A stretch of 64,000 nt of DNA from contig NZ_CP095742.1 of assembly GCF_023078495.1 (NCBI RefSeq), forward strand, positions 4,612,501 to 4,676,500, written 5' to 3'. This stretch comes from Luteibacter aegosomatissinici. Lineage in GTDB: Bacteria > Pseudomonadota > Gammaproteobacteria > Xanthomonadales > Rhodanobacteraceae. Numbering within the stretch: the stretch's first letter is position 1; each line of letters opens with the position of its first letter. A program made the translations under genes and the position numbers. A model generated the notes under the pieces. It was not told the origin of the DNA. It did not search any database and saw nothing but the letters and a program-made list of their open reading frames with translations. Of this stretch, positions 1 through 64,000 are shown in pieces.

Positions 1-940
1 CGCTATTGGATAGCGCTGCGCCGGTAGCAACCAGCTGGCCGGTCGACGTCGTTCTGCCGGTCAGCTCGAGACGCCCGGCCTGGGTGATCGTGAAGTCACC
101 ACCTTGCGTCGCGAGCTCACCCGCGTTGCGTACACCCACGCCGGCTTCCGTGCCGAGCAGTCGGATCTTGTTCGCATACATGCCACCGAGCGCGGCCACA
201 TCGAGGCTCACGCCGTCAGCCCCACCTTCACCCGCGATGGCCTGTGCCGACAGATCGCCGTAATTGACCTGGTTGGCGCCGGTCACCACGTTGAGCTCGT
301 TCGCCCAGACCCTCGCGTTCGCCGCCACGGTCCGGGCGATCAGGTCCAATCGGTCTGTGCCGGTTCCGTTGAGACCCGCGCCATTGATTGCCAGCGTGCC
401 CCGCGTGACCCGGAACGCCGCCAGGCTACCGTCTCCACCAAACACAGGCGTACCCGTTACAAGCGTGCCACGCGAGGTATTGATGAAACCGCAGCCGTCG
501 CAGCTTATGCCGTTGGGGTTGGCGATGATCACTTCCGCACGGCTGCCCGCCACTTCAGTGAAGCCACGCAGGCTCGACGCGTTCTGCGAGGTCACTTCGT
601 TGACGATGATCCGCGCAGCGCCGTTAGCCAGGTTGGCGTTGCCTACCACATAACCAGCCTGCTGCGTCTGACTGACCGACGCGCTGTTGTTGAGGATCAG
701 GCCCTTCGAATCGACGTTGAAGTGCTCGTACTGGTTATGAGAGACACCGGCCTGCGTGGGCGCCACGATGTTAACTACCGGCGTGCCGTTCGCCGCCGTA
801 TCAACGGTTGGTCGGTGAGCCGGATTGCCGGCACCCGCGACCTGTGCTTGTGCCGCGATCGGCGTGCCCACGAGGGCGATGAAGGCAGCGAGCGCCAGCG
901 AGGGCGCGGAACGGCGGGCGAGATCGAGATGCGTGGTCAT
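1..940 (-). CDS. TpsA-type two-partner secretion exoprotein (filamentous haemagglutinin/CdiA-like), N-terminal part
   Basis: The reverse strand stays open from an ATG at 940 to the window edge (313 codons), so the protein is cut at its C-terminal side. A signal peptide (hydrophobic stretch at about residues 12-30, cleavage near AQA-Q) is followed by a canonical TPS secretion domain: NQYEHFNVDSKGLILNNS near 69-86, a NANL variant of the NPNL motif at 101-104, and NPNGI at 141-145 followed by SCDGCGF. In this family the domain is recognised by the cognate TpsB transporter, which threads the exoprotein across the outer membrane. The ATG lies only 13 bases after the stop of that transporter gene, so the two are probably co-transcribed. 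Whether the missing part is an adhesin, a haemolysin or a contact-dependent toxin cannot be seen here. Confidence 0.9.
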   Translation of the reverse strand, partial: MTTHLDLARRSAPSLALAAFIALVGTPIAAQAQVAGAGNPAHRPTVDTAANGTPVVNIVAPTQAGVSHNQYEHFNVDSKGLILNNSASVSQTQQAGYVVGNANLANGAARIIVNEVTSQNASSLRGFTEVAGSRAEVIIANPNGISCDGCGFINTSRGTLVTGTPVFGGDGSLAAFRVTRGTLAINGAGLNGTGTDRLDLIARTVAANARVWANELNVVTGANQVNYGDLSAQAIAGEGGADGVSLDVAALGGMYANKIRLLGTEAGVGVRNAGELATQGGDFTITQAGRLELTGRTTSTGQLVATGAALSNS

Positions 941-953
941 CGTGCAGTCCTTG

Positions 954-2660
954 TCAGTACTGGTAGACGAGCTGGAAGCCCGTCGCCGGTCGCATCGTGT
1001 TCAGGGCGCGACCGCCCTTGTCCGCCCAGCCGGCGAACGCGTCGAAGCTGATGGGCCCTAAGCTGCCGCGCAGACCGATGAACTCACCGCGCAGGGATTT
1101 CTCGGGAAGTGCGCGGATGCTCGGGCCGCCAACGTGGCCGCCGTCGATACCGGTGTATGCGACGACGGGCCAGTGGCCGAGGGGCACGCTGAACGTGTTG
1201 CGCCAGTACCAGCCCCGCTCACCGGCCAAGGTCTCCTCGCCATCGAAGCCGCGTACCGAATAGCGCCCACCGATAGTGATAAATTCCGACGCGTATAGCG
1301 TGTCGCTGCTGCGTTGCGCGCGCAGTTCCGTCGTCCACTGCATAGGCATGCGTCCCACCTGGAACGGCACATTGAGCGAAGTGTCGATGAGATTCAGGCC
1401 GTATTGGAACGTGGGCGATCCCTTCGACTGGCCCCAGGGATCGTGCTGGCCACCGAACCAGGTGACGCCACGACGATGCGCCACCCGCAGGTCCAACTGG
1501 GCATTGCCAAGATATTGCCGTTGGACCAGCGCGAGTTCGGCCGTGGTGACATCGCGCTTCTGAGTCAGTAGTTCGGAGTCTTCAATGAAGCTGTGCGCCC
1601 AGCGCTTGCCGATGCGCAGCTCCACCGATGTCTTGCCGTACTTCGTCCGGTGGACCATGCGCTGCACCGTGATGTCAGTAGTGCGCGACTTGCCACTGGA
1701 CCTGAAGGTCTGCTGCGAGCCTTCAACCGTCTGGTGATACTTGTAGTCGTAGACTGAGGCGGTCACGAGCCAGTTACCGATGGGCGCGGCGTAGTTCGCT
1801 GTGTTCCCGCGCGTACTGTGTCCATCGCTGTGGTAGACATCGTGGTTGTAGCCCAGCGACAGCACGTCGTTGATGCGCAACGGATTATCGAGGCCGACGT
1901 TGAGGCCACCCTGCAGGCGCCCGGTCGCGCGCGATCCGCTGTCGTCGAGCGACACCACGACGTGCCAGGGGCGCGAGCGCTTCATGCTGATCACCAGGTC
2001 TGACTCGCCCGGCTGTTCACCCGGCGCGATGTCGATAGTGACGTCTTGCGACGGCACGCGCTTGAACTGTTCCAGACCCTGCTCGATATCGCGCAGGTTG
2101 AGCAGGTCGCCCGGACGCGCGGGCAACGCGGTCTGCCAGGTGCCCACGAACGAATCGTTGGCGAAGCGAACGGCATGGATCGTCCCCGGCACGAGCGTCA
2201 GGCGCAGCGTGCCGGTGGACAGATCCTGCGGAGCCAGGCCGATGCGCGTGGTGACGTAGCCCCGATCGATGACCAAGTCGGAGACACGACGCACGATGGT
2301 GTTGACGCCATCGTGGCCGACGCACTTACCTACATAACGGTCCAGGTAACGCTGTGCGAAGGCGAAGGCCTCCAGGCGCCGACCTTCCAGCGCCACGCGC
2401 GATACGCGGAAGCACCCCGCCTCGTTGGGGACGTCCACCCGATGGAAGTCCGTCGCGCGCGTGGCGTCCAGCCTCACATCCGGCTGCTGTTGCTGATCCT
2501 GGCGTGCCTGGGCCTCGCGCTGGGCGCGATCGCGTTGTTCTTGCTGGTCTAGGGTTTGAGCCTGTTGCGCATGTGCGAGGCCCGTCACAACTACCAAAAA
2601 GCCGGCCACGCCAATGGCCGCAAAGGCGCCACTGGGGCGCCTTTTGAAGATCTTGCTCAC
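954..2660 (-). CDS. TpsB-type outer-membrane transporter (ShlB/FhaC/HecB family)
   Basis: This is the outer-membrane channel of a two-partner secretion system and very likely exports the adjacent TpsA protein. I chose the GTG at 2660 (568 aa): AGGGGA lies just upstream and it gives a clean signal peptide starting MSKIFKRRPSG and ending at AHA-QQ. The reading frame extends to an ATG at 2702, but that would add 14 unlikely residues. After a Gln-rich linker come a POTRA region (conserved Cys and GRRLEAFAF, about 70-150) and a 16-strand barrel typical of the family, with the VRGF motif (YSVRGFDGEETL) in the C-terminal third. The protein ends in QLVYQY, with a terminal aromatic residue as expected for BAM-assembled barrels. 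Order is transporter first, exoprotein second. Confidence 0.9.
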   Translation of the reverse strand: MSKIFKRRPSGAFAAIGVAGFLVVVTGLAHAQQAQTLDQQEQRDRAQREAQARQDQQQQPDVRLDATRATDFHRVDVPNEAGCFRVSRVALEGRRLEAFAFAQRYLDRYVGKCVGHDGVNTIVRRVSDLVIDRGYVTTRIGLAPQDLSTGTLRLTLVPGTIHAVRFANDSFVGTWQTALPARPGDLLNLRDIEQGLEQFKRVPSQDVTIDIAPGEQPGESDLVISMKRSRPWHVVVSLDDSGSRATGRLQGGLNVGLDNPLRINDVLSLGYNHDVYHSDGHSTRGNTANYAAPIGNWLVTASVYDYKYHQTVEGSQQTFRSSGKSRTTDITVQRMVHRTKYGKTSVELRIGKRWAHSFIEDSELLTQKRDVTTAELALVQRQYLGNAQLDLRVAHRRGVTWFGGQHDPWGQSKGSPTFQYGLNLIDTSLNVPFQVGRMPMQWTTELRAQRSSDTLYASEFITIGGRYSVRGFDGEETLAGERGWYWRNTFSVPLGHWPVVAYTGIDGGHVGGPSIRALPEKSLRGEFIGLRGSLGPISFDAFAGWADKGGRALNTMRPATGFQLVYQY

Positions 2661-2760
2661 GTTTTCCCCTGTTTCTGGCCAGTCCAGGCCACGCTGCTCC
2701 AAGGAGGGGAAAGTTTAGAGCCAGACCATCTCGCCGACTGATCTTTCGTCGTAGGGGCTT

Positions 2761-2802
2761 GCCGACACGTCGTGTAGGGGAATTCCTACACGACGTGTCG
2801 GC
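2761..2802. terminator. Perfect 18-bp stem-loop downstream of the permease gene
   Basis: gccgacacgtcgtgtagg (2761-2778) and its exact complement (2785-2802) flank a 6-base loop ggaatt. The hairpin lies between the stop of the permease (2811) and the start of tpsB, so it could end permease transcription. No T-tract follows on either strand. It also contains a gtagg head, so it could be a diverged palindromic repeat instead. Confidence 0.55.
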
Positions 2803-2810
2803 CGGGCATC

Positions 2811-4310
2811 TCAGTTCAGCTTGCTATGCCGCACACCATAAGCAAAGTAAACCACCAGACCAATCGCCATCCAGATCGCAAACCGCTCAAACGTGATCCA
2901 CGGCAGGCCATAAATCAGCGCCAGCGAGAACAGGATGCCGAGCGGCGCGGTGAACCACACCGCCGGCGTGCGGAAGTTGCGCTGCAGGTTCGGCTTGCGC
3001 ACGCGCAGCACGAGCACCGAGGCGCAGATCAGGATGAAGGCACTGAGCGTGCCGATGTTCACCAGCTCCGCCACTTCGCCAATCGGCAGCAGGCCGGCGA
3101 CCACGGCGGTGAAGATGCCGAGGATCATGGTCGGACGGGCCGGGGTACCAAAGCGCGGATGCACTTTCGAGAACCACGCCGGCAGCAGGCCGTCGCGGGA
3201 GAGCGCGAACCAGATGCGGGCGGCACCGAGCATGAAGGCGAACAGCACGCTGATCACGCCGATGACGGCGGCGATGGCGATGATGTTGCTGATCCACGGC
3301 AGGCCGATGGCGTTGAACGCATCGGAGACCGACGCTTCACCGCTCAGCGAGCTGTACGGCACGATGCCCGTGAGTACCAGCGAAACGGCGATGTACAGGA
3401 TCATGGCGACGGCGAGCGAGAGCAGCACCGCGCGCGGCAGGTCGCGCTGGGGATTCTTCGCTTCTTCCGCGGCCGTGGTCAGGGTGTCGTAGCCGAACAC
3501 GGCGAAGAACACGACCGACGCGCCGGTGAGCACGCCCTGCCAGCCAAAGTGACTCACGCCCTTGGCGTCGAACACGAGATCCGGGATGAACGGATGCCAG
3601 TTCGCAGTGTTGATGTGGAACGCGCCGACGCCGATAACGAGCGCCACGCCGATGACCTTGATCGACACGATCAACGTATTCAGACGCGCGCCCCACTCGG
3701 TGCGCACGGAAAGCATGATCGCGACGAGCAGCGAGATGCCGGCAGCGATGATATTGAAGCGGTGGCCATCGGTCGGCGCGGCAACGGGCTCCGCAAAGTG
3801 GACACCCAGCGAGCCTACGGCGTGCTGCCAGTAGAACTTCATGGTGTCGGCGCTCATGCTCTTCTGCGCCCATTCCGGCAGATGCACGCCCGCCGTGGCA
3901 AGCAATACCTGGACGTAGCCCGACCAGCCAATGGCCACCACCGCCACCACCAGGGCGTATTCGAGTAGCAGATCCCAGCCGATGATCCAGGCCGCGCCTT
4001 CGCCGAGCACCGCGTAGCCGTAGGTGTAGGCACTGCCAGTGACCGGGATGAGGCCAGCGAATTCGGCGTAGCAAAGGGCGGCGCAGGCGCTGCCCAGGCC
4101 GGCGATGATGAAGCTGAGTGCCACCGCCGGGCCGGCATTCATGGCTGCCTGCTGGCCGGCGAGTACGAAGATGCCCACGCCGATGATGCCGCCGATACCG
4201 ATGGCGGTGAGCTGCCACAGGCCCAGGACGCGGCGGAAATCCGTCCGCTTACCGACTTCCGCCTGCAACTGCTCGACGGACTTGTGGCGAAGGAACCTGG
4301 CTAGCGACAT
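2811..4310 (-). CDS. APC-family amino-acid permease (cationic amino-acid transporter type)
   Basis: An integral inner-membrane transporter of 499 aa with about 12 or more hydrophobic segments. The N-terminus LTAIGIGGIIGVGIFVLAGQ is the typical first membrane helix of the amino acid-polyamine-organocation superfamily, with the glycine-rich unwound substrate-binding turn. The central FGYDTLTTAAEEAKNPQRDLPRA is the conserved helix 6 end and loop of CAT/YfnA-type members. It probably imports an amino acid by H+ symport; the substrate cannot be told from sequence. It appears to be a single gene: a hairpin lies downstream and a GTAG repeat upstream. Start ATG at 4310. Confidence 0.9.
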   Translation of the reverse strand: MSLARFLRHKSVEQLQAEVGKRTDFRRVLGLWQLTAIGIGGIIGVGIFVLAGQQAAMNAGPAVALSFIIAGLGSACAALCYAEFAGLIPVTGSAYTYGYAVLGEGAAWIIGWDLLLEYALVVAVVAIGWSGYVQVLLATAGVHLPEWAQKSMSADTMKFYWQHAVGSLGVHFAEPVAAPTDGHRFNIIAAGISLLVAIMLSVRTEWGARLNTLIVSIKVIGVALVIGVGAFHINTANWHPFIPDLVFDAKGVSHFGWQGVLTGASVVFFAVFGYDTLTTAAEEAKNPQRDLPRAVLLSLAVAMILYIAVSLVLTGIVPYSSLSGEASVSDAFNAIGLPWISNIIAIAAVIGVISVLFAFMLGAARIWFALSRDGLLPAWFSKVHPRFGTPARPTMILGIFTAVVAGLLPIGEVAELVNIGTLSAFILICASVLVLRVRKPNLQRNFRTPAVWFTAPLGILFSLALIYGLPWITFERFAIWMAIGLVVYFAYGVRHSKLN

Positions 4311-4375
4311 GGGGCGATCCGGCGGCGTGGCAAATGACCGGGGATCATAACGGGCCCGAAGGCGCCGTGTCGCCC

Positions 4376-4469
4376 GTAGGAGCCCACCCTGTGGGCGACG
4401 GCGTTCGCGAAAGCGTTACAGGGACTTGGCGTTGCGGCGAAAGATGTCGCCCACAGGGTGGGCTCCTAC
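4376..4469. repeat. GTAG-type REP pair (family 1) between permease and glpQ
   Basis: gtaggagcccaccctgtg (start of a 24-base arm, 4376-4399) is repeated as an exact inverted copy at 4446-4469, with 46 bases between. Each arm is itself palindromic (cccaccctgtggg). The same element recurs at 10031, 12201, 25107 and 26261. It resembles REP/SMAG elements that begin with GTAG and are mobilised by RAYT transposases; no RAYT gene lies in this window. Confidence 0.85.
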
Positions 4470-4481
4470 AGGGGACTAATC

Positions 4482-5579
4482 TTAGCGGTGGTCTACGGCC
4501 TTGCGGCCCAGGGCCGGGTCGTCGGTGAAGAAGGCATCGATGCCGGTGGCCAGGTAGGCACGGATCTCGGCCACCGAGCCGTCCTCGTTGCGCGCCGCAT
4601 CGCCGGCACCATTGCGAAAGTTCGCGGCCAGGAAGTGGTTCTCCGGGCGGAAGGTGTACGGGTGTACCTCCAGGCCGGCCGCGTGCGCGTCGTGTACCAA
4701 GGGGGCTACGGGCGCCAGCTTCCCGTCCGCCGCAAGCGGGATGATGCTGCGCGTGGAGGGCCCAATGGCATCGGCGTAGCCGCGCACCGCCTTCAGGCCT
4801 GCCGGGGTCATCATCTGCCCATAGGTAAGGGAGGGCTCATCGGCCGGGCGCTCCTCCGCCCCTTCCATCAACTGGAGCAGCCGGATGTTCGGGTGGTCCT
4901 TACCCAGCTTCCCACGCAGGTACTTCAGGTTGCCCACCTCGAACGACTGGATCTCCGCCGGCGCCGTGCGGGTGTACGCATGGGCAGCCAGGGTCGCCAG
5001 CACCTTGTCCTCCATGGGCAAGCCGATGCCGCGGAAGTACGTGGAGTGCTTGATCTCCGGAATGATGCCCAGCACCTTGCCGCTGGCCGACGCTTCGGCC
5101 GCCACGAACTCGATCATCTCGTCGAAGGTAGGCACCGTGAACTGGCCGTCGTACGCCGTGTTCGCCTTGCGGATATCGGCCAGGCGCTCGCGGGCACGCA
5201 ACGTCTTCAGCTCGGCCAGGGTGAAGTCCTCGGTGAACCAGCCGGTGATTTGTACGCCATCCACGGTTTTCGTGGTCTTGCGGCTGGCGAACTCCGGATG
5301 GTTCGCGACATCCGTGGTACCGCCGATCTCGTTCTCGTGGCGAACCACGAGAACGCCGTCCTTCGTCGAGACCAGATCCGGCTCAATGAAGTCGGCGCCA
5401 TCGCGAATGGCGACGGCGTACGAGGCCAGCGTGTGCTCGGGCCGAAGGGCGCTGGCCCCGCGGTGGCCGATCACCAGCACCTTCGCGGCGATGGGACGGG
5501 CATCCATGGCTTCCACGGTCATCGGCAACGCTCCGCTCAACAAGGCAAGGAGGCCAAAGGATAGCGCCGTCGTCTTCAT
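4482..5579 (-). CDS. glpQ: Periplasmic glycerophosphodiester phosphodiesterase
   Basis: Hydrolyses glycerophosphodiesters (deacylated phospholipids) to glycerol-3-phosphate and an alcohol in the periplasm. 365 aa with a signal peptide (MKTTALSFGLLALLSGALP, cleavage near VEA-M). The GDPD fold starts at VIGHRGASALRPEHTLASY, with catalytic His39 and Arg40 and metal ligand Glu49. FIEPDLV supplies Glu66 and Asp68, and RHEN the second catalytic His81. The TTDV and FTEDFTLAEL stretches match the GlpQ branch rather than the cytosolic UgpQ branch. The ATG shares one base with the stop of the upstream TonB receptor (TGATG) and has no strong Shine-Dalgarno of its own, so translation is probably coupled. 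This links uptake and hydrolysis of one class of organophosphate. Confidence 0.93.
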   Translation of the reverse strand: MKTTALSFGLLALLSGALPMTVEAMDARPIAAKVLVIGHRGASALRPEHTLASYAVAIRDGADFIEPDLVSTKDGVLVVRHENEIGGTTDVANHPEFASRKTTKTVDGVQITGWFTEDFTLAELKTLRARERLADIRKANTAYDGQFTVPTFDEMIEFVAAEASASGKVLGIIPEIKHSTYFRGIGLPMEDKVLATLAAHAYTRTAPAEIQSFEVGNLKYLRGKLGKDHPNIRLLQLMEGAEERPADEPSLTYGQMMTPAGLKAVRGYADAIGPSTRSIIPLAADGKLAPVAPLVHDAHAAGLEVHPYTFRPENHFLAANFRNGAGDAARNEDGSVAEIRAYLATGIDAFFTDDPALGRKAVDHR

Positions 5580-7870
5580 CAGAAGTCCGCCGAGAGGGTG
5601 ACGAAGCTCTGCCGCGGGGCACTGGCGTGGAATGCCAGGGCCCGGCCCTGCGGATCGGTGGCCGCAAACGCCGTGAGGTTGGATGCGTAACGGTGGTCGG
5701 TCAGGTTGGTGACATTGAGCGACAGGGTCAGCGCCTTCAGCTGGCCGAGCGCGCCGAAATCATAGCTGGCACCGAAATCGAACGAGGTGGCGCCGGCCAC
5801 GCTCTGGTCATTCGTGTAGGTGTAGTAGCGCTTGCCGGTGTACTTGCCACGCAGGCTCGCCGTCCACGGGCCCGTGGTGTAGCTCACCTCGCTGGCAAAC
5901 ATGCGCTTGGGCGTATCCACCGTGGTCTTGTCCTTCACCGGTACCACCACGCCATTGGCGACGTAGTTGTCATCGTACTTCGAACGGTTGAACGAGGCCG
6001 AGTTGTACCACTGCAGGCCCTGCACCGGCTTCCAGATGAAGGTGAACTCCGCACCACGGCTGCTCACCGAGCCGACGTTGACGAAGGCCGTATTGCACTC
6101 CGGACGCGTACCTACCTCGATGCTCGGGCACGGGTTCAGCGAGAGCAGGCGGTTATCGAACTTCACGTCGTACAGCGCCACGGAGGCTTCGTAGAACGAA
6201 CCCACGCTGCGGAAACCACCGTCGATGCTGCGCGACTGCTCCGGCTTCAGGCTGCTCTTCGTGCCATCAAATGCCGCCTGCGAGACCGACTGCGGGCCGC
6301 CCGCGCCACCGCCCTGGAAGGAGGCGATGTTCTTGGCATACGACAGGAACAGCTCCTGGCCCTTGGCCAGCTGCCAGGCCAGGCCCACCTGCGGCAGCAG
6401 GGCTTTCTGCGCCTTCAGCGTGCCCGTGGCATACGGGCTTTCCACGCCCGGCAGTTCCACCGCCTTCATCGTGGTGTGCGGGCTCTTCACACCGATATCC
6501 ACCGAAAGACGATCGTCGAACGCCTTGAAGCTGTCCTGCAGGTAGGCCTGCTTCGTGGTGATGGTGTAGTCCTGGGCGAACAGGCGGCGGTCCGGGTTCT
6601 GCAGGTAATAGTTATCGCTGACCGGGCCGTCGATCCAGTAGAAGTTGCGCTCGACGTGGTGATCGTTCTGCTCGTACCACACGCCACCCTCTACGTGATG
6701 GATGCCAAAGTCCCATGCCAGCGACGCGATCGCACCGGTGCGGTTGATCGTGTAGTTGGTGCTGCGGATGCTGATCGGCAACTCCTCGGGCGTGCCCGGG
6801 AACGACTTCTGGCCCGGCGACCACCAGTGGCCCTGGCCGGCGTTTTCGTGGTGGTACACCTGCGTGTGCAGCGTGCCGCCATCGGCCACGTTGAAGTCGC
6901 CAGCGACGTAGTACAGATCATCGCGGCGCAGCGCGCGGCTCTGGTAGTACGCGTCATCGATATTGTCGACGCCCCCGGAGAAGCCGCAGCGCGCATCCTT
7001 CACGCCGCCGATGGTGTAAGCCGGTGCGCAATAAGCGGCGGCCAGTGCCCGGTTCCAGTCCGGCGCATACAGGTTCCAGTCCCAGCCCAGCCCGCGCCTC
7101 ATGCCGCTCTTGGACAGGTAGGCGTAATCGGCCTGGCTGGTGCGCGAGGTATCGGCGAAGCCGGTGATGCGGTTGCCATCACCGAACTCATAAACCGCCT
7201 TGCCGTTGAACTGCTTGGTGTCGGTCTTTGATCCCGGCTGCGCCCACATGTCCGCATCGGCCTTGACGCCGCTGAGGTACATGGAAAAGCCCTTGTAATC
7301 GCCGGTATCGATGCGGGCATAGCTTCGGCGGTTGTGGTCGCTGCCGAAGGTCTGGGCAGCCTTGCCACCAAATTTCGTGGACGGATCGGCGGAGAAGTAC
7401 TGGATGGTGCCGCCGAGGTTGCTGGTGGAGGCGGTGCCGAGTGCACCGATGCCTTCGGAGAGCTCGACGGTGGACATGTTCTCGGCGATGAGTGCGCGCG
7501 AGATGTTCAGGCCGTTGTAGTTACCGTAGGCGTTATCGCCCAGCGGCAGGCCATCGAGCGTGTAGCCCAGGCGCGTGGTGTTGAAGCCGCGCAGGGTGAT
7601 CGACTGGGATTCTTCATTCGCGCCGAAGGCATCGTTGGATTCGACGTTCACGCCCGGCAAGCGGTTGAGGATCTTCTGAGGACTCGTGCCCGGCGGGAGC
7701 ACTTTCTGGTCCTCCGGCACGATACGCTGCACCTGGCGGGTTTCACCCTGGCCGATCACCGACACCGCTTCCAGGTCCTGGGTTTTCGGCGGCGGGGCGT
7801 CTTCGGCATGGGCCTGGAAGGCGACCGCAGCGGCAAGGGCGAGGAACAGGGCGGAGCGTGCGTGCTTCAT
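5579..7870 (-). CDS. TonB-dependent outer-membrane receptor coupled to glpQ
   Basis: A 763-aa receptor with a signal peptide (ends FQAHA-ED) and a TonB-box-like LEAVSVIGQ at about 32-40. A plug domain follows (PQKILNRLPGVNVESNDAFG, ITLRGFNTTRLGYTLDGLPL, TASTSNLGGTIQYF), then a 22-strand barrel that ends in FVTLSADF with a terminal Phe. It is first gene of a two-gene unit with glpQ, joined by a TGATG overlap, and is divergent from a secreted phosphodiesterase gene. The context suggests uptake of a phosphorus-containing substrate or its products, but the ligand is inference. No Shine-Dalgarno is evident before the ATG at 7870. Confidence 0.9.
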   Translation of the reverse strand: MKHARSALFLALAAAVAFQAHAEDAPPPKTQDLEAVSVIGQGETRQVQRIVPEDQKVLPPGTSPQKILNRLPGVNVESNDAFGANEESQSITLRGFNTTRLGYTLDGLPLGDNAYGNYNGLNISRALIAENMSTVELSEGIGALGTASTSNLGGTIQYFSADPSTKFGGKAAQTFGSDHNRRSYARIDTGDYKGFSMYLSGVKADADMWAQPGSKTDTKQFNGKAVYEFGDGNRITGFADTSRTSQADYAYLSKSGMRRGLGWDWNLYAPDWNRALAAAYCAPAYTIGGVKDARCGFSGGVDNIDDAYYQSRALRRDDLYYVAGDFNVADGGTLHTQVYHHENAGQGHWWSPGQKSFPGTPEELPISIRSTNYTINRTGAIASLAWDFGIHHVEGGVWYEQNDHHVERNFYWIDGPVSDNYYLQNPDRRLFAQDYTITTKQAYLQDSFKAFDDRLSVDIGVKSPHTTMKAVELPGVESPYATGTLKAQKALLPQVGLAWQLAKGQELFLSYAKNIASFQGGGAGGPQSVSQAAFDGTKSSLKPEQSRSIDGGFRSVGSFYEASVALYDVKFDNRLLSLNPCPSIEVGTRPECNTAFVNVGSVSSRGAEFTFIWKPVQGLQWYNSASFNRSKYDDNYVANGVVVPVKDKTTVDTPKRMFASEVSYTTGPWTASLRGKYTGKRYYTYTNDQSVAGATSFDFGASYDFGALGQLKALTLSLNVTNLTDHRYASNLTAFAATDPQGRALAFHASAPRQSFVTLSADF

Positions 7871-8083
7871 CGAAAGGGGGACTCGACGTTAGGGAAGCCG
7901 ACGAGCGTGGAGCGCATGTATTTACGTTTCTTTACGGCCGTGGTTTGAAACGCCATTTGGTGAACGGGGTCGCAGTTACGTGAATCCGCGCTACAAACGG
8001 TCAAGACGGGCTGTTCGCCCGGCGGCTGCGCAAAACTGCAACACTTCACCCCAACAATGGCGAACCCTTGCACGGACCCTTCC
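7871..8083. promoter_or_regulatory. Divergent promoter region of the phosphodiesterase island, with a TTTACG direct repeat
   Basis: This 213-bp gap separates the TonB/glpQ unit (leftward) from the NPP-type gene (rightward), so it must hold both promoters. TTTACG occurs at 7921-7926 and again at 7931-7936, a 10-bp period that would place two half-sites on one DNA face. I see no clear match to the enterobacterial Pho box (tandem CTGTCAT), so PhoB control is not shown by sequence. Confidence 0.35.
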
Positions 8084-10012
8084 ATGTCACTGCGCAACCG
8101 CCTAGCCGCCCTGCTCGTCCTCGCCCTTGCCTCCAGCCAGGCCAGCGCCGCCCACCGCGTCATCGTGTTCGTGTGGGATGGCATGCGCCCGGATGCCATC
8201 AGCGAGGACGACACCCCAAACCTGGCGGTCCTGGTCAAGCAAGGCACCTACTTCGCGGATAACCACGCGACGTATCCGACGTTCACCATGATCAACGCCT
8301 CGAGCTTCGCCACGGGCTCATTCCCGGGGACGATCGGCTTCTTCGGCAACCGCTTCTGGGCACCGGGTGCCAGCGGGTTCGATGCAAAAGGGGCGCCCAG
8401 CGACTTCGCCGCGCCGATCTACACGGAAGATTACGCCGTGCTGCGCGCGCTCGATGACCACTGGCACCACGACCTGCTGCAGGCGCCGACGTTGCTGGAG
8501 CGCGCGCGGAAAAAGGGCCTGAAAACGGCCGTGGTCGGCAAGTCCGGACCCGCTTTCCTGCAGGACCTCCACGAGGGCGGCACCATCCTGGACGAGAACG
8601 TGGCGCTGCCGCTGTCGTTCGCGCAGAAGCTCTCGAAGGCCGGCTTCCCGCTGCCCGCGAACATCGTGCATGCGTACGACGACGAGCATTTCCATCTGGA
8701 ACCGGATAACGGCACGCCCACCGCACAGTTGCCGTTGGTAACCTTGAAGGATGGCAGCACCTCGGATGCTTCCGACGGCGCAGGCGCGCCACCCACCGCT
8801 TCGAATGCCTACCTGATGAAGGCGTTCCTCGAATACATCCTCCCCGTGGAAAAGCCCGATGTCAGCTTCGTGTGGCTGCGCAATCCGGATTCCACGGAAC
8901 ACCAGTACGGCGTGGGCTCGCCCAACTTCCACCTCGCCCTGCGTGCGCAGGATGAACTGCTGGGCCAGCTACAGGCGACGCTGAAGGCACTGGGCATGGA
9001 GCGCGATACGGACCTCATCATCGTCTCCGACCATGCGCACAGCAACGTGGCCGGGCCGCGTGATCTGTTCCCGCTTCGCCAGATCGCCGACGGACGCGTG
9101 GGCCACGTCGATGACGAGTGGGGCTTCTCGACCTCCGGCGCGATCCGCCTGGCCGATGAGATGACCCAGGCCGGCTTCACGGCCTTCGATGGCTTCGGCT
9201 GCATTTATGCGCCGGTGATGGCAGGCATCCTGGCGAATGGCAAGCCGCTACACCCCACGCGTTACGACGATGATGGGCGTGTTTGTGGCAAGCCCGGCCC
9301 TTACACCACGTCCGCTTACAAGGTGCCGGCCAATCTGCCGAAGGATGCGTTCGTCATCGCGCCGAACGGCGGCAGCGAATACCTGTACCTGCCTTCGCAT
9401 GACCGCGCGCAGATCGAAAAAGCCGTGCGCTTCCTGCAGTCGCGCGAGATGTTCGGCGCCATCTTCGTCGATGCGCGCTACGGCAAGATTCCCGGCACGC
9501 TGCCCCTAGCCACCGTGCACCTGGCGAACAAGCGCGCCCCGGATATCGTCGCCAGCTACGACTTCGATCCGGACGCTGTCATCCAGGGCTTCCGGGGCAC
9601 CGTGTACACCAGCATGAGCAACGAGCGCGGTATGCACGGCAGTTTCAGCCCCGTGGATGTGCACAACACGCTACTGATGACCGGGCCGGACTTCCGCAAG
9701 AACGTGCGCAGCGAACTACCCAGCGGCAACGTCGATGTGGCCCCTACAGTGGCGGCCGTGCTGGGCGTGGACCTGGGCAAGCCGGATGGCCGGGTCTTGC
9801 GCGAAGCCATCGAAGGCCGCAACGGTGATGGCCTTTCGGCCAAACCGGTGGATATCACCACCGACACGGTATCCGGCCTTGATGTGCGCCGCGTGGACGG
9901 CACCCCCATGGGCCGCAGTACCTACCGCTTCACGCTGAAGACGAAGCAGCTGACCGATAACGGCAAGACCTACACCTACTTCGACCAGGCCAAGGCCGAA
10001 CGCAGTCCCTAG
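8084..10012 (+). CDS. Secreted NPP-type nucleotide pyrophosphatase/phosphodiesterase (alkaline phosphatase superfamily)
   Basis: Likely hydrolyses nucleotide or phospholipid phosphodiesters outside the cytoplasm. I start at the ATG at 8084 (642 aa) because MSLRNRLAALLVLALASSQASA is a compact signal peptide; an in-frame ATG at 8057 would add nine residues. FVWDGMRPD carries the first metal Asp (about 32), and YPTFTMINASS carries the nucleophile Thr (about 68) and Asn of the NPP active site. IVSDHAHSN and the later GMHGSFSP supply the other Asp/His zinc ligands. Length and motifs fit the family. It is followed at 10200 by cpdB and is divergent from the TonB/glpQ pair, giving four phosphoester-linked genes in a row. 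Confidence 0.87.
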   Translation: MSLRNRLAALLVLALASSQASAAHRVIVFVWDGMRPDAISEDDTPNLAVLVKQGTYFADNHATYPTFTMINASSFATGSFPGTIGFFGNRFWAPGASGFDAKGAPSDFAAPIYTEDYAVLRALDDHWHHDLLQAPTLLERARKKGLKTAVVGKSGPAFLQDLHEGGTILDENVALPLSFAQKLSKAGFPLPANIVHAYDDEHFHLEPDNGTPTAQLPLVTLKDGSTSDASDGAGAPPTASNAYLMKAFLEYILPVEKPDVSFVWLRNPDSTEHQYGVGSPNFHLALRAQDELLGQLQATLKALGMERDTDLIIVSDHAHSNVAGPRDLFPLRQIADGRVGHVDDEWGFSTSGAIRLADEMTQAGFTAFDGFGCIYAPVMAGILANGKPLHPTRYDDDGRVCGKPGPYTTSAYKVPANLPKDAFVIAPNGGSEYLYLPSHDRAQIEKAVRFLQSREMFGAIFVDARYGKIPGTLPLATVHLANKRAPDIVASYDFDPDAVIQGFRGTVYTSMSNERGMHGSFSPVDVHNTLLMTGPDFRKNVRSELPSGNVDVAPTVAAVLGVDLGKPDGRVLREAIEGRNGDGLSAKPVDITTDTVSGLDVRRVDGTPMGRSTYRFTLKTKQLTDNGKTYTYFDQAKAERSP

Positions 10013-10030
10013 CGGCACGCCCGAAGGTGG

Positions 10031-10122
10031 GCGCCCACCCTGTGGGCGACATCTTTCGCCCGGCCGCATCAGGGCCTGCCGCGTGCTCGCGAGAACATGT
10101 CGCCCACAGGGTGGACTCCTAC
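10031..10122. repeat. GTAG-type REP pair (family 1) between the NPP gene and cpdB
   Basis: A left arm (gcgcccaccctgtgggcgac, 10031-10050) is slightly diverged at its GTAG end. A right arm at 10099-10122 ends in ggactcctac. The flank gacatctttcgc after the left arm is also found at the 25107 copy, so the repeat unit extends beyond the 24-base core to about 33 bases. Confidence 0.8.
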
Positions 10123-10199
10123 AACGGACGACAACAGGCGGTTGTCATGCGTTTCTGCTAGTTTCCGCCCCCTGATCCACCGATAAACGGAACCTTCCG

Positions 10200-12191
10200 A
10201 TGTTCAAGCCCTTCGCGCTGGCCTCGCTCTCGGCCGCCCTGCTCGCCGCGTGCGCCAGCACCCCTGCCGATAAGCCCGGCAAGCCGGCCGCCCTGGCCGA
10301 TGGCGCCACCCTCGACCTGGCGATCCTCGAGACGACCGATGTCCACTCGAACATCCTTTCGTACGACTACTACAAGCAGAAGGACGATGCGTCGTTCGGC
10401 TACGAGCGCACGGCCACGCTGATCCGCCAGGCGCGCAAGGAGTTCCCGAACACGGTGCTGTTCGATAGCGGCGATACGATCCAGGGCAGCGTGCTGGCCG
10501 ATTACCAGGCACTGGTGAAGCCGGTCGGCTGCGATACCGAACTGGGCATCTACAAGGCCATGGATAGCGTGGGCTATGACGGCGGCACCGCCGGCAACCA
10601 CGAGTTCAACTACGGCCTGCCGTTCCTCGCGCAGGTCACCAACACGGCCATGAACGTCGATGGCGTCACGGCGCAACAGTGCGCGGGCCCGAAGTTCCCG
10701 CTGGTGCTCTCGAACGTCAACAGCGCCAAGGATGGCAAGCCCATCTTCAAGCCCTGGACCATCGTCACCAAGACCGTGATGGCTAAGAATGCCGCAGGCA
10801 AGGACGTGCCGACCCAGGTGCGTATCGCCATCATCGGCTTTACGCCGCCGCCGATCCTCGACTGGGACAAGCGCAACCTGCAGGGCAAGGTCACGGTCAC
10901 CGGCGTGGTTGAAGCCGCGCAGAAGTACATGCCGGAGATCCAGGCGCAGCATCCGGACCTCGTCGTCGGCATCCTGCATGGCGGCCTGAACACCGAACCG
11001 TACACACCGCAAATGGAGAACGGCGGCTGGTACCTCGCGGGCGTGCCGGGCTTCGATGCGCTACTGCTCGGCCACTCGCACACCGAATTCCCGGGGCCGC
11101 GCTATGACGGCATGAAGGAAGTGGATGCCAAGCGCGGCATCGTCCGCGGCGTGCCCGCGGTGATGGGCGGCTTCTTCGGCAAGGACCTGGGCGTCATCAA
11201 CCTCACGATGAAGCGCGAGGCGGGCCGCTGGGTGGTGGAGAAGGACAAGAGCCACAGCGCCGTGCGCCCGATCTGCCAGAAGAAGGGCCAGTGCGTGGAT
11301 GCGGATCCGACGATCGCACCGCTGGTGAAGGACGCGCATGACGCCGCAGTCGCGTACGTGAATACCCCGATCGGCGAAACCGACCACGCACTCACCAGCT
11401 ACTTCGCCGACGAAGGCAACATGACCGCGCTGGCCGTCGTCAATGCGGCGCAGATCGATTACGTGCGCGACGAGCTGTCCCGCTCGCGCCCGGACCTGAA
11501 GGATGTCCCGGTCATCTCCACCGCCTCGGCGTTCCGTACCGGCTTCGGTGGCCCGGATGATTACACCGACGTGCCGAAAGGCCCGCTGACGATCCGCAGC
11601 GCATCGGACCTGTACTTCTACCCGAACACGCTGGCCGCGGTGAAGATCGATGGCACGGGCGTGAAGGCGTGGCTGGAGAAATCGGCCAACCGCTTCAACC
11701 AGATCGATCCGTCGAAGGATGGCGAGCAGCCGCTGATCGGCAAGATGCCCGGCTACAACTTCGACCAGGCGCAGGGCGGCATCACCTACACCATCGACGT
11801 CACCAAGCCGGAAGGCCAGCGCATCGGCAACCCGCGCTACAGGGGCAAGCCGGTGAAGGACAACCAGCCGTTCGTGGTAGTGACCAACAGCTATCGCGCG
11901 AATGGCGGTGGCGAGTTCCCCGGCATGAACGGCGAGTCCGTCGTGCTCAACGCACCGGATGGCAACCGCGAGGTCGTCATCAAGTGGGTGGAAGCGCACA
12001 AGACCATCACCCCCAAGCTCGTGGACAAGCGCTCGTGGACCTTCGTCCCGGTGAAGGTGAAGGGCCCGGTGACCTTTACCGGCGCCGCCGGCAAGGAAGA
12101 CATCGCCAAGGGCCTGGGCCTGCACGTGACCCAGCTGAAGGACAACGGCGACGGCACGGCGGTGTACACGATCGACCTGTCGAAGAAATAA
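10200..12191 (+). CDS. cpdB: 2',3'-cyclic-nucleotide 2'-phosphodiesterase/3'-nucleotidase, predicted lipoprotein
   Basis: Degrades 2',3'-cyclic nucleotides and 3'-nucleotides to nucleosides and phosphate in the cell envelope. 663 aa. The N-terminus ends in a lipobox (LLAAC, Cys18), so it is probably membrane-anchored, whereas Escherichia coli CpdB is soluble and periplasmic. The metallophosphatase domain has ETTDVHSN (Asp47, His49), FDSGDTIQGS, GNHEFNYG and LGHSHTEFPG. The downstream WDKRNLQGKVTV is distinctive for CpdB over plain 5'-nucleotidases. The C-terminal 5'-nucleotidase domain follows from about 380, with YRANGGGEFPGM near 560. GGAA precedes the ATG. It stands alone between two REP pairs but extends the phosphate-scavenging theme of the genes to its left. 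Confidence 0.9.
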   Translation: MFKPFALASLSAALLAACASTPADKPGKPAALADGATLDLAILETTDVHSNILSYDYYKQKDDASFGYERTATLIRQARKEFPNTVLFDSGDTIQGSVLADYQALVKPVGCDTELGIYKAMDSVGYDGGTAGNHEFNYGLPFLAQVTNTAMNVDGVTAQQCAGPKFPLVLSNVNSAKDGKPIFKPWTIVTKTVMAKNAAGKDVPTQVRIAIIGFTPPPILDWDKRNLQGKVTVTGVVEAAQKYMPEIQAQHPDLVVGILHGGLNTEPYTPQMENGGWYLAGVPGFDALLLGHSHTEFPGPRYDGMKEVDAKRGIVRGVPAVMGGFFGKDLGVINLTMKREAGRWVVEKDKSHSAVRPICQKKGQCVDADPTIAPLVKDAHDAAVAYVNTPIGETDHALTSYFADEGNMTALAVVNAAQIDYVRDELSRSRPDLKDVPVISTASAFRTGFGGPDDYTDVPKGPLTIRSASDLYFYPNTLAAVKIDGTGVKAWLEKSANRFNQIDPSKDGEQPLIGKMPGYNFDQAQGGITYTIDVTKPEGQRIGNPRYRGKPVKDNQPFVVVTNSYRANGGGEFPGMNGESVVLNAPDGNREVVIKWVEAHKTITPKLVDKRSWTFVPVKVKGPVTFTGAAGKEDIAKGLGLHVTQLKDNGDGTAVYTIDLSKK

Positions 12192-12200
12192 CGCCCTTCC

Positions 12201-12296
12201 TGTGGGATCGCACCCTGTGCGCGACATCTTTACGCTGTACGGCAACAGCTTCTGTTGCGCACCGCGAAGGGCGTCGCCCACAGGGTGGGCTCCTAC
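12201..12296. repeat. GTAG-type REP pair (family 1) upstream of the threonine operon
   Basis: Left arm tgtgggatcgcaccctgtgcgcgac (partly diverged, begins 12201) is followed by catctttacgc. The right arm, 12273-12296, is the consensus form ending in ggctcctac. It lies 10 bases after the cpdB stop and ahead of the thr promoter. Confidence 0.8.
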
Positions 12297-12336
12297 ACCA
12301 CGGGGGGCGAGCCGGGCCCCTATGACTTTTTGCCGC

Positions 12337-12366
12337 TTGACACACCGCACAACGGCGGCCTAAGTT
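12337..12366 (+). promoter_or_regulatory. Promoter of the threonine operon
   Basis: A perfect -35 TTGACA (12337-12342) is separated by 18 bp from TAAGTT (12361-12366). The expected start point falls at about 12373, which is the first base of the Thr leader ATG. The same arrangement (TTGACA, 18 bp, TACGTT) precedes the branched-chain leader at 17718. Confidence 0.65.
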
Positions 12367-12372
12367 CGGGCC

Positions 12373-12507
12373 ATGCATCCCAACGCGCCAGCGCTGCGTT
12401 CCACCTGGGCCACTTCCGTGGCCTACGCGCTTGCGTCCACCACCACCGCGACTACGACCACCACTACGACCACTACGGTCGGAGGATCGGAGTCCGCGCG
12501 CGCTTAG
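12373..12507 (+). CDS. thrL: Threonine operon leader (attenuator) peptide
   Basis: A 44-residue ORF whose residues 23-35 are TTTATTTTTTTTT: twelve Thr codons out of thirteen, then VGGSESARA and TAG at 12505. It lies 109 bases before the homoserine dehydrogenase start. The function is transcription attenuation: ribosome stalling at Thr codons when charged tRNA-Thr is scarce should favour read-through into hom-thrB-thrC. Escherichia coli thrL mixes Thr and Ile codons; here only Thr codons occur, which suggests a response to Thr alone. There is no Shine-Dalgarno, and the predicted transcription start coincides with the ATG, so the message may be leaderless. Too short for ordinary gene callers. 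Confidence 0.85.
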   Translation: MHPNAPALRSTWATSVAYALASTTTATTTTTTTTTVGGSESARA

Positions 12508-12520
12508 GTTCCATGTCGCT

Positions 12521-12552
12521 GCCGGCCCGACCTCCCGCAGGACGGGACCGGC
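12521..12552 (+). terminator. Candidate attenuator hairpin of the threonine operon
   Basis: gccggcccg (12521-12529) can pair with cgggaccggc (12543-12552), leaving one bulged A, just after the leader stop. An inner tcccg/cggga stem is also possible. No T-tract follows directly, so this may be one arm of a more complex or Rho-assisted attenuator. The exact terminator/antiterminator pair is not resolved by eye. Confidence 0.4.
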
Positions 12553-12616
12553 GCCGGGATCCATAGCCGAAAACCCTTCTTGCGATGAGTGCCGGGCCTC
12601 CACAGGAGGCTTTACC

Positions 12617-13765
12617 GTGTCCATCGCCGTCGCGTTACCCCGCTCGCCCCTACGTGCCGCGCCCCAACGCGCGGTCGCGCCCCCTCTCGTCGTCAACGTA
12701 GGCGTCATCGGGCCGGGCAAGGTGGGCACCGCCTTCCTGCACCAGCTGCGCCACGCCGCCCCGCGCCTGCTGCGCGAATGCCGCCTGGAACTGCGCCTGC
12801 GCGCCGTCAGCGACAGCCGGCACATGTGGCTGGATTGCGACGACGAGGCCCTGAACGGCCGGATGGGCGGTGCCCAGACCTGGCGCCCGGTGGCGCTGGA
12901 TGACTTCGCCGCCTACGTGGCCGGCCACCAGGGTGAGGCCGCCGTACTGGCCGACTGTACGGCCAGCGATGCGGTCGCCGACCACTACGCCGGCTGGCTA
13001 GCCGCCGGCATCCACGTGGTGACCCCCAACAAGCGCGCCGCCAGCGGCTGCCTCAACCGCTGGCAGGCCATCGCCCGCGCCTCCGATGCCAGCGGCGCCC
13101 GCCTGCATTACGAAGGCACGGTGGGCGCCGGCCTGCCGGTGGTCCAGACCCTGCGCGACCTGATCGACACGGGCGATGAGCTGCAGGCCGTCGAGGGCAT
13201 GCTCTCGGGCACCCTGGCGTGGCTGTTCAACCGCTTTGATGGCTCGGTGCCCTTCTCCGCCCTGGTCCGCGAGGCCCACGCGCTGGGCTACACGGAGCCG
13301 GACCCGCGCGATGACCTTTCCGGTATGGACGTGGCCCGCAAACTGGTGATCCTGGCCCGCGAGGCCGGCGTGGCGCTGTCGCTCGATGACGTGGCCGTGT
13401 CCAGCCTGGTGCCGGCCGAGCTGGCGGAGCTGGGCCGTGAGGACTTCATGGAAGCCCTGCCCGCCATGGATACCCCAATGGCTTCGCTCCTTGCCCAGGC
13501 CCGGGCCGCGGGTGGCGTGCTCCGCCACGTGGCGCGACTGGACCGCGACGGCGCGTCGGTGGGCGTGCAGGTGCTGGAGCGTAGCCATGCCTTCGCCCAT
13601 GGCCAGCTCACCGATAACGTGGTGCGTTTCGCCACGCGCCGATACTGCGACAATGCCCTGGTAGTCCAGGGGCCGGGTGCCGGTCCCGAGGTCACGGCGG
13701 CGGCGGTGTTCACGGACCTGCTGCGCGTGGCCGGCGCCATGGGAGTAAAACGATGCGCATGCTGA
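12617..13765 (+). CDS. hom: Homoserine dehydrogenase, stand-alone catalytic domain
   Basis: Reduces aspartate semialdehyde to homoserine, the branch point to Thr and Met. I chose the GTG at 12617 (382 aa): AGGAGG lies at 12604-12609, seven bases upstream, whereas the longer open frame runs through the leader peptide region. [16 protein letters not shown] (about 27-41) is the nucleotide-binding motif. [20 protein letters not shown] and [26 protein letters not shown] are the conserved catalytic stretches. The sequence resembles the C-terminal half of bifunctional ThrA, but no aspartokinase half is present upstream, only leader and hairpin, and there is no C-terminal ACT domain. Its last 13 bases overlap thrB. 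Confidence 0.9.
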
Positions 13766-14709
13766 AAGAAGACACCTCGCCCCTCGCCCGTACCGATGTC
13801 GCCACCGCCGAGGCCTACGCCAGCGTCGGTAACGTGGGTATCGGCTTCGACATCCTTGGCCACACCGTGGAAGGCGCCGGCGACCGCGCCGAGGTGCGCC
13901 GGATTCCCGAGCGCGAAGTGCGCATCGCCGCCATCCATGGCGTGATCACCGATCTGCCGCTGAAGCCCGAGGACAACACGGCTGGTGCCGCGCTGCTTTC
14001 GATGCTGCGTGGCCTGAACCTGCCTTTCGGCTTTGAGCTCACGCTGCACAAGGGCATCGCGCTGGGTTCCGGCATGGGTGGCTCGGCCGCGTCGTGCGTG
14101 GCCGCCGTCGTCGCCGCGAATGCACTGCTCGATGAACCGCTGCCGCGCGAAGCGTTGTACCCGTTCGCGATGGATGGTGAGGTCGTTGCCAGTGGTAGCC
14201 GCCACGGCGATAACCTCGGCCCCATGTTGCTGGGCGGCCTGGTCCTGGCCACGGATAAGCGGCTCGTGCGCGTTCCCGTACCGGCCGAGTGGCATTGCGC
14301 GTTGGTGCACCCCCACGTGGTGCTCGAGACCCGCAAGGCACGTGCCGCGCTCGCAGGCAACTACGCGCTCGGTGAGTTCGTCGCACAAAGCGCCAACCTG
14401 GCCATGGTGCTGGCCGGTTGCTACCGCGGTGAAGCCGCACTGGTACGCGAAGGCCTTTCCGATGTGCTGGTGGAACCACGCCGTGCCCCGCTAATCCCCG
14501 GCTTCTATGCGGTAAAGCAGGCCGCGCTCGACCACGGCGCCTTCGGTGCCAGCATCTCCGGTGCCGGCCCCAGCGTGTTTGGCTGGTTCGAAGACCGCGC
14601 CGCCGCCGTAGCCGCCGCGCACGATATGCAGGCCGCGTTCCGCCATGCCGGCCACCGCAGCGATGCCCTGGTCGCGCCGATCGACGGCCCTGCGGCGCGA
14701 GTGGTGTAA
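13753..14709 (+). CDS. thrB: Homoserine kinase
   Basis: Phosphorylates homoserine to O-phosphohomoserine with ATP (cytoplasm). 318 aa, a GHMP kinase: [20 protein letters not shown] near the N-terminus and the phosphate-binding [10 protein letters not shown] at 105-114, with the C-terminal [16 protein letters not shown]. Start ATG at 13753 has GGGAG seven bases upstream inside the 3' end of hom, so the two genes overlap by 13 bases and are probably translationally coupled. A second in-frame ATG two codons later is an alternative. The stop is two bases before thrC. Confidence 0.96.
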
Positions 14710-14711
14710 CG

Positions 14712-15992
14712 ATGCGCTATGTGAGTACGCGCGGCGGTGCCGCGCCTGTGTCGCTTTCTTCCGCGATCGCCACCGGGCTTGCGCCGGATGGCGGGCTTTA
14801 CGTACCTGAAGCCATGCCGCGCCTTGGCAAGCTGCCTTCCGGTGGCTACCTGGCCAGCACCGCGGCAGCCATGCTCGAGCCCTTCTTCGAAGGCGATGCA
14901 CTGGCGGGTGAACTGGAGGCGATTTGTGCGGAAGCCTTCTCGCACCCCGCGCCGCGGCGCGAGCTGAAGATCGCCGGCGCGCATGTGCTGGAACTGTTCC
15001 ATGGCCCCACCGCGGCATTCAAGGATTTCGGCGCGCGCTTTCTTGCGGCCTGCATCGCGCGGCTGCGTGCAGGTGAAAACCGGGCGCTGACCATCCTTGT
15101 GGCCACCTCGGGCGATACGGGTGCGGCTGTCGGCGCGGCGTTCCACGGTGTCCCCGGTGTTCGCGTCGCCATCCTCTACCCGGATAACCGCGTCTCGCCA
15201 CGCCAGGCCCACCAGCTCGGCAGCTTTGGTGGGAACGTTCGCGCGATTCGCGTGGAAGGCAGCTTCGATGACTGCCAGCGGCTGGTGAAAGGCGCATTCG
15301 GCGACCCATCGTTGCAGGCCGACGTGCCGCTCTCATCCGCGAACAGCATCAGCCTCGGTCGCTTGCTGCCCCAAATGGCGTACTTCGGTCACGCGGCGCT
15401 ACATGCCGATGACAAGCCCATGAACGTCATCGTGCCAACCGGCAATCTCGGCAACGCCGTGGCTTGCCTGTGGGCGCGTGAGATCGGCCTGCCCATCGGC
15501 GAGGTCGTCTTCGCCTGTAACGCCAACGATACGCTTCCCGAGTTTTTCGGCGGCCAGCCCTACCGGGCACGCGATGCGATTGCCACCATCGCCAACGCCA
15601 TGGATGTGGGTGCGCCCAGCAACTTCGAGCGTCTGGTCCACCTTTTCGGCAGCGAGGAAGCGACCCGTTTCAACGGCGCCGCCCACGGCATCGACGACGC
15701 CACGATCCGCGATGTGATCCGCCGCCATGCCGCCACGGATGGCGAGGTGTTCTGCCCGCACACGGCGACGGCGATCCGCGTGTTCGAGCAACGGCGCATC
15801 GCGGGTGATTCGCGGGCATGGACCATGGCCGCGACGGCACACCCGGCCAAGTTCGAGACGGTCGTCGAACCGTTGATCGGGCGACCGGTGGATGTGCCTG
15901 AGGCACTGGCGACGATGCTCGGGAGAACCGCCAGCGCCGAGCCGCTGGCGGCTGATCAACGACTATTCGGCGATTGGCTGCGTAGCTGGTAA
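14712..15992 (+). CDS. thrC: Threonine synthase
   Basis: Converts O-phosphohomoserine to threonine with pyridoxal phosphate. 426 aa, close to the 428 aa of the Escherichia coli enzyme. It begins MRYVSTRGGAAPVSL, with the DGGLYVPE stretch typical of ThrC. HGPTAAFKDFGARFL holds the PLP-binding Lys104, and VATSGDTGAAVG and VPTGNLGN form the cofactor phosphate site. It follows thrB by two bases and closes the operon. It converges with the porin gene, the two stops being eight bases apart. Confidence 0.96.
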   Translation: MRYVSTRGGAAPVSLSSAIATGLAPDGGLYVPEAMPRLGKLPSGGYLASTAAAMLEPFFEGDALAGELEAICAEAFSHPAPRRELKIAGAHVLELFHGPTAAFKDFGARFLAACIARLRAGENRALTILVATSGDTGAAVGAAFHGVPGVRVAILYPDNRVSPRQAHQLGSFGGNVRAIRVEGSFDDCQRLVKGAFGDPSLQADVPLSSANSISLGRLLPQMAYFGHAALHADDKPMNVIVPTGNLGNAVACLWAREIGLPIGEVVFACNANDTLPEFFGGQPYRARDAIATIANAMDVGAPSNFERLVHLFGSEEATRFNGAAHGIDDATIRDVIRRHAATDGEVFCPHTATAIRVFEQRRIAGDSRAWTMAATAHPAKFETVVEPLIGRPVDVPEALATMLGRTASAEPLAADQRLFGDWLRSW

Positions 15993-16000
15993 CGCCTGCC

Positions 16001-17398
16001 TCAGAACTTGTAACTCAGCATCAACCGGTTATTGGTCCAGGGCTGGTTCCCTGGATTCAGGTTGTTGTTCCCGCCCACGGTGTGTTCCCAGCGGTCACGC
16101 AGTTGCAGGCCCTTCAGCAGCATGTCGAGCTTCCACACGATGTCGACATAGACATCGTGGCTGGTGCCACGAAGCACCGTATCGTAATGCGCGTACGAAG
16201 CGATCAGCTGCAGGTCGTCGTGCAGGAAATTGTATTGGGCACGCGCTTTCCAGGCATGCCCCGCGCCGAGCTCCACCAGGCCGCGCAGCATCGACGTGGT
16301 GTAGAGCGGATCGGTCGCGTAGCTGTTGGTGTAAGGCGAGATGATGGCGCCCGCCCCGGCCGCATTGGTATCGCTGGCAAGCTTGTTGTACGAGATGTCG
16401 AACTTCGCCTTGCCGACGCCGACACCCGCATCCACGCCCCACGCTTTCGCATCGACACGCTCGCCGGCGAGGCCGGTGATCTTTGTCTGCGTATCGACGA
16501 TGACATTGTCCGACCCGCTCGTTTCGCGCACCAGCTGCGCACCGACGAAGGGCTTCAGCATCGTTCCCGTGGGAATGGTGTACATGCCATCCGCATAGCC
16601 CAGGCGGCCAAAATGCTCGAAATCGTAGTACCAGGCCTGTGCGGCCAGGCCACCCCCGGCGTAGGTACTGCCGATGGCGGTGGTGCCACCCTGCGAACGC
16701 GCGCTGGCAGGGAGCGATCCGTTGTTCCCGTACATGCTGTCGCCGTGGTAGGTCGACGGATAGTAGACGTTATCGTCGTTGTACGATTCCGACGTGCGGC
16801 TCTTCCAGCGCAGGGTGCGGATCGCGTAGATATCCCAGCCCTTCGCCGGCTTGAAATCAGCCATGGCGCCCTGGTAGGACGCCGGGATGATGCGCGAATC
16901 CGACTGGCCCATCCAGGGCGTATTGAGGTACTGATCACCCCCGCGCACGGTCACCCACGGGTTGGTGTATTCGGCATAAGCCTGGGTGATGCCGTCGATG
17001 ACGTTGCCCGGACCCATCAGCGAGGTATCGACGCGCCCCGCGTCGTTGGACTGGGTACCGAACGAATGGGCGGAGAACCCTGTCGCGACCAGGCTGAAGC
17101 CGCCGACCTTGCCGCTCTTGACCGTAAGCAGGCCGGCAAGCGAATTGGCGAACTGGTCCTTGCTCGAGGGGTTGTCGTAGTTGCGGTCGAAGCGATAGAG
17201 GCGCACCTCCCCGCTGACGGTCGCATCACGGAAGAAGTCATCCGCATGGGCCCCGCCGGCGATGCAAGCCAGCCCCACGGCAAGACAGCCAGCCATGAGG
17301 CCCCGCCGGCCGGGAAGCATCCGCGCCCGACGGTACGCCGGTGCAAATCCACTGGCCCGTACGGACACGGACTCTTTTTCGGTCAGGCTCACGGCCAC
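16001..17398 (-). CDS. OprD-family outer-membrane porin
   Basis: A substrate-selective outer-membrane channel of the OprD type (basic amino acids, peptides or aromatic acids in characterised members; substrate unknown here). The frame opens with GTG at 17398 (465 aa) with AAGGG upstream. The actual signal peptide, MAGCLAVGLACIAGGAHA, begins only at residue 35, so the start may lie further in, though no better ribosome site is seen. The mature part begins DDFFRDATVSGEVRLYRFDRNY. Family features include FSLVATGFSAHSFGTQ, a YLNTPWMGQSDSRIIPASYQGA stretch and the C-terminal NNRLMLSYKF with terminal Phe. A monocistronic gene facing thrC. Confidence 0.85.
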   Translation of the reverse strand: MAVSLTEKESVSVRASGFAPAYRRARMLPGRRGLMAGCLAVGLACIAGGAHADDFFRDATVSGEVRLYRFDRNYDNPSSKDQFANSLAGLLTVKSGKVGGFSLVATGFSAHSFGTQSNDAGRVDTSLMGPGNVIDGITQAYAEYTNPWVTVRGGDQYLNTPWMGQSDSRIIPASYQGAMADFKPAKGWDIYAIRTLRWKSRTSESYNDDNVYYPSTYHGDSMYGNNGSLPASARSQGGTTAIGSTYAGGGLAAQAWYYDFEHFGRLGYADGMYTIPTGTMLKPFVGAQLVRETSGSDNVIVDTQTKITGLAGERVDAKAWGVDAGVGVGKAKFDISYNKLASDTNAAGAGAIISPYTNSYATDPLYTTSMLRGLVELGAGHAWKARAQYNFLHDDLQLIASYAHYDTVLRGTSHDVYVDIVWKLDMLLKGLQLRDRWEHTVGGNNNLNPGNQPWTNNRLMLSYKF

Positions 17399-17717
17399 GA
17401 CACCCTTATAGTTGCCAAAGAAACAACCGGGACGATAACACGGCCGCCATAGGGCCTATTAGGAAGGGGCTACTGCGGCCAGGCGAATGGCGTGCAACCA
17501 CAAGCGATCGCCGAACAGCTCCGCCTCGACGCTTCAGTCTTCGTTCCGGCGTTGTTTCACATGCAACCAATGGCGGCGAGCCGTGGCATTTCCGGTGCTC
17601 ACTGCGGTGCATACCACTTACCCGTAACCAGCATTTCCACGCGGTCCCGCGACCAAACCACGGGACGGACGGATAGCCGTCCAAACGCTCCTAGGAAAAT
17701 TCTTTCAGCGAAAACTG
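17399..17717. other. Intergenic region between porin and branched-chain operon
   Basis: About 320 bases with no gene. It must contain the leftward porin promoter and any upstream control sites of the rightward leu-ilv promoter. A short inverted repeat ggacgg...ccgtcc lies at about 17664-17685. I see no coding sequence or recognisable operator. Confidence 0.5.
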
Positions 17718-17747
17718 TTGACAGGCGTCAAACGGGTGACGTACGTT
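17718..17747 (+). promoter_or_regulatory. Promoter of the leu-ilv operon
   Basis: Perfect -35 TTGACA (17718-17723), 18-bp spacer, then TACGTT (17742-17747). The predicted start at about 17754-17755 coincides with the leader-peptide ATG at 17755. Geometry matches the threonine-operon promoter. Confidence 0.65.
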
Positions 17748-17754
17748 CGACCGC

Positions 17755-17883
17755 ATGACGCAGCGCACCACCCATGGCCGCTTTTCCCTGAATCGACTTA
17801 CCAAGGTCGACGGAAAGCTGCGTCTCGGCGGCGGCCTCCTTCTTATTAACCTTGTACTTATTACCTGCGGAGGTGCGGGCTAA
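17755..17883 (+). CDS. Branched-chain amino-acid operon leader (attenuator) peptide
   Basis: A 42-residue ORF containing LLLINLVLIT (residues 28-37): five Leu, two Ile and one Val codon packed together, then CGGAG and TAA at 17881. It is followed within 50 bases by a strong intrinsic terminator and then leuA. This is the classical ilv/leu attenuation design: starvation for any of the three amino acids stalls the ribosome and lets RNA polymerase read into the ten-kilobase operon. No Shine-Dalgarno is present, and the promoter position suggests a leaderless message. The first 22 residues have no obvious role. Confidence 0.88.
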   Translation: MTQRTTHGRFSLNRLTKVDGKLRLGGGLLLINLVLITCGGAG

Positions 17884-17931
17884 GGGCAAGTGTCCAGGTG
17901 AAACGAAAATAACCTGAAGACTCCTTAAGAA

Positions 17932-17963
17932 CCCCGCACCCGGACACGGATGCGGGGTTTTTT
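17932..17963 (+). terminator. Attenuator terminator of the leu-ilv operon
   Basis: ccccgca (17932-17938) pairs with tgcgggg (17951-17957), followed by six T. Two competing pairings are visible: ggtgcggg at the end of the leader ORF (17872-17879) can pair with cccgcacc at the terminator's left arm, and gtgtcc (17890-17895) with ggacac in its loop (17942-17947). A ribosome stalled on the LLLINLVLI codons or reading on would shift between these structures. Confidence 0.85.
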
Positions 17964-18000
17964 ATTGCCCGGCCCGCCTCGACAACGAGCGGAGCCAGAC

Positions 18001-19230
18001 ATGAATCCAGCACACCAGGGCAGTACACACGGCGACGTCGAAAGCGACGTAGGCCGCGTGCGTATCTTCGACACCACCTTGCGCGACGGCGAGCAGGCCC
18101 CTGGGTTTTCCATGGACCGGCGCGCCAAACTGCGCATGGCCCAAGCCCTGGAAGACCTGGGCGTCGATATCATCGAAGCGGGGTTTCCGCAGGCTTCACC
18201 CGATGATTTCGCCGCCGTCGCCGAGATCGCAAGGACACTGAAACGCCCCACGGTCGCCGCGCTGGCGCGATGCCAACCCGGTGACATCGATGCCGCCGGA
18301 AGGGCCCTGGAAGGCGCAAGGCATTCACGGATCCACCTGTTCCTGTCCACCTCTCCCCTGCACCGCGAACACAAGCTGGGGAAATCAAAGCAAGAAGTGA
18401 TCGATATCGCCGCCACGGCGATCGCAAGGGCCAAGGCCCTGGCCCACGAAGTTGAATTCTCCGCCGAAGATGCCCTGCGCACCGAGCCGGATTACCTCGC
18501 CGAGATCTTCTCGGTCGCCGTTGAAGCCGGCGCCTGCGTGCTCAACGCCCCCGACACCGTCGGTTACACCACCCCCGCCGAAATCACCGAGATGTTCCGC
18601 TACCTGCAGGCGAACGTGCGCGGTGCGGATAAGGTCATCTTCTCCGCGCATTGCCACGATGACCTGGGCATGGCGGTGGCGAACAGCCTGGCCGCGATCA
18701 GCGCCGGCGCCCGCCAGGTGGAATGCACGATCAATGGCATCGGCGAGCGCGCCGGCAACGCCGCGCTGGAAGAAATCGTCATGGCGCTGCACACGCGCCG
18801 GCCGCTGTTCAAGCTCGATACCGGCATCGTCACCCAGCACCTGTACCCGACCTCGCGCCTGCTCACCGAAGTGACCGGCCAGGCCGTGCCGCGCAACAAG
18901 GCCATCGTGGGCGATAACGCCTTCGCGCACGAATCGGGCATCCACCAGCACGGCATGCTCAAGCACCGCGGCACCTACGAAATCATGAGTCCGCAGGATG
19001 TCGGCGCGAAGACCTCGCTGGTCCTCGGCAAGCATTCCGGTCGCCACGCCCTGCGCCAGCGCCTGGTCGAGCTCGAGTACGAGGTCGATGAAACCACGCT
19101 GGATACCGTCTTCGAGCGTTTCAAGGTCGTCGCCGACCGCCAGCGCTCTGTCACCAACGATGACCTCGTCGCCCTGATGGGCGCATACGAGGCTGAAAGC
19201 GAGACCGCGGCCGTCGCGGTCCAGTCCTGA
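18001..19230 (+). CDS. leuA: 2-isopropylmalate synthase lacking the C-terminal regulatory domain
   Basis: Condenses 2-oxoisovalerate with acetyl-CoA, the first committed step to leucine. I use the ATG at 18001 (409 aa; ggagcc upstream); the open frame reaches back into the attenuator. The TIM-barrel catalytic domain shows DTTLRDGEQAPGFSMD (24-39), HCHDDLGMAVAN with metal His residues, and NGIGERAGNAALEEIVMAL; the accessory helices follow with HESGIHQHGMLKHR. Usual LeuA proteins are about 515 aa, and the leucine-binding LeuA dimer domain (roughly the last 120 aa) is absent here. The enzyme may thus be insensitive to leucine, with control left to attenuation. A related synthase (citramalate/homocitrate) is possible, but position at the head of a leu operon favours LeuA. 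Confidence 0.88.
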   Translation: MNPAHQGSTHGDVESDVGRVRIFDTTLRDGEQAPGFSMDRRAKLRMAQALEDLGVDIIEAGFPQASPDDFAAVAEIARTLKRPTVAALARCQPGDIDAAGRALEGARHSRIHLFLSTSPLHREHKLGKSKQEVIDIAATAIARAKALAHEVEFSAEDALRTEPDYLAEIFSVAVEAGACVLNAPDTVGYTTPAEITEMFRYLQANVRGADKVIFSAHCHDDLGMAVANSLAAISAGARQVECTINGIGERAGNAALEEIVMALHTRRPLFKLDTGIVTQHLYPTSRLLTEVTGQAVPRNKAIVGDNAFAHESGIHQHGMLKHRGTYEIMSPQDVGAKTSLVLGKHSGRHALRQRLVELEYEVDETTLDTVFERFKVVADRQRSVTNDDLVALMGAYEAESETAAVAVQS

Positions 19231-19240
19231 AGGAGGAACC

Positions 19241-20188
19241 ATGGAAGCCCCGACCCATCTCTGGCACAACGGCCGTATCAAGGCCTGGGCCGAAGCCACC
19301 TGCCACGTCGGCGCGCATGCGCTGCACTACGGTTCCTCGGTATTTGAAGGCATCCGCGTGTACAGCACGCCGGATGGCCCCCGTTACTTCCGCCTGGACG
19401 AGCACACCGAGCGCCTGTTCCACTCCGCGCGCGTGTACGACCTGGTGATGCCGTACGACGCTGCCACGCTGAACCGCGCCTGCCGCGAAGTCATCGTCGC
19501 GAACAACCTGCAATCCGCCTACGTGCGCCCCATCGTGTACCGCAGCGGTTTCACGTTCAGCCTGGCACCCTCGCTGGATACCGCCGTGGATGTCGCGATC
19601 ATCGCGCTGCCGTGGGGCGCTTACCACGGTGCCGATGCGATCGAGAAGGGTGTGGATGTGTGCGTGTCCTCGTGGAACCGCGCGGCCCCGAACACCTTCC
19701 CGAGCGGTGCCAAGGCCGGCGGCAACTACCTCAACAGCCAGCTGATCGCCCGTGAAGCAGTGAACGGCGGCTATGCCGAAGGCATCGCACTCGGCACCGA
19801 CGGCCTGCTGAGCGAAGGTGCGGGCGAGAACCTTTTCGTCGTGCGCAAGGGCGTGATCTACACGCCGCCAGCCGCCGCATCGATCCTGTGCGGCATCACC
19901 CGCGATTCAGTGCTCACCCTGGCCAAGGACCTGGGCTACGAAGTGGTCGAACAGCCGCTGCCGCGCGAGATGCTGTACTTCGCCGACGAAGTGTTCATGA
20001 CGGGTACGGCCGCCGAAGTGACGGCCGTGCGCTCGGTCGATCGCAAGCCGGTCGGCAGCGGCCGCCCCGGCCCCATCACCCGCGCCCTGCAGGATGCCTT
20101 CTTCGGCCTGTTCGATGGCCGTACGGAAGATCGTTGGGGCTGGCTGTCACCGGTGGAAGAAGCCACCGCCGGGAGGGTCGCGGCATGA
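19241..20188 (+). CDS. ilvE: Branched-chain amino-acid aminotransferase
   Basis: Transfers the amino group between glutamate and the 2-oxo acids of Leu, Ile and Val (PLP class IV). 315 aa. [13 protein letters not shown] near 28-40 is the family signature. [18 protein letters not shown] holds the Schiff-base Lys, and [19 protein letters not shown] and the later [18 protein letters not shown] bind cofactor. A strong AAGGAGG lies before the ATG. The stop overlaps leuC by four bases (ATGA), so this transaminase is translated as part of the leucine cassette. Confidence 0.95.
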
Positions 20189-21600
20189 GTGCGCGCACCC
20201 TGTTCGACAAGCTGTGGGATGCCCACCAGGTAAAGGCCGAAACGGAAAGCACGCCGGGCGTGCTGTACATCGACCTGCACATGGTCCACGAAGTGACCTC
20301 ACCGCAGGCCTTCGATGAGCTGCGCGCTCGCGGCCTGAAGGTGCGCCGCCCGGATCGCACGCTGGCCACGCTGGATCACTCCACCCCAACCTTGCCTGCC
20401 GGCACCGACGGCAAGCGCCCGTACTTCACGAAGGAAGCCGAGGCCCAGGTCGCAAAACTCGAAGCCAACGTGCGCGAGTTCGGCATCGACCTGATGGGCT
20501 GGGATAGCCCGCACCGCGGCGTCGTGCATGTCGCGGGCCCGGAAGTGGGTGCCACCCATCCGGGCATGACCATCGTATGCGGTGACAGCCACACGGCTAC
20601 CCACGGTGCGTTCGGTTCGCTGGCCTTCGGCATCGGCACCACGGAAGTCGGCCATGTGCTGGCCACGCAGTGTCTGCTCCAGCGCAAACCCAAGTCGTTC
20701 GCCATCCATGTGGATGGCCAGTTGCAGCAGGGCGTCACTGCAAAGGACCTGATCCTGCACATCATCGGGAAGATCGGCATCGGCGGCGGTACCGGCTACG
20801 TGCTGGAGTACACCGGCGAAGCGATCCGCGCCATGTCGATGGAAGAGCGGATGACCGTCTGCAACATGTCGATCGAAGCCGGTGCCCGTGCGGGCCTGGT
20901 TGCGCCGGACGATACGACGTTTGCCTGGCTGAAGGGCCGCGAACGTGCACCGCAGGGTGCGGCGTGGGACGAGGCCGTCGCCCGCTGGCGCGCGCTCGCC
21001 ACCGACGACGGTGCCACGTATGACCGTGAAGTGCGCATCGATGCATCGGCTATCCAGCCCTCGGTCACGTATGGCACTCACCCGGGCATGGTCATGCCCA
21101 TCCACGCGCAGGTGCCCGCTGCGGCGGATGCGCTGGAACAGCGCGCACTGGATTACATGAAGGTCACCGCCGGCAAGCCGATCACGGGCGAGGCCGTCGA
21201 TGTCGTCTTCATCGGCAGCTGTACCAACGGGCGCCTGTCCGACCTGCGTGCCGCCGCGGAGATCCTGCGTGGCCGCCGCGTGGCCGAGGGCGTGCGCATG
21301 CTGGTGGTGCCGGGCTCCGAACAGGTGCGCCGCGATGCCGAAAGTGAAGGCCTGCACCACGTGTTCCTCGAAGCCGGCGCGGAATGGCGCCAGCCGGGCT
21401 GCTCCATGTGCATCGCCATGAACGGCGACATGGCCCAGCCAGGCCAGCTCGTCGTCGCCACCAGTAACCGCAACTTCGAGGGCCGCCAGGGCAAGGGCGC
21501 ACGCACCGTGCTGGCCAGCCCGCTGGTCGCCGCGGCCTCGGCCGTGGCCGGCCACGTCGCCGATCCGCGCGAGTACATGAACCAGGAAGCCGCCGCATGA
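20185..21600 (+). CDS. leuC: 3-isopropylmalate dehydratase large subunit
   Basis: With LeuD isomerises 2- to 3-isopropylmalate using a [4Fe-4S] cluster. The ATG at 20185 overlaps the ilvE stop (ATGA) and gives 471 aa, close to the 466 aa of Escherichia coli. It starts [16 protein letters not shown], the usual LeuC N-terminus. [20 protein letters not shown] is the aconitase-family signature. The cluster cysteines are in FIGSCTNGR and GCSMCIAMN. The frame is also open upstream inside ilvE, but that extension has no homology. Confidence 0.96.
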
Positions 21601-22193
21601 GCACCACCACCCGCCCGCTCACCTACGTGCACTCGCGCACGGCCGTGCTGCGCGATGAAAACATCGATACCGACCGCATCATCCCGGCGCGCTTTCTCAC
21701 CACCACCGAGCGCACCGGCCTGGGCAAGCATTGCTTCGAGGATTGGCGTTACGCCGCCGACGGCAGCGACAACCCCGCGTTCGCATTGAACCAGCCGGCC
21801 GCCCGCGGCTGCTCCATCCTGGTGGCCGGCCACAACTTCGGCTGCGGCTCCTCGCGCGAACACGCCCCGTGGGCGCTGCTGGATTACGGCATCCAGGCGG
21901 TGATCTCCAGCGAGATCGCGGACATCTTCCGCGGCAATTCGCTGAAGAACGGCCTGCTCGCCATCGTCCTTTCCGGTGCCGAGCACCGTTGGCTGTTGGA
22001 TAACCCCGGCGTCGAACTGCGCATCGATATCGCCAGCGGGACCATCCGCCTTCCCGACGGCGGAAACATCCATTTCGATCTTGAACCGTTCGCCCGCCAC
22101 TGCCTGCTCAACGGCGTGGACCAGATGGGCTTCCTGCTGCAGCAGGACGACGCCATCGGCGCCTATGAACAACGCATGGAGAAAGCAGCATGA
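21597..22193 (+). CDS. leuD: 3-isopropylmalate dehydratase small subunit
   Basis: Swivel-domain partner of LeuC. 198 aa, typical length. [13 protein letters not shown] near the N-terminus and [17 protein letters not shown] at about 76-92 are the family signatures; the latter binds the substrate carboxylates. ATGA overlaps link it to leuC upstream and leuB downstream. Confidence 0.96.
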
Positions 22194-23257
22194 AGAAGGC
22201 CAACATCGTCGTATTGCCGGGTGACGGCATCGGTCCGGAGGTCGCCGCGGCCGGCGTCGCCGTACTGCGTGCGGTCGCCGAGCGTTTCGGCCACGCGTTC
22301 TCCTTTACCGAGCATGCGATCGGTGGGGACGCCATCGATCGCTTTGGCGACCCGTTGCCGCAGGAAACGCGTGATGCGCTGCTGGCGTGTGATGCCATCC
22401 TGCTCGGCGCGGTGGGCGGCCCCAAATGGTCTGATCCCTCGGCCAAGGTACGCCCCGAGCAGGGCCTGCTCGCCATGCGCAAGATGCTCGGCGTCTTCGC
22501 CAACGTGCGCCCGCTGAAACTGCACCCACGCACCGCCGCGCTGTCGCCGCTGAAGCCGGAGCGCACCGCGGGCGTGGATCTGGTCTTCATCCGCGAACTC
22601 ACCGGCGGTATCTACTTCGGCGCCAAGACGCGCAGCGACACCGATGCAACGGACGAATGCCGCTACAGCGTCGAGGAAGTGGAGCGCGTCGTGCGCCATG
22701 CCTTCGAACTGGCCCGCAACCGCCGCAAGAAAGTTACCTCGGTGGACAAGGCCAACGTGCTGGAAACCTCGCGCCTGTGGCGTTCGGTCGCCACGCGTGT
22801 CGCGACCGAGTTCCCGGATGTGGCGCTGGAACATCAGCTGGTCGATTCGATGGCCATGCACCTGCTCACCCATCCCGCCGACTACGACGTGATCGTCACC
22901 GAGAACATGTTCGGCGACATCCTGACCGATGAAGCCTCGGTGCTGGCTGGCTCGCTGGGGCTGTCGCCCTCCGCATCGATCGGCGGCCCCGGGGCGGGCA
23001 TCTATGAGCCCATCCATGGCTCGGCACCGGATATCGCCGGTCAGGCAGCGGCGAATCCTCTGGGCACGATCCTCTCCGCGGCGATGCTGCTGCGCCATTC
23101 GCTCGGCCTGGCCGACGAAGCCGCAGCGGTCGAAGACGCCGTGGACCACGTTCTGGAACACGCCAACCTCACTCGCGACCTGGGCGGTACGGCCACGACG
23201 CACGCCGTGACCCGTTCCGTCCTGGACGCCATCCAAGCCAAGGCGGAGGCCGCATGA
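22190..23257 (+). CDS. leuB: 3-isopropylmalate dehydrogenase
   Basis: Oxidatively decarboxylates 3-isopropylmalate with NAD+. 355 aa. It begins [28 protein letters not shown] carries substrate-binding residues, VHDK-equivalent VDKANVL the catalytic Lys, and [23 protein letters not shown] the conserved metal/NAD region. Four-base overlaps join it to leuD and ilvD. Confidence 0.96.
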
Positions 23258-25014
23258 GCACCCGGAAGATCCCCATCCGCACGCTGCGCAGCGATGCGAT
23301 CAAGACCGGACCGGATCGCGCGCCGGCCCGCGCCATGTTGCGCGCCACGGGCCTGGACGATGATGCGATCGCCAGGCCGATGGTCGCCATCGTGCACAGC
23401 TGGTCCAACGTCTCGCCGTGCAACCTCAACCTGCGCGAGCTCGCCGAAGCCGCCGCCGAAGGCGTGCGTGCAGCGGGCGGCACGCCAGTGGAGTTCAACA
23501 CCATCGCCGTCACCGATGGCATCGCCATGGGCACGACCGGCATGCGTTCGTCGCTGGTCAGCCGCGAAGTGATCACCGATTCAATCGAGCTGGCCGTGGA
23601 TGGCCACTGCCTGGATGCGATGGTGGTGCTGTGTGGTTGCGACAAGACCATCCCGGCCGCCGCCATGGCGCTGGCCCGCCTGAACATCCCGGGCGTGGCG
23701 CTGTACGGTGGCAGCATCGACCACGGCAAGCGCAACGGTTGCTCGATCACCGTGCAGAACGTCTTCGAAGCGGTGGGCGCACATGGCGCGGGCAAGATCA
23801 CCGACGAGGAACTGGACGACGTGGAGCGCCACGCCTGCCCCGGCGCCGGTGCATGCGGCGGTCAGTACACCGCGAACACCATGGCGATGGTGCTGACCAT
23901 GCTGGGGCTGACCCCGGTCGGCCTGAACGACATCCCCGCGACCGACCCGGCCAAGCGCGCGGCGGCGTTCCGTTGCGGCGAACTGGCCATGGCCTGCCTG
24001 GAAGCCGACCGCAAGCCGCGTGACGTGATGACCCGCGATGCGTTCGATAACGCCGCGCGCGTGGTCGCCGCCACCGCGGGCTCCACGAACGCCGTGCTGC
24101 ATCTGCTGGCAATGGCCAACGAAGCCCGCGTGCCGCTGTCGATCGAGGACTTCGAGCCCGCCTCGAAGAACACGCCCGTCATCGCTGACCTGATGCCGGG
24201 TGGCCGCTACAGCGCGGTCGAGATGTCGGCCGCCGGTGGTGTCGCCATCGTGGCGCGGGAGCTGCGCAAGGCAGGCATGCTGAAGAACACGGCCACCGTT
24301 ACCGGCCACACGATGTTCGAAGAACTCGACGCCGCACCGCCCGCGACGGAAGGCCAGGTGGTCGTTCGCAGCGTCGCCGATGCGTTCAAGCCGCGTGGTG
24401 GTTACAGCATCCTGTACGGCAACCTGTCGCCCGAGGGCTGCATCCTTAAGCTGGCCGGCCACGGCCGCACGAGCCATGCGGGGCCGGCGCGCGTGTTCGA
24501 GAGCGAAGAAGAAGCCTTCGCCGCCGTGCAGGCAGGGCGCATCCGCGCGGGTGACGTCATGGTCATCCGTAATGAAGGCCCCGCGGGCGGCCCCGGCATG
24601 CGCGAGATGCTGGCCGTCACCGCGGCGCTGGTCGGCCGTGGGTTGGGCAACGACGTGGCCCTGATCACCGATGGCCGCTTCAGTGGCGCGACGCATGGCT
24701 TCATGGTGGGCCACATCGCACCGGAAGCCGCGCGTGGTGGCCCGATCGGCCTGATCCGCGAAGGCGACGCCATCTTCATCGATGCCACTACCCGCGAACT
24801 ACGCACCGATGCGGACCTCGCCTCGCGCCGCGCTGCCTGGCGCCCCACGCCACCGAAGGTGATGCGTGGCGTGCTTGCCAAGTACGCGCGCCTGGTGGGA
24901 TCCGCTGCTGAGGGTGCAGTCACACAGGCCTTTGACGATGCGCCGGCGACGAGCCAGCGGGTGCGCCGCGAAATCGAGGATGAGGACCTCACGCAGGAAC
25001 TGATCGGCAACTGA
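23254..25014 (+). CDS. ilvD: Dihydroxy-acid dehydratase
   Basis: Dehydrates 2,3-dihydroxy acids to the 2-oxo acids of Val and Ile; Fe-S enzyme. 586 aa, within the family range but shorter than the 616 aa Escherichia coli form. Cluster/metal cysteines lie in [19 protein letters not shown] and [41 protein letters not shown] near the C-terminus is the second IlvD/Edd signature. Its ATG overlaps leuB by four bases. It ends the tightly packed part of the operon; a 214-base gap with repeats follows. Confidence 0.96.
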
Positions 25015-25023
25015 GTTCGTTTT

Positions 25024-25086
25024 GTGGGGCGTGCTTGCGCGCGCACCGGGCCCTGAATCCCTGGTCACGCGCAAGCACGTTCCCAC
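25024..25086. repeat. GTAG-type REP pair (family 2), diverged
   Basis: gtggggcgtgcttgcgcgcg (25024-25043) faces an inverted copy cacgcgcaagcacg...cccac ending at 25086. It belongs to the second repeat family seen at 28741 and 54321, whose core is gcgcttgcgcgcgat. It lies between ilvD and ilvC next to a family 1 pair. Confidence 0.75.
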
Positions 25087-25106
25087 ATCTTCCTGATACC
25101 GCTTTT

Positions 25107-25201
25107 GTAGGAGCTCACCTTGTGGGCGACATCTTTCGCGATATCGCAGCAGGACCTGCGCCTCCCCGGCGAACGGCGTCGCGCACAGGGTGCGCTCCTA
25201 C
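25107..25201. repeat. GTAG-type REP pair (family 1) between ilvD and ilvC
   Basis: gtaggagctcaccttgtg begins the left arm (25107-25130), followed by the shared catctttcgc flank. The right arm, gtcgcgcacagggtgcgctc plus ctac, occupies 25178-25201. It ends 27 bases before the ilvC start. Confidence 0.85.
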
Positions 25202-25228
25202 ACCTACCTATTTACCCGAGGAACTGAC

Positions 25229-26248
25229 ATGACCGAGAAGCAAGCTACTACCGCACCGCTGCAGAACGCCCGTATCGCCGTGCTCGGCTACGGTAGCCAG
25301 GGCCGTGCGCACGCGCTGAACCTGAAGGACTCCGGCCTCGACGTGGTCGTGGGCCTGCGCCCGGGTGGCCCCTCGTGGAACCGCGCCTACGTGGATGGCT
25401 TCGCGGTCGCTGAACCGGGTGATGCGGTGCGTGGCGCCGACCTGGTCGCCGTGCTCACGCCGGACATGACCCAGCCGGCCATCTACAAGGAATCGATCGA
25501 ACCGAACATCAAGCCCGGCGCCACACTGCTGTTCGCCCACGGCTTCAACGTGCACTTCGGCCAGATCGCCCCGCGTGCGGATATTGACGTGGTGCTGGTC
25601 GCACCGAAGGGCCCGGGCGCGTTGGTGCGCCGCGAGTATGAGATCGGCCGCGGCGTGCCTTGCCTGTATGCCGTGCACCAGGATGCCACCGGCCACGCGA
25701 CCGAGCGCGCCACGGCGTACGCAGCCGGCATCGGTGGCGCCCGCGCCATGCTGATCGAAACCGACTTCAAGGAAGAAACCGAGACCGATCTGTTCGGCGA
25801 ACAGGCCGTGCTGTGTGGTGGCGCCTCGGAGCTCGTGATCAAGGGCTTCGAGACCCTGGTCGAAGCGGGTTACCGCCCGGAGATCGCTTACTACGAAGTG
25901 ATGCACGAGCTGAAGCTGATCGTGGATCTGTTCTACGAAGGTGGCATCGCCCGCATGCTCGAGTTCATCTCCGAGACGGCGCAGTACGGCGATTACACCC
26001 GTGGCCCGCGTGTGGTGGATGAAGGAACCAAGGAGCGCATGAAGGCCGTGCTGAAGGATATCCAGGACGGCACCTTCGCGCGCGAGTGGACGGCCGAGTA
26101 CAAGGCCGGCCTGCCGAACTACAAGGCGTTCAAGCAGCGCGACCTGGAGCACCCGATCGAGAAGGTCGGCGCGCAGCTTCGTGCCCGCATGCCCTGGCTC
26201 GCGGCCAACCAGCCCAAGCCCGCCGAGGAAGCCGCAAAGAGCGCCTAA
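25229..26248 (+). CDS. ilvC: Ketol-acid reductoisomerase (class I)
   Basis: Isomerises and reduces acetolactate/acetohydroxybutyrate with NADPH. The ATG at 25229 with GAGGAA upstream gives 339 aa, the size of class I enzymes. [17 protein letters not shown] is the Rossmann motif, and [11 protein letters not shown] carries the Arg/Ser residues that select [25 protein letters not shown] and the [25 protein letters not shown] stretch with acidic metal ligands form the active site. It is flanked on both sides by REP pairs, unlike the overlapping genes before it. Confidence 0.95.
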
Positions 26249-26260
26249 GCCCGCCAACGG

Positions 26261-26352
26261 CAGGAGCGCACCCTGTGCGCGACCTCTTACGCGACATCTC
26301 CATGCCTGGAGCCGTCTCGCGAAATGATGTCGCCCACAGGGTGGGCTCCTAC
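26261..26352. repeat. GTAG-type REP pair (family 1) between ilvC and ilvB
   Basis: Left arm caggagcgcaccctgtgcgc plus gac (26261-26283) and consensus right arm (26329-26352) ending in ctcctac. It ends 24 bases before the ilvB GTG. Confidence 0.83.
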
Positions 26353-26376
26353 ACCACAGGAACAAAGGAAACCCAC

Positions 26377-28242
26377 GTGAACGCGCAACTGGATACCGTC
26401 GGCGACATTAGCCGAACCACCTCGAAGCACCCCCTGGCCGGGCGCGCCATGACCGGCGCCGATATCGTCGTGCAGGTACTTGCCGACGAAGGCCTCGATG
26501 TCCTTTTTGGTTATTCCGGTGGCGCCATCCTTCCGGTGTACGACGCGGTATTCCGTTTCAACGCCGACCACGTGCGGGACGATGGCAGCGAGCCGCTGCC
26601 CCTGATCGTTCCCGCCAATGAACAAGGCGCGTGCTTCATGGCCGCCGGGTACGCTCGCGCCTCCGGCCGTGTTGGCGTGGCCCTGGTCACTTCGGGCCCC
26701 GGTGCCACCAACGCCGTCACGCCGGTGCGCGATTCCATGGCGGACTCCATCCCGCTGGTCGTCATCTCGGGTCAGGTGCCCACGGGCGCGATTGGCACGG
26801 ACGCGTTCCAGGAAGCACCGATCAGCCAGATCATGGGTTCGTGCGCGAAACACGTGTTCCTGGTTACCGACGCCTCGACGCTGGAGGCCACGCTGCGCAC
26901 CGCCTTCCACATTGCGCGCAGCGGCCGGCCCGGCCCGGTGGTCATCGATATCCCAAAGGATGTGCAGAACGCGCCGCTCACGTTCGAAGGCAGCCGCGAG
27001 TTGCCCGTGCGTGGCTACCGCTCGCGCCTGCATGCCGTGGAGTCGGCGACGCTGACCGATGCACACTGCGCCGAGTTCTTTGCCCAACTCGCACAAGCCG
27101 AACGCCCCCTGATCTACGCCGGTGGCGGCATCGTCGCCGCAGGCGCAGCAGGCCCGCTGCGCGAGTTCGCGCATGCCTTCGGCATCCCCGTGGTAACCAC
27201 GCTGATGGGTATCGGCGGCTTTGATACCACCGACCCACTCGCGTTGCATATGCTCGGCATGCACGGTGCCGCGTATGCGAATTACGCGATGGACGATTGT
27301 GATTTCGTGTTTGCCCTCGGTGCGCGTTTCGACGATCGCGTCGTGGGCGTGCCCGCCAAATTCGCACCCAAGGCCAGGGCCATCGCCCAGGTCGACATCG
27401 ATCCCGCCGAGATCGGCAAGGTCAAGGCGGTGGACTGGCACCACGTTGGCTCGCTGGATACGACACTGGACCGCCTGCTCGCCTACGGTGCGCGCAAGGG
27501 CTTCCGCAAGGATCTCTCGGCGTGGCACGCGCATGTCGCCGGACTGAAGCGCACGCACGCCATGAACTTCTGCCGCGATAGCGGTGCCATCCAGCCCTGC
27601 GCCGTCATCGAGGCGATCAATCGCATCACCAACGGCCACGCGATCATCAGCACGGGCGTCGGCCAGCATCAGATGTGGGCGGCACAGTATTTCGATTTTC
27701 GCGAGCCACGCCATTGGCTCACCTCCGGCTCCATGGGCACCATGGGCTTCGGCTTGCCGGCAGCGATCGGTGCGCAGCTCGCCCGCCCTGACCTCACCGT
27801 GATCGACATCGATGGCGACGCCAGCATCCGCATGAACATCGGCGAGCTGGAGACCGTCACGACCTATGGCCTGCCCGTGAAGGTCGTGGTCCTGAACAAC
27901 AGCGGTGACGGCATGGTCCGCCAGTGGCAGAAGCTGTTCTTCAAAGGCCGGTTCGCCGCATCCGACAAGAGCTTGCACAAGAAGGATTTCGTTCGCGCGG
28001 CCCAGGCGGATGGATTCGAGTGGGCGCAGCGCCTCGAGAACCCCGCCGACATTCCGGCCGTGATCGAGGATTTCCTCGCGTTCAAGGGCCCAGCGTTCCT
28101 TGAGGTGGTGATCGACCCGGATGCCGGCGTGTACCCCATGGTCGGGCCCGGTGCCACGTATGCCGAAATGATCACGGGCGACTGGATCGCCAGCCGCAGC
28201 GCACCCATCGCGCCCACCGGCCAGCCGACGGGGATGTTCTGA
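26377..28242 (+). CDS. ilvB: Acetolactate synthase large (catalytic) subunit
   Basis: TPP-dependent synthase making acetolactate or acetohydroxybutyrate. I chose GTG at 26377 (621 aa; AAAGGAA upstream); the open frame before it runs through ilvC and the repeat. GYSGGAILPVYDAV, the catalytic Glu82 in NEQGACFMAAGYAR, FQEAPISQIMG and the TPP/Mg motif GDASIRMNIGELETV...NNS are present. Two oddities are visible: the residue before the catalytic Glu is Asn rather than the usual His (normally HEQG), and a stretch of roughly a dozen extra residues (around NADHVRDDGSEP) precedes it. The protein is also longer than the usual 550-575 aa. It pairs with ilvN two bases downstream. Confidence 0.93.
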   Translation: MNAQLDTVGDISRTTSKHPLAGRAMTGADIVVQVLADEGLDVLFGYSGGAILPVYDAVFRFNADHVRDDGSEPLPLIVPANEQGACFMAAGYARASGRVGVALVTSGPGATNAVTPVRDSMADSIPLVVISGQVPTGAIGTDAFQEAPISQIMGSCAKHVFLVTDASTLEATLRTAFHIARSGRPGPVVIDIPKDVQNAPLTFEGSRELPVRGYRSRLHAVESATLTDAHCAEFFAQLAQAERPLIYAGGGIVAAGAAGPLREFAHAFGIPVVTTLMGIGGFDTTDPLALHMLGMHGAAYANYAMDDCDFVFALGARFDDRVVGVPAKFAPKARAIAQVDIDPAEIGKVKAVDWHHVGSLDTTLDRLLAYGARKGFRKDLSAWHAHVAGLKRTHAMNFCRDSGAIQPCAVIEAINRITNGHAIISTGVGQHQMWAAQYFDFREPRHWLTSGSMGTMGFGLPAAIGAQLARPDLTVIDIDGDASIRMNIGELETVTTYGLPVKVVVLNNSGDGMVRQWQKLFFKGRFAASDKSLHKKDFVRAAQADGFEWAQRLENPADIPAVIEDFLAFKGPAFLEVVIDPDAGVYPMVGPGATYAEMITGDWIASRSAPIAPTGQPTGMF

Positions 28243-28244
28243 TC

Positions 28245-28724
28245 ATGCGCCACACGGTTTCCATCCTGCTGCAAAACGAGGCCGGTGCACTGGCCCGCGT
28301 GGCGGGCCTGTTCGCCTCGCGCGGATACAACATCGAATCGCTGACCGTGGCCGCCACGCATGACGAGGATGTCTCGCGCCTCACCCTCGTGGTGTTCGGC
28401 GATGACGCCACGGTGGAGCAGATCATCAAGCAATCCGCCAAGCTGGTGGATGTGATCGAGATCGGTGAACTCACCCGCAAGGAACACGTGGAGCGCGAGC
28501 TCGTGGTGGCTCGTGTTGAAGCGCCGGGTGATGCGGTCGACACATGCCTTGGCCGTTTCGGCGGGCGCCTGCTCCAGCGCGAAGGCGCCCAGTCCGTCGT
28601 GGAATACACCGGCCGCGCCGACGAAGTGGATGCGTTCCTCGATGCGCTACACGCGGCGGGCGACGTAGCCGATCATGCGCGTAGCGGCATCGCCGCCATA
28701 GAACGCCCCCTGGTTACCGCGTAA
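28245..28724 (+). CDS. ilvN: Acetolactate synthase small (regulatory) subunit
   Basis: ACT-domain subunit that activates the large subunit and confers feedback inhibition by valine. 159 aa, typical. The N-terminal ACT domain shows VSILLQNEAGALARVAGLFASRGYNIESLTV; the second half carries RELVVARVEAPGD. It starts two bases after the ilvB stop and ends the operon. Also called ilvH; which paralogue name applies cannot be told. Confidence 0.95.
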   Translation: MRHTVSILLQNEAGALARVAGLFASRGYNIESLTVAATHDEDVSRLTLVVFGDDATVEQIIKQSAKLVDVIEIGELTRKEHVERELVVARVEAPGDAVDTCLGRFGGRLLQREGAQSVVEYTGRADEVDAFLDALHAAGDVADHARSGIAAIERPLVTA

Positions 28725-28740
28725 CCACGCTGCCCTTGTG

Positions 28741-28805
28741 TGGCAGCGCGCTTGCGCGCGATGGGATCTTGCAGCACACCCGATCGCGCGCAAGCGCGCC
28801 CCTAC
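28741..28805. repeat. GTAG-type REP pair (family 2) after the leu-ilv operon
   Basis: gcgcgcttgcgcgcgat (arm within 28741-28762) and its inverted copy atcgcgcgcaagcgcgcccc plus tac at 28783-28805, with 20 bases between. The core resembles the common Pseudomonas REP (gtaggagcgagcttgctcgc) with changed arms. Confidence 0.83.
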
Positions 28806-28842
28806 ACAGAGTCTGGTGTCACGCGGCATAGACCGCGCGGCG

Positions 28843-29442
28843 TTACCAGACCTTGTAAACCTGCCCCGTTTGCAGTCCTTCGACCGATCGTGAGAACGCC
28901 AGCGCCGCGCGCGCCGCCGTCACCGGCTCGAACCCGCGGAAGTACGGCCCATACGCGTGCATGGCTTCGGTCAGCACGTTGGGACTCACCACGTTGATGC
29001 GCAGCCCACGCGGCAATTCGATCGCAGCCGCGCGCACGTAGGCCTCGACGGCTCCGTTGGCCATGCTGGCGCAGGCGCCGGAGAGGATCGGCTGCTCCGT
29101 GAGGATGCCGGTGATCAGCGTGAATGACCCGCGGTCGCGCAGCGTGTGCATGCCGACCTGTACCAGGCGCACCTGCCCGAGCAGTTTATCGTTCAGACCT
29201 TCGAGGTACTTCGCCTCGGTCAGCTCGCCCAGCGGCGCGAACGGCACCTTGCCAGCCGCGCAGACCACGGCGTCCAGGTCACCCACCGCGTCGTACATGG
29301 CACTGACACTCGCCGCATCGCGCAGATCGACCTTCACATCACCACCGCTCCTGCCGGCGCGGATGATCTCGTGGCGCTGCCCTAGCTCGGCCACGACCGC
29401 TTTACCGAGCGTGCCGCTGGCGCCAACGACAAGAACCTTCAT
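28843..29442 (-). CDS. Short-chain dehydrogenase/reductase-like protein without the usual YxxxK motif
   Basis: A small SDR (199 aa) with the nucleotide-binding motif VVGASGTLGKAV at 5-16 and VVCAAGKVPF, the NAG-equivalent. The catalytic Tyr-x-x-x-Lys is not seen: the expected place reads ACASMANGAVEAYVRAAA, so normal SDR chemistry is doubtful. Similar short SDR proteins exist in many proteobacteria without assigned substrate. GGGAG precedes the ATG at 29442. It is divergent from the small ORF at 29611. Function unknown. Confidence 0.85.
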   Translation of the reverse strand: MKVLVVGASGTLGKAVVAELGQRHEIIRAGRSGGDVKVDLRDAASVSAMYDAVGDLDAVVCAAGKVPFAPLGELTEAKYLEGLNDKLLGQVRLVQVGMHTLRDRGSFTLITGILTEQPILSGACASMANGAVEAYVRAAAIELPRGLRINVVSPNVLTEAMHAYGPYFRGFEPVTAARAALAFSRSVEGLQTGQVYKVW

Positions 29443-29610
29443 ATCCGTGTCTCCCTAATGACTACCAACGGTGGAGGGTACGCCCAGGCGCATGAACTTG
29501 CGCGCGACGACAGGGTTGCAAAGTCGATCGATGCTTCATGGGGCGTATCCGAAGACTTCACTCCCGCGCGCCTAGCTTGGCATCGAACGCAGCCGAGTGG
29601 AGCACGCCAC

Positions 29611-29772
29611 ATGCCCTACACCCCCACCAACCCCCAACCGCCGTTCGCGGAACCCGGCAAGAATCGCCCGGAAGATGAGATCCGCCAGCCCGGCAGCTAC
29701 CGCCCTGAGCGCGATGCCGACCCGGAGCCTCCGGAAGACGACGATCCCATCGAGCCATTGGAACCGAAATAA
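29611..29772 (+). CDS. Small acidic proline-rich hypothetical protein
   Basis: 53 aa starting MPYTPTNPQPPFAEPGKN, rich in Pro, Glu and Asp (ends PPEDDDPIEPLEPK), probably disordered. The ATG at 29611 has GGAG about eight bases upstream; the open frame reaches back to 29458, but that region lies in the promoter gap. No signal peptide or membrane segment. I do not recognise a family. Codon use and ribosome site make it plausible, not certain. Confidence 0.6.
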   Translation: MPYTPTNPQPPFAEPGKNRPEDEIRQPGSYRPERDADPEPPEDDDPIEPLEPK

Positions 29773-29818
29773 GCACCCAGGGGGCGTCGATAGGCGCCCC
29801 TTATCATCTCGGATGCGC

Positions 29819-32062
29819 TCAGGAACCAGGTGCCCGCGTGTCTCTCCGATGCTTCCACGCGTGTTGCAACAGATGCATAGGGCTGAACGCGAACGTGAGC
29901 CGATGATCGCCCGATGGCACGCACACCGCGCGGAACATGCCGTTGGCGCGGTGGATGGGTAAGGGCGCACCGTCGAGCGCCGCGACCCAACCGGGGTGGT
30001 CCACGTCGCCCGCGACGAGCCATCCGCCTTGCGCAGAGTGGACCGCCACGTCCACGCGAGAGTACGTCGCACCGGTCACCTCCGCGTCCAGACGCCCACC
30101 GCAGGTGTCCGCGCCTGCACGGGCCACGGCGCGATCCTCGTCGTCGCGAGGCGTGAGCCAGACCGATTGCGCGAAATCCGTCTGGTTGAATGCCTCGATG
30201 GCGGGTGATTCCCCGACCTTCATCCAATGCACCTCCGCGGGCTGCAGGAAGCGCGCATAAGCGCCGTCATTTCGCCACAGGTCGACGTAGGGGAAGGAGC
30301 CAACCTTGATGTAATCCGGCGGCGGCGCGTAGGTCGCAGGCGCATCGCCGTGCCCGATGGCGAGGTAACGCACGCCAAGCAAGTCATCCAGGCGCGCGTC
30401 CGGCGGCGCGTTGTAGGGCGCGGCATCGCTGGTCACGTTGATGTTCTCGCGGGGTCGATACCACGCTTCGTACAGGGCATCGCGCAAGGGGTTGTAACCC
30501 TGGGTGGAGCGAATGCCGGACACCATGCCCATGTTGTCCCAGGCGGCCGAGGTGTGCTCCACGGCGATGCGCTCGTGGGCGCCGAGATTTTCGACGAGAT
30601 AGCGTGCAGCCGCATCGCGCTGGTAGTGCCTCGCGTCGTTGTACGACGCGTTGAACCGGCCATTGAAGTTATAGCTGCGGTAATCCGCCACCAGCAGCAC
30701 CACGAGAAGCAGCACGACGCGCCACTCACCGCCCGGGCGAAACACTTGCCACAGTACGACGGCGCCAACGATAACGGCGATACCCGGTGCACCATGCGGC
30801 GCGAAGCGCGAAGCGATGCCGAGGACGGCGAGCCAGAGCAACGCCAGGGCGGCCAGCCATGCCATCTCCCGGCGCGAGCGTAGGTTCACCTGGGTCGCAC
30901 CGGCCGCCACCAGGAATGCCAGGGCAAAGTTAAGCACGTAGGCCGCATCCGAAGGGCGGCGGAAGTGCGTCAGCCCGGGCAACCAGGCATAGAGCCACGC
31001 ATACACCGGCGTGCGCGTGCCGACCATGTACACCATGGCAAGCCCCGCCAGCACGGCAAAGCACACGATCCCCCGTCGTCGGCGCGGCGTCTTCCACGCG
31101 CGCACCAGACCGGTGAGCACCAGCGTCGGCACCACGCCGATATAGAGGAACGACTGCACCGGGTCGATCACGGCGTGCGTGAAATCCGTGAACCCACCGT
31201 ACGCGTTGGGGTTGAGGAAAAACAGGAACGCGCGAGGATCGAGCGAACCACCGTCGGCAAGCGCCAGCGCCATGCTGGCGCGATTGGACAGTTGCATGGT
31301 GGCCCAGCTGAAGAGGAGCTGGGGCAAGCCGATCAGCAACGCGATCGCCACGGCCGCACCGAGGCTCAGGGCCACGCGCTTACGCTCACGGCCACCCAGC
31401 ACGCGCCAGGCGGTTCCCACGGCAACCGCGGCGTAGCCAAGCAGGACCAGCACGAACAGGTAGGTGACCTGCGTGAGCTGCGTCACCATCGCGCCCGCGG
31501 CCAGCCCCAGCAGGCCGCCGCGCGCGATGCCCGGGAGCTCAAGCACGCGGCGCAATGCCAGGAGCACCACGGGCACATAGGCATAGGCGATGACGATGGG
31601 CACGTGTTCCAGCCGCGAGGCGGCCACGCCGCCAGCCATGTACACGATGGCGCCGAGCAGCGTGCCCAGCGCGTTCGCGCCGTGGCGGCGCAATACGCCG
31701 AGCATCGCGGCACCGCCCATCAGCACGTGAAGCAGCACACCCCACGAGAACCACACGCCACCCGGGTCCGGCGGGATGAGCATCCAGGCCATGAGCAGGG
31801 GCGAGAACAGCATGCCCTGGGGATCGCCCAGCTGCGCGAACCCACCGTAGATATACGGATTCCACCAGGGCGCCAGCCCGGTGCGCAGGCTATGGGCGTT
31901 GAAGTACACCGTGGGGTAGAACTGGTAGATGGCGTCCCAGGGCAGCACCTTGCCCCGCACCAGCACGTTGAAATTCAACACGAGCCACGCCGCCGTCAGC
32001 ACGAGGAGCAGGCGTCGGTGGGGGATCTTTTCCGTAGTCAAGGTGCGCGCGGGCCATCGCAA
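29819..32062 (-). CDS. YfhO-family polytopic membrane protein
   Basis: A large inner-membrane protein (747 aa) with about a dozen hydrophobic segments in the first 450 residues and a soluble C-terminal domain. The N-terminus (FNVLVRGKVLPWDAIYQFYP, WWNPYIYGGFAQLGDPQ) matches the YfhO family, related to GT-C glycosyltransferases; the Asp in the first loop is typical. The C-terminal VEHTSAAWDNMGMVSGI and DLWRNDGAYARFLQP fit the same family. In Gram-positives YfhO glycosylates lipoteichoic acid; the role here is unknown, possibly lipid-linked sugar transfer. There is no ATG: the frame begins with TTG at 32062 (or TTG at 32041) without a clear ribosome site, so the start is uncertain. Confidence 0.8.
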   Translation of the reverse strand: MRWPARTLTTEKIPHRRLLLVLTAAWLVLNFNVLVRGKVLPWDAIYQFYPTVYFNAHSLRTGLAPWWNPYIYGGFAQLGDPQGMLFSPLLMAWMLIPPDPGGVWFSWGVLLHVLMGGAAMLGVLRRHGANALGTLLGAIVYMAGGVAASRLEHVPIVIAYAYVPVVLLALRRVLELPGIARGGLLGLAAGAMVTQLTQVTYLFVLVLLGYAAVAVGTAWRVLGGRERKRVALSLGAAVAIALLIGLPQLLFSWATMQLSNRASMALALADGGSLDPRAFLFFLNPNAYGGFTDFTHAVIDPVQSFLYIGVVPTLVLTGLVRAWKTPRRRRGIVCFAVLAGLAMVYMVGTRTPVYAWLYAWLPGLTHFRRPSDAAYVLNFALAFLVAAGATQVNLRSRREMAWLAALALLWLAVLGIASRFAPHGAPGIAVIVGAVVLWQVFRPGGEWRVVLLLVVLLVADYRSYNFNGRFNASYNDARHYQRDAAARYLVENLGAHERIAVEHTSAAWDNMGMVSGIRSTQGYNPLRDALYEAWYRPRENINVTSDAAPYNAPPDARLDDLLGVRYLAIGHGDAPATYAPPPDYIKVGSFPYVDLWRNDGAYARFLQPAEVHWMKVGESPAIEAFNQTDFAQSVWLTPRDDEDRAVARAGADTCGGRLDAEVTGATYSRVDVAVHSAQGGWLVAGDVDHPGWVAALDGAPLPIHRANGMFRAVCVPSGDHRLTFAFSPMHLLQHAWKHRRDTRAPGS

Positions 32063-32139
32063 GGGAATGCGCGAGTCTAAGGCAACCGACGGCGCGGCGG
32101 CCCTGTGGCATGCGCGGCCGCCCGGTTAGACTGGTGCCC

Positions 32140-33153
32140 ATGAGCCCTGCCCCGAAGAAGCCCACCACGCGCCGCAAGGTGCCTACCATGGCGCGCAAGC
32201 CCGTCACCGCGCCCGCCCCGGCACCCGTGCGCCCGGCCGATGCATCGACCACCGCCGAGCGCGTCATCGCGTTCCTGCTGCGCAGCGCGCCGGCCGCGCG
32301 CCGGGAGCGCATCTACGCATTCCTCCAGCTCACCCGCATGGACCGTCCCATCGGCGCACTCCTGCTGTTGTGGCCAACCTGGTGGGCGCTATGGCTGGCG
32401 GCGAAGGATTTCCCCCCGGTGGGACCGCTGGTGATCTTCACCCTGGGCGTGTTCGCCATGCGCTCGGCGGGTTGTGCCATCAACGATTACGCCGACCGCA
32501 AGCTCGATCCCCAGGTGAGCCGCACTGCCGGGCGTCCGATCGCCAGCGGCCGGGTCACCCCGCGCGAGGCGCTGATCACCTTCGCCGCGCTGCTGGTGTT
32601 CTCCTTCGTGCTGGTGCTGTTCACCAACAAGCTCACCATCCTGCTTTCCTTTGCGGGGGCGGGGCTGGCGGCGCTCTACCCCTTCACCAAGCGCTACACC
32701 AACCTGCCCCAGGTCGTGCTGGGTGCGGCGTTCGGCTGGTCCATCCCCATGGCCTTTGCCGCGGTAACCAACACGGTGCCGCCCGTGGCCTGGCTGCTGT
32801 TCATCGCGAACATCCTGTGGTCGGTGATCTACGACACCGAGTACGCCATGGTCGATCGCGAGGAAGACCTGAAGGCAGGTGCGAAATCGACCGCCATCCT
32901 GTTTGCCGACGCGGACCTGGTGATCATTGGCGTGCTGATGGGTACGTTCCTGCTGGCGATGCTGCTGGTGGGAACGCGCGCGGCGCTGGGCTGGCCCTAC
33001 TGGCTGGGGCTCGTGATTACCGCGGGCTTGTTTGGCTACCAGCAGTGGATCATGCGCGAGCGGGCACGAGCGGCTTGCCTGGCGGCGTTTCGGCATAACA
33101 ACTGGGTGGGGTTGGCGCTTTGGGTCGGGATCGTGGTGGCACTGGCGCTGTAG
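32140..33153 (+). CDS. ubiA: 4-hydroxybenzoate polyprenyltransferase
   Basis: Prenylates 4-hydroxybenzoate in ubiquinone synthesis; inner membrane. From the ATG at 32140 it has 337 aa, with a 50-residue basic/Pro-Ala-rich extension before the usual start region (LQLTRMDRPIGALLLLWPTWWALW). Shorter starts such as the ATG at 32182 are possible. The two Asp-rich Mg-diphosphate motifs are present: NDYADRKLD and DTEYAMVDREED. Multiple hydrophobic helices follow. It is divergent from the YfhO-like gene. Normal family length is about 290 aa. Confidence 0.93.
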   Translation: MSPAPKKPTTRRKVPTMARKPVTAPAPAPVRPADASTTAERVIAFLLRSAPAARRERIYAFLQLTRMDRPIGALLLLWPTWWALWLAAKDFPPVGPLVIFTLGVFAMRSAGCAINDYADRKLDPQVSRTAGRPIASGRVTPREALITFAALLVFSFVLVLFTNKLTILLSFAGAGLAALYPFTKRYTNLPQVVLGAAFGWSIPMAFAAVTNTVPPVAWLLFIANILWSVIYDTEYAMVDREEDLKAGAKSTAILFADADLVIIGVLMGTFLLAMLLVGTRAALGWPYWLGLVITAGLFGYQQWIMRERARAACLAAFRHNNWVGLALWVGIVVALAL

Positions 33154-33182
33154 GAAGAGCATCGCGAGGTCACGCGCGATCT

Positions 33183-33198
33183 CGTGATGGACATCACG
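33183..33198. promoter_or_regulatory. Palindromic operator-like site upstream of a TonB receptor gene
   Basis: cgtgatggacatcacg has perfect 7-base arms around GA. A second small dyad, gtcatcgtgac, lies at 33225-33235. They sit in the 231-base gap between ubiA and the TonB receptor at 33385, so a regulator of that receptor could bind here. No family can be named; the first dyad could alternatively be a short ubiA terminator. Confidence 0.35.
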
Positions 33199-33384
33199 TT
33201 CGTCATGGTTCGGAAAACTTTGCTGTCATCGTGACATCTCGCGGTCATCGCGCATGAACTTGTCCGTCACTACTGACGCATAAGTTGCTTGGGATCGCGT
33301 GCCCAGGGAGAGGCCGGCGTGCTGGCAAACCCCTGCCGGCGCCGGGGTGGGCATGTGCAAGCCCATCCCCGGAGTTCTACCCCC

Positions 33385-35877
33385 ATGCGTAACACCCTGC
33401 TCTGCCGTGCGCTGCGCGCGGCGATCGTCGGCGCGTTCGTGCTTTCCGCCGCCGCCCATGCCCAGGATGCGGCACCCGAGAAGAAGGCCACCGACCTGGA
33501 TAACGTGGTGGTCACCGCCCGCTCGGGCGTGGAGAGCCGTACCAAGGCCGAAACGAGCTACTCGATCACGACCATCGACGAGGACCGCCTGCGCATGCAG
33601 GCGCCGACGAGTGTCACCGAGGCGGTGAAGTCGGTGCCCGGCTTCTGGGTCGAATCCTCCGGCGGCGAAGCCTCCGGCAATATCCGTGCTCGTGGCATAC
33701 CCGTGGATGGCTATGGCTCGGTCACACTGCTGGAAGATGGCATCCCCGTGCAGCACGACCCTGCGCTGGGCTACCTCAACGCCGACCAGGCCTTCCGCCT
33801 GGATGAAACGATCGAGCGCGTCGAAGTGGTCCGTGGTGGTCCGTCGTCGGTGTTCTATTCCAACGCACCCGCAGGCGCGATCAACTTCATCCCGCGCCAG
33901 GTGGGCGACACCGCCGAAGGGCTGGTGAAGTACACGGTAGGTAACTATTCGCTCAACCGCCTGGACTTCTGGTACGGCACGCCGATCGGCGGTGGCTGGA
34001 AGCTGGGTGTCGGCGGGTTCTGGCGCGTGGATGATGGCGTGCGCCGTCCGCAGTTCGACGCGGACAAGGGCGGGCAGCTGCGGGCCACGCTGTCGAAGCA
34101 GCTTGAGCACGGCGACATCAGCTTCGATGTGAAGCACATGGACGACAAGGTCGCCCTGTACCTCGGCATCCCGATGTACACCGATCCGCACGGCGATATC
34201 CGCCCCGCCCCGGGCTTCAATGGCAATTACGGCACCCTCGCCGGTCCGGAGACGCAGAATCTGGACATGCGCGAAGCCGGAGGTGGCACGTATCACTTCG
34301 ATAACAGCGAAGGCACCCACGTGAAGCGCACGCAGGTGTCGTTCAAGTTCGACCACGACCTGGGCGATGACTGGAAGCTCGCCGAGTCCATGCGCTACAG
34401 CACCACCGATACGCAGCGTAACGGTGTATTCCCCAACGCCGTGCAGACGGGTGCCACGCTGATCCAGCAGGACACGGCCAACCGCCTTGGCCTCGTGCCC
34501 GGTGCCACGGCACTGCAGCTGCGCTATGTCGATAACCCGGCGCAGGTGTTCAATGTGAATGGCCAGAACGGCAATGGCCTGGTCGTCACCGGCGGTATTC
34601 GCGGCGTCACCCTGCCGGTCGATGAGTTCATCAACGATACCCGCGTGCTCCGTAAGTTCGAATTCGGCGACCAGAGCCACGACGTGACGCTGGGCTATTA
34701 CCACGCCAACTTCGAGCAGGATTTCGATCGCTATTCCTCCACGGTGCTGATGGATGTGCGCGACAACGCGCGCCTGCTCGACCTGGTCGGCGTGGATGCG
34801 AACGGCAACGTCGTGGGCTCGCTCACGGACCATGGCTTCTACGGCTATGGCTACGAATGGGAGCATGCCAGCGGCAAGTCCAACACCAATGCCTTCTACC
34901 TCTCTGATGAGTGGCAGGTGACCCCGGAGCTGCGCATCGATGGCGGCGCACGCTGGGAGAAGGTGAACGTGCAGGGCTACACCGAGGGCAAGGCCACGGT
35001 GAACCTGGGTGGCTCGCCGGCCGCCATGAAGGTGCTGACGGGTAACGGCCAGTACACCCACTACGACCAGAGCTTCGACAAGACCGGCTGGACCCTCGGT
35101 GCCAACTGGCAGTTCTCGCCGCGCCAGGGTGTATTCGCCCGTTGGACCTCGGCGTTCCGCCTGCCCAACCTCAGCACCTACATCACAAGCCCCACCGCCA
35201 CGCCTGTGTTGCAGACCATGGACCTTGGCGAGGCCGGCTGGAAGTACAGCGATCGCTTCGTGGATACGTACGCGACGCTGTTCTACACCAAGTACAACAA
35301 CGTGGGCTTCTCGAACTACGTGTTCGATCGCAACACCAATACCTCGACCCCGCAGACGGGTTACGCCGACACCAAGACCTTTGGCCTGGAGCTGGAAGGC
35401 ACGATCTACCCCACCCAGTGGTTCGACGTGCAGTTCAACGCCACCCTGCAGGACCCGAAGTACAAGGGCCTGCGCTATACGGAGGTGGTTAACAACGCCC
35501 CCGTGTTGCGCGACTATGAGGACAACCAGCTTATCCGCGTACCCAAGGTGAGCTACCGCATTGTCCCGGGGGTGAACCTGATGGATAACCGCCTGCGCCT
35601 GCAGTTCTCGTACGAGCACGAAGGGCAGCGCTACGTCGACACGGCCAACTCGGTGCGCCTGCCGGCCTACCACGTGGTGAACTTCAGCGCCCGCTACGAT
35701 GCCACCCAGCAGCTTTCGCTGTATTTCTATGCGGATAACCTGTTCAACTCCCTGGGCCTGACCGAAGGCAACCCGCGCGCGGGTGAGTTGGCCAGTTCCG
35801 ATGTGGGCGCGACCACGTTCATCGCCCGGCCGCTGCTCGGCCGCTCGTTCCGGGCCGCCGCGATGTACCGCTTCTGA
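33385..35877 (+). CDS. TonB-dependent outer-membrane receptor coupled to a PHP-domain hydrolase
   Basis: 830 aa from the ATG at 33385 (ccggag upstream); this choice gives the signal peptide MRNTLLCRALRAAIVGAFVL ending AHA-QD. A TonB box (LDNVVVTAR) and plug (SVTEAVKSVPGFWVESSGGE, NIRARGIPVDGYGSVTLLEDG, ERVEVVRGGPSSVFYSNAPAGAINF) follow, then a 22-strand barrel ending in FRAAAMYRF. The plug contains GIPVQHDPALGYLNADQAF, as seen in siderophore- or carbohydrate-type receptors; the ligand is unknown. The stop TGA overlaps the start of the next gene (TGATG). Confidence 0.9.
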   Translation: MRNTLLCRALRAAIVGAFVLSAAAHAQDAAPEKKATDLDNVVVTARSGVESRTKAETSYSITTIDEDRLRMQAPTSVTEAVKSVPGFWVESSGGEASGNIRARGIPVDGYGSVTLLEDGIPVQHDPALGYLNADQAFRLDETIERVEVVRGGPSSVFYSNAPAGAINFIPRQVGDTAEGLVKYTVGNYSLNRLDFWYGTPIGGGWKLGVGGFWRVDDGVRRPQFDADKGGQLRATLSKQLEHGDISFDVKHMDDKVALYLGIPMYTDPHGDIRPAPGFNGNYGTLAGPETQNLDMREAGGGTYHFDNSEGTHVKRTQVSFKFDHDLGDDWKLAESMRYSTTDTQRNGVFPNAVQTGATLIQQDTANRLGLVPGATALQLRYVDNPAQVFNVNGQNGNGLVVTGGIRGVTLPVDEFINDTRVLRKFEFGDQSHDVTLGYYHANFEQDFDRYSSTVLMDVRDNARLLDLVGVDANGNVVGSLTDHGFYGYGYEWEHASGKSNTNAFYLSDEWQVTPELRIDGGARWEKVNVQGYTEGKATVNLGGSPAAMKVLTGNGQYTHYDQSFDKTGWTLGANWQFSPRQGVFARWTSAFRLPNLSTYITSPTATPVLQTMDLGEAGWKYSDRFVDTYATLFYTKYNNVGFSNYVFDRNTNTSTPQTGYADTKTFGLELEGTIYPTQWFDVQFNATLQDPKYKGLRYTEVVNNAPVLRDYEDNQLIRVPKVSYRIVPGVNLMDNRLRLQFSYEHEGQRYVDTANSVRLPAYHVVNFSARYDATQQLSLYFYADNLFNSLGLTEGNPRAGELASSDVGATTFIARPLLGRSFRAAAMYRF

Positions 35878-37391
35878 TGCGCGCCCTGACCGCACTCCTG
35901 CTTGCCTGCTTTGCCGCCAGCACCGTGGCGGCCGAGCGTGCGCCCGATGTCGTGCTGCGTGGTGAGCTGACCGGCAAGGACAACCACACGTACCGCGAGG
36001 TGCCTTTTGAGGTACCCGCAGGAACGAAGCGCATCACCATCGATGTGAGCTACACCGGTCGGGAACAACGCACCACCATCGACCTGGGCCTGCTCGGCCC
36101 GGGCGGTTTCGCGGAGCAGGATGGCTTCCGCGGCTGGAGCGGTGGCAGCAAACACCGCTTCACGGTCTCGGCCACCGATGCCACGGCCTCGTTCCTGCCC
36201 GGCGAGATCTGGCCAGGCCGTTGGCGCCTGTTGCTCGGCATCCCGAATATCCGCCCGACGTCCACGGCATCGTTCACCGCCGATGTGTGGTTCTCCAACG
36301 ACGACGAAGGCTTCGGGCCGGAGCATGGGTTGTCGGCTCCGCTGAAGACCACCGCTGGCTGGTATCGCGGCGACCTGCACATGCATACCGCGCACAGCGA
36401 CGGTGGCTGCCTGAACGCCAGCGGGACCGCCAAGGTGCCGTGCCCGCTGTTCCTCACCGTGGTTTCGGCCGCGAAACGCGGGCTGGACTTCATCGCCATC
36501 TCCGAGCACAACACCATGTCGCAGGTGTCGGAGATGCGCGAGTTGCAGCCGTACTTCGATACGATGCTGATGATCCCGGCTCGGGAGATTACGACGTTCG
36601 AAGGCCACGCCAACCTGTTCGGCGTGTCGCGGCCACTGGATTTCCGCCTGGGCAGCCCGTCGGTGCCGGATTGGAACGCGCTGACGGCCGATGTCGCGAA
36701 GGCGCACGGACTCATCTCCATCAACCACCCGCGCCGTCCGAACGACGAAACCTGCATGGGCTGCGGCTTCACGCCGTCGAAGCCGGTGAATATGCACGGT
36801 TTCCAGGCCATCGAGGCGATCAACGGCCGCGACCCGGAGCGCCCGGAGACGGGCATTCCGTTCTGGGAGAAGCAGCTCAATGCAGGCGTGCGTATCACCG
36901 GCATCGGCGGCGGCGACAGCCATGACGGCAGTGACGGCGCACGCGACGAGTTCGCCGGGGTGATCGGCGTGCCGACCACCGTGGTGCGTGCCGATGCGCT
37001 CTCGATGGACGGCATTCTCGACGGCATCCGTGCGGGGCATGTGTTCGTGGATACCGAGGGCACGAAGGACCGCATGCTCGAGGTAACCGCCACGGCGGCG
37101 GGTGCTGGTGCCAACGCAGGCGCCGAGGCGCACATGGGCGATGCGCTGAGGGTGGCGAAGGGCCGGCAAGTGCACGTGGCGGTGACCACAGCCGCGGTCA
37201 CCGGTATGCGGGCCATCGCGACCCTGGACGGCAAGCGCCTCTCCTCCACCCCCATCGCCGCCGACAACACCGCTTCCCTCGACTGGAAAAGCGACGGCAA
37301 GTCCCATTGGCTCCGCATCGACATCCGCGACGCCACCGGCAAGCTCATCCTCCTCGGCAACCCGATATACCTCAACCAGCCTTCGCCTTGA
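35877..37391 (+). CDS. Secreted CehA/McbA-family PHP metallohydrolase
   Basis: 504 aa with signal peptide (MRALTALLLACFAASTVAA). The N-terminal ~150 residues form a beta-rich domain (pre-peptidase-like). A PHP-type metal site follows: GDLHMHTAHSDGG (about 162-174), FIAISEHNTM, EITTFEGHANLFG, INHPRRP and GGGDSHDG. Characterised relatives hydrolyse carbamate, ester or phosphoester bonds; the substrate here is not known. It starts within the stop of the TonB receptor and has no own Shine-Dalgarno, so it depends on coupled translation. Its end overlaps comF on the other strand by 20 bases. Confidence 0.87.
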   Translation: MRALTALLLACFAASTVAAERAPDVVLRGELTGKDNHTYREVPFEVPAGTKRITIDVSYTGREQRTTIDLGLLGPGGFAEQDGFRGWSGGSKHRFTVSATDATASFLPGEIWPGRWRLLLGIPNIRPTSTASFTADVWFSNDDEGFGPEHGLSAPLKTTAGWYRGDLHMHTAHSDGGCLNASGTAKVPCPLFLTVVSAAKRGLDFIAISEHNTMSQVSEMRELQPYFDTMLMIPAREITTFEGHANLFGVSRPLDFRLGSPSVPDWNALTADVAKAHGLISINHPRRPNDETCMGCGFTPSKPVNMHGFQAIEAINGRDPERPETGIPFWEKQLNAGVRITGIGGGDSHDGSDGARDEFAGVIGVPTTVVRADALSMDGILDGIRAGHVFVDTEGTKDRMLEVTATAAGAGANAGAEAHMGDALRVAKGRQVHVAVTTAAVTGMRAIATLDGKRLSSTPIAADNTASLDWKSDGKSHWLRIDIRDATGKLILLGNPIYLNQPSP

Positions 37392-38094
37392 AATCCGGCT
37401 TCGGTGTCCGTGCCAGGGCCCACACATCCACCCGCTCCACCCCCGCTTCGAGTAACGCCAACGTACACGCTGCCAATGTTGCGCCCGTCGTCATCACATC
37501 ATCCACGACCGCCACATGCTTGACGGCAGGAACGTCGCGGACCCGAAAGGCCCGGCGCACGTTCTCGGCACGCTGCTCGGCATCGAGGCCACTCTGGGCA
37601 TTCGTCGGACGAGTTCGTTCAAGCACCCGCGCACACACCGGCACATGGATGTGCCTGGCCAGCGGCCTCACCAACTCCAGCGCCTGGTTGAAACCACGCT
37701 CCCTAAGCCGCGCCGTGTGCAACGGCACGGGCACGATCAGCTCCGGCAACTGCGGCGGCGCGCCCGCCGCGATCCATTGGCGCGACAGCACGTTACCTGC
37801 CACCAGGCTGCCGCCGAACTTGAACCGCGTTTCGAGCAGGTCGAGCGGCCAGGCATAGCGATAGGGCACCCATATGCTGTGCCATGGCCGGGTCTCCTTC
37901 GTGCACTCCAGGCACAGATCGGCGGTCCGCGCCAAAGGGAGCGCACACCGACGACACTGCGACGTGTTGCGCTCGAGTGAAGCTCCGCAAGGTGCACATA
38001 GCTCAATGCCCTCGTGACCCGCCGCTCCGCACAAGAGGCAACGCGGCGGCATGAAGAGTCGAGCTATGTGGGCGAGGGTGGTGCGAACATCCAT
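37372..38094 (-). CDS. comF: ComF family protein (phosphoribosyltransferase fold)
   Basis: 240 aa. A four-Cys zinc ribbon (CLLCGAAG, CAPCG, CRRCALPL, CLEC) in the first 70 residues is followed by a phosphoribosyltransferase-type domain with the PRPP motif VAVVDDVMTTGAT near 195. Known roles are DNA uptake during competence (ComF) and gluconate use (GntX); the same family is common next to bio genes in Xanthomonadales. It is convergent with the CehA-like gene, with a 20-base overlap. Confidence 0.9.
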   Translation of the reverse strand: MDVRTTLAHIARLFMPPRCLLCGAAGHEGIELCAPCGASLERNTSQCRRCALPLARTADLCLECTKETRPWHSIWVPYRYAWPLDLLETRFKFGGSLVAGNVLSRQWIAAGAPPQLPELIVPVPLHTARLRERGFNQALELVRPLARHIHVPVCARVLERTRPTNAQSGLDAEQRAENVRRAFRVRDVPAVKHVAVVDDVMTTGATLAACTLALLEAGVERVDVWALARTPKPDFKAKAG

Positions 38095-38210
38095 GTGCCT
38101 GACCGGCGCAGCTTCAGAAAGTGAAGCTGCGCAAGTTAGCGATCAGGACGTGCCTTTCTCTATGGAAGGATTCTGAAAAGCGTGTGGGCTTTTGCTTACG
38201 TCGTGTCAGA

Positions 38211-38420
38211 TCAGGTGTTCGGCTTGAACATCGCCGCATCCACGATCGACCACAGGTGGATGAGCCAGCCCATCCAGATGATCCACAGCAGCGCGGCCAG
38301 CACGAACATGATCAGTGCCTTGAACACCCGGCCCTGGACGAGTTGGCCCAGGCCGGGAATGAAGAAGCTGCAAACGGCCGCGATGACGTTACCTGCACTG
38401 CCTTGGCCTGCTGCACTCAT
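38211..38420 (-). CDS. Small two-helix membrane protein
   Basis: 69 aa from the ATG at 38420 (GGAG eight bases upstream; an ATG three codons earlier is less well placed). Two hydrophobic segments, VIAAVCSFFIPGLGQLVQGR and KALIMFVLAALLWIIWMGWLIHL, with the PGLGQ turn seen in TM2-like proteins of unknown role. It lies between comF and bioB and is transcribed away from bioB. Confidence 0.75.
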   Translation of the reverse strand: MSAAGQGSAGNVIAAVCSFFIPGLGQLVQGRVFKALIMFVLAALLWIIWMGWLIHLWSIVDAAMFKPNT

Positions 38421-38474
38421 GGGGAGCACTCCGTGGGGGACGGAACCATCCTACGGCAGCGAGGGGGTGCTGAA

Positions 38475-38508
38475 AGGTAAACTGAAGGCATATCGTTAAG
38501 GTTGACAG
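38475..38508 (+). promoter_or_regulatory. Candidate BirA-type biotin operator and -35 element upstream of bioB
   Basis: aggtaaact (38475-38483), 16 bases, then ggttgacag (38500-38508). This resembles the proteobacterial BirA operator TTGTAAACC-(14-16)-GGTTTACAA at 6 of 9 and 7 of 9 positions. The right half contains TTGACA, a possible -35, so a bound repressor would block the promoter. Recognised by eye only. Confidence 0.4.
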
Positions 38509-38556
38509 TGCCAGGGCGGGCGCCGACACTTCGCGCCTTCGCCACGGGAGCCCTCC

Positions 38557-39564
38557 ATGACCGCAGCCCTCCGCCACGACTGGACCGCCGACGAGGTAGA
38601 ACGCCTGTTCGCCTTGCCGTTCAATGACTTGCTATTCCAGGCCCAGTCGGTCCACCGCCAGTACCACGACCCCAACGCGGTACAGGTTTCCACCCTGCTC
38701 TCGATCAAGACGGGTGGCTGCCCGGAGGATTGCGCCTACTGCCCGCAGGCGGCGCGCTACGCCACGGGCGTGAAGGCCGAGAAGCTGATGAGCGTGGAGG
38801 CCGTCCTGGCACGCGCGCAGGCCGCCAAGGATGCTGGCGCCAGCCGCTTCTGCATGGGCGCCGCCTGGCGCTCGCCGAAGGATCGCGATGTGGCCAAGGT
38901 GGCCGAGATCGTGAGCGCGGTGAAGGGGCTCGGCCTGCAGACCTGCGCCACCCTGGGCATGCTCAGCCAGCCGCAGGCCGATACGCTGAAAGCGGCCGGC
39001 CTCGACTTCTATAACCACAACCTGGATACCTCTCCGGATTTCTACGGCGAGATCATCCACACCCGCGAGTACCAGGACCGCCTGGATACGCTCGATCACG
39101 TACGCCAGGCTGGCATGAAGACCTGCTGCGGCGGCATCGTGGGCATGGGCGAATCGCGGGCGCAGCGTGCGGGCCTGCTGAAGACGCTGGCCAATCTCCC
39201 CGAGCACCCGGAATCGGTACCGATCAACCGCCTTGTGCAGGTCGCCGGTACGCCGCTGCACGGTACCGACGCACTGGATCCGTTCGAGTTCGTGCGCAGC
39301 ATTGCCGTCGCGCGCATCCTCATGCCGGCCTCGGTGGTGCGCCTTTCAGCCGGCCGCGAGAGCATGGACGATGCCCTGCAGGCGCTGTGCTTCGCCGCCG
39401 GCGCGAACTCCATTTTCTACGGTGAGAAGCTGCTGACCACGGGCAACCCGGATGTGGAACACGACCGCCGCCTGTTCGAGCGCCTGGGCCTGAAGCCCAT
39501 GGAAGTGGAGATCGAGCCGGGCACGGTGCACGCGGACATCATCGAACCCGCCGACGCGGCGTGA
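38557..39564 (+). CDS. bioB: Biotin synthase
   Basis: Radical SAM enzyme that inserts sulfur into dethiobiotin. 335 aa. [13 protein letters not shown] carries the radical-SAM cysteines (Cys55, Cys59, Cys62). [12 protein letters not shown] and [12 protein letters not shown] supply further cluster ligands, including those of the sacrificial [2Fe-2S] cluster. RLSAGRESM supplies the Arg ligand. GGGAG precedes the ATG. The stop overlaps bioF (GTGA). First gene of a five-gene biotin cluster. Confidence 0.96.
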
Positions 39565-40778
39565 GCACGCGACCAGACCTTCGCGCGCGCCTTGCGGCAG
39601 CCCGCGCCCAGCGCGAGCGCGAAGGTCTGCTGCGCCGCGTGCGCACCTGCGATGTGCTGCCCGGCGGTCGGCGCGTAGTGGGCGGCAAGGTGCTCACCGA
39701 TTTCTGCGGCAACGATTACCTGGGCCTCGCCAGCCATCGCGAACTACTGGCTGCGCTCACCCGCGCGGCCGCGGCGGAGGGCGTGGGAACCGGCGCGGCC
39801 CACCTTGTATCCGGCCACCGCGGCGAGCACGCGGCGCTCGAAGAAGAACTGGCCGACTGGACGGGCCGCCAGCGCGCCGTGCTGTTTTCCACCGGCGTGA
39901 TGGCGAACCTTGGTGCGCTACAGGCGCTACTGAGTGCCGGCGCGATGCCCGGGCGCGACACTGCCCTCTGCGTGCAGGACAAGCTGAACCACGCCAGCCT
40001 CGTCGATGGCGCGCAGTTGGCGGGTGCCGAGCTGCGCCGCTACCCGCATGCCGACGTGGAGGGCGCCGCACGCCAGCTCGCCGCGAGCCCGGACCTGCCC
40101 GCCATGCTCGCCACCGATGGCGTGTTCAGCATGGACGGCGACGTGGCACCGTTGCCCGCGCTCGCCACCCTGTGCCGCGAACGCGGCGCCCTGTTTTACG
40201 TGGACGATGCCCACGGCCTGGGCGTACTTGGCCCCCATGGCGCGGGATCACTGGCGGCCGCCGGCCTGGGCGCCAGCGACGCCCCCGTGCTCATGGGCAC
40301 GCTCGGCAAGGCGCTGGGCTGCGCTGGTGCCTTTGTCGCCGGCGATGCCGACCTGATGGACGCGATCGTCCAGTTCGCCCGCCCCTATATCTACACCACC
40401 GCCATGCCCGCCGCCCTGGCCGCGGCGACCCGGGCCGGCCTGCGCCTGGTACGCGAAGACACGGAGGGCCGAAGGGAGCGGCTGGCCGCGAACATCGCCC
40501 GGTTCAGGGCCGGTGCCACCCAACTGGGCTTGCCACTGATGCCCTCCGCCACCGCTATCCAGCCGGTGCTGCTTGGCGATGCCGGGGCCACGCTGGCCGC
40601 GGCACGGCTGCTGGAGAGGGCCGGCTTCCTGGTGGTGGCGATCCGCCCCCCGACCGTCCCGCGTGGCGGGGCCAGGCTCCGGATCACCCTCTCGGCCGCG
40701 CATACCGAGGCCCCGATCGACGCCCTGCTGGAAGCGCTTGGCCGCATCCCCCTGCCGGCGCAGGCCCTCGCCGTATAA
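39561..40778 (+). CDS. bioF: 8-amino-7-oxononanoate synthase
   Basis: PLP enzyme that condenses pimeloyl-ACP with alanine. 405 aa from a GTG that overlaps the bioB stop by four bases. [48 protein letters not shown] and the Schiff-base Lys in [13 protein letters not shown] are all present. Slightly longer than the 384 aa Escherichia coli enzyme. Confidence 0.95.
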
Positions 40779-40801
40779 TGGGCGGCCCCGCGCATCGCCC
40801 C

Positions 40802-41545
40802 ATGCCCATGAACATCCTCAACATTTCCGCCTACAAGTTCGTCGCCCTCGACGACCTCGCCGCCCTGCGCGAGCGGGTCCTGGCGCGCTGTGAGGCACTG
40901 TCGCTGAAGGGCACGATCCTGCTGGCGCCCGAAGGCATCAACCTGTTCCTGGCCGCGCCACGCGAGGCAGTGGATGCCTTCATCGAATGGCTGCACGGGG
41001 ATGCGCGCTTCGCGGACATCACGCCGAAGGAGAGCTGGTCGGAGAGCGTGCCGTTTGGCCGCATGCGTGTGCGCCTGAAAAAAGAAATCATCACGATGCG
41101 CGCCCCGGCGATCCGCCCCGAAGCGGGCCGCGCGCCGCACGTCCTCCCCGTGGATCTGCGCCGCTGGCTGGACCAGGGCCACGACGACGAGGGCCGCGAA
41201 GTGGTGCTGCTGGACACACGCAACGATTATGAAGTGGCGGCTGGCACGTTCGAGAACACCGTGGAATACGGCCTCGCCAGTTTCACCGGCTTCCCCGACG
41301 CCGTCGCCGCGGATCGCGCACGCTTCGAAGGCAAGACGGTCGTTTCGTTCTGCACCGGCGGCATCCGCTGTGAAAAGGCGGCCATCCATATGAATGAGAT
41401 CGGCATCGACCACGTATTCCAGTTGGAAGGCGGCATCCTGAAATACTTCGAGGAAGTCGGTGGCGCGCACTGGCGCGGCGACTGCTTCGTGTTCGATGGC
41501 CGTGGCGCGGTCGATCCCGCGCTGGCCCCGAGCGATACACCGTGA
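40802..41545 (+). CDS. trhO: Rhodanese-domain tRNA uridine hydroxylase (TrhO/UPF0176 type) within the biotin cluster
   Basis: 247 aa from the ATG at 40802. It starts [23 protein letters not shown], has [18 protein letters not shown] of the N-terminal acylphosphatase-like domain, and KKEIITM before a rhodanese domain with the active-site loop [11 protein letters not shown] (Cys184). Family members (YceA/TrhO) hydroxylate uridine 34 of tRNA in some bacteria. It is shorter than the 350 aa Escherichia coli protein, lacking the extended C-terminus. It sits between bioF and bioH and overlaps bioH by four bases (GTGA), so it is co-expressed with biotin genes; a sulfur-related role is only a thought. 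Confidence 0.87.
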
Positions 41546-42315
41546 GCGATCTTTACATCGAGCGCCGCGGCCACGGCAGCGTGCCGCTGGTGATGATCCA
41601 CGGCTGGGCGATGCACGGCGGCATCCTGCATCCGCTGGCCGATGCGCTGGACAGTCACTGCGACATGTACCTGGTGGACCTGCCGGGCCATGGCCATTCG
41701 CGTACGTCCTCCATCCCGCTCGAGCCACGCGCCTGTGCCGAGGCCATCATCCGTGGGACGCCACCGGCCGCATGGCTGGGCTGGTCGCTGGGCGGCCTTG
41801 TGGCGACGACCGCCGCACTCGATTTCCCCGATGCAGTGCGCCAGCTCATACCGGTCAGTTCGACACCGAAGTTCGTGCGCACGGACGATTGGCCGCACGG
41901 CAACGACCTGGCGATGGTGCGCAAACTCGCCAACGATCTTGATGCCGACTACAAGGCCACCGTGGATCGCTTCATCGCCCTGGAGGCGATGGGCAGCCAG
42001 GATCCGCGCACCGAGACACGCCGGCTGATGGCCGAAGCCTACGAACGCGGCGAGCCGGATCCGCGCGTGCTGATGGAAGGCCTGCGCCTGCTTGAAAACG
42101 CCGACCTGCGCCCGCGCCTGCATGAACTGACCATGCCCAGCCTCTGGATCGCCGGCCGGCGCGACCGCATTGTGCACCCCGAGGCGATGCGTTGGTCCGC
42201 CGAAGCCGCCGGTGGCCGCTTCGTGGAACTGGCGCATGCCGGCCACGCCCCTTTCATCGGACACGCCGCCGAACTGGCGGGTGTCCTCACGCAGTTCACG
42301 AGTTCCAGCGCATGA
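41542..42315 (+). CDS. bioH: Pimeloyl-ACP methyl ester esterase
   Basis: Cleaves the methyl ester of pimeloyl-ACP to end the BioC-BioH pathway. 257 aa alpha/beta hydrolase from GTG at 41542. [13 protein letters not shown] is the oxyanion region, GWSLGG the nucleophile elbow (Ser near 82), RDRIVHPE holds the Asp, and [10 protein letters not shown] the His. Overlaps of four bases on both sides. Confidence 0.93.
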
Positions 42316-43202
42316 GCGAATTCCACTTCGACCGCCGCCAGGTTCGCCGCAACTTCGGTCGCGCGGCTGGCACGTATGAAAAGCACGACGCACTCCAACG
42401 CGAGGTGCAGTCCACGCTCATCGAGCGCCTTGAGGTGTTCCCGCAGGCCCCGGAGGTCGTCCTCGATGTGGGTGCCGGCACCGGCCGCGGCACAGCCGCG
42501 CTAAAGAAGAAGTATCCGAAGGCACAGGTAATCGCCGTCGACCTCGCGCTGCCCATGCTGAAGGAAGCGAAGCAGCACGCCGGGTGGCTGAAACCGTTCA
42601 CACGCGTGCAGGCCGATGCCTATACCCTGCCGGTACCGGATAACAGCGTGGATGTGTTGTTCTCCAACCTCTGCTTCCAGTGGTGCGAGGACCTTTCGCG
42701 CCTGTTCGCCGAATGCGCGCGTGTACTGAAGCCCGGCGGCCTGCTGACGTTCTCCACGTTTGGCCCGGATACGCTGCAGGAACTGCGCGCGGCGTGGGCA
42801 AGCGCCGACCAGCACGCCCACGTGGCGCGCTTCCTCGATATGCATGACGTCGGCGATGCCATGCTGGCCCAGGGCTTGAAGGACCCCGTGCTGTTCGCCG
42901 AACGCTACACGCTTACCTACCCCACCCCGCGCGCCCTGCTGGATGAATTGCGCGGGCTCGGCGCGAACAACGCCGACGCCGGCCGCCTGCGCGGCCTGAC
43001 CGGCAAGCAGCACTACAAGCGCATGCTCGATGCGTACGAAGCGATGCGGACGGAAGGCACCATCCCCTCGACGTGGGAAGTGGTGACGGCGCATGCGTGG
43101 GGCCCGCCGGAAGGCCAGTCGCGTCGCGAAGGCGGCGGCGAAATCGCCAGCTTCTCCATCGACAAGCTGCGTGGCTCCCGGCGGAGGAACCCCTTCACGT
43201 GA
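42312..43202 (+). CDS. bioC: Malonyl-ACP O-methyltransferase
   Basis: SAM-dependent methyltransferase that starts pimeloyl synthesis. The ATG at 42312 overlaps the bioH stop and gives 296 aa; the frame open upstream lies inside bioH. FDRRQVRRNFGRAAGTYEKHD is the BioC N-terminus, VVLDVGAGTGRGT the SAM motif, and FSNLCFQWCED and VLKPGGLLTFSTFGPDTLQEL are diagnostic. Last gene of the cluster; bioA and bioD are not in the window. Its 3' end overlaps tag by eight bases on the opposite strand. Confidence 0.94.
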   Translation: MSEFHFDRRQVRRNFGRAAGTYEKHDALQREVQSTLIERLEVFPQAPEVVLDVGAGTGRGTAALKKKYPKAQVIAVDLALPMLKEAKQHAGWLKPFTRVQADAYTLPVPDNSVDVLFSNLCFQWCEDLSRLFAECARVLKPGGLLTFSTFGPDTLQELRAAWASADQHAHVARFLDMHDVGDAMLAQGLKDPVLFAERYTLTYPTPRALLDELRGLGANNADAGRLRGLTGKQHYKRMLDAYEAMRTEGTIPSTWEVVTAHAWGPPEGQSRREGGGEIASFSIDKLRGSRRRNPFT

Positions 43203-43755
43203 CGTCGCGGTGGTAACGATCACAGGTCACAAGGTGGTCGTTAACCATGCCAGCCGACTGCATGACGCCATAGCAGATGGCCGTACCGGCAAACTGGAAG
43301 CCACGGCGCTGCAACTCCGCGCTCATTTCATCCGATAGATCCGAACGCATGGGCACATCGGCGGGAACACCGTGCGCGTTGATGACGGGCTCGCCCTGGG
43401 TGAACGACCACAGCAGCGTGGCCAGCGATTCCCCTCTTTTCGCCATGGCCAGCGCGATGCGCGCATTCGCCCGTACCGAGGCCACCTTGAGCCGGTGGCG
43501 GATGATGCCGCGGTTGACCGCTACCGATGCGAGCTCGTCGTCGTCCATGGCCGCGATGCGCTCGATATCGAACTGATGGAACAGCTCCCGGTAAGCCGCT
43601 CGCTTACCCAGTACCGTGCGCCAGGCCAAGCCAGCCTGCGCACCTTTCAATGCCAGAAGTTCGAAAAGCTGGCGATCGTCGCGGACGATCCTGCCCCATT
43701 CGTTATCGTGCCACTCGCGCTCGATGTCGCTGTGGTCGGCCCAGGAACAACGCAT
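43195..43755 (-). CDS. tag: DNA-3-methyladenine glycosylase I
   Basis: Removes 3-methyladenine from alkylated DNA. The ATG at 43755 with GAGGTGG upstream gives 186 aa, the family size; the open frame extends to 43878 without a ribosome site. MRCSWA, YHDNEWG-like WHDNEWGRI, FELLALKGAQAGLAW and the C-terminal FAGTAICYGVMQSAGMVNDHLVTCDRYH match Tag, including zinc-binding Cys and His residues at both ends. Confidence 0.94.
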   Translation of the reverse strand: MRCSWADHSDIEREWHDNEWGRIVRDDRQLFELLALKGAQAGLAWRTVLGKRAAYRELFHQFDIERIAAMDDDELASVAVNRGIIRHRLKVASVRANARIALAMAKRGESLATLLWSFTQGEPVINAHGVPADVPMRSDLSDEMSAELQRRGFQFAGTAICYGVMQSAGMVNDHLVTCDRYHRDVT

Positions 43756-43883
43756 GTTCCACCTCGTCGTCGCGGAAGGAACGACTAGGTTAGGAACCGC
43801 GCATCGTTCATGCTGTCCGTAGCGCCCGGCAGATGAGGTGGGCGCTTGCGATGACGATGCAGCGAGCGAAGCCTGCACGCCGC

Positions 43884-43919
43884 GCGGGCGAAGCCGACGC
43901 CGCGCGAGGCGTCGCCCGC
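43884..43919. terminator. GC-rich hairpin after the dehydratase gene
   Basis: gcgggc...gacgcc (43884-43901) pairs with ggcgtcgcccgc (43908-43919), with a six-base bulge on one side. It lies 11 bases beyond the stop of the leftward dehydratase gene. No T-tract. Confidence 0.4.
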
Positions 43920-43929
43920 GTAGCTGTGC

Positions 43930-44874
43930 CTACCAGGGCAAGGCGTCGAGATCGACGTTGCCCCCGGTGATCACCGCCCCGATCGTGCGGCCCACGAACC
44001 GATCGGGATAGCGCGACAGCGCTGCCAGTGTCGTGGCACTGGAAGGCTCCACGATGACGCGCAGCTCGGACCAGAGCAGGCGCATGGCGGCAATCACTTC
44101 CTCGTCACTGACGCGCAGCACGCGCACCTGGTGATCGCGCAGGGCGTGGAAATTCGGCTCGCCGATGAGTGTGCGCAGCCCATCGCAAATCGTATCGGGC
44201 GTGAAAGGACCGACGCGCTCATCCGCTTCGAGCGAACGAGCGGCGTCGTCGGCGCCTTCCGGCTCCGCGCCAAAGAGCGCCAGGCCGGGATCGACACCGT
44301 GCGCCGCGATCGAACAACCCGCTGCCAGCCCGCCGCCACCGACGGGGAACAAGATCGTATCGATCTCCGGCGCCTGCCGGAGCAGCTCGGGCACGAGCGT
44401 GCCCTGCCCCGCCATGACACGCGCATCGGCGTAGGGGTGCACCAGGTTCGCACCCGTCGCTGCCATGACCTCGGCGGCCTTCGCCTCGCGTGCCGCCGTG
44501 GTCGCGGCGCAGCGGTGAATGGTGGCACCGGCCGCGATGATCGCATCTACCTTGGCTTTCACCGCACCTTCGGGAACCACGACGTGCGCCGGGATGCCGC
44601 GCGTACGCGCCGCCATGGCCAACGCATTGCCATGGTTCCCCGATGAATGGGTCACGACCCCACGGGCCGCGTCTTCGTCGGAGAGTGACCACACCGCGTT
44701 GGTAGCACCGCGAAACTTGAATGCACCGCCTCGCTGCAGGTTTTCGCACTTGAACCAGACCGATGCACCCGTACGCGCATCGATCAGGTCGCTGCGCAGG
44801 ACGGGCGTCACCCGCGCATGCGGGGCGATACGCGCCGCCGCATCACGCACTTCGGCGTACGACGGCAGTGTCAC
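43930..44874 (-). CDS. PLP-dependent threonine/hydroxyaspartate dehydratase or serine racemase-like enzyme
   Basis: 314 aa from the GTG at 44874, which overlaps the stop of the upstream epimerase gene (GTGA); the frame runs seven codons further. Fold type II PLP enzyme: FKCENLQRGGAFKFRGA with Schiff-base Lys53, THSSGNHGNALA as phosphate loop, VGGGGLAAG and ITGGNVD. The short length and lack of a C-terminal ACT domain separate it from biosynthetic IlvA and place it near threo-3-hydroxyaspartate dehydratase, serine racemase and catabolic threonine dehydratase. Since the leu-ilv operon has no ilvA, this gene is a candidate source of 2-oxobutanoate, but that is inference. Confidence 0.83.
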   Translation of the reverse strand: MTLPSYAEVRDAAARIAPHARVTPVLRSDLIDARTGASVWFKCENLQRGGAFKFRGATNAVWSLSDEDAARGVVTHSSGNHGNALAMAARTRGIPAHVVVPEGAVKAKVDAIIAAGATIHRCAATTAAREAKAAEVMAATGANLVHPYADARVMAGQGTLVPELLRQAPEIDTILFPVGGGGLAAGCSIAAHGVDPGLALFGAEPEGADDAARSLEADERVGPFTPDTICDGLRTLIGEPNFHALRDHQVRVLRVSDEEVIAAMRLLWSELRVIVEPSSATTLAALSRYPDRFVGRTIGAVITGGNVDLDALPW

Positions 44875-45875
44875 GCGGTGAACTCCACGCCACAAACGAA
44901 GCGGCGCTCCTCACCGGGTGCCAGCTTCAACGCCGCCGCACAATCGTCACGGTTGAACGCGTCGGGGATGGATTCCATCGGTTCCAGCGCGACCGATTTA
45001 CGTGGATCGCGCTCGTTCGTATCCGACGTGAATACGAGCATGACGCCGCGTTCCTGCCATACGGCCAGCCCAGTACCCGTCTTGGGATCCCGCAAGTGCG
45101 TACGCGCCTTGCCGTCGTCATCCACCTGCAGGTCCGCATACGTGTTGTTCAGCGGCGTGGCGCCGATGCTGCGACGCTGGCGGAAATCGAGCGAGGCATC
45201 CGCGTCGTTGATGGATTGCCACGCGGCTGGGCCCGGGACAGGAATGAAATCCTCGCCGGCGACGATGACGGTCTCGGCGGGCACCTGCAGTTCCCAGGTA
45301 TCGATCGGGTTATCCGAAAGGCGGAAGTACGGGTGCCAGCCGAAGAACGTGGGCGCGGCATGCTCGCCCACATTGCGAGTAACGGTTTCCAGCGCCAGCC
45401 CACGGGCATCCAGCGTGAAGGTGACGCTGAAATCGAGCGCGAACGGGTAACCCGGGTGCACGCCGGGTCGGATGGCTTTGGTTGCAAACGTTACGGTCGC
45501 CGCGTCCTCACCTGCCTGTTCGTTCACGATGTCGAACATTTCGCCGCGCAGGAAGCCGTGCCGGATGGCGCGATCCGCGCCCACCGCACCCGGCTGCAAG
45601 TCGTAGGATGTTCCTTCAAACGAGTAGCTTGCGTTATTAATGCGGTTGGCGAACGGCGCCATGATCGCAAAGCGGGAACCCTTGTGCGGCACCAGCTCCT
45701 GTTCGTTAAGGAAAGCGTCGGCGATATTCCGCTCACCGCCCTCGGCCGGGATGGCTATCGAGACGACCGTCGCACCGCGGCGTGCGATGTGAATCTCGCG
45801 TTTCGTTGCGCTATCGCGGAGGACAACCAGTTCCTGTGCGCCCATGGAAGAGCGCGTCACGGCAAAACGGGACAT
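44871..45875 (-). CDS. Aldose 1-epimerase family protein
   Basis: 334 aa. The galactose mutarotase fold is indicated by FAIMAPFANRINNASYSFEG (substrate Arg/Asn), the DRAIRHGFLRGEMFD His, GWHPYFRLSD with catalytic His, and a C-terminal Glu within ALEPMESIPDAFN. It interconverts sugar anomers in the cytoplasm; no signal peptide is present. AGGAACC lies before the ATG. It heads a two-gene unit with the dehydratase and is divergent from pepN across 71 bases. Confidence 0.86.
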   Translation of the reverse strand: MSRFAVTRSSMGAQELVVLRDSATKREIHIARRGATVVSIAIPAEGGERNIADAFLNEQELVPHKGSRFAIMAPFANRINNASYSFEGTSYDLQPGAVGADRAIRHGFLRGEMFDIVNEQAGEDAATVTFATKAIRPGVHPGYPFALDFSVTFTLDARGLALETVTRNVGEHAAPTFFGWHPYFRLSDNPIDTWELQVPAETVIVAGEDFIPVPGPAAWQSINDADASLDFRQRRSIGATPLNNTYADLQVDDDGKARTHLRDPKTGTGLAVWQERGVMLVFTSDTNERDPRKSVALEPMESIPDAFNRDDCAAALKLAPGEERRFVCGVEFTA

Positions 45876-45946
45876 CGGAGGGTTCCTTTTGGCAGATCTG
45901 CCCGCATGTTAGCCTGCCAGAGCCCGCACCACGACTACCTGACGCC

Positions 45947-48595
45947 ATGAGCGACCGATCCGACGCCCCCACTACCGTTATCCGCCTGGCCGATTACCGC
46001 CCGCCCGCATGGACGGTTGAGCACGTCGCGCTGGCGTTCGACCTGGGCATCGACCGCACGGAAGTGCTGGCCACGCTCGAGTTGGTGCGCCAGGCCGATG
46101 AGCCTATCCGTCTGCACGGCGAAGGCCTCGAGTTGTTATCGCTGAGCATCGATGGCCGCACACTCGGTGATGGCGAGTACATCCTCGCCCAGGGCGTGCT
46201 CGAGGTAGGGGTCGAAGGCGATCGCTGCACGCTGACCACGCGCGTCGCCCTGCGCCCGGCGGAAAATACCGCCTTCGAGGGCCTGTATCTTTCCGGTAGC
46301 CGCGACAAGGGCTTCCTGCTGACGCAATGCGAAGCGGAAGGCTTTCGGCACATCACGTTCTACCCCGATCGTCCCGATGTGCTTTCGAAATACACGGTGA
46401 CGCTGCGCGCGGATAAGTCGCGCTTTCCCGTGCTGCTGGCAGGCGGCAATCCCGATGGCGCGGGCGACCTGCCCGATGGCCGCCACTGGGCACGCTTTGT
46501 CGATCCACACCCGAAGCCGAGCTATCTGTTCGCCCTGGTGGCCGGCCGCCTCGAGCGCATCAGCCAGGATTACACGACGGCCGATGGCCGCAAGGTGGGC
46601 CTGCATATCTGGGCCGAAGCCGATGTCATCGATCGCTGCGACTACGCGATGGATTCCCTCGTGCGCTCCATGCGCTGGGATGAACAGGCGTATGGGCGCA
46701 ACTATGACCTGGATGTGTTCCACGTCGTCGCCACGCACGATTTCAACATGGGCGCGATGGAGAACAAGGGCCTCAACATCTTCAACGCGAAGTACCTGCT
46801 GGCCGATCCGGATTCCAGCACCGATGACGAATACCGCCATGTCGAAGCGGTCGTCGCCCATGAGTACTTCCATAACTGGAGCGGCAACCGTGTCACCTGC
46901 CGCGACTGGTTCCAGCTCAGCCTGAAGGAAGGCCTCACGGTGTTCCGCGAGCAGAGTTTTTCCGCCGACATGAACTCGGCCCCGCTGAAGCGGATCGAGG
47001 ACGTGGCCCTGCTCCGCCGCGCACAGTTTCCCGAGGATGCTGGCCCGCTGTCTCACCCCGTGCGCCCCTCGCAATACTCGGAGATCAATAACTTCTACAC
47101 AGCCACCGTGTATGAAAAGGGCGCCGAACTCGTGCGCATGATCGCGGGCCATCTCGGCAAGGATGGTTTTCGCAAGGGCATGGATCTCTACTTCCAGCGC
47201 CACGACGGCCAGGCGGCGACGATCGAGGATTACCTGAAGGCGCTGGGCGATGCCAATGACGTGGACCTGTCCACCTACCTGGCCTGGTACGGCCAGGCAG
47301 GCACGCCGCGGCTGAGCGCCGAGGGCCGCTACGAAGCTGACAAGCGGCGCTATCGCCTGCTGTTGCGCCAGCGCACACCAGCCAGCGCGGGGCAGCCGAA
47401 CAAGCAGGCCCTGCCTGTGCCGGTACGCCTCTCGTTGTTCGATTCCCATGGCACGGCCATGCCGCTACGCATGGAAGGCGAGACCGCGGCCGGCGCCAGC
47501 GAACGCACGATCGTACTTGCGGGCGCCGAGCAGGCGTTCGTGTTCGAAGACATGGCATCGCCGCCCGTTCCGTCGCTGCTGCGCGGGTTCTCCGCGCCGG
47601 TGATCCTGGAGTGCGAATACGCGCCCGCGGAACTGGCCCTGCTGCTACGCCATGATGCGGATGGCTTCAACCGTTGGGATGCCGGCCAGCAGCTGGCCGG
47701 CCTGGCGTATGACGAATACCGCGACGGCCATACCGCGGGGCCCGCTGTCACGGCGTGGGCCTCGGCGTTGGCAGGGCTGTTTGGCGACGCGAGCATCGAT
47801 GACGCGTTGCTGGCTGAGCTGCTGACACCCCCGGGTGAGATCGAACTCGTGGAACGGCAACCGGAGCGCGATCCGGAGCGGATCCGCGCCGTTCGCCAGG
47901 GCTTGCTGCGCGTATTGGCGCAGGCGATCGGGCCGGATGCGTTGCGAGACCGTTACCGTGCATTGCAGGCGCAGGCCAGTGCGGACCTCGATGCCGCCAG
48001 CCAGGCACGCCGCCAACTGAAGCGGCGCGTGCTCGATCTGCTTGCCCTGGCCGATAAGCCGGGCGCGGTCGCACTGGCCCAGGCCCAGTACGACCAGTCA
48101 CCCTCCATGACGGATCGACTGGCCGCCCTCACCACGCTGGCGATCAGCGACGCAGGCGCGGCCGAGGCGCCGCTCGCACATTTCCGCGAGCGCTACGACG
48201 GCAACGCCCTGGCGCTCGACAAATGGTTCGCTGCCCAGGCACAGCTGCCCGGCGAGGCCGCGCTGCTCCGGGTCCAGGCACTGGAGCGCGACGATGCGTT
48301 TACCCTGAAGAACCCCAACCGCGTGCAGGCGCTGCTCGGCACCTTCGCACGGGCGAACCCCACGGGGTTCCACCGAGCGGATGGCGCGGCGTACCGCTGG
48401 CTGGCCGATCGCCTGGTCGCGATCGATGCGCTGAACCCACAGGTCGCCGCGCGGGTCGCGACCGCGTTCAACGGGTGGAAACGCCTTGAGCCGGCACGGC
48501 GCGAGGCGGCGCATGCGGTGGTCGCGGAACTGGCCGCACGGAAAGATCTGTCGCGCGACCTCACCGATATTCTGGCTCGCGTTGCCTTAGGGTGA
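45947..48595 (+). CDS. pepN: Aminopeptidase N (M1 family)
   Basis: Zinc aminopeptidase of broad specificity, cytoplasmic. The ATG at 45947 gives 882 aa, near the 870 aa of Escherichia coli PepN; the frame extends upstream into the epimerase gene region without support. GAMENKGLNIFN (269 on) binds the peptide N-terminus. HEYFHNWSGNRV with His305, Glu306 and His309, plus the Glu in KEGLTVFRE about 19 residues later, form the HEXXH-x18-E zinc site. C-terminal helical repeats follow. No clear Shine-Dalgarno. Confidence 0.95.
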   Translation: MSDRSDAPTTVIRLADYRPPAWTVEHVALAFDLGIDRTEVLATLELVRQADEPIRLHGEGLELLSLSIDGRTLGDGEYILAQGVLEVGVEGDRCTLTTRVALRPAENTAFEGLYLSGSRDKGFLLTQCEAEGFRHITFYPDRPDVLSKYTVTLRADKSRFPVLLAGGNPDGAGDLPDGRHWARFVDPHPKPSYLFALVAGRLERISQDYTTADGRKVGLHIWAEADVIDRCDYAMDSLVRSMRWDEQAYGRNYDLDVFHVVATHDFNMGAMENKGLNIFNAKYLLADPDSSTDDEYRHVEAVVAHEYFHNWSGNRVTCRDWFQLSLKEGLTVFREQSFSADMNSAPLKRIEDVALLRRAQFPEDAGPLSHPVRPSQYSEINNFYTATVYEKGAELVRMIAGHLGKDGFRKGMDLYFQRHDGQAATIEDYLKALGDANDVDLSTYLAWYGQAGTPRLSAEGRYEADKRRYRLLLRQRTPASAGQPNKQALPVPVRLSLFDSHGTAMPLRMEGETAAGASERTIVLAGAEQAFVFEDMASPPVPSLLRGFSAPVILECEYAPAELALLLRHDADGFNRWDAGQQLAGLAYDEYRDGHTAGPAVTAWASALAGLFGDASIDDALLAELLTPPGEIELVERQPERDPERIRAVRQGLLRVLAQAIGPDALRDRYRALQAQASADLDAASQARRQLKRRVLDLLALADKPGAVALAQAQYDQSPSMTDRLAALTTLAISDAGAAEAPLAHFRERYDGNALALDKWFAAQAQLPGEAALLRVQALERDDAFTLKNPNRVQALLGTFARANPTGFHRADGAAYRWLADRLVAIDALNPQVAARVATAFNGWKRLEPARREAAHAVVAELAARKDLSRDLTDILARVALG

Positions 48596-48604
48596 CGCGA
48601 TTAT

Positions 48605-49084
48605 CAAAAACTGACGCTCAGCGTCACCAATTGCCGAAATAGAGCCGTTCGTTGACAAAAAAGTCACACACGGTTCATCGGAACAGAGTATGTTGGCTCC
48701 AACGAAGAAAGCCGCGGCAGGGGCCGCGGCTATTCGTGCCAATCACTTCGGTTTCTGGCGCCCAGCAGCACGGTCATCCTGGATTCCCCCTGTTCCTGAG
48801 ACCGCTGGGCGCCAGATCTCATTCTTGAACCGAATGGGGCATCCTTGCCCACATCCCGCTTCCTTCCCCCGGCACACGATCAAGCCCCTGTCGCTCGATC
48901 TCGGCGCGCGTATGTCGCGCAGCGTCTGCCCGGTGGAAGTGCGCTGTAAGTCAAGCAGCATCCGTGCCAACTGCGTCCGATTTTGTGTAGGAAGCCTGGT
49001 GGACCTCCGGCGTTTACCGGGGCACCGGGCAGCCCCAACTGGCGCTAAAATAACCAACCCGGCCTTTTGCCCGCGATCCTCCCG
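48605..49084 (-). ncRNA. Non-coding stretch with hairpins: candidate structured RNA on the minus strand
   Basis: A 489-base gap between pepN and mnmG with no convincing protein. tgacgc-tca-gcgtca (48612-48626) and agccgcggc-aggg-gccgcggct (48710-48731) are each followed by a T-rich run only when read leftwards (GTTTTTG and TTTCTT), so both look like minus-strand terminators. Just upstream on that strand, a perfect 12-bp stem (48755-48766 with 48804-48815) encloses an inner cggtc/gaccg stem, and a small tgggc/gccca hairpin follows. This fits an unannotated minus-strand RNA of a few hundred bases. Its 5' end and promoter are unclear. I could not match it to 6S, tmRNA, SRP RNA or RNase P RNA. 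Confidence 0.35.
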
Positions 49085-50959
49085 ATGATTTATCCAGAAA
49101 CCTACGACGTGATCGTGGTCGGTGGCGGCCATGCCGGCACCGAGGCCGCGCTGGCCGCCGCCCGCGTGGGCGCGCGCACGCTGCTGCTCAGCCACAACAT
49201 CGAAACCATCGGGCAGATGAGCTGCAATCCCGCCATCGGCGGCATCGGCAAGGGCCATCTGGTGAAGGAGATCGACGCGCTGGGCGGGGCCATGGGCCGC
49301 GCGGCCGATCTGGCCGGTATCCAGTGGCGCACGCTCAATGCGTCCAAGGGTCCCGCCGTGCGCGCGACGCGCTGCCAGGCCGATCGCGCGCTGTACAAGG
49401 CGGCCATCCGCCACATCGTGGAAACCCAGCCCAACCTCAGCCTGTTCCAGCAAGCCGTCGACGACCTGCTGCTGGAGAACGGCAAAGTGGTGGGCGTTCG
49501 CACGCAGATGGGCCTGGATTTCCACGCGCCTGCCGTCGTGCTCACCGCAGGGACGTTCCTGGCCGGCAAGATCCATATCGGCCCGGCGCAATACGCCGGC
49601 GGCCGTGCGGGCGACCCGCCCGCCTCCACGCTTGCTGCAAAACTGCGCGAGCTACCGGTGGCCGCCGATCGCCTCAAGACGGGGACGCCGCCGCGCATCG
49701 ACAGCCGCAGCATCAACTACGCCGTGCTCGAGGAACAGGCCGGCGACAACCCGATGCCGCACTTCTCGTTCATGGGTTCGGCGGCGGATCACCCGCGCCA
49801 GGTGAGCTGCTGGATCACCCACACCACCGAAGCCACCCACGACCTGATCCGCGGCTCGCTGGATCGCTCGCCGTTGTACAGCGGCCAGATCGAAGGCGTG
49901 GGCCCACGCTACTGTCCGTCCATCGAAGACAAGGTGGTGCGCTTCGCCGACAAGCTTTCGCACCAGATCTTCGTGGAACCCGAAGGCCTGGATACGTTCG
50001 AGATCTACCCGAACGGTATTTCCACCTCGCTGCCGTTCGATGTGCAGCATGCGCTCGTACGCTCCATTCCCGGTTTCGAAAACGCGCATATCACGCGGCC
50101 GGGCTACGCCATCGAATACGACTACTTCGACCCGCGCGGCCTGCATCCCTGGCTCGAAACGAAGGGTATCCCCGGCCTCTATTTCGCCGGCCAGATCAAT
50201 GGCACCACCGGTTATGAAGAAGCCGGTGCACAAGGCCTCATCGCCGGCATGAACGCCGCGCTCGCCGTGCGTGGCGAGACGCCGTGGTATCCGCGCCGCG
50301 ATGAAGCGTATGTGGGCGTATTGATCGACGACCTGACCACCAATGGCACGATCGAGCCGTACCGCATGTTCACATCGCGGGCGGAGTACCGCCTGCACCT
50401 GCGCGAAGACAATGCCGACCTGCGCCTGACTGCGGAAGGTTATGCGCGCGGCGTGGTACCCGAAGCACGCTTCCGCCGGCTGGAAGAAAAGCGCGAAGCC
50501 GCCGAGAAGGAAACCGCTCGCCTGCGCGGCCTGTGGGCGGCACCGACCAACACCCTGGGTGCAGCCGTGGAGCGCTCGCTCGGCATCGCGGTGAGCCGCG
50601 AGACGCATGCACTCGACCTGCTGCGCCGCCCGGAGCTGGATTACGCCGCGCTGATGGCCGTGCCCGAACTGGGGCCGGCCGTGGCCGATGCGGAGGTGGC
50701 GACCCAGGTGGAGGTGCAGGCGAAGTATTCCGGCTACCTCGAGCGCCAGCGTGAGGAGATCGAGCGCCAGCGCCGCCACGAAGCCACGGCCATCCCGGGC
50801 GATTTCGATTACGACCGGGTCCGCGGCCTGTCGGCCGAGGTCATGACCAAGCTGAAGCGCTCCCTGCCTGCCACGATCGGCCAGGCCTCGCGCATCAGCG
50901 GTGTCACCCCCGCCGCCATTTCGTTGCTACTGGTCCACCTGAAGCGCCGGGCCGCCTGA
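49085..50959 (+). CDS. mnmG: tRNA uridine-5-carboxymethylaminomethyl modification enzyme, FAD subunit
   Basis: With MnmE modifies U34 of several tRNAs. 624 aa from the ATG at 49085, matching family length. [21 protein letters not shown] is the FAD motif, [22 protein letters not shown] the first signature, [15 protein letters not shown] the second, and [25 protein letters not shown] [17 protein letters not shown] the FAD-binding end. The C-terminal helical domain ([35 protein letters not shown]) binds MnmE. A possible -10 TAAAAT lies at 49046. In many genomes mnmG sits by parA/rsmG near oriC; those genes are not here. Confidence 0.96.
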
Positions 50960-51031
50960 CCTCTGGCCCTCGGCGGGCTGGCAGGCATCTGGCATCATCC
51001 GGGGCAGTTAGCGACTTACGGATGACACACC

Positions 51032-51817
51032 ATGCAAGTCTGGATCGGACGGAACGGCGAACGCTTCGGCCCCTACCCCGATGACGAGATCCGCCAGTGG
51101 CTGCGGGATGGCACCTGCCGTCCCGAGGAGCTCGGCTGGTACGAGGGCATGACCGACTGGCGGCCGCTGGGCGAGTTGTTCCCGGAAGACCGCCCTGCCA
51201 CCCCGCCACCGGGCGCCACGCCGCCGCCCCCTCCGCCGCGCGAGCAGCCGTTCATGGGCATCACCGAAAACACGGTGGCGCCGGAGTACGCGGGTTTCTG
51301 GCTGCGCTTCGGCGCGTGGGTGATCGATTACATCCTGATCACCATCCCCTCGACGTTCATCGCCATGGCGATGGGCTTCCAGCACGCCATCACCACCTTC
51401 TTCGCGCAGATGGAAACCAACCAGAGCGCGGCGATGACGGCCTACCTGGACGAGGTGCGCCCCATCGCCTATGTGGTGCTGCTGATCGGCTTCGTTTACT
51501 ACGTTCTGTTCGAGTCCTCGAAGTGGCAGGCCACGCCCGGAAAGCTCGCCGTGGGCATCCGGGTCACCGACACGGCCGGCCAGCGCCTCACCCCGGGCCG
51601 TGCCGCCGGGCGCAACCTCATCCGCCTGGCCAATGCGGTGCCGTTCCTGTCGATCCTGCCCCTGGTGTTCTACATCACCGCGGCCTTCTCGGAGCGCAAG
51701 CAGGGCATCCATGACATGCTCGCCGGCACCTACGTGCTCACCGGCCGCGCCGATTCCGCTACCGCGCCCACGCCGCGCAGTGGCCCGTCCCGCCCCACGG
51801 GTAGCTTCGACGCCTGA
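51032..51817 (+). CDS. GYF_2-RDD membrane protein
   Basis: 261 aa with two parts. Residues 1-50 (MQVWIGRNGERFGPYPDDEI...GMTDWRPLGEL) are a GYF_2 (DUF4339) domain, a small protein-protein interaction module. After a proline-rich linker (PPPGATPPPPPP) comes an RDD domain with membrane helices: YAGFWLRFGAWVIDYILI with the Arg and Asp that name the family, an ESSKWQATPGKLAVGIRVTD loop, and further helices. RDD proteins have been linked to ion or solute transport, but function here is unknown. It lies 72 bases after mnmG in the same direction. Confidence 0.9.
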   Translation: MQVWIGRNGERFGPYPDDEIRQWLRDGTCRPEELGWYEGMTDWRPLGELFPEDRPATPPPGATPPPPPPREQPFMGITENTVAPEYAGFWLRFGAWVIDYILITIPSTFIAMAMGFQHAITTFFAQMETNQSAAMTAYLDEVRPIAYVVLLIGFVYYVLFESSKWQATPGKLAVGIRVTDTAGQRLTPGRAAGRNLIRLANAVPFLSILPLVFYITAAFSERKQGIHDMLAGTYVLTGRADSATAPTPRSGPSRPTGSFDA

Positions 51818-51913
51818 CCCACCGGCCGGCCGCTCCGGCGGCCGGCCTGCCCTGCTTGCTATCATCGGCGGCCCGGCCCTCGTTTCGGCCGGCTGAGCTA
51901 GCACAGGAAAGAC

Positions 51914-54250
51914 ATGCAGAGCATTGAACAACGTATCGCCCAGGATATCGCCGCCCGCCCCGACCAGGTCCGCGCGGCAGTGGATCTTCTCGATGGTGGC
52001 GCCACCGTGCCGTTCATCGCCCGCTACCGCAAGGAAGTGACCGGCGGCCTCGACGACACGCAGCTGCGCCTGCTGGAAGAGCGCCTGCGCTACCTGCGTG
52101 AACTGGAGGATCGTCGCTCGGCCATCCTCGATAGCATCGCCGAACAGGGCAAGATGACTGACGCCCTCAAGGCCGACATCCTCAGCGCCGACACCAAGGC
52201 GCGCCTGGAGGATCTGTACCTTCCCTACAAGCCCAAGCGCCGCACCAAGGCCCAGATCGCCCGCGAGGCCGGCCTGGAGCCGCTGGCGACCGGGCTGCGC
52301 GAGGACCCCTCGCAGGACCCGGAAACCTTCGCCGCCGGCTTCGTCGACGCGGAAAAGGGCGTGGCCGATACGAAGGCCGCCCTGGACGGCGCGCGCGCCA
52401 TCCTCATGGAAACCATCGCCGAAGACGCCGCGCTCGTGGGTGAGCTGCGCGACTGGCTGTGGGACAAGGGGCAGATCAAGGCGGCCGTGGTGGCCGGCAA
52501 GGAAAACGAAGGCGCGAAGTTCCGCGATTACTTCGACCACACCGAAGCCCTGTCGAAGATCCCGTCGCACCGCCTGCTCGCGCTCATGCGCGCACGTAAC
52601 GAAGGCATCCTCGAGATCGACCTGAACCCGGCGCTGGATGTCGAGCAGGGCCACGCCGAAGGCGAAGGCCGCGTGGCCGCCCGTGCCGGTATCAGCGACC
52701 GCGGCCGCCCGGCCGATGCATGGCTGCGCGAAACCGTGCGCCTGACCTGGCGCGTGAAGCTGCACCTGCACCTCACCCTCGATCTGTTCGGCCGCGTGCG
52801 CGAAGGCGCCGAGGACGAAGCGATCCGTGTGTTCGGCGAGAACCTGAAGGACCTGCTGCTCGCGGCACCCGCGGGCGCCAAGACCGTGATGGGCCTCGAT
52901 CCGGGTATCCGCACCGGCTGCAAGCTCGCGATCGTGGATGCCACCGGCAAGCTGCTCGCTTACGACACCATCTACCCGCATGAGCCACGCAACCAGTGGG
53001 ACCAGTCCATGGTCCGCATCGCCCAGCTCAGCAAACAGCACGGCGTGGGCCTGGTCGCCATCGGCAACGGCACCGCATCGCGCGAAACCGACAAGCTGGT
53101 CGGTGATGTCATGCGCAAGATGCCGGAGCTGAACCTGTCCAAGGTCGTCGTCAGCGAAGCGGGCGCCTCGGTGTACTCCGCCTCGGAGCTCGCATCGAAG
53201 GAATTCCCGGAACTCGACGTGTCGATCCGTGGCGCGGTCTCCATCGCGCGCCGCCTGCAGGATCCGCTCGCCGAGCTGGTGAAGATCGAGCCCAAGGCGA
53301 TCGGCGTGGGCCAGTACCAGCACGACGTGAACCAGGTGAAGCTGGCCCGCGCGCTCGATGCACGCGTGGAAGACTGCGTGAACGCCGTGGGCGTGGATGT
53401 GAACACCGCCTCCGCCCCGCTGCTCGCCCGCGTGGCCGGCCTCTCGTCCAGCGTGGCCGAGAACGTCGTGAAGCATCGCGACGCCAACGGCGCCTTTGGT
53501 AGCCGCAAGGACCTGTTGAAAGTGCCGCGCCTTGGCGACAAGGCCTTCGAACAGTGCGCGGGCTTCCTGCGCATCACCGGCGGCAACAACCCGCTGGATG
53601 CCAGCTCGGTGCATCCCGAGGCTTACCCGGTGGTTGAGCGAATTCTCAAGCAGTGCGGCCGTGAAGTGAAACAGGTGATCGGCGATACCTCGTTCCTGCG
53701 CGGACTGAAAGCCGAAGATTTCACCGATGAAACGTTTGGCGTTCCGACGGTGCGCGACATCCTCAAGGAACTCGAAAAACCGGGCCGCGATCCGCGTCCG
53801 GAATTCATCGCGCCCAGCTTCGCCGAGGGCGTCGAGGACCTGAAGGACCTGAAGGTCGGCATGGTGCTGGAAGGCCGGGTCACCAACGTCGCCGCGTTCG
53901 GCGCGTTCGTGGATATCGGCGTGCACCAGGATGGCCTCGTGCATGTTTCCGCGCTGTCGCACACCTTCGTCAAGGATCCGCGCGACGCGGTGAAGGCCGG
54001 CGATATCGTGAAGGTAAAGGTCATGGAAGTAGACCTGCCGCGCAAGCGCATCGCACTTAGCATGCGCCTGGATGATGTGCCGGGCGAAGCCCGCACCGGC
54101 CGACCGGGGCAGCGCGACGATGCCTCCGCCAGCGGTAACCGCCGCGGTGGCCAGGGCGGCGGCTCGCGCCCGGCGCAGGCACCCAAGGCCACGCCGGCTC
54201 CGGCCAACAGCGCGTTCGCGGACGCGTTTTCGAAAGCTCTCAAACGCTGA
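51914..54250 (+). CDS. tex: Tex-type RNA-binding transcriptional accessory protein
   Basis: 778 aa, the usual Tex size. It begins with helical regions ([34 protein letters not shown]). A YqgF/RNase H-like domain holds [20 protein letters not shown] helix-hairpin-helix region follows ([38 protein letters not shown]), and a C-terminal S1 domain ([33 protein letters not shown]). The Gly/Arg/Ala-rich tail (about 715-778) is disordered. AGGAAAG precedes the ATG. Role: transcription and RNA metabolism, cytoplasm. Confidence 0.96.
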
Positions 54251-54320
54251 CGACGCGAGGGGCGCGCGAAAGCGTGCACCTCACAGGGGAACACAACCTT
54301 TGAAACGCAGCGCGCTCCCT

Positions 54321-54343
54321 GTAGGAGCGCGCTTGCGCGCGAT
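54321..54343. repeat. Single GTAG-type REP (family 2) after tex
   Basis: gtaggagcgcgcttgcgcgc plus gat: the best-preserved single copy of family 2, with the full GTAGGAGC head, in the 198-base gap between tex and the esterase gene. No inverted partner is visible nearby. Confidence 0.8.
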
Positions 54344-54448
54344 GCACCCCAACCCTGCAAAAAACCTGCGGCGCCGCAGCATGCGCCGCCGTATGGCTTC
54401 GGCTACGGTAACGATTCTCTAACGCCCCACACACGGAGTGATTCCAAA

Positions 54449-56245
54449 ATGCGTATTCGTCATCTCGCAGGCGCCATCGGTGCCGCCCTTCTGTTCAGTG
54501 CCGGGGCGCACGCCGACGGGTTCCAGCAGGTTGTCTCGTTCGGCGACAGCCTGAGCGATAACGGCAATGTCTCGATCCTTTCGGGCTCGCCGGTCATCAC
54601 CCGCTTCACGACCAACCCGGGCACCGTCGCCGTCGAGAACATCGCGAAGTACTTCAACCTCACGCTCACCCCGTCGCTCCAGGGCGGCACGGATTACGCC
54701 TTTGGCGGCGCCCGCGCTGCCATCGCCAACCCGGTGCCGGCCACGTCCACCCAGATCCAGCAGTACCTGACTGCGAACGGCGGCAAGGCCGACCCGAACG
54801 CGCTGTACACCATGTGGATCGGCGCCAACGATATCCTCGCTGCCACGCAGAGCCCCGCCACGGCGCAGACCATCGTCGCGACCGCCGCCACCCAGGAAGT
54901 CGGCCAGATCAAGGCCCTGCAGGCTGCTGGCGCCAAGACCATCGTGGTGTTCAACCTGCCCGATATCGGCAAGACCCCGGCCGCCCAGTCCGCCGGCGCC
55001 GCGGCTGCCTCCAGCATTACGTCGCTGTCGCAGATCTATAACGGCATCCTGAGCGGTGGCCTGGCCACGACGAACAAGGGCATCGTGTCGATCGATACGT
55101 ACTCCCTGCTCAACGAGGTCATCGCCAACCCGTCGGCGTACGGCTTCACCAACGTCACCGTGCCGGCCTGCACCACGGCAAGCTCGATCACCTGCTCGCC
55201 CAACACCCTGCGCGATCCGAACGCGGCCGCCACCTGGCTGTTCGCCGACGGCATCCACCCGACCACGGCGGCGCACGCCCTGCTCAGCCAGTACGCCATC
55301 TCGGTACTCGAAGCCCCGAAGCAGATCTCGCTGCTGGGTGAAGCCGGCCTGGCATCCGATGCCGCGCACCAGCGCGCGCTGCGCAACGAAATGATGGCCG
55401 ACAACTTCGGTGCGGAGTCGCGCTTCTTTGCCTCGGTGGAATATGGCCAGCAGAACTACAAGGGCACGGATAACTCGCCGAAGACCGACAGCGACAATGT
55501 GAACCTGACGGTCGGCGCGGATGCCCGCATCTCCGATAACTTCAACGCAGGTGTCGCACTGGGCCTGGCCCAGGCCAAGGCCGACTTCAAGGGCGGTGGC
55601 GGCTACAAGATGCAGGACGTGGCCGGTACCGGCTACGCGTTCTACCACCAGGGCGGCGGCTACGTCGGCGCCTTCGCCACGTTTGGCCAGCTGAGCTTCA
55701 CCGATATCGATCGCCGCATCGACCTGGGCACCGCACGCCGCACCGAAACCGGCAAGACCGACGGCTCGCACGTTGGCGGCGGCCTGACCGGTGGCTGGTG
55801 GTTCGGTAGCGAGTCGCTGAAGACCGGCCCGTTCGCCACCGTGGAGTTCGAGCAGCTGCGCGTGTTCGGCTACACCGAGCGCAACAACACCAGCACCGCC
55901 ATGACCTTCGGCAAGCAGGTGCGCAACGCCCGCATCGAAACCCTCGGCTGGCGCCTGCAGGGTTCGTGGGCCACGGGCAGCACCACGGTGCACCCGTTCG
56001 TGGAAGTAGCCTACAACCACGATGGCCGCGCGGAAGACCGCTACGTCACCGCTGGCCTCACCAACATGAGCGGCAAGTTCGAACTGCAGGGCTTTACGCC
56101 CGACAAGACCTGGGCCACCGCCGATGTCGGCATCTCGGCTGACTTCAGCAAGAGCTGGAGCGGCTGGGCGAGCTACAGCGGTCGCTTCAGCGACGACACG
56201 CAGCGCCTCAACAGCCTGAACCTTGGCGTCAAGATGGCGTTCTAA
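54449..56245 (+). CDS. Autotransporter GDSL esterase/lipase (EstA type)
   Basis: 598 aa. Signal peptide (MRIRHLAGAIGAALLFSAGAHA). The passenger is a GDSL hydrolase with VVSFGDSLSDNGN (nucleophile Ser near 33), the Gly block FGGARAA, MWIGANDI with Asn, and the Asp/His pair in FADGIHPTTAAHA. A C-terminal autotransporter barrel covers about residues 315-598, with YGQQNYKGTDN near its start and NLGVKMAF with terminal Phe at the end. It should be displayed on the cell surface as an esterase, as Pseudomonas EstA. GGAG precedes the ATG. A strong terminator follows. Confidence 0.92.
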   Translation: MRIRHLAGAIGAALLFSAGAHADGFQQVVSFGDSLSDNGNVSILSGSPVITRFTTNPGTVAVENIAKYFNLTLTPSLQGGTDYAFGGARAAIANPVPATSTQIQQYLTANGGKADPNALYTMWIGANDILAATQSPATAQTIVATAATQEVGQIKALQAAGAKTIVVFNLPDIGKTPAAQSAGAAAASSITSLSQIYNGILSGGLATTNKGIVSIDTYSLLNEVIANPSAYGFTNVTVPACTTASSITCSPNTLRDPNAAATWLFADGIHPTTAAHALLSQYAISVLEAPKQISLLGEAGLASDAAHQRALRNEMMADNFGAESRFFASVEYGQQNYKGTDNSPKTDSDNVNLTVGADARISDNFNAGVALGLAQAKADFKGGGGYKMQDVAGTGYAFYHQGGGYVGAFATFGQLSFTDIDRRIDLGTARRTETGKTDGSHVGGGLTGGWWFGSESLKTGPFATVEFEQLRVFGYTERNNTSTAMTFGKQVRNARIETLGWRLQGSWATGSTTVHPFVEVAYNHDGRAEDRYVTAGLTNMSGKFELQGFTPDKTWATADVGISADFSKSWSGWASYSGRFSDDTQRLNSLNLGVKMAF

Positions 56246-56303
56246 GCGTGCTTCAGTCGGGCCAGCACGTCGCTGGCCCGACTAGCACCCACTGAAAAGC
56301 GAC

Positions 56304-56334
56304 ACAAAAAAACGCCGGCTTTCGCCGGCGTTTT
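56304..56334. terminator. Bidirectional intrinsic terminator between esterase and lipoprotein genes
   Basis: aacgccggc (56311-56319), loop tttc, gccggcgtt (56324-56332), with a run of A before (56306-56312) and TTTT after. It serves both convergent genes. Confidence 0.92.
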
Positions 56335-56356
56335 CATTTCATCGCAAGGCAGCGGC

Positions 56357-57202
56357 TTACTTCTTGCCGCCGGCCTTCGTGTACATGGCCTGGGCCTGGC
56401 TCTTCAGGTTGTTGGCATCGTCGTCGCTGAGGACGTCGGTCTTGCTGCCCGCCTGGTTTTCCTTCAGCACGAGGTCGCCGGCATCGTTCCAGCCTGCACG
56501 CTCGGTCGAGGTCGGCTTGGCATCCTTGCTGGCCTTCTTCTCCTGCACGATCACCCAGGGCTTGCCATCCTTGTAGGCGTAGTTCGTCGAGGTGAAGCCC
56601 TTGTCGCCGTAGTCGACCAGCTCGATGACGAACACGACATCGTTGCCCTTCTTGAAGATCTGCCAGCCGCGCGATTCGCCTTCCTTCAGCGCGGTGCCCT
56701 GGGTCATCTTCATGCCGCCGATGTTCTTCTTGACGGTATTGAAGCCGGCCAGCTCCTTCTCACCCGGGGTGGCTTCACCGACGAGCTGGATGTTGGCAAC
56801 GTTCTTGGCACCCTTGGTGAGCACCGGGGTCTTCAGCGGCGACGAGTAGTGACGCTCGCCATCCTGCAGGGACACCTCGACGATGTACATATCGTTCGGG
56901 TTGAGGTCCGCTGCGTTGAAATCGAGCTGGAACTGCTGCGGCAGGGTCACCGGCGCGATCGACTTGGTGGCGAGCGGCTGCGAACCCTCGGCCGAGACAT
57001 CGACCAGCTTCAGGTCGAGCTTGGCATCCGGCGACAACGAGGCGCCCGCGTCACGCAGGGTCACGGTGCCGGTCACGGCGTTGGCGGGAGCGGCATTCTC
57101 GCCACCAGCGGCGGCCTGCTGGCCGTTGTTGTCCGAACCGCCGCCGCAGCCAGCAAGCGCCAGGGCGGATACGGATGCGAGCGACAAGAGAATCCTGCGC
57201 AT
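56357..57202 (-). CDS. YbaY-domain lipoprotein
   Basis: 281 aa from the ATG at 57202 (GAGG upstream); the open frame reaches 57526 but crosses the promoter gap. MRRILLSLASVSALALAGC is a lipoprotein signal peptide with lipobox LAGC (Cys19). A Ser/Asn/Gln/Ala-rich linker leads into a YbaY/YscW-type beta domain: VTGTVTLRDAG, DLKLVDVSAEG, FQLDFNAADLNPNDMYIVEV. The C-terminal 140 residues contain a second module (GWQIFKKGNDVVFVIELVDYGDKG) I do not recognise. Envelope function unknown. Confidence 0.82.
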   Translation of the reverse strand: MRRILLSLASVSALALAGCGGGSDNNGQQAAAGGENAAPANAVTGTVTLRDAGASLSPDAKLDLKLVDVSAEGSQPLATKSIAPVTLPQQFQLDFNAADLNPNDMYIVEVSLQDGERHYSSPLKTPVLTKGAKNVANIQLVGEATPGEKELAGFNTVKKNIGGMKMTQGTALKEGESRGWQIFKKGNDVVFVIELVDYGDKGFTSTNYAYKDGKPWVIVQEKKASKDAKPTSTERAGWNDAGDLVLKENQAGSKTDVLSDDDANNLKSQAQAMYTKAGGKK

Positions 57203-57454
57203 GGTCGAGCCTCGTTTGAAACGGAAAAGTGTGTGGGTCACGGAAGATACGCAAGCGCATGGCCCGCAAGGACTTCCGGGGGGAACCATGGAGCATACCG
57301 ACAAAAACGGCTGTGGAAAAGTCAAGCGGCGAACGCCGCGAGGGTCTGGAAGCGCGAACCGCTGCGCATTTCCATCCCGATTCATGCCGAATTTGCCAAG
57401 CCCCTGATTTTTCGCAAGTTTGCACTGATACCAGTCAAAACCTGCTCCTCCCAT
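57203..57454. other. Intergenic region upstream of the YbaY-like lipoprotein gene
   Basis: With the adjoining terminator this is a 338-base gap between the lipoprotein and the Oar-type receptor gene, both leftward. It should hold the lipoprotein promoter; no clear -35/-10 pair or gene is visible. Confidence 0.45.
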
Positions 57455-57483
57455 AAAAAAAGACGCCACCCGAAGGTGGCGCC
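57455..57483 (-). terminator. Intrinsic terminator of the first Oar-type receptor gene
   Basis: On the minus strand cgccacc-ttcg-ggtggcg (57464-57481) is followed by seven T (57461 to 57455). The stable ttcg tetraloop and T-tract make this a strong terminator about 60 bases after the receptor stop. Confidence 0.92.
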
Positions 57484-57540
57484 TCTCTGGGGTGCCGCCA
57501 CCCCGTCCAGGGGCGGCGGCCGGCAATTCGCTGCGACTTA

Positions 57541-60500
57541 TCAGAAGTCGTAGCTGATGCCGAAGCGAGCGTAACGCGGGGTGGTCTGGAAGAGCGTGGT
57601 CTTGTAGTCCGGATCCACTGCACCGACCTGGCCGGCCTGCGGGTAGATCGCGAGCTTGTCACGCTTGTTCAGCACGTTGAACACCGAGATCGAGAAGGCC
57701 AGCTTCTTGTCAGCCCAGATCGGACGGTATTCGGCGCTCAGGTCGACCAGGTAGGTCCACGGCAGGTGGCCCTGCTTGCCCGGAGGCGACGGCTGGCCAT
57801 AGCAGAAGTGGTAGTACGAGCCGTAACCGGTCGGATCCGATTCGTCCGCGCCGAAGTAACCCAGGCAATCCTTCGGAGCACCCGACTGCATGGTGATGTT
57901 ACCCGAGAGCAGGAACTCGTCGGTCAGCTGGTACGAGCCATAGGCCTTGACCGTGTGGCGACGGCTGTTGGACAGCTCGCCGTTCGAGTAGACCATGAGG
58001 GCCGGGAAGTCCCAGTCCACCGTGGCCGACACGTCGGTCTGGCCGATGTCCGAACGGACCTGGCCTTCCGAGTTACCGTAGCTCTTCGAGTACAGGTAAT
58101 CGACCTTGCCGTACCACTTACCATCGAACGGATGCTCGAGGTACATCTCGAGGCCGTAGTAGTTACGCTTCAGGTGCGGGAAGCCGAAGTCGGCGTTCGA
58201 CACGTGCGCGGTGTAGTAGCCACCGTTGGTGTTCGGCACCAGGAAGTCCGAAGCGCGACCCGGGTTGAACAGGTAGCTGCCCTGGATGGGGCCGATCGTC
58301 GCCGGATCCACGCCCTGGTTGATCAGCGCGTTGTAGATCGTGTCCGAATCGCCCACGTCGTCGATCGCGTTCTTCAGCTTGCGCACCGTGGCCTTGGCAC
58401 CGTAAACCCACTTGTCGCCGAGGGTCTTGTCGAAGCCGAGGATGAACTCATCCTGGTATTCCGACTTGAGGCTACGCGAGGTCGCGGTGTTCGGATCGCG
58501 CGGAATACCGTACTCGCGGTTGGCCGAGATCGGGCCGCCGGTGGCGGTGTCGATCGGGGCCAGGCCGGTCGGCTGGCCCAGCGAATCGATACCCGTGTAG
58601 GTGAAGTACTCGCGGGTATACAGCGACTGGCCCGCAGAACGCAGCGCCACGCTCGCCGGCAGGGCGAGGTAGTAACGGCCGGCATTGGCGTAGATCTTCA
58701 GCGACGAATCGCCGTTGACGTCCCAGGTGGCACCCAGGCGCGGAGCCCACTGCGGGCTCGTCAGCTTGAGGTACGACTGGCCGACACCGTTGTAGTTGGT
58801 GAACTGGTCGTTACGGATACCGACCTTCACCAGCCAGCGGTCGTTAACCTGCCAGGAGTCTTCCAGGTACTGGGCGCGCTGCTTCACACGCACCGAGGCG
58901 CGGGCATCGTAGACATAGCGATCGACGTAGTAACCATCACCACCCGGAGCGGCGACGTACGAGGACGAACCCGGGGTACCGGCGATCGGCGTAGCCGGAT
59001 CGTGCTTGTTGTATTCCCACGCATAACCCGGACCCGAAGTGCCCTGGCCGTCGTTGGAGTCCTTCACGTCCTGGTTATCGATACCACCGGTGATGGTGTG
59101 ATCGCCAGCGTGGTAGCTCAGGTCGATACGCAGATTGCGGTTGGTCGACTTGTGCTGCGGGTCGTAAACACGCGTGGTCGGGTTGTCGTTCGTGATGGGG
59201 TTGCCACCAACAATCGCCGGATCCTGGAACTGCGGATTGATGACGTGCGGGTTATCCGAATCCGGAACGGGCGTGTAGTACGTGCCCTTCATCTTGCCGT
59301 ACGTGGCAGTAAGGGTCAGGTCATCGGTGATGTAGCTGGTGTACTTGAAGGTGTACAGCTCAGCGCCCGACTTCGTGTTCTGCGACGTGTCCTTGCCTTC
59401 AAACGCGCCGCGCGTCAGCGTGGAGTAGTCGAAGTCATAAACGTTGGCGTCGTAGTTCTGCTTGTTCGAAGCGTAGGTGCCTTCGAGGATGTTGCTGTCG
59501 TTGATGTTCCAGTCCAGCTTGCCGTAGTACTTCGGATTACGGTACGAGCGATCGTAGTAAGCCGGGGAATCCTGCGACGTGTAGCGGTCCTGGTTGACCT
59601 TTTCCTGTTCCGCGGCAAGGAAGATGTACAGCTTATCCTTGATCAGCGGGCCACCCACGTAGGCCGATTCGACCTGACGCATCTGGGTGTCTTTCTTGTT
59701 GTAATTGAACAGCTCGCCAGCGCTGGCGGTGTCGGAGTTGACCTGGTAGTGGTCATTGCCCGGGGTCGAACGGGTGCCACGCGGCTCCCAGAGGACCTGT
59801 GCGCCGAAGTGCCATTCGTTGGTACCGCGCTTACCGACCTGCGAAATCACGCCACCGGCCGAACGGCCATAGGCGGCGCCGTAACCACCGGCGAGCACTT
59901 CCTGCTGGTCGATCGCACCGTACGGCAGGGTGATGCCGCCGAAGCCCGACAGCGGGTCGGTCGTGTTGAAGCCGTTGATGTAGTACGCGTTCTCGGTGAC
60001 CGAACCGCCGCCGATCGAAACCAGGGCGTTACCAGTCGGGCCGGTGAAATAGCCGCTACCCGAGACAGCACCCGGTGCCAGCAGCGCGATGGCTTCGGCG
60101 GTGCGGCCCAGCGGGAGCTTGGCCAGCTGTTCGGAGGTGATGACGGTGCGCGAATCGACCGTGGAAACGTCGACCGGCGGCAGCGAGTTCGCGGTGACCG
60201 TGACCGACTCCAGCGACTGGGCGCTGGCAGCCGTGGCAGCGGCGGCGAACGAGACGTCCGTGCCCTTGCCGACGGTGAGGTTCACGCCCTTGCGCGAATC
60301 GACGACAGCGCCGTTGCGCTTGAGGTTAACGTCGTAAGCGGAGCCGACCGGGAGGTTATCCAGGCGGAAACGGCCGTTGGCGTCAACCGGCACTTCACGG
60401 TTGATACCGCCGCCGCTCTTCACTTCAACGGTATCGCCCGGCTGGGCCGTACCGAAAAGATAACCAGCGGTGGACTGAGCGAGGACGGCACCGGTGCCGC

Positions 60501-60576
60501 CCATGCCGATCGCGAGGGCAAGAGCCAACGCGGAATGACGCAGGACCGAAGCCTGCCGGGTGCTACGAGAACTCAT
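57541..60576 (-). CDS. Oar-type TonB-dependent receptor with N-terminal carboxypeptidase-regulatory-like domain
   Basis: 1011 aa from the ATG at 60576 (GGGGAG eight bases upstream); the open frame extends to 60831 through the 5' leader. Signal peptide ends AVLAQ. Residues about 35-115 form a carboxypeptidase regulatory-like beta sandwich (NREVPVDANGRFRLDNLPVGSAYDV). A TonB-type box ESVTVTANS and plug (RTAEAIALLAPGAV, ENAYYINGFNTTDPLSGFGG, GAAYGRSAGGVISQVGKRG) precede a large barrel ending in RYARFGISYDF. Oar-type receptors import unknown large substrates and are abundant in Xanthomonadales. A closely similar paralogue lies immediately upstream. Confidence 0.92.
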   Translation of the reverse strand: MSSRSTRQASVLRHSALALALAIGMGGTGAVLAQSTAGYLFGTAQPGDTVEVKSGGGINREVPVDANGRFRLDNLPVGSAYDVNLKRNGAVVDSRKGVNLTVGKGTDVSFAAAATAASAQSLESVTVTANSLPPVDVSTVDSRTVITSEQLAKLPLGRTAEAIALLAPGAVSGSGYFTGPTGNALVSIGGGSVTENAYYINGFNTTDPLSGFGGITLPYGAIDQQEVLAGGYGAAYGRSAGGVISQVGKRGTNEWHFGAQVLWEPRGTRSTPGNDHYQVNSDTASAGELFNYNKKDTQMRQVESAYVGGPLIKDKLYIFLAAEQEKVNQDRYTSQDSPAYYDRSYRNPKYYGKLDWNINDSNILEGTYASNKQNYDANVYDFDYSTLTRGAFEGKDTSQNTKSGAELYTFKYTSYITDDLTLTATYGKMKGTYYTPVPDSDNPHVINPQFQDPAIVGGNPITNDNPTTRVYDPQHKSTNRNLRIDLSYHAGDHTITGGIDNQDVKDSNDGQGTSGPGYAWEYNKHDPATPIAGTPGSSSYVAAPGGDGYYVDRYVYDARASVRVKQRAQYLEDSWQVNDRWLVKVGIRNDQFTNYNGVGQSYLKLTSPQWAPRLGATWDVNGDSSLKIYANAGRYYLALPASVALRSAGQSLYTREYFTYTGIDSLGQPTGLAPIDTATGGPISANREYGIPRDPNTATSRSLKSEYQDEFILGFDKTLGDKWVYGAKATVRKLKNAIDDVGDSDTIYNALINQGVDPATIGPIQGSYLFNPGRASDFLVPNTNGGYYTAHVSNADFGFPHLKRNYYGLEMYLEHPFDGKWYGKVDYLYSKSYGNSEGQVRSDIGQTDVSATVDWDFPALMVYSNGELSNSRRHTVKAYGSYQLTDEFLLSGNITMQSGAPKDCLGYFGADESDPTGYGSYYHFCYGQPSPPGKQGHLPWTYLVDLSAEYRPIWADKKLAFSISVFNVLNKRDKLAIYPQAGQVGAVDPDYKTTLFQTTPRYARFGISYDF

Positions 60577-60809
60577 GTGCAAATCTCCCCAGATCGGCCC
60601 AACAGGGCCTGAAAACGCGCAAAACCGACCAATGGCCGGAAAAAAAAGGTCGGCCTTGGGGTGCATGTTTTCGGGGGATTTTGCCGGCGCCACCTGCTCC
60701 TCCCAGAGTGGTGACCCCGCCCCACGAGACCTGCTCCCGACAAGTCCGTCAACGTTGGCCAGGGGCTTTTCGCATCTACGAAAAACAAACCCGGATTTCG
60801 CCGAACCCG
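60577..60809 (-). other. Long 5' untranslated leader of the first Oar-type receptor
   Basis: From the predicted start near 60803 to the ATG there are about 226 bases with no protein. They include poly-purine and GC-rich segments but no riboswitch I can name. The length alone leaves room for post-transcriptional control. Confidence 0.4.
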
Positions 60810-60839
60810 AATCTAGGCGGGCTGGGTCCACCGTGTCAA
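60810..60839 (-). promoter_or_regulatory. Promoter of the first Oar-type receptor
   Basis: On the minus strand TTGACA (60839-60834), 18-bp spacer, TAGATT (60815-60810), with an AT-rich stretch (aaataattt) just upstream resembling an UP element. Same -35 and spacing as the two leader-peptide promoters. Confidence 0.65.
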
Positions 60840-60949
60840 CAAATTATTTACACGGGGTGGGCGTTTTCATTGCTTTCTGCTGACAGGAGCCGGGAGGCCC
60901 AAATCACCGTCAGGGCAGGATTTTTCTTATTAGCCAATCGGTTTGGCGT

Positions 60950-60985
60950 AAAAAACGCCTCCCTTCCCGGGCAGGAGGAGAGGCG
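60950..60985 (-). terminator. Terminator-like hairpin with T-tract between the two Oar-type genes
   Basis: On the minus strand cgcctc (60985-60980) pairs with the gaggcg side ending at 60956, followed by six T (60955-60950). It is a second terminator for the upstream paralogue, insulating the promoter at 60839. Confidence 0.7.
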
Positions 60986-61064
60986 ATCTGGGGAGTTGCA
61001 GTGCCTTTCCGTCGGCCGGTTGGATGGGCCGGCCGCGGTGATCTTGTTGTTATTGGTTCGCATT

Positions 61065-61090
61065 TCCCCCGGGCCAACCGGCCCGGGGGA
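61065..61090. terminator. Perfect 11-bp hairpin directly after the second Oar-type gene
   Basis: tcccccgggcc (61065-61075), loop aacc, ggcccggggga (61080-61090). It lies 12 bases beyond the stop of the gene at 61103. Very stable, but with no T-tract of its own. Confidence 0.75.
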
Positions 61091-61102
61091 GCTTCGAGCT
61101 AC

Positions 61103-64000
61103 TTAGAAGTCGTAGCTGATGCCGAAGCGGGCGTAACGCGGGGTGGTCTGGTAGAGCGGCACGTCGTAACGCGCGTTCAGGCTGTTGGTGCTGCCGTGGA
61201 TCGGATAAACCTGCGTTTCCTTGCGCTGGTTCAGCAGGTTGAACACGGTGACGTTGAAGGCAAGCTTCTTGTCAGCCCACTCCGGACGGTATTCAAGCGA
61301 GCCCGTCACGAGGTAGGTCCAGGGGTTGTGGCCTGCGGCACCCGGGGGCGACGGCTGGCCATCGCACCAGTGGTAGTACGAGCCATAACCGAGGTTCGGG
61401 TTGGTCTGGTTCGGACCATACAGGCCCAGGCAGCTCTTCGGCGCGCCCGAGGCGATGTTGATGTTGGCCGAGACCAGCCATTCCGGCGCCAGCTGGTAGG
61501 AACCGTAGATCTTGAACTGGTGCTTGCGGCTGTTGGCCAGTTCGCCGTTGGCGTACTGCATGACTTCCGCGTAATCCCAGTCAACCGTCGCCGAGACCGT
61601 ATCCTGGCGGATGTCCGAACGGACCTGGCCTTCCGAGTTGCCGTAGCTCTTCGAGAAGACGTAATCGAAGCGGACCTGGTACACGCCATCCCAGGCGTGG
61701 TCGAGGTAGAGCTCGAGGCCGTAGTAGCTGCGCTTGTTGTGCGGGAAGCCAAAGTCCTCATTGTTCATGTCGACGCTGTAGTAGCCGCCGTTCGTGTTCG
61801 GGATGAGGAACGTGTTGGCGCGACCCGGGTTGAACAGGTAGCTACCCTGGATATCGCCGATGGTGTCCGGATCGATACCCGAACGAATCATCTTGCGGGT
61901 GATGGCATCGGCGTCGCCGACGTCATCGATCGAGTTACGCAGCTTGCGCACGGTGCCCTTGGCGCCGTAGGTCCACTTGTCGTTCAACGCCGCGTCGAAG
62001 CCGAGGATGAACTCATCCTGGTACTGCGACTTGATGTTGGTGGCGGCAGCGGTCTTCGGATCGCGCGGGATGCCGTATTCGCGGTTGGCCGAGATCGGGC
62101 CACCCGTGCTGCTCTCGATCGGCGTCAGGCCCTGCGGGATGCCGTTGGCGTCGATACCGGTGTAGTTGTAGTACTCGTTCGTGTAGAGCGAAGCACCGGC
62201 GGAACGCAGGGCGACGGTCGCCGGCAGCGCGAGGTAGTAACGGCCTGCGTTGGCGTAAATCTTCAGCGTGGAATCACCGTTCACGTCCCAGGTGGCACCC
62301 AGGCGCGGCGCCCACTGCGGGGTCGTCAGGCGCAGGTACGGCTGGCTCTGCTGGTTGTAGTTGGTGAACTGGTCATTACGCAGACCCACCTTCACCATCC
62401 AGCGATCGTTCACCTGCCAGGTGTCTTCGATGTACTGCGCGCGCTGCGTGGTACGGACCGAAGCGGCCGTGCTGTAGATGTAGCGCGAAACCCAGTAACC
62501 CTCGCCAGCCGCCGGGGCGACGTATGCGGAATCGGTCGGCTCTTCACCGATGATGGGCACGCCCGGATCCTGCTTGCCGTACTGCCAGGCGTAGCCCGGG
62601 CCCGAGGTGGTGACACCGTCGTGCGTGTCGCGGACGTTCTGGTTATCGATACCGGCAACGATCGTGTGATCGCCGATGTGGTAGCTCAGGTCGACCCGCA
62701 GGTTGGTGTTGGTCGACTTGTGCTCCGGATCCGGCACCTGCGCCGACGGGTTGCCGTTGGTGATGACACCACCACCGGTGTAGGCCGGGTTCTCGAACGT
62801 GGCACCAATAATGTTCGGCTGGGTCACGTCACCGCCCGTGGCGGTGTAGTACGTGCCCTTCATCTTGCCGTACAGCGCGGTAAGGGTCAGGTCATCCGTG
62901 ATGTAGCTGGTGAACTTGGCCGTATATAGGTCGGCGCCCGACTTGTTCGGCGGTACGCCGGAGTTGTCCTTGCCGGTGTAGTCACCCTTGGTGTGGGTGG
63001 CGTAGTCGTAGTCGTAGATCGAGGCGTCGTAGTTCTGCTTGTTCGACGCGCCGGTGACTTCAAGGATGTTGCTGTCGTTGATGTTCCAATCGATCTTGCC
63101 GTAGTACTTCGGGTTGCGGTAGGACGTCTTGTACACGAACGGGGCGGCGACACTGGTGGTCGACTCACCTTCGCGGCGCTCCTGTTCGGCAGCGACGAAG
63201 ATGTACAGGGTGTCCTTGATCAACGGACCACCGGCGTAAGCGGAGTACGTCGTGCGCCAGGACTTGTCGCCCTTATTCTCGTCGTATTCCTGACCAGCAA
63301 GCGGGCCGACCTGGCGGTAATAGTTGAACGGGTTGGCCTTGGTGCCCTTCGGCTCCCACAGCACCTGTGCACCGAAGTGCCAGTCATTGGTGCCGCGCTT
63401 ACCGACCTGAGAGATCACGCCGCCCGACGAACGGCCGTAGGCTGCACCGTAACCGCCCGCAAGGATTTCCTGCTGGTCGATGGCGCCGTACGGCAGCGTG
63501 ATACCACCGAAGCCGCTGAGCGGATCAGTCGTGTTGAAGCCGTTCATGTAGTACGCGTTCTCGGTCACGGCGCTGCCGGCGATCGAGACAAGGGCGTTAC
63601 CGGTCGGGCCCGTGAAGAACGAGCTACCCGCAACGGCACCCGGCGCCAGCAGCGCGATGGCTTCGGCGGTGCGGGCCAGCGGCAGCTTATCGAGCTGCTG
63701 CGAGGTGATGACGGTACGCGAGTCGACCGCGCTGACGTCGATCGACGGCAGCGCATTGGCCGACACGGTCACGCCTTCCAGGCTGGAAGCGTTGGAGGCG
63801 CTGGCAGCGGCGGCGAACGAAACGTCCGTACCACCACCCACGCGCAGGGTGACGTTGTTACGCGTATCGACCACGCCATCGCCCTGCTTCAGCGTGACGG
63901 TGTAGTTACCGACCGGCAGCTGGCCGATGGTGTAGCGGCCCTGCTGGTCAACGGTGACGGTACGGCTGACGCCCGTATCGCTGGTAGCAGTGACGGTCTG
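61103..64000 (-). CDS. Oar-type TonB-dependent receptor, second tandem copy (N-terminus beyond the window)
   Basis: 965 residues are visible; the frame is open to the window edge, so the start and signal peptide lie outside. The visible N-terminal part (QGRYTIGQLPVGNYTVTLK) is the carboxypeptidase-regulatory-like domain. The plug shares long identical runs with the first copy: VDSRTVITS, ENAYYMNGFNTTDPLSGFGG, LPYGAIDQQE, GAAYGRSSGGVISQVGKRGTN. The barrel ends in the same RYARFGISYDF. Differences concentrate in predicted extracellular loops. Presumably the copies arose by tandem duplication and take up different substrates. Confidence 0.93.
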   Translation of the reverse strand, partial: QTVTATSDTGVSRTVTVDQQGRYTIGQLPVGNYTVTLKQGDGVVDTRNNVTLRVGGGTDVSFAAAASASNASSLEGVTVSANALPSIDVSAVDSRTVITSQQLDKLPLARTAEAIALLAPGAVAGSSFFTGPTGNALVSIAGSAVTENAYYMNGFNTTDPLSGFGGITLPYGAIDQQEILAGGYGAAYGRSSGGVISQVGKRGTNDWHFGAQVLWEPKGTKANPFNYYRQVGPLAGQEYDENKGDKSWRTTYSAYAGGPLIKDTLYIFVAAEQERREGESTTSVAAPFVYKTSYRNPKYYGKIDWNINDSNILEVTGASNKQNYDASIYDYDYATHTKGDYTGKDNSGVPPNKSGADLYTAKFTSYITDDLTLTALYGKMKGTYYTATGGDVTQPNIIGATFENPAYTGGGVITNGNPSAQVPDPEHKSTNTNLRVDLSYHIGDHTIVAGIDNQNVRDTHDGVTTSGPGYAWQYGKQDPGVPIIGEEPTDSAYVAPAAGEGYWVSRYIYSTAASVRTTQRAQYIEDTWQVNDRWMVKVGLRNDQFTNYNQQSQPYLRLTTPQWAPRLGATWDVNGDSTLKIYANAGRYYLALPATVALRSAGASLYTNEYYNYTGIDANGIPQGLTPIESSTGGPISANREYGIPRDPKTAAATNIKSQYQDEFILGFDAALNDKWTYGAKGTVRKLRNSIDDVGDADAITRKMIRSGIDPDTIGDIQGSYLFNPGRANTFLIPNTNGGYYSVDMNNEDFGFPHNKRSYYGLELYLDHAWDGVYQVRFDYVFSKSYGNSEGQVRSDIRQDTVSATVDWDYAEVMQYANGELANSRKHQFKIYGSYQLAPEWLVSANINIASGAPKSCLGLYGPNQTNPNLGYGSYYHWCDGQPSPPGAAGHNPWTYLVTGSLEYRPEWADKKLAFNVTVFNLLNQRKETQVYPIHGSTNSLNARYDVPLYQTTPRYARFGISYDF

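Follow-up and report, generated by a model that had tools for sequence, protein, structure and literature searches.

The window, the whole stretch of 64,000 nucleotides analysed here (Luteibacter aegosomatissinici, contig NZ_CP095742.1, positions 4,612,501 to 4,676,500 of the forward strand), carries a homoserine dehydrogenase gene, here called thrA, and the 2-isopropylmalate synthase gene leuA, each preceded by a promoter motif and a short open reading frame (ORF) with a run of Thr or of Leu/Ile/Val codons. The features of the two regions are as follows.

12337..12342, + strand: -35 element TTGACA of the thr leader promoter, by motif match in the window.
12361..12366, + strand: -10 element TAAGTT of the thr leader promoter, by motif match, 18 bp from the -35 element and 6 bases from the ATG at 12373.
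12373..12507, + strand: ORF of the thr leader peptide, 44 aa, containing a Thr run; similar short ORFs precede the same gene in relatives.
12439..12477, + strand: control codons, 13 in all with 12 for Thr, the rare ACT among them, from codon usage.
12477..12485, + strand: segment A (GGTCGGAGG), which adjoins the Thr run and can pair with segment B, from the fold of locus L087 and alignment.
12521..12552, + strand: segments B and C, a GC-rich hairpin past the leader stop codon and without a U-tract, from folds and alignment.
12594..12612, + strand: hairpin GGGCCTCC-ACA-GGAGGCTT sequestering the thrA Shine-Dalgarno (SD) sequence, from fold and covariation.
12617..13765, + strand: thrA, homoserine dehydrogenase gene, from homologues; GTG start assigned in this analysis.
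17718..17723, + strand: -35 element TTGACA of the leu leader promoter, by motif match in the window.
17742..17747, + strand: -10 element TACGTT of the leu leader promoter, by motif match, 18 bp from the -35 element and 7 bases from the ATG at 17755.
17755..17883, + strand: leu leader peptide ORF, 42 aa, ending ...GGGLLLINLVLITCGGAG; relatives share similar leaders.
17836..17865, + strand: control codons LLLINLVLIT, mostly rare (CTT, ATT, GTA), from codon usage.
17872..17879, + strand: leader-end strand GGTGCGGG, candidate antiterminator, from complementarity.
17930..17963, + strand: intrinsic terminator hairpin and U-tract upstream of leuA, from the window fold.
18001..19230, + strand: leuA; start 18001 assigned in this analysis.

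The first-pass annotation had described one promoter geometry for both leaders, namely TTGACA, an 18-bp spacer, TAxGTT and then 6-7 bases to the ATG, and we confirmed it at 12337-12373 and 17718-17755. From this geometry the thr transcript is predicted to start at the A of the ATG at 12373 or an adjoining base, and the leu transcript at the A of the ATG at 17755 or 1 nt before it, which makes a leaderless or near-leaderless start, within about 1 base of the AUG, highly probable for both leaders. A literature search for published transcription start sites within the order Xanthomonadales showed none among the entries listed, and a generic promoter scan of the window reported, at its thresholds, neither the thr nor the leu promoter. 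Ahead of the thr promoter lies a terminator-like hairpin (12303-12321), from a scan that performed at chance (4 found vs 4.2 in shuffles).

A chance origin of this geometry was ruled out by pattern counts in the window, the genome and a larger set of loci. The strict pattern TTGACA-N17-19-TANNNT-N5-8-ATG occurred twice in the window against 0.02 expected, a count reached in 0 of 100 shuffles, and three times in the whole genome (4,994,364 bp) against 0 in the reversed control; two of these three matches were the thr and leu leaders themselves, while the ORF listing of the third (L001) contained no leader with an amino-acid run, trpE lying about 5 kb away. When the -35 element was loosened to TTGAC, the genome gave 6 matches against 6 in the control, which is chance level; the single-genome signal thus depends on the perfect -35 element, and the comparison across species supplies the remainder. 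TTGACA-N29-32-ATG alone gave 30 genome matches, near the 21 of the control. In 482 kb comprising the window and 25 loci, 27 of the 28 occurrences of TTGACA-N30-32-ATG were leaders (background 0.38 per spacing), a count which, the set having been chosen around leuA, shows neighbouring genes to be without the geometry rather than leaders to be enriched. Such promoters as a general trait of the genes in these loci were thereby ruled out.

We surveyed relatives for the same arrangement, taking in both the thr and the Leu/Ile/Val (BCAA) surveys the ATG preceded by TTGAC at a distance of 28-34 nt wherever there was one, and by this rule TTGAC lay 29-33 nt before the ATG in 52 of 52 thr leaders found, 29 of the 52 loci having more than one Thr-run ATG candidate, and in 72 of 75 BCAA leader candidates. 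The thr leaders came from 69 loci, 10 of which had been preselected from 20 named loci because a Thr-run scan had detected a leader; the other 10 named loci gave no thr leader with the spacing, and in 17 of the 69 no thr leader was found. Eleven loci outside the 69 (L105-L109 and L111-L116) had no Thr-run ORF, the stretch probably ending short of the leader, which may also account for part of the 17 misses. With two duplicates removed from the 52, the TTGACN-to-ATG spacing in the 50 unique thr leaders was 29-33 nt (30-31 in 44), as it was in 69 unique BCAA leaders (30-31 in 62); one promoter-to-ATG spacing thus spans 119 unique leaders, with peptides of 24-63 aa. The main BCAA survey covered 103 loci, 73 with a candidate; grouping by stop codon gave 75, of which 71 were unique and 69 had TTGAC; lacking it were L027, which has TTGCTG about 30 nt before the ATG, and L224 (plus strand), probably no leader. 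Thirty ilvC loci (L187-L216) added 4 candidates, 3 of them (L187, L188 and L214) with a spacing of 29-30 nt, the exception, L191, being probably no leader. Both window leaders begin with ATG, and all these surveys (thr, Leu/Ile/Val and ilvC sets) sought ATG only, so that leaders with other start codons escape them. Two families were distinguished, of which we infer f1 to be Rhodanobacteraceae and f2 Xanthomonadaceae; in f2 the -10 element is far off consensus (TTYTCT type).

For wider distribution 55 loci were examined and 20 had a match, L051 and L075 being dropped as likely false positives; 11 had the geometry and 7 were candidate Leu leaders without it. Since 4 of the 11 (L024, L025, L029 and L033) were already among the 69, they amount to 7 additional loci. 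The same spacing occurred in loci titled Woeseiaceae and Chromatiales, and in L070, L078 and L081, three genera which we take to be planctomycetes. The suggestion that the coincidence at two operons reflects a rule rather than chance is thus supported by the 52 thr leaders, the 72 of 75 Leu/Ile/Val candidates and these 7 loci whose titles do not place them in the order, with the reservation that titles like 'Proteobacteria bacterium' (L024, L059, L083) leave membership of the order possible. An amino-acid-run test gave no his leader at 44 hisG loci (14 + 30; 61 genomes matched), and 36 trpE loci (6 + 30; 60 genomes matched) gave only unconvincing Trp-containing ORFs.

The absence of an SD sequence before the leader ATGs, also claimed in the first-pass annotation, was borne out, as the SD strength of the leaders is that of shuffled sequence, unlike that of thrA starts. 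The upstream duplex energy was -5.0 for the thr leader and -2.8 for the leu leader vs -10.3 for thrA and -5.8 for leuA; the value of the thr leader is near that of leuA, but the bases involved sit at or upstream of the -10 element, outside a leaderless RNA. An energy of -6 or below was reached by 8% of the 119 leaders, 11% of shuffles and 98% of 50 thrA starts, and an SD 4-mer was present in 12 of the 119 leaders vs 50 of 50 thrA starts, the latter count being partly by construction, as these starts were picked with an SD motif. The base at -1 was C in 92% of the 119 leaders vs 59% of 254 control starts, and also in 41 of the 50 thrA starts. The 5' ends of BCAA leaders were CA-rich (3.94 CA per 21 nt vs 1.68 in controls), and MTQRNSH-like N-termini were frequent among them.

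Downstream of these starts, the leu leader is built like a transcription attenuator, with a regulatory codon run, a terminator and a candidate, mutually exclusive antiterminator. As the complementarity suggests, a stalled ribosome would leave GGTGCGGG free to pair with the 5' arm of the terminator and leuA would be transcribed, while fast translation would cover GGTGCGGG and transcription would stop, as in classical attenuation. A terminator arm and a complementary stretch of at least 6 nt near the leader end were present in 62 of 69 leaders, counted without a shuffled control. The folding energy of the leu region was equalled by 2 of 200 shuffles, and an early hairpin was seen in the leader fold. 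Against Rfam the window had no family at the gathering threshold; Leu_leader (RF00512) reached 14.5 bits, below its threshold of 50, and a weak Thr_leader match (18.9 vs 55 bits) fell on the leu terminator.

After the thr hairpins no U-tract terminator was found; a T-run of at least 4 occurred in 3 of 50 thr loci, each time ahead of segment B. Neither this lack nor the SD hairpin had been noted in the first-pass annotation. Rfam Thr_leader (RF00506) had no match at 12330-12640, where SAM-Chlorobi alone appeared, below threshold. The thr alignments held 49 of the 50 sequences, L125 being omitted. Across 48 distinct sequences, 90.4% of cells of the SD hairpin were paired and 10 were double-change cells vs 2.8 in shuffles; counted by pairs, 4 had a double change vs 2.1, equalled by 25 of 500 shuffles, and the central U-A pair was absent in 12 of the 48. 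The whole thr leader region had a slight folding advantage over shuffles, 9 of 200 of which did as well. Because the thr leader is without a U-tract terminator and the thrA SD lies in a hairpin with compensatory changes, translational attenuation was suggested, and we consider the chances of translational control of thrA to be even. Four segments would act as in trp: the closed state would consist of A:B plus D:SD, and a ribosome stalled on A would let B:D form, an open state affecting thrA translation which was modelled in some relatives only. A version of the switch in which starvation leaves A free came out with the wrong sign and was discarded, as the Thr run abuts A.

As SD accessibility was almost flat against modelled ribosome position (mean 0.16-0.22), a block model was adopted. 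The model's definition of segment A comes from locus L120 and may be ill suited to family f1. Under this model the switch was clear in 10 of 23 bifunctional-ThrA loci, 4 of those 10 being near-identical. Masking A made SD opening easier in 17 of these 23 loci and 13 of 27 others, and harder in 5 and 6, respectively; in the other 27, stalling compared with masking of B favoured opening in 9 loci and disfavoured it in 11. A ribosome that had reached the stop codon (state S2) eased the SD like a stalled one (6.4 vs 6.5 kcal/mol). In the window itself the SD hairpin was paired in every modelled state (opening cost 11.2, 12.0, 8.1 and 12.1 kcal/mol), and masking A gave no easing. This last result, together with the strong B:C hairpin after the leader stop, would suit a thr element that works by Rho-dependent or U-less termination and not on the SD, and for Streptomyces lividans leaders without U-tracts termination is reported as unclear (PMC8079986). 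Termination alone leaves the compensatory changes in the SD hairpin unexplained, and we give it a serious chance, somewhat below even.

In each operon the mRNA would start at the AUG of an attenuator leader peptide or within about 1 base of it. The ribosome would load at the RNA 5' end without an SD and trail RNA polymerase through the Thr or the Leu/Ile/Val codons; a start codon at +1 would fix the distance between the two, and we infer this to be its purpose. Initiation by whole 70S ribosomes and a coupling to the general translation state, as first proposed, may be part of this. Translation of leaderless mRNAs is reported to withstand kasugamycin. There is a considerable chance, if not quite an even one, that the leaders are leaderless but that the constraint lies on the 5' end of the RNA, on the sequence transcribed first or on timing behind polymerase, and not on 70S initiation or translation-state coupling. 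The CA-rich, alike first codons of the BCAA leaders and the early hairpin of the leu leader fold point that way, as does Sinorhizobium meliloti trpL, whose leaderless and SD-bearing constructs gave the same peptide accumulation in one published test (PMC7298713); both this explanation and 70S initiation predict that an SD is missing. Plain inheritance, in which a few ancestral leaders retained their promoter and no rule exists, is unlikely: many of the loci are related and MTQRNSH-like starts are often common to BCAA leaders, but thr and BCAA leaders are without evident common sequence, their spacers vary, and the Woeseiaceae, Chromatiales and L070/L078/L081 loci have the same spacing. That the mRNAs begin farther upstream, with TTGACA as a secondary or regulator site and ordinary short 5' UTRs, is most improbable, for while start sites were placed here from geometry, the f2 -10 element is non-consensus, the generic scan reported neither promoter and leuL of the same-function operon in Escherichia coli has TTGACA 57 nt before the ATG and a GGAG, the 29-33 nt spacing in 119 unique leaders, SD strength not above the shuffled level and the terminator-like hairpin at 12303-12321, though from a scan at chance, speak against it.

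The leaderless start of both leaders can be extended, tentatively and with rather more doubt than confidence, to the whole order: a leaderless Thr-tRNA-sensing leader would switch thrA translation and not transcription (A:B/D:SD vs B:D), the Leu/Ile/Val operons would join the same leaderless start to a classical terminator, such a start would be the default for amino-acid leaders in the order and in several unrelated lineages, and the CA-rich first codons would be a loading signal. The textbook account of attenuation takes loading to be SD-driven and has a pause hairpin synchronise the ribosome with polymerase; a conserved rule of the start codon at +1, if true, would be another means to set their spacing. 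The geometry (TTGACA, about 30 nt, ATG, amino-acid run) offers a search key for unannotated leader peptides, and the window a candidate pair in which one biosynthetic leader (thr) would act on translation and its neighbour (leu) on transcription.

In translational attenuation of the ermC type, the SD of the structural gene lies within a hairpin. Such sequestering is also described for ileS T-boxes (PMC1262725); the thr element differs from both in that a biosynthetic, predicted-leaderless leader peptide precedes the hairpin, and its switch is a modelled one. E. coli K-12 leuL and thrL serve the same operons by the same amino-acid logic and differ in their promoters, leuL having the distant TTGACA and the GGAG given above and thrL no TTGAC within 70 nt upstream. 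For LeuL, TrpL and MetL of Campylobacter jejuni, a ribosome binding site was a criterion in the leader ORF search, unlike here, and the same study predicts leaderless genes by -10-N5-9-ATG, near the present geometry (PMC3847290). Closest are S. lividans and S. meliloti. In the former, 7 of 8 described leader peptides (leuL1, leuL2, trpL1, trpL2, ilvL, metL and thrL) are leaderless, without a 5' UTR, and some are without a U-tract terminator (PMC8079986); that case concerns an Actinobacterium, start sites from transcriptome data and peptides of 12-29 aa, and ours a proteobacterium, start sites predicted from geometry and peptides of 24-63 aa. S. meliloti has an attenuator RNA (rnTrpL, with peptide peTrpL) that starts directly at the leader ORF's ATG, the differences being tryptophan, an alphaproteobacterium, and a leader RNA and peptide that also act in trans (PMC7298713). 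Leaderless leader peptides have thus already been mapped in Streptomyces and Sinorhizobium, and the present case is a variant of them.

Two leader ORFs and the genes that follow them are compared here:
12373..12507, forward strand, thr leader ORF
12617..13765, forward strand, homoserine dehydrogenase gene, called thrA
17755..17883, forward strand, leu leader ORF
18001..19230, forward strand, leuA

The thr leader encodes 44 aa with Thr at 12 of 13 codons, and the leu leader encodes 42 aa ending in GGGLLLINLVLITCGGAG, its control codons being rare in ten neighbouring genes (CTT 0.06, ATT 0.03 and GTA 0.05 of the codon family). The LeuA of the window is 88% identical to that of Luteibacter sp. 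dw_328, the nearest named LeuA locus in our scan. On checking the sequence, we found at both leaders exactly the promoter geometry described in the first-pass annotation, namely TTGACA, an 18-bp spacer, TAxGTT and 6-7 bases to the ATG. Just 5' of the thr promoter lies a terminator-like hairpin with a T-run (12303-12321), which perhaps terminates the upstream gene; the terminator scan overall was at chance level. About 35 bp 5' of the leu -35 a palindrome-like GGACGGATAGCCGTCC (17667-17682) was noticed, a possible regulator site, and similar sites precede the leu leader promoter in 28 of 39 loci of the f1 type (post hoc pattern, counted by eye).

The window holds two matches to the pattern TTGACA-N17-19-TANNNT-N5-8-ATG, where 0.02 would be expected; the whole genome (4,994,364 bp) holds three, and its reversed control none. 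Since a version with relaxed -35 was at chance level in the genome (6 vs 6 in the control) and TTGACA-N29-32-ATG alone gave 30 matches vs 21, this genome by itself yields a modest signal, and the argument depends on comparison between loci. In keeping with the design rule suggested earlier, the geometry extends beyond the two operons. A Thr-run ORF was present in 52 of 69 thrA-upstream loci, ten of them preselected, and in 52/52 TTGAC lay 28-34 nt before an in-frame ATG, with more than one candidate ATG in 29 loci. Among 103 leuA/ilvC loci, 73 had a Leu/Ile/Val-run (BCAA) ORF followed by terminator-like sequence, and 69 of the 71 unique leader groups showed this spacing; 30 additional ilvC loci gave four candidates, three with the spacing (pooled, 72/75). 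The distances were 29 nt in 1, 30 in 24, 31 in 20, 32 in 4 and 33 in 1 for thr, and 3, 15, 47, 3 and 1, respectively, for BCAA. Of the 28 TTGACA-N30-32-ATG matches in 482 kb, made up of the window plus 25 loci chosen around leuA, 27 were leaders, with a background of 0.38 per spacing. Family f1 (inferred Rhodanobacteraceae) mostly has TA-N-G-G/T-T as its -10 and f2 (inferred Xanthomonadaceae) mostly TTYTCT, at equal distance. Among 55 loci unassigned to the Xanthomonadales, 20 had a match: 11 with the geometry, four of these already within the leader counts, 7 without it and 2 set aside as probable false positives. Three of the 11 (L070, L078, L081) are leuA leaders with TTGACC 30-31 nt before ATG in loci whose genus names are those of planctomycetes, so that the rule may extend across phyla. 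One 1-kb region (L251) has leader-like ORFs on both strands, TTGAC lying 29 nt before one and 31 nt before the other; these may be divergent leu and ilv leaders. Two adjacent homoserine dehydrogenase matches with identical scores (G067:C2:240269-243047) may reflect a duplication or a fault of assembly.

The suggested lack of a Shine-Dalgarno (SD) was borne out. Of 119 leaders, 8% had an anti-SD duplex energy of -6 kcal/mol or below, compared with 11% of their shuffled versions; for 50 thrA starts the share was 98%. SD 4-mers were present in 12/119 leaders vs 50/50 thrA starts, which were themselves selected by SD motif. A C directly precedes ATG in 92% of leaders; being also common in control starts (59% of 254) and thrA starts (41/50), it is a suggestive mark only. 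Leaderless translation is reportedly aided by CA-rich starts, and CA per 21 nt over the seven codons after ATG was 3.94 in BCAA leaders, 2.16 in thr leaders and 1.68 in controls (related sequences each counted). Judged from sequence, the thr and leu leader mRNAs very likely start leaderless or near-leaderless; the earlier proposal that initiation by 70S ribosomes couples attenuation to translation state is hypothetical. BCAA leaders of several families open alike, with a module resembling ATG-NCG-CAG-CGC-AAC-AGC-CAC (17755-17775 in the window), whose conservation exceeds the needs of the regulatory codon run.

The leu leader folds into a strong terminator with U-tract, whose 5' arm is complementary to GGTGCGGG at the end of the leader. 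In 62 of 69 BCAA leaders (raw count) a terminator was accompanied by 6 or more complementary nt close to where the leader ends, the stretch being GGTGCGGG itself in 41; by this test the stretch was absent in 6 and the terminator in 1. The predicted anatomy is that of classical transcription attenuation, at an element that scores 14.5 bits with Rfam Leu_leader, below the threshold of 50.

At thr, a T-run of at least 4 between leader stop and thrA was found in only 3/50 sequences, in each directly after the leader stop and 5' of segment B. The thrA SD lies inside a hairpin, whose window form is GGGCCTCC-ACA-GGAGGCTT. In a simple scan of the 42 nt preceding thrA, counted by eye, this hairpin had the longest stem in 38/50 sequences; in 3 (L099, L134, L137) the SD pairs with a different strand, and in 9 a stem at another place is longest. 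Across 48 distinct sequences, pairing holds in 90.4% of cells, the central U-A pair being absent in 12. Double-change cells numbered 10 vs 2.8 +/- 1.3 in shuffles (0/500 reached 10), fewer in every slid version of the alignment, and pairs with double change 4 vs 2.1 (reached by 25/500). These figures should not be read as probabilities, and kinship among the sequences can raise them. With segments A (leader end, 12477..12485), B (with C in 12521..12552) and D, and the SD as fourth, a trp-like switching logic would be possible. We modelled SD opening in ViennaRNA with segments masked as ribosome states. When A was masked, opening became easier in 17 and harder in 5 of the 23 bifunctional-ThrA loci; for the 27 others these figures were 13 and 6. 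A clear flip to B:D was seen in 10 loci (L120-L129, four near-identical). The main rival is Rho-dependent or U-less termination, and several results count against a translational switch: SD opening is as easy with a ribosome at the stop codon as with a stalled one (6.41 and 6.46 kcal/mol), closure returning only when B is masked; the window hairpin stays paired in all four modelled states (opening costs 11.2, 12.0, 8.1 and 12.1 kcal/mol); and in the 27 other loci the stalled state opened more easily than the B-masked state in 9 and less easily in 11. A plain SD accessibility scan was nearly flat. Translational attenuation might be the slightly better reading of the thr element, one that we put at about even odds.

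No report of leaderless amino-acid leaders in the Xanthomonadales was found in the literature searched, mostly outside subscription papers. In the portions available, a terminator survey (PMC2965389) does not contain the word 'leaderless', and a Xanthomonas sRNA paper (PMC3771888) mentions mapped start sites and not these leaders; in C. jejuni, leaders were searched for using a ribosome binding site (PMC3847290), and in Actinobacteria T-boxes that sequester the SD are described (PMC1262725). E. coli leuL has TTGACA 57 nt before ATG and a GGAG, unlike the ~30 nt of the leaders here, and E. coli thrL has no TTGAC within 70 nt upstream, unlike the thr leaders here. Leaderless leader peptides as such are already known from S. 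lividans, where seven of eight are leaderless (PMC8079986), and from S. meliloti trpL (PMC7298713).
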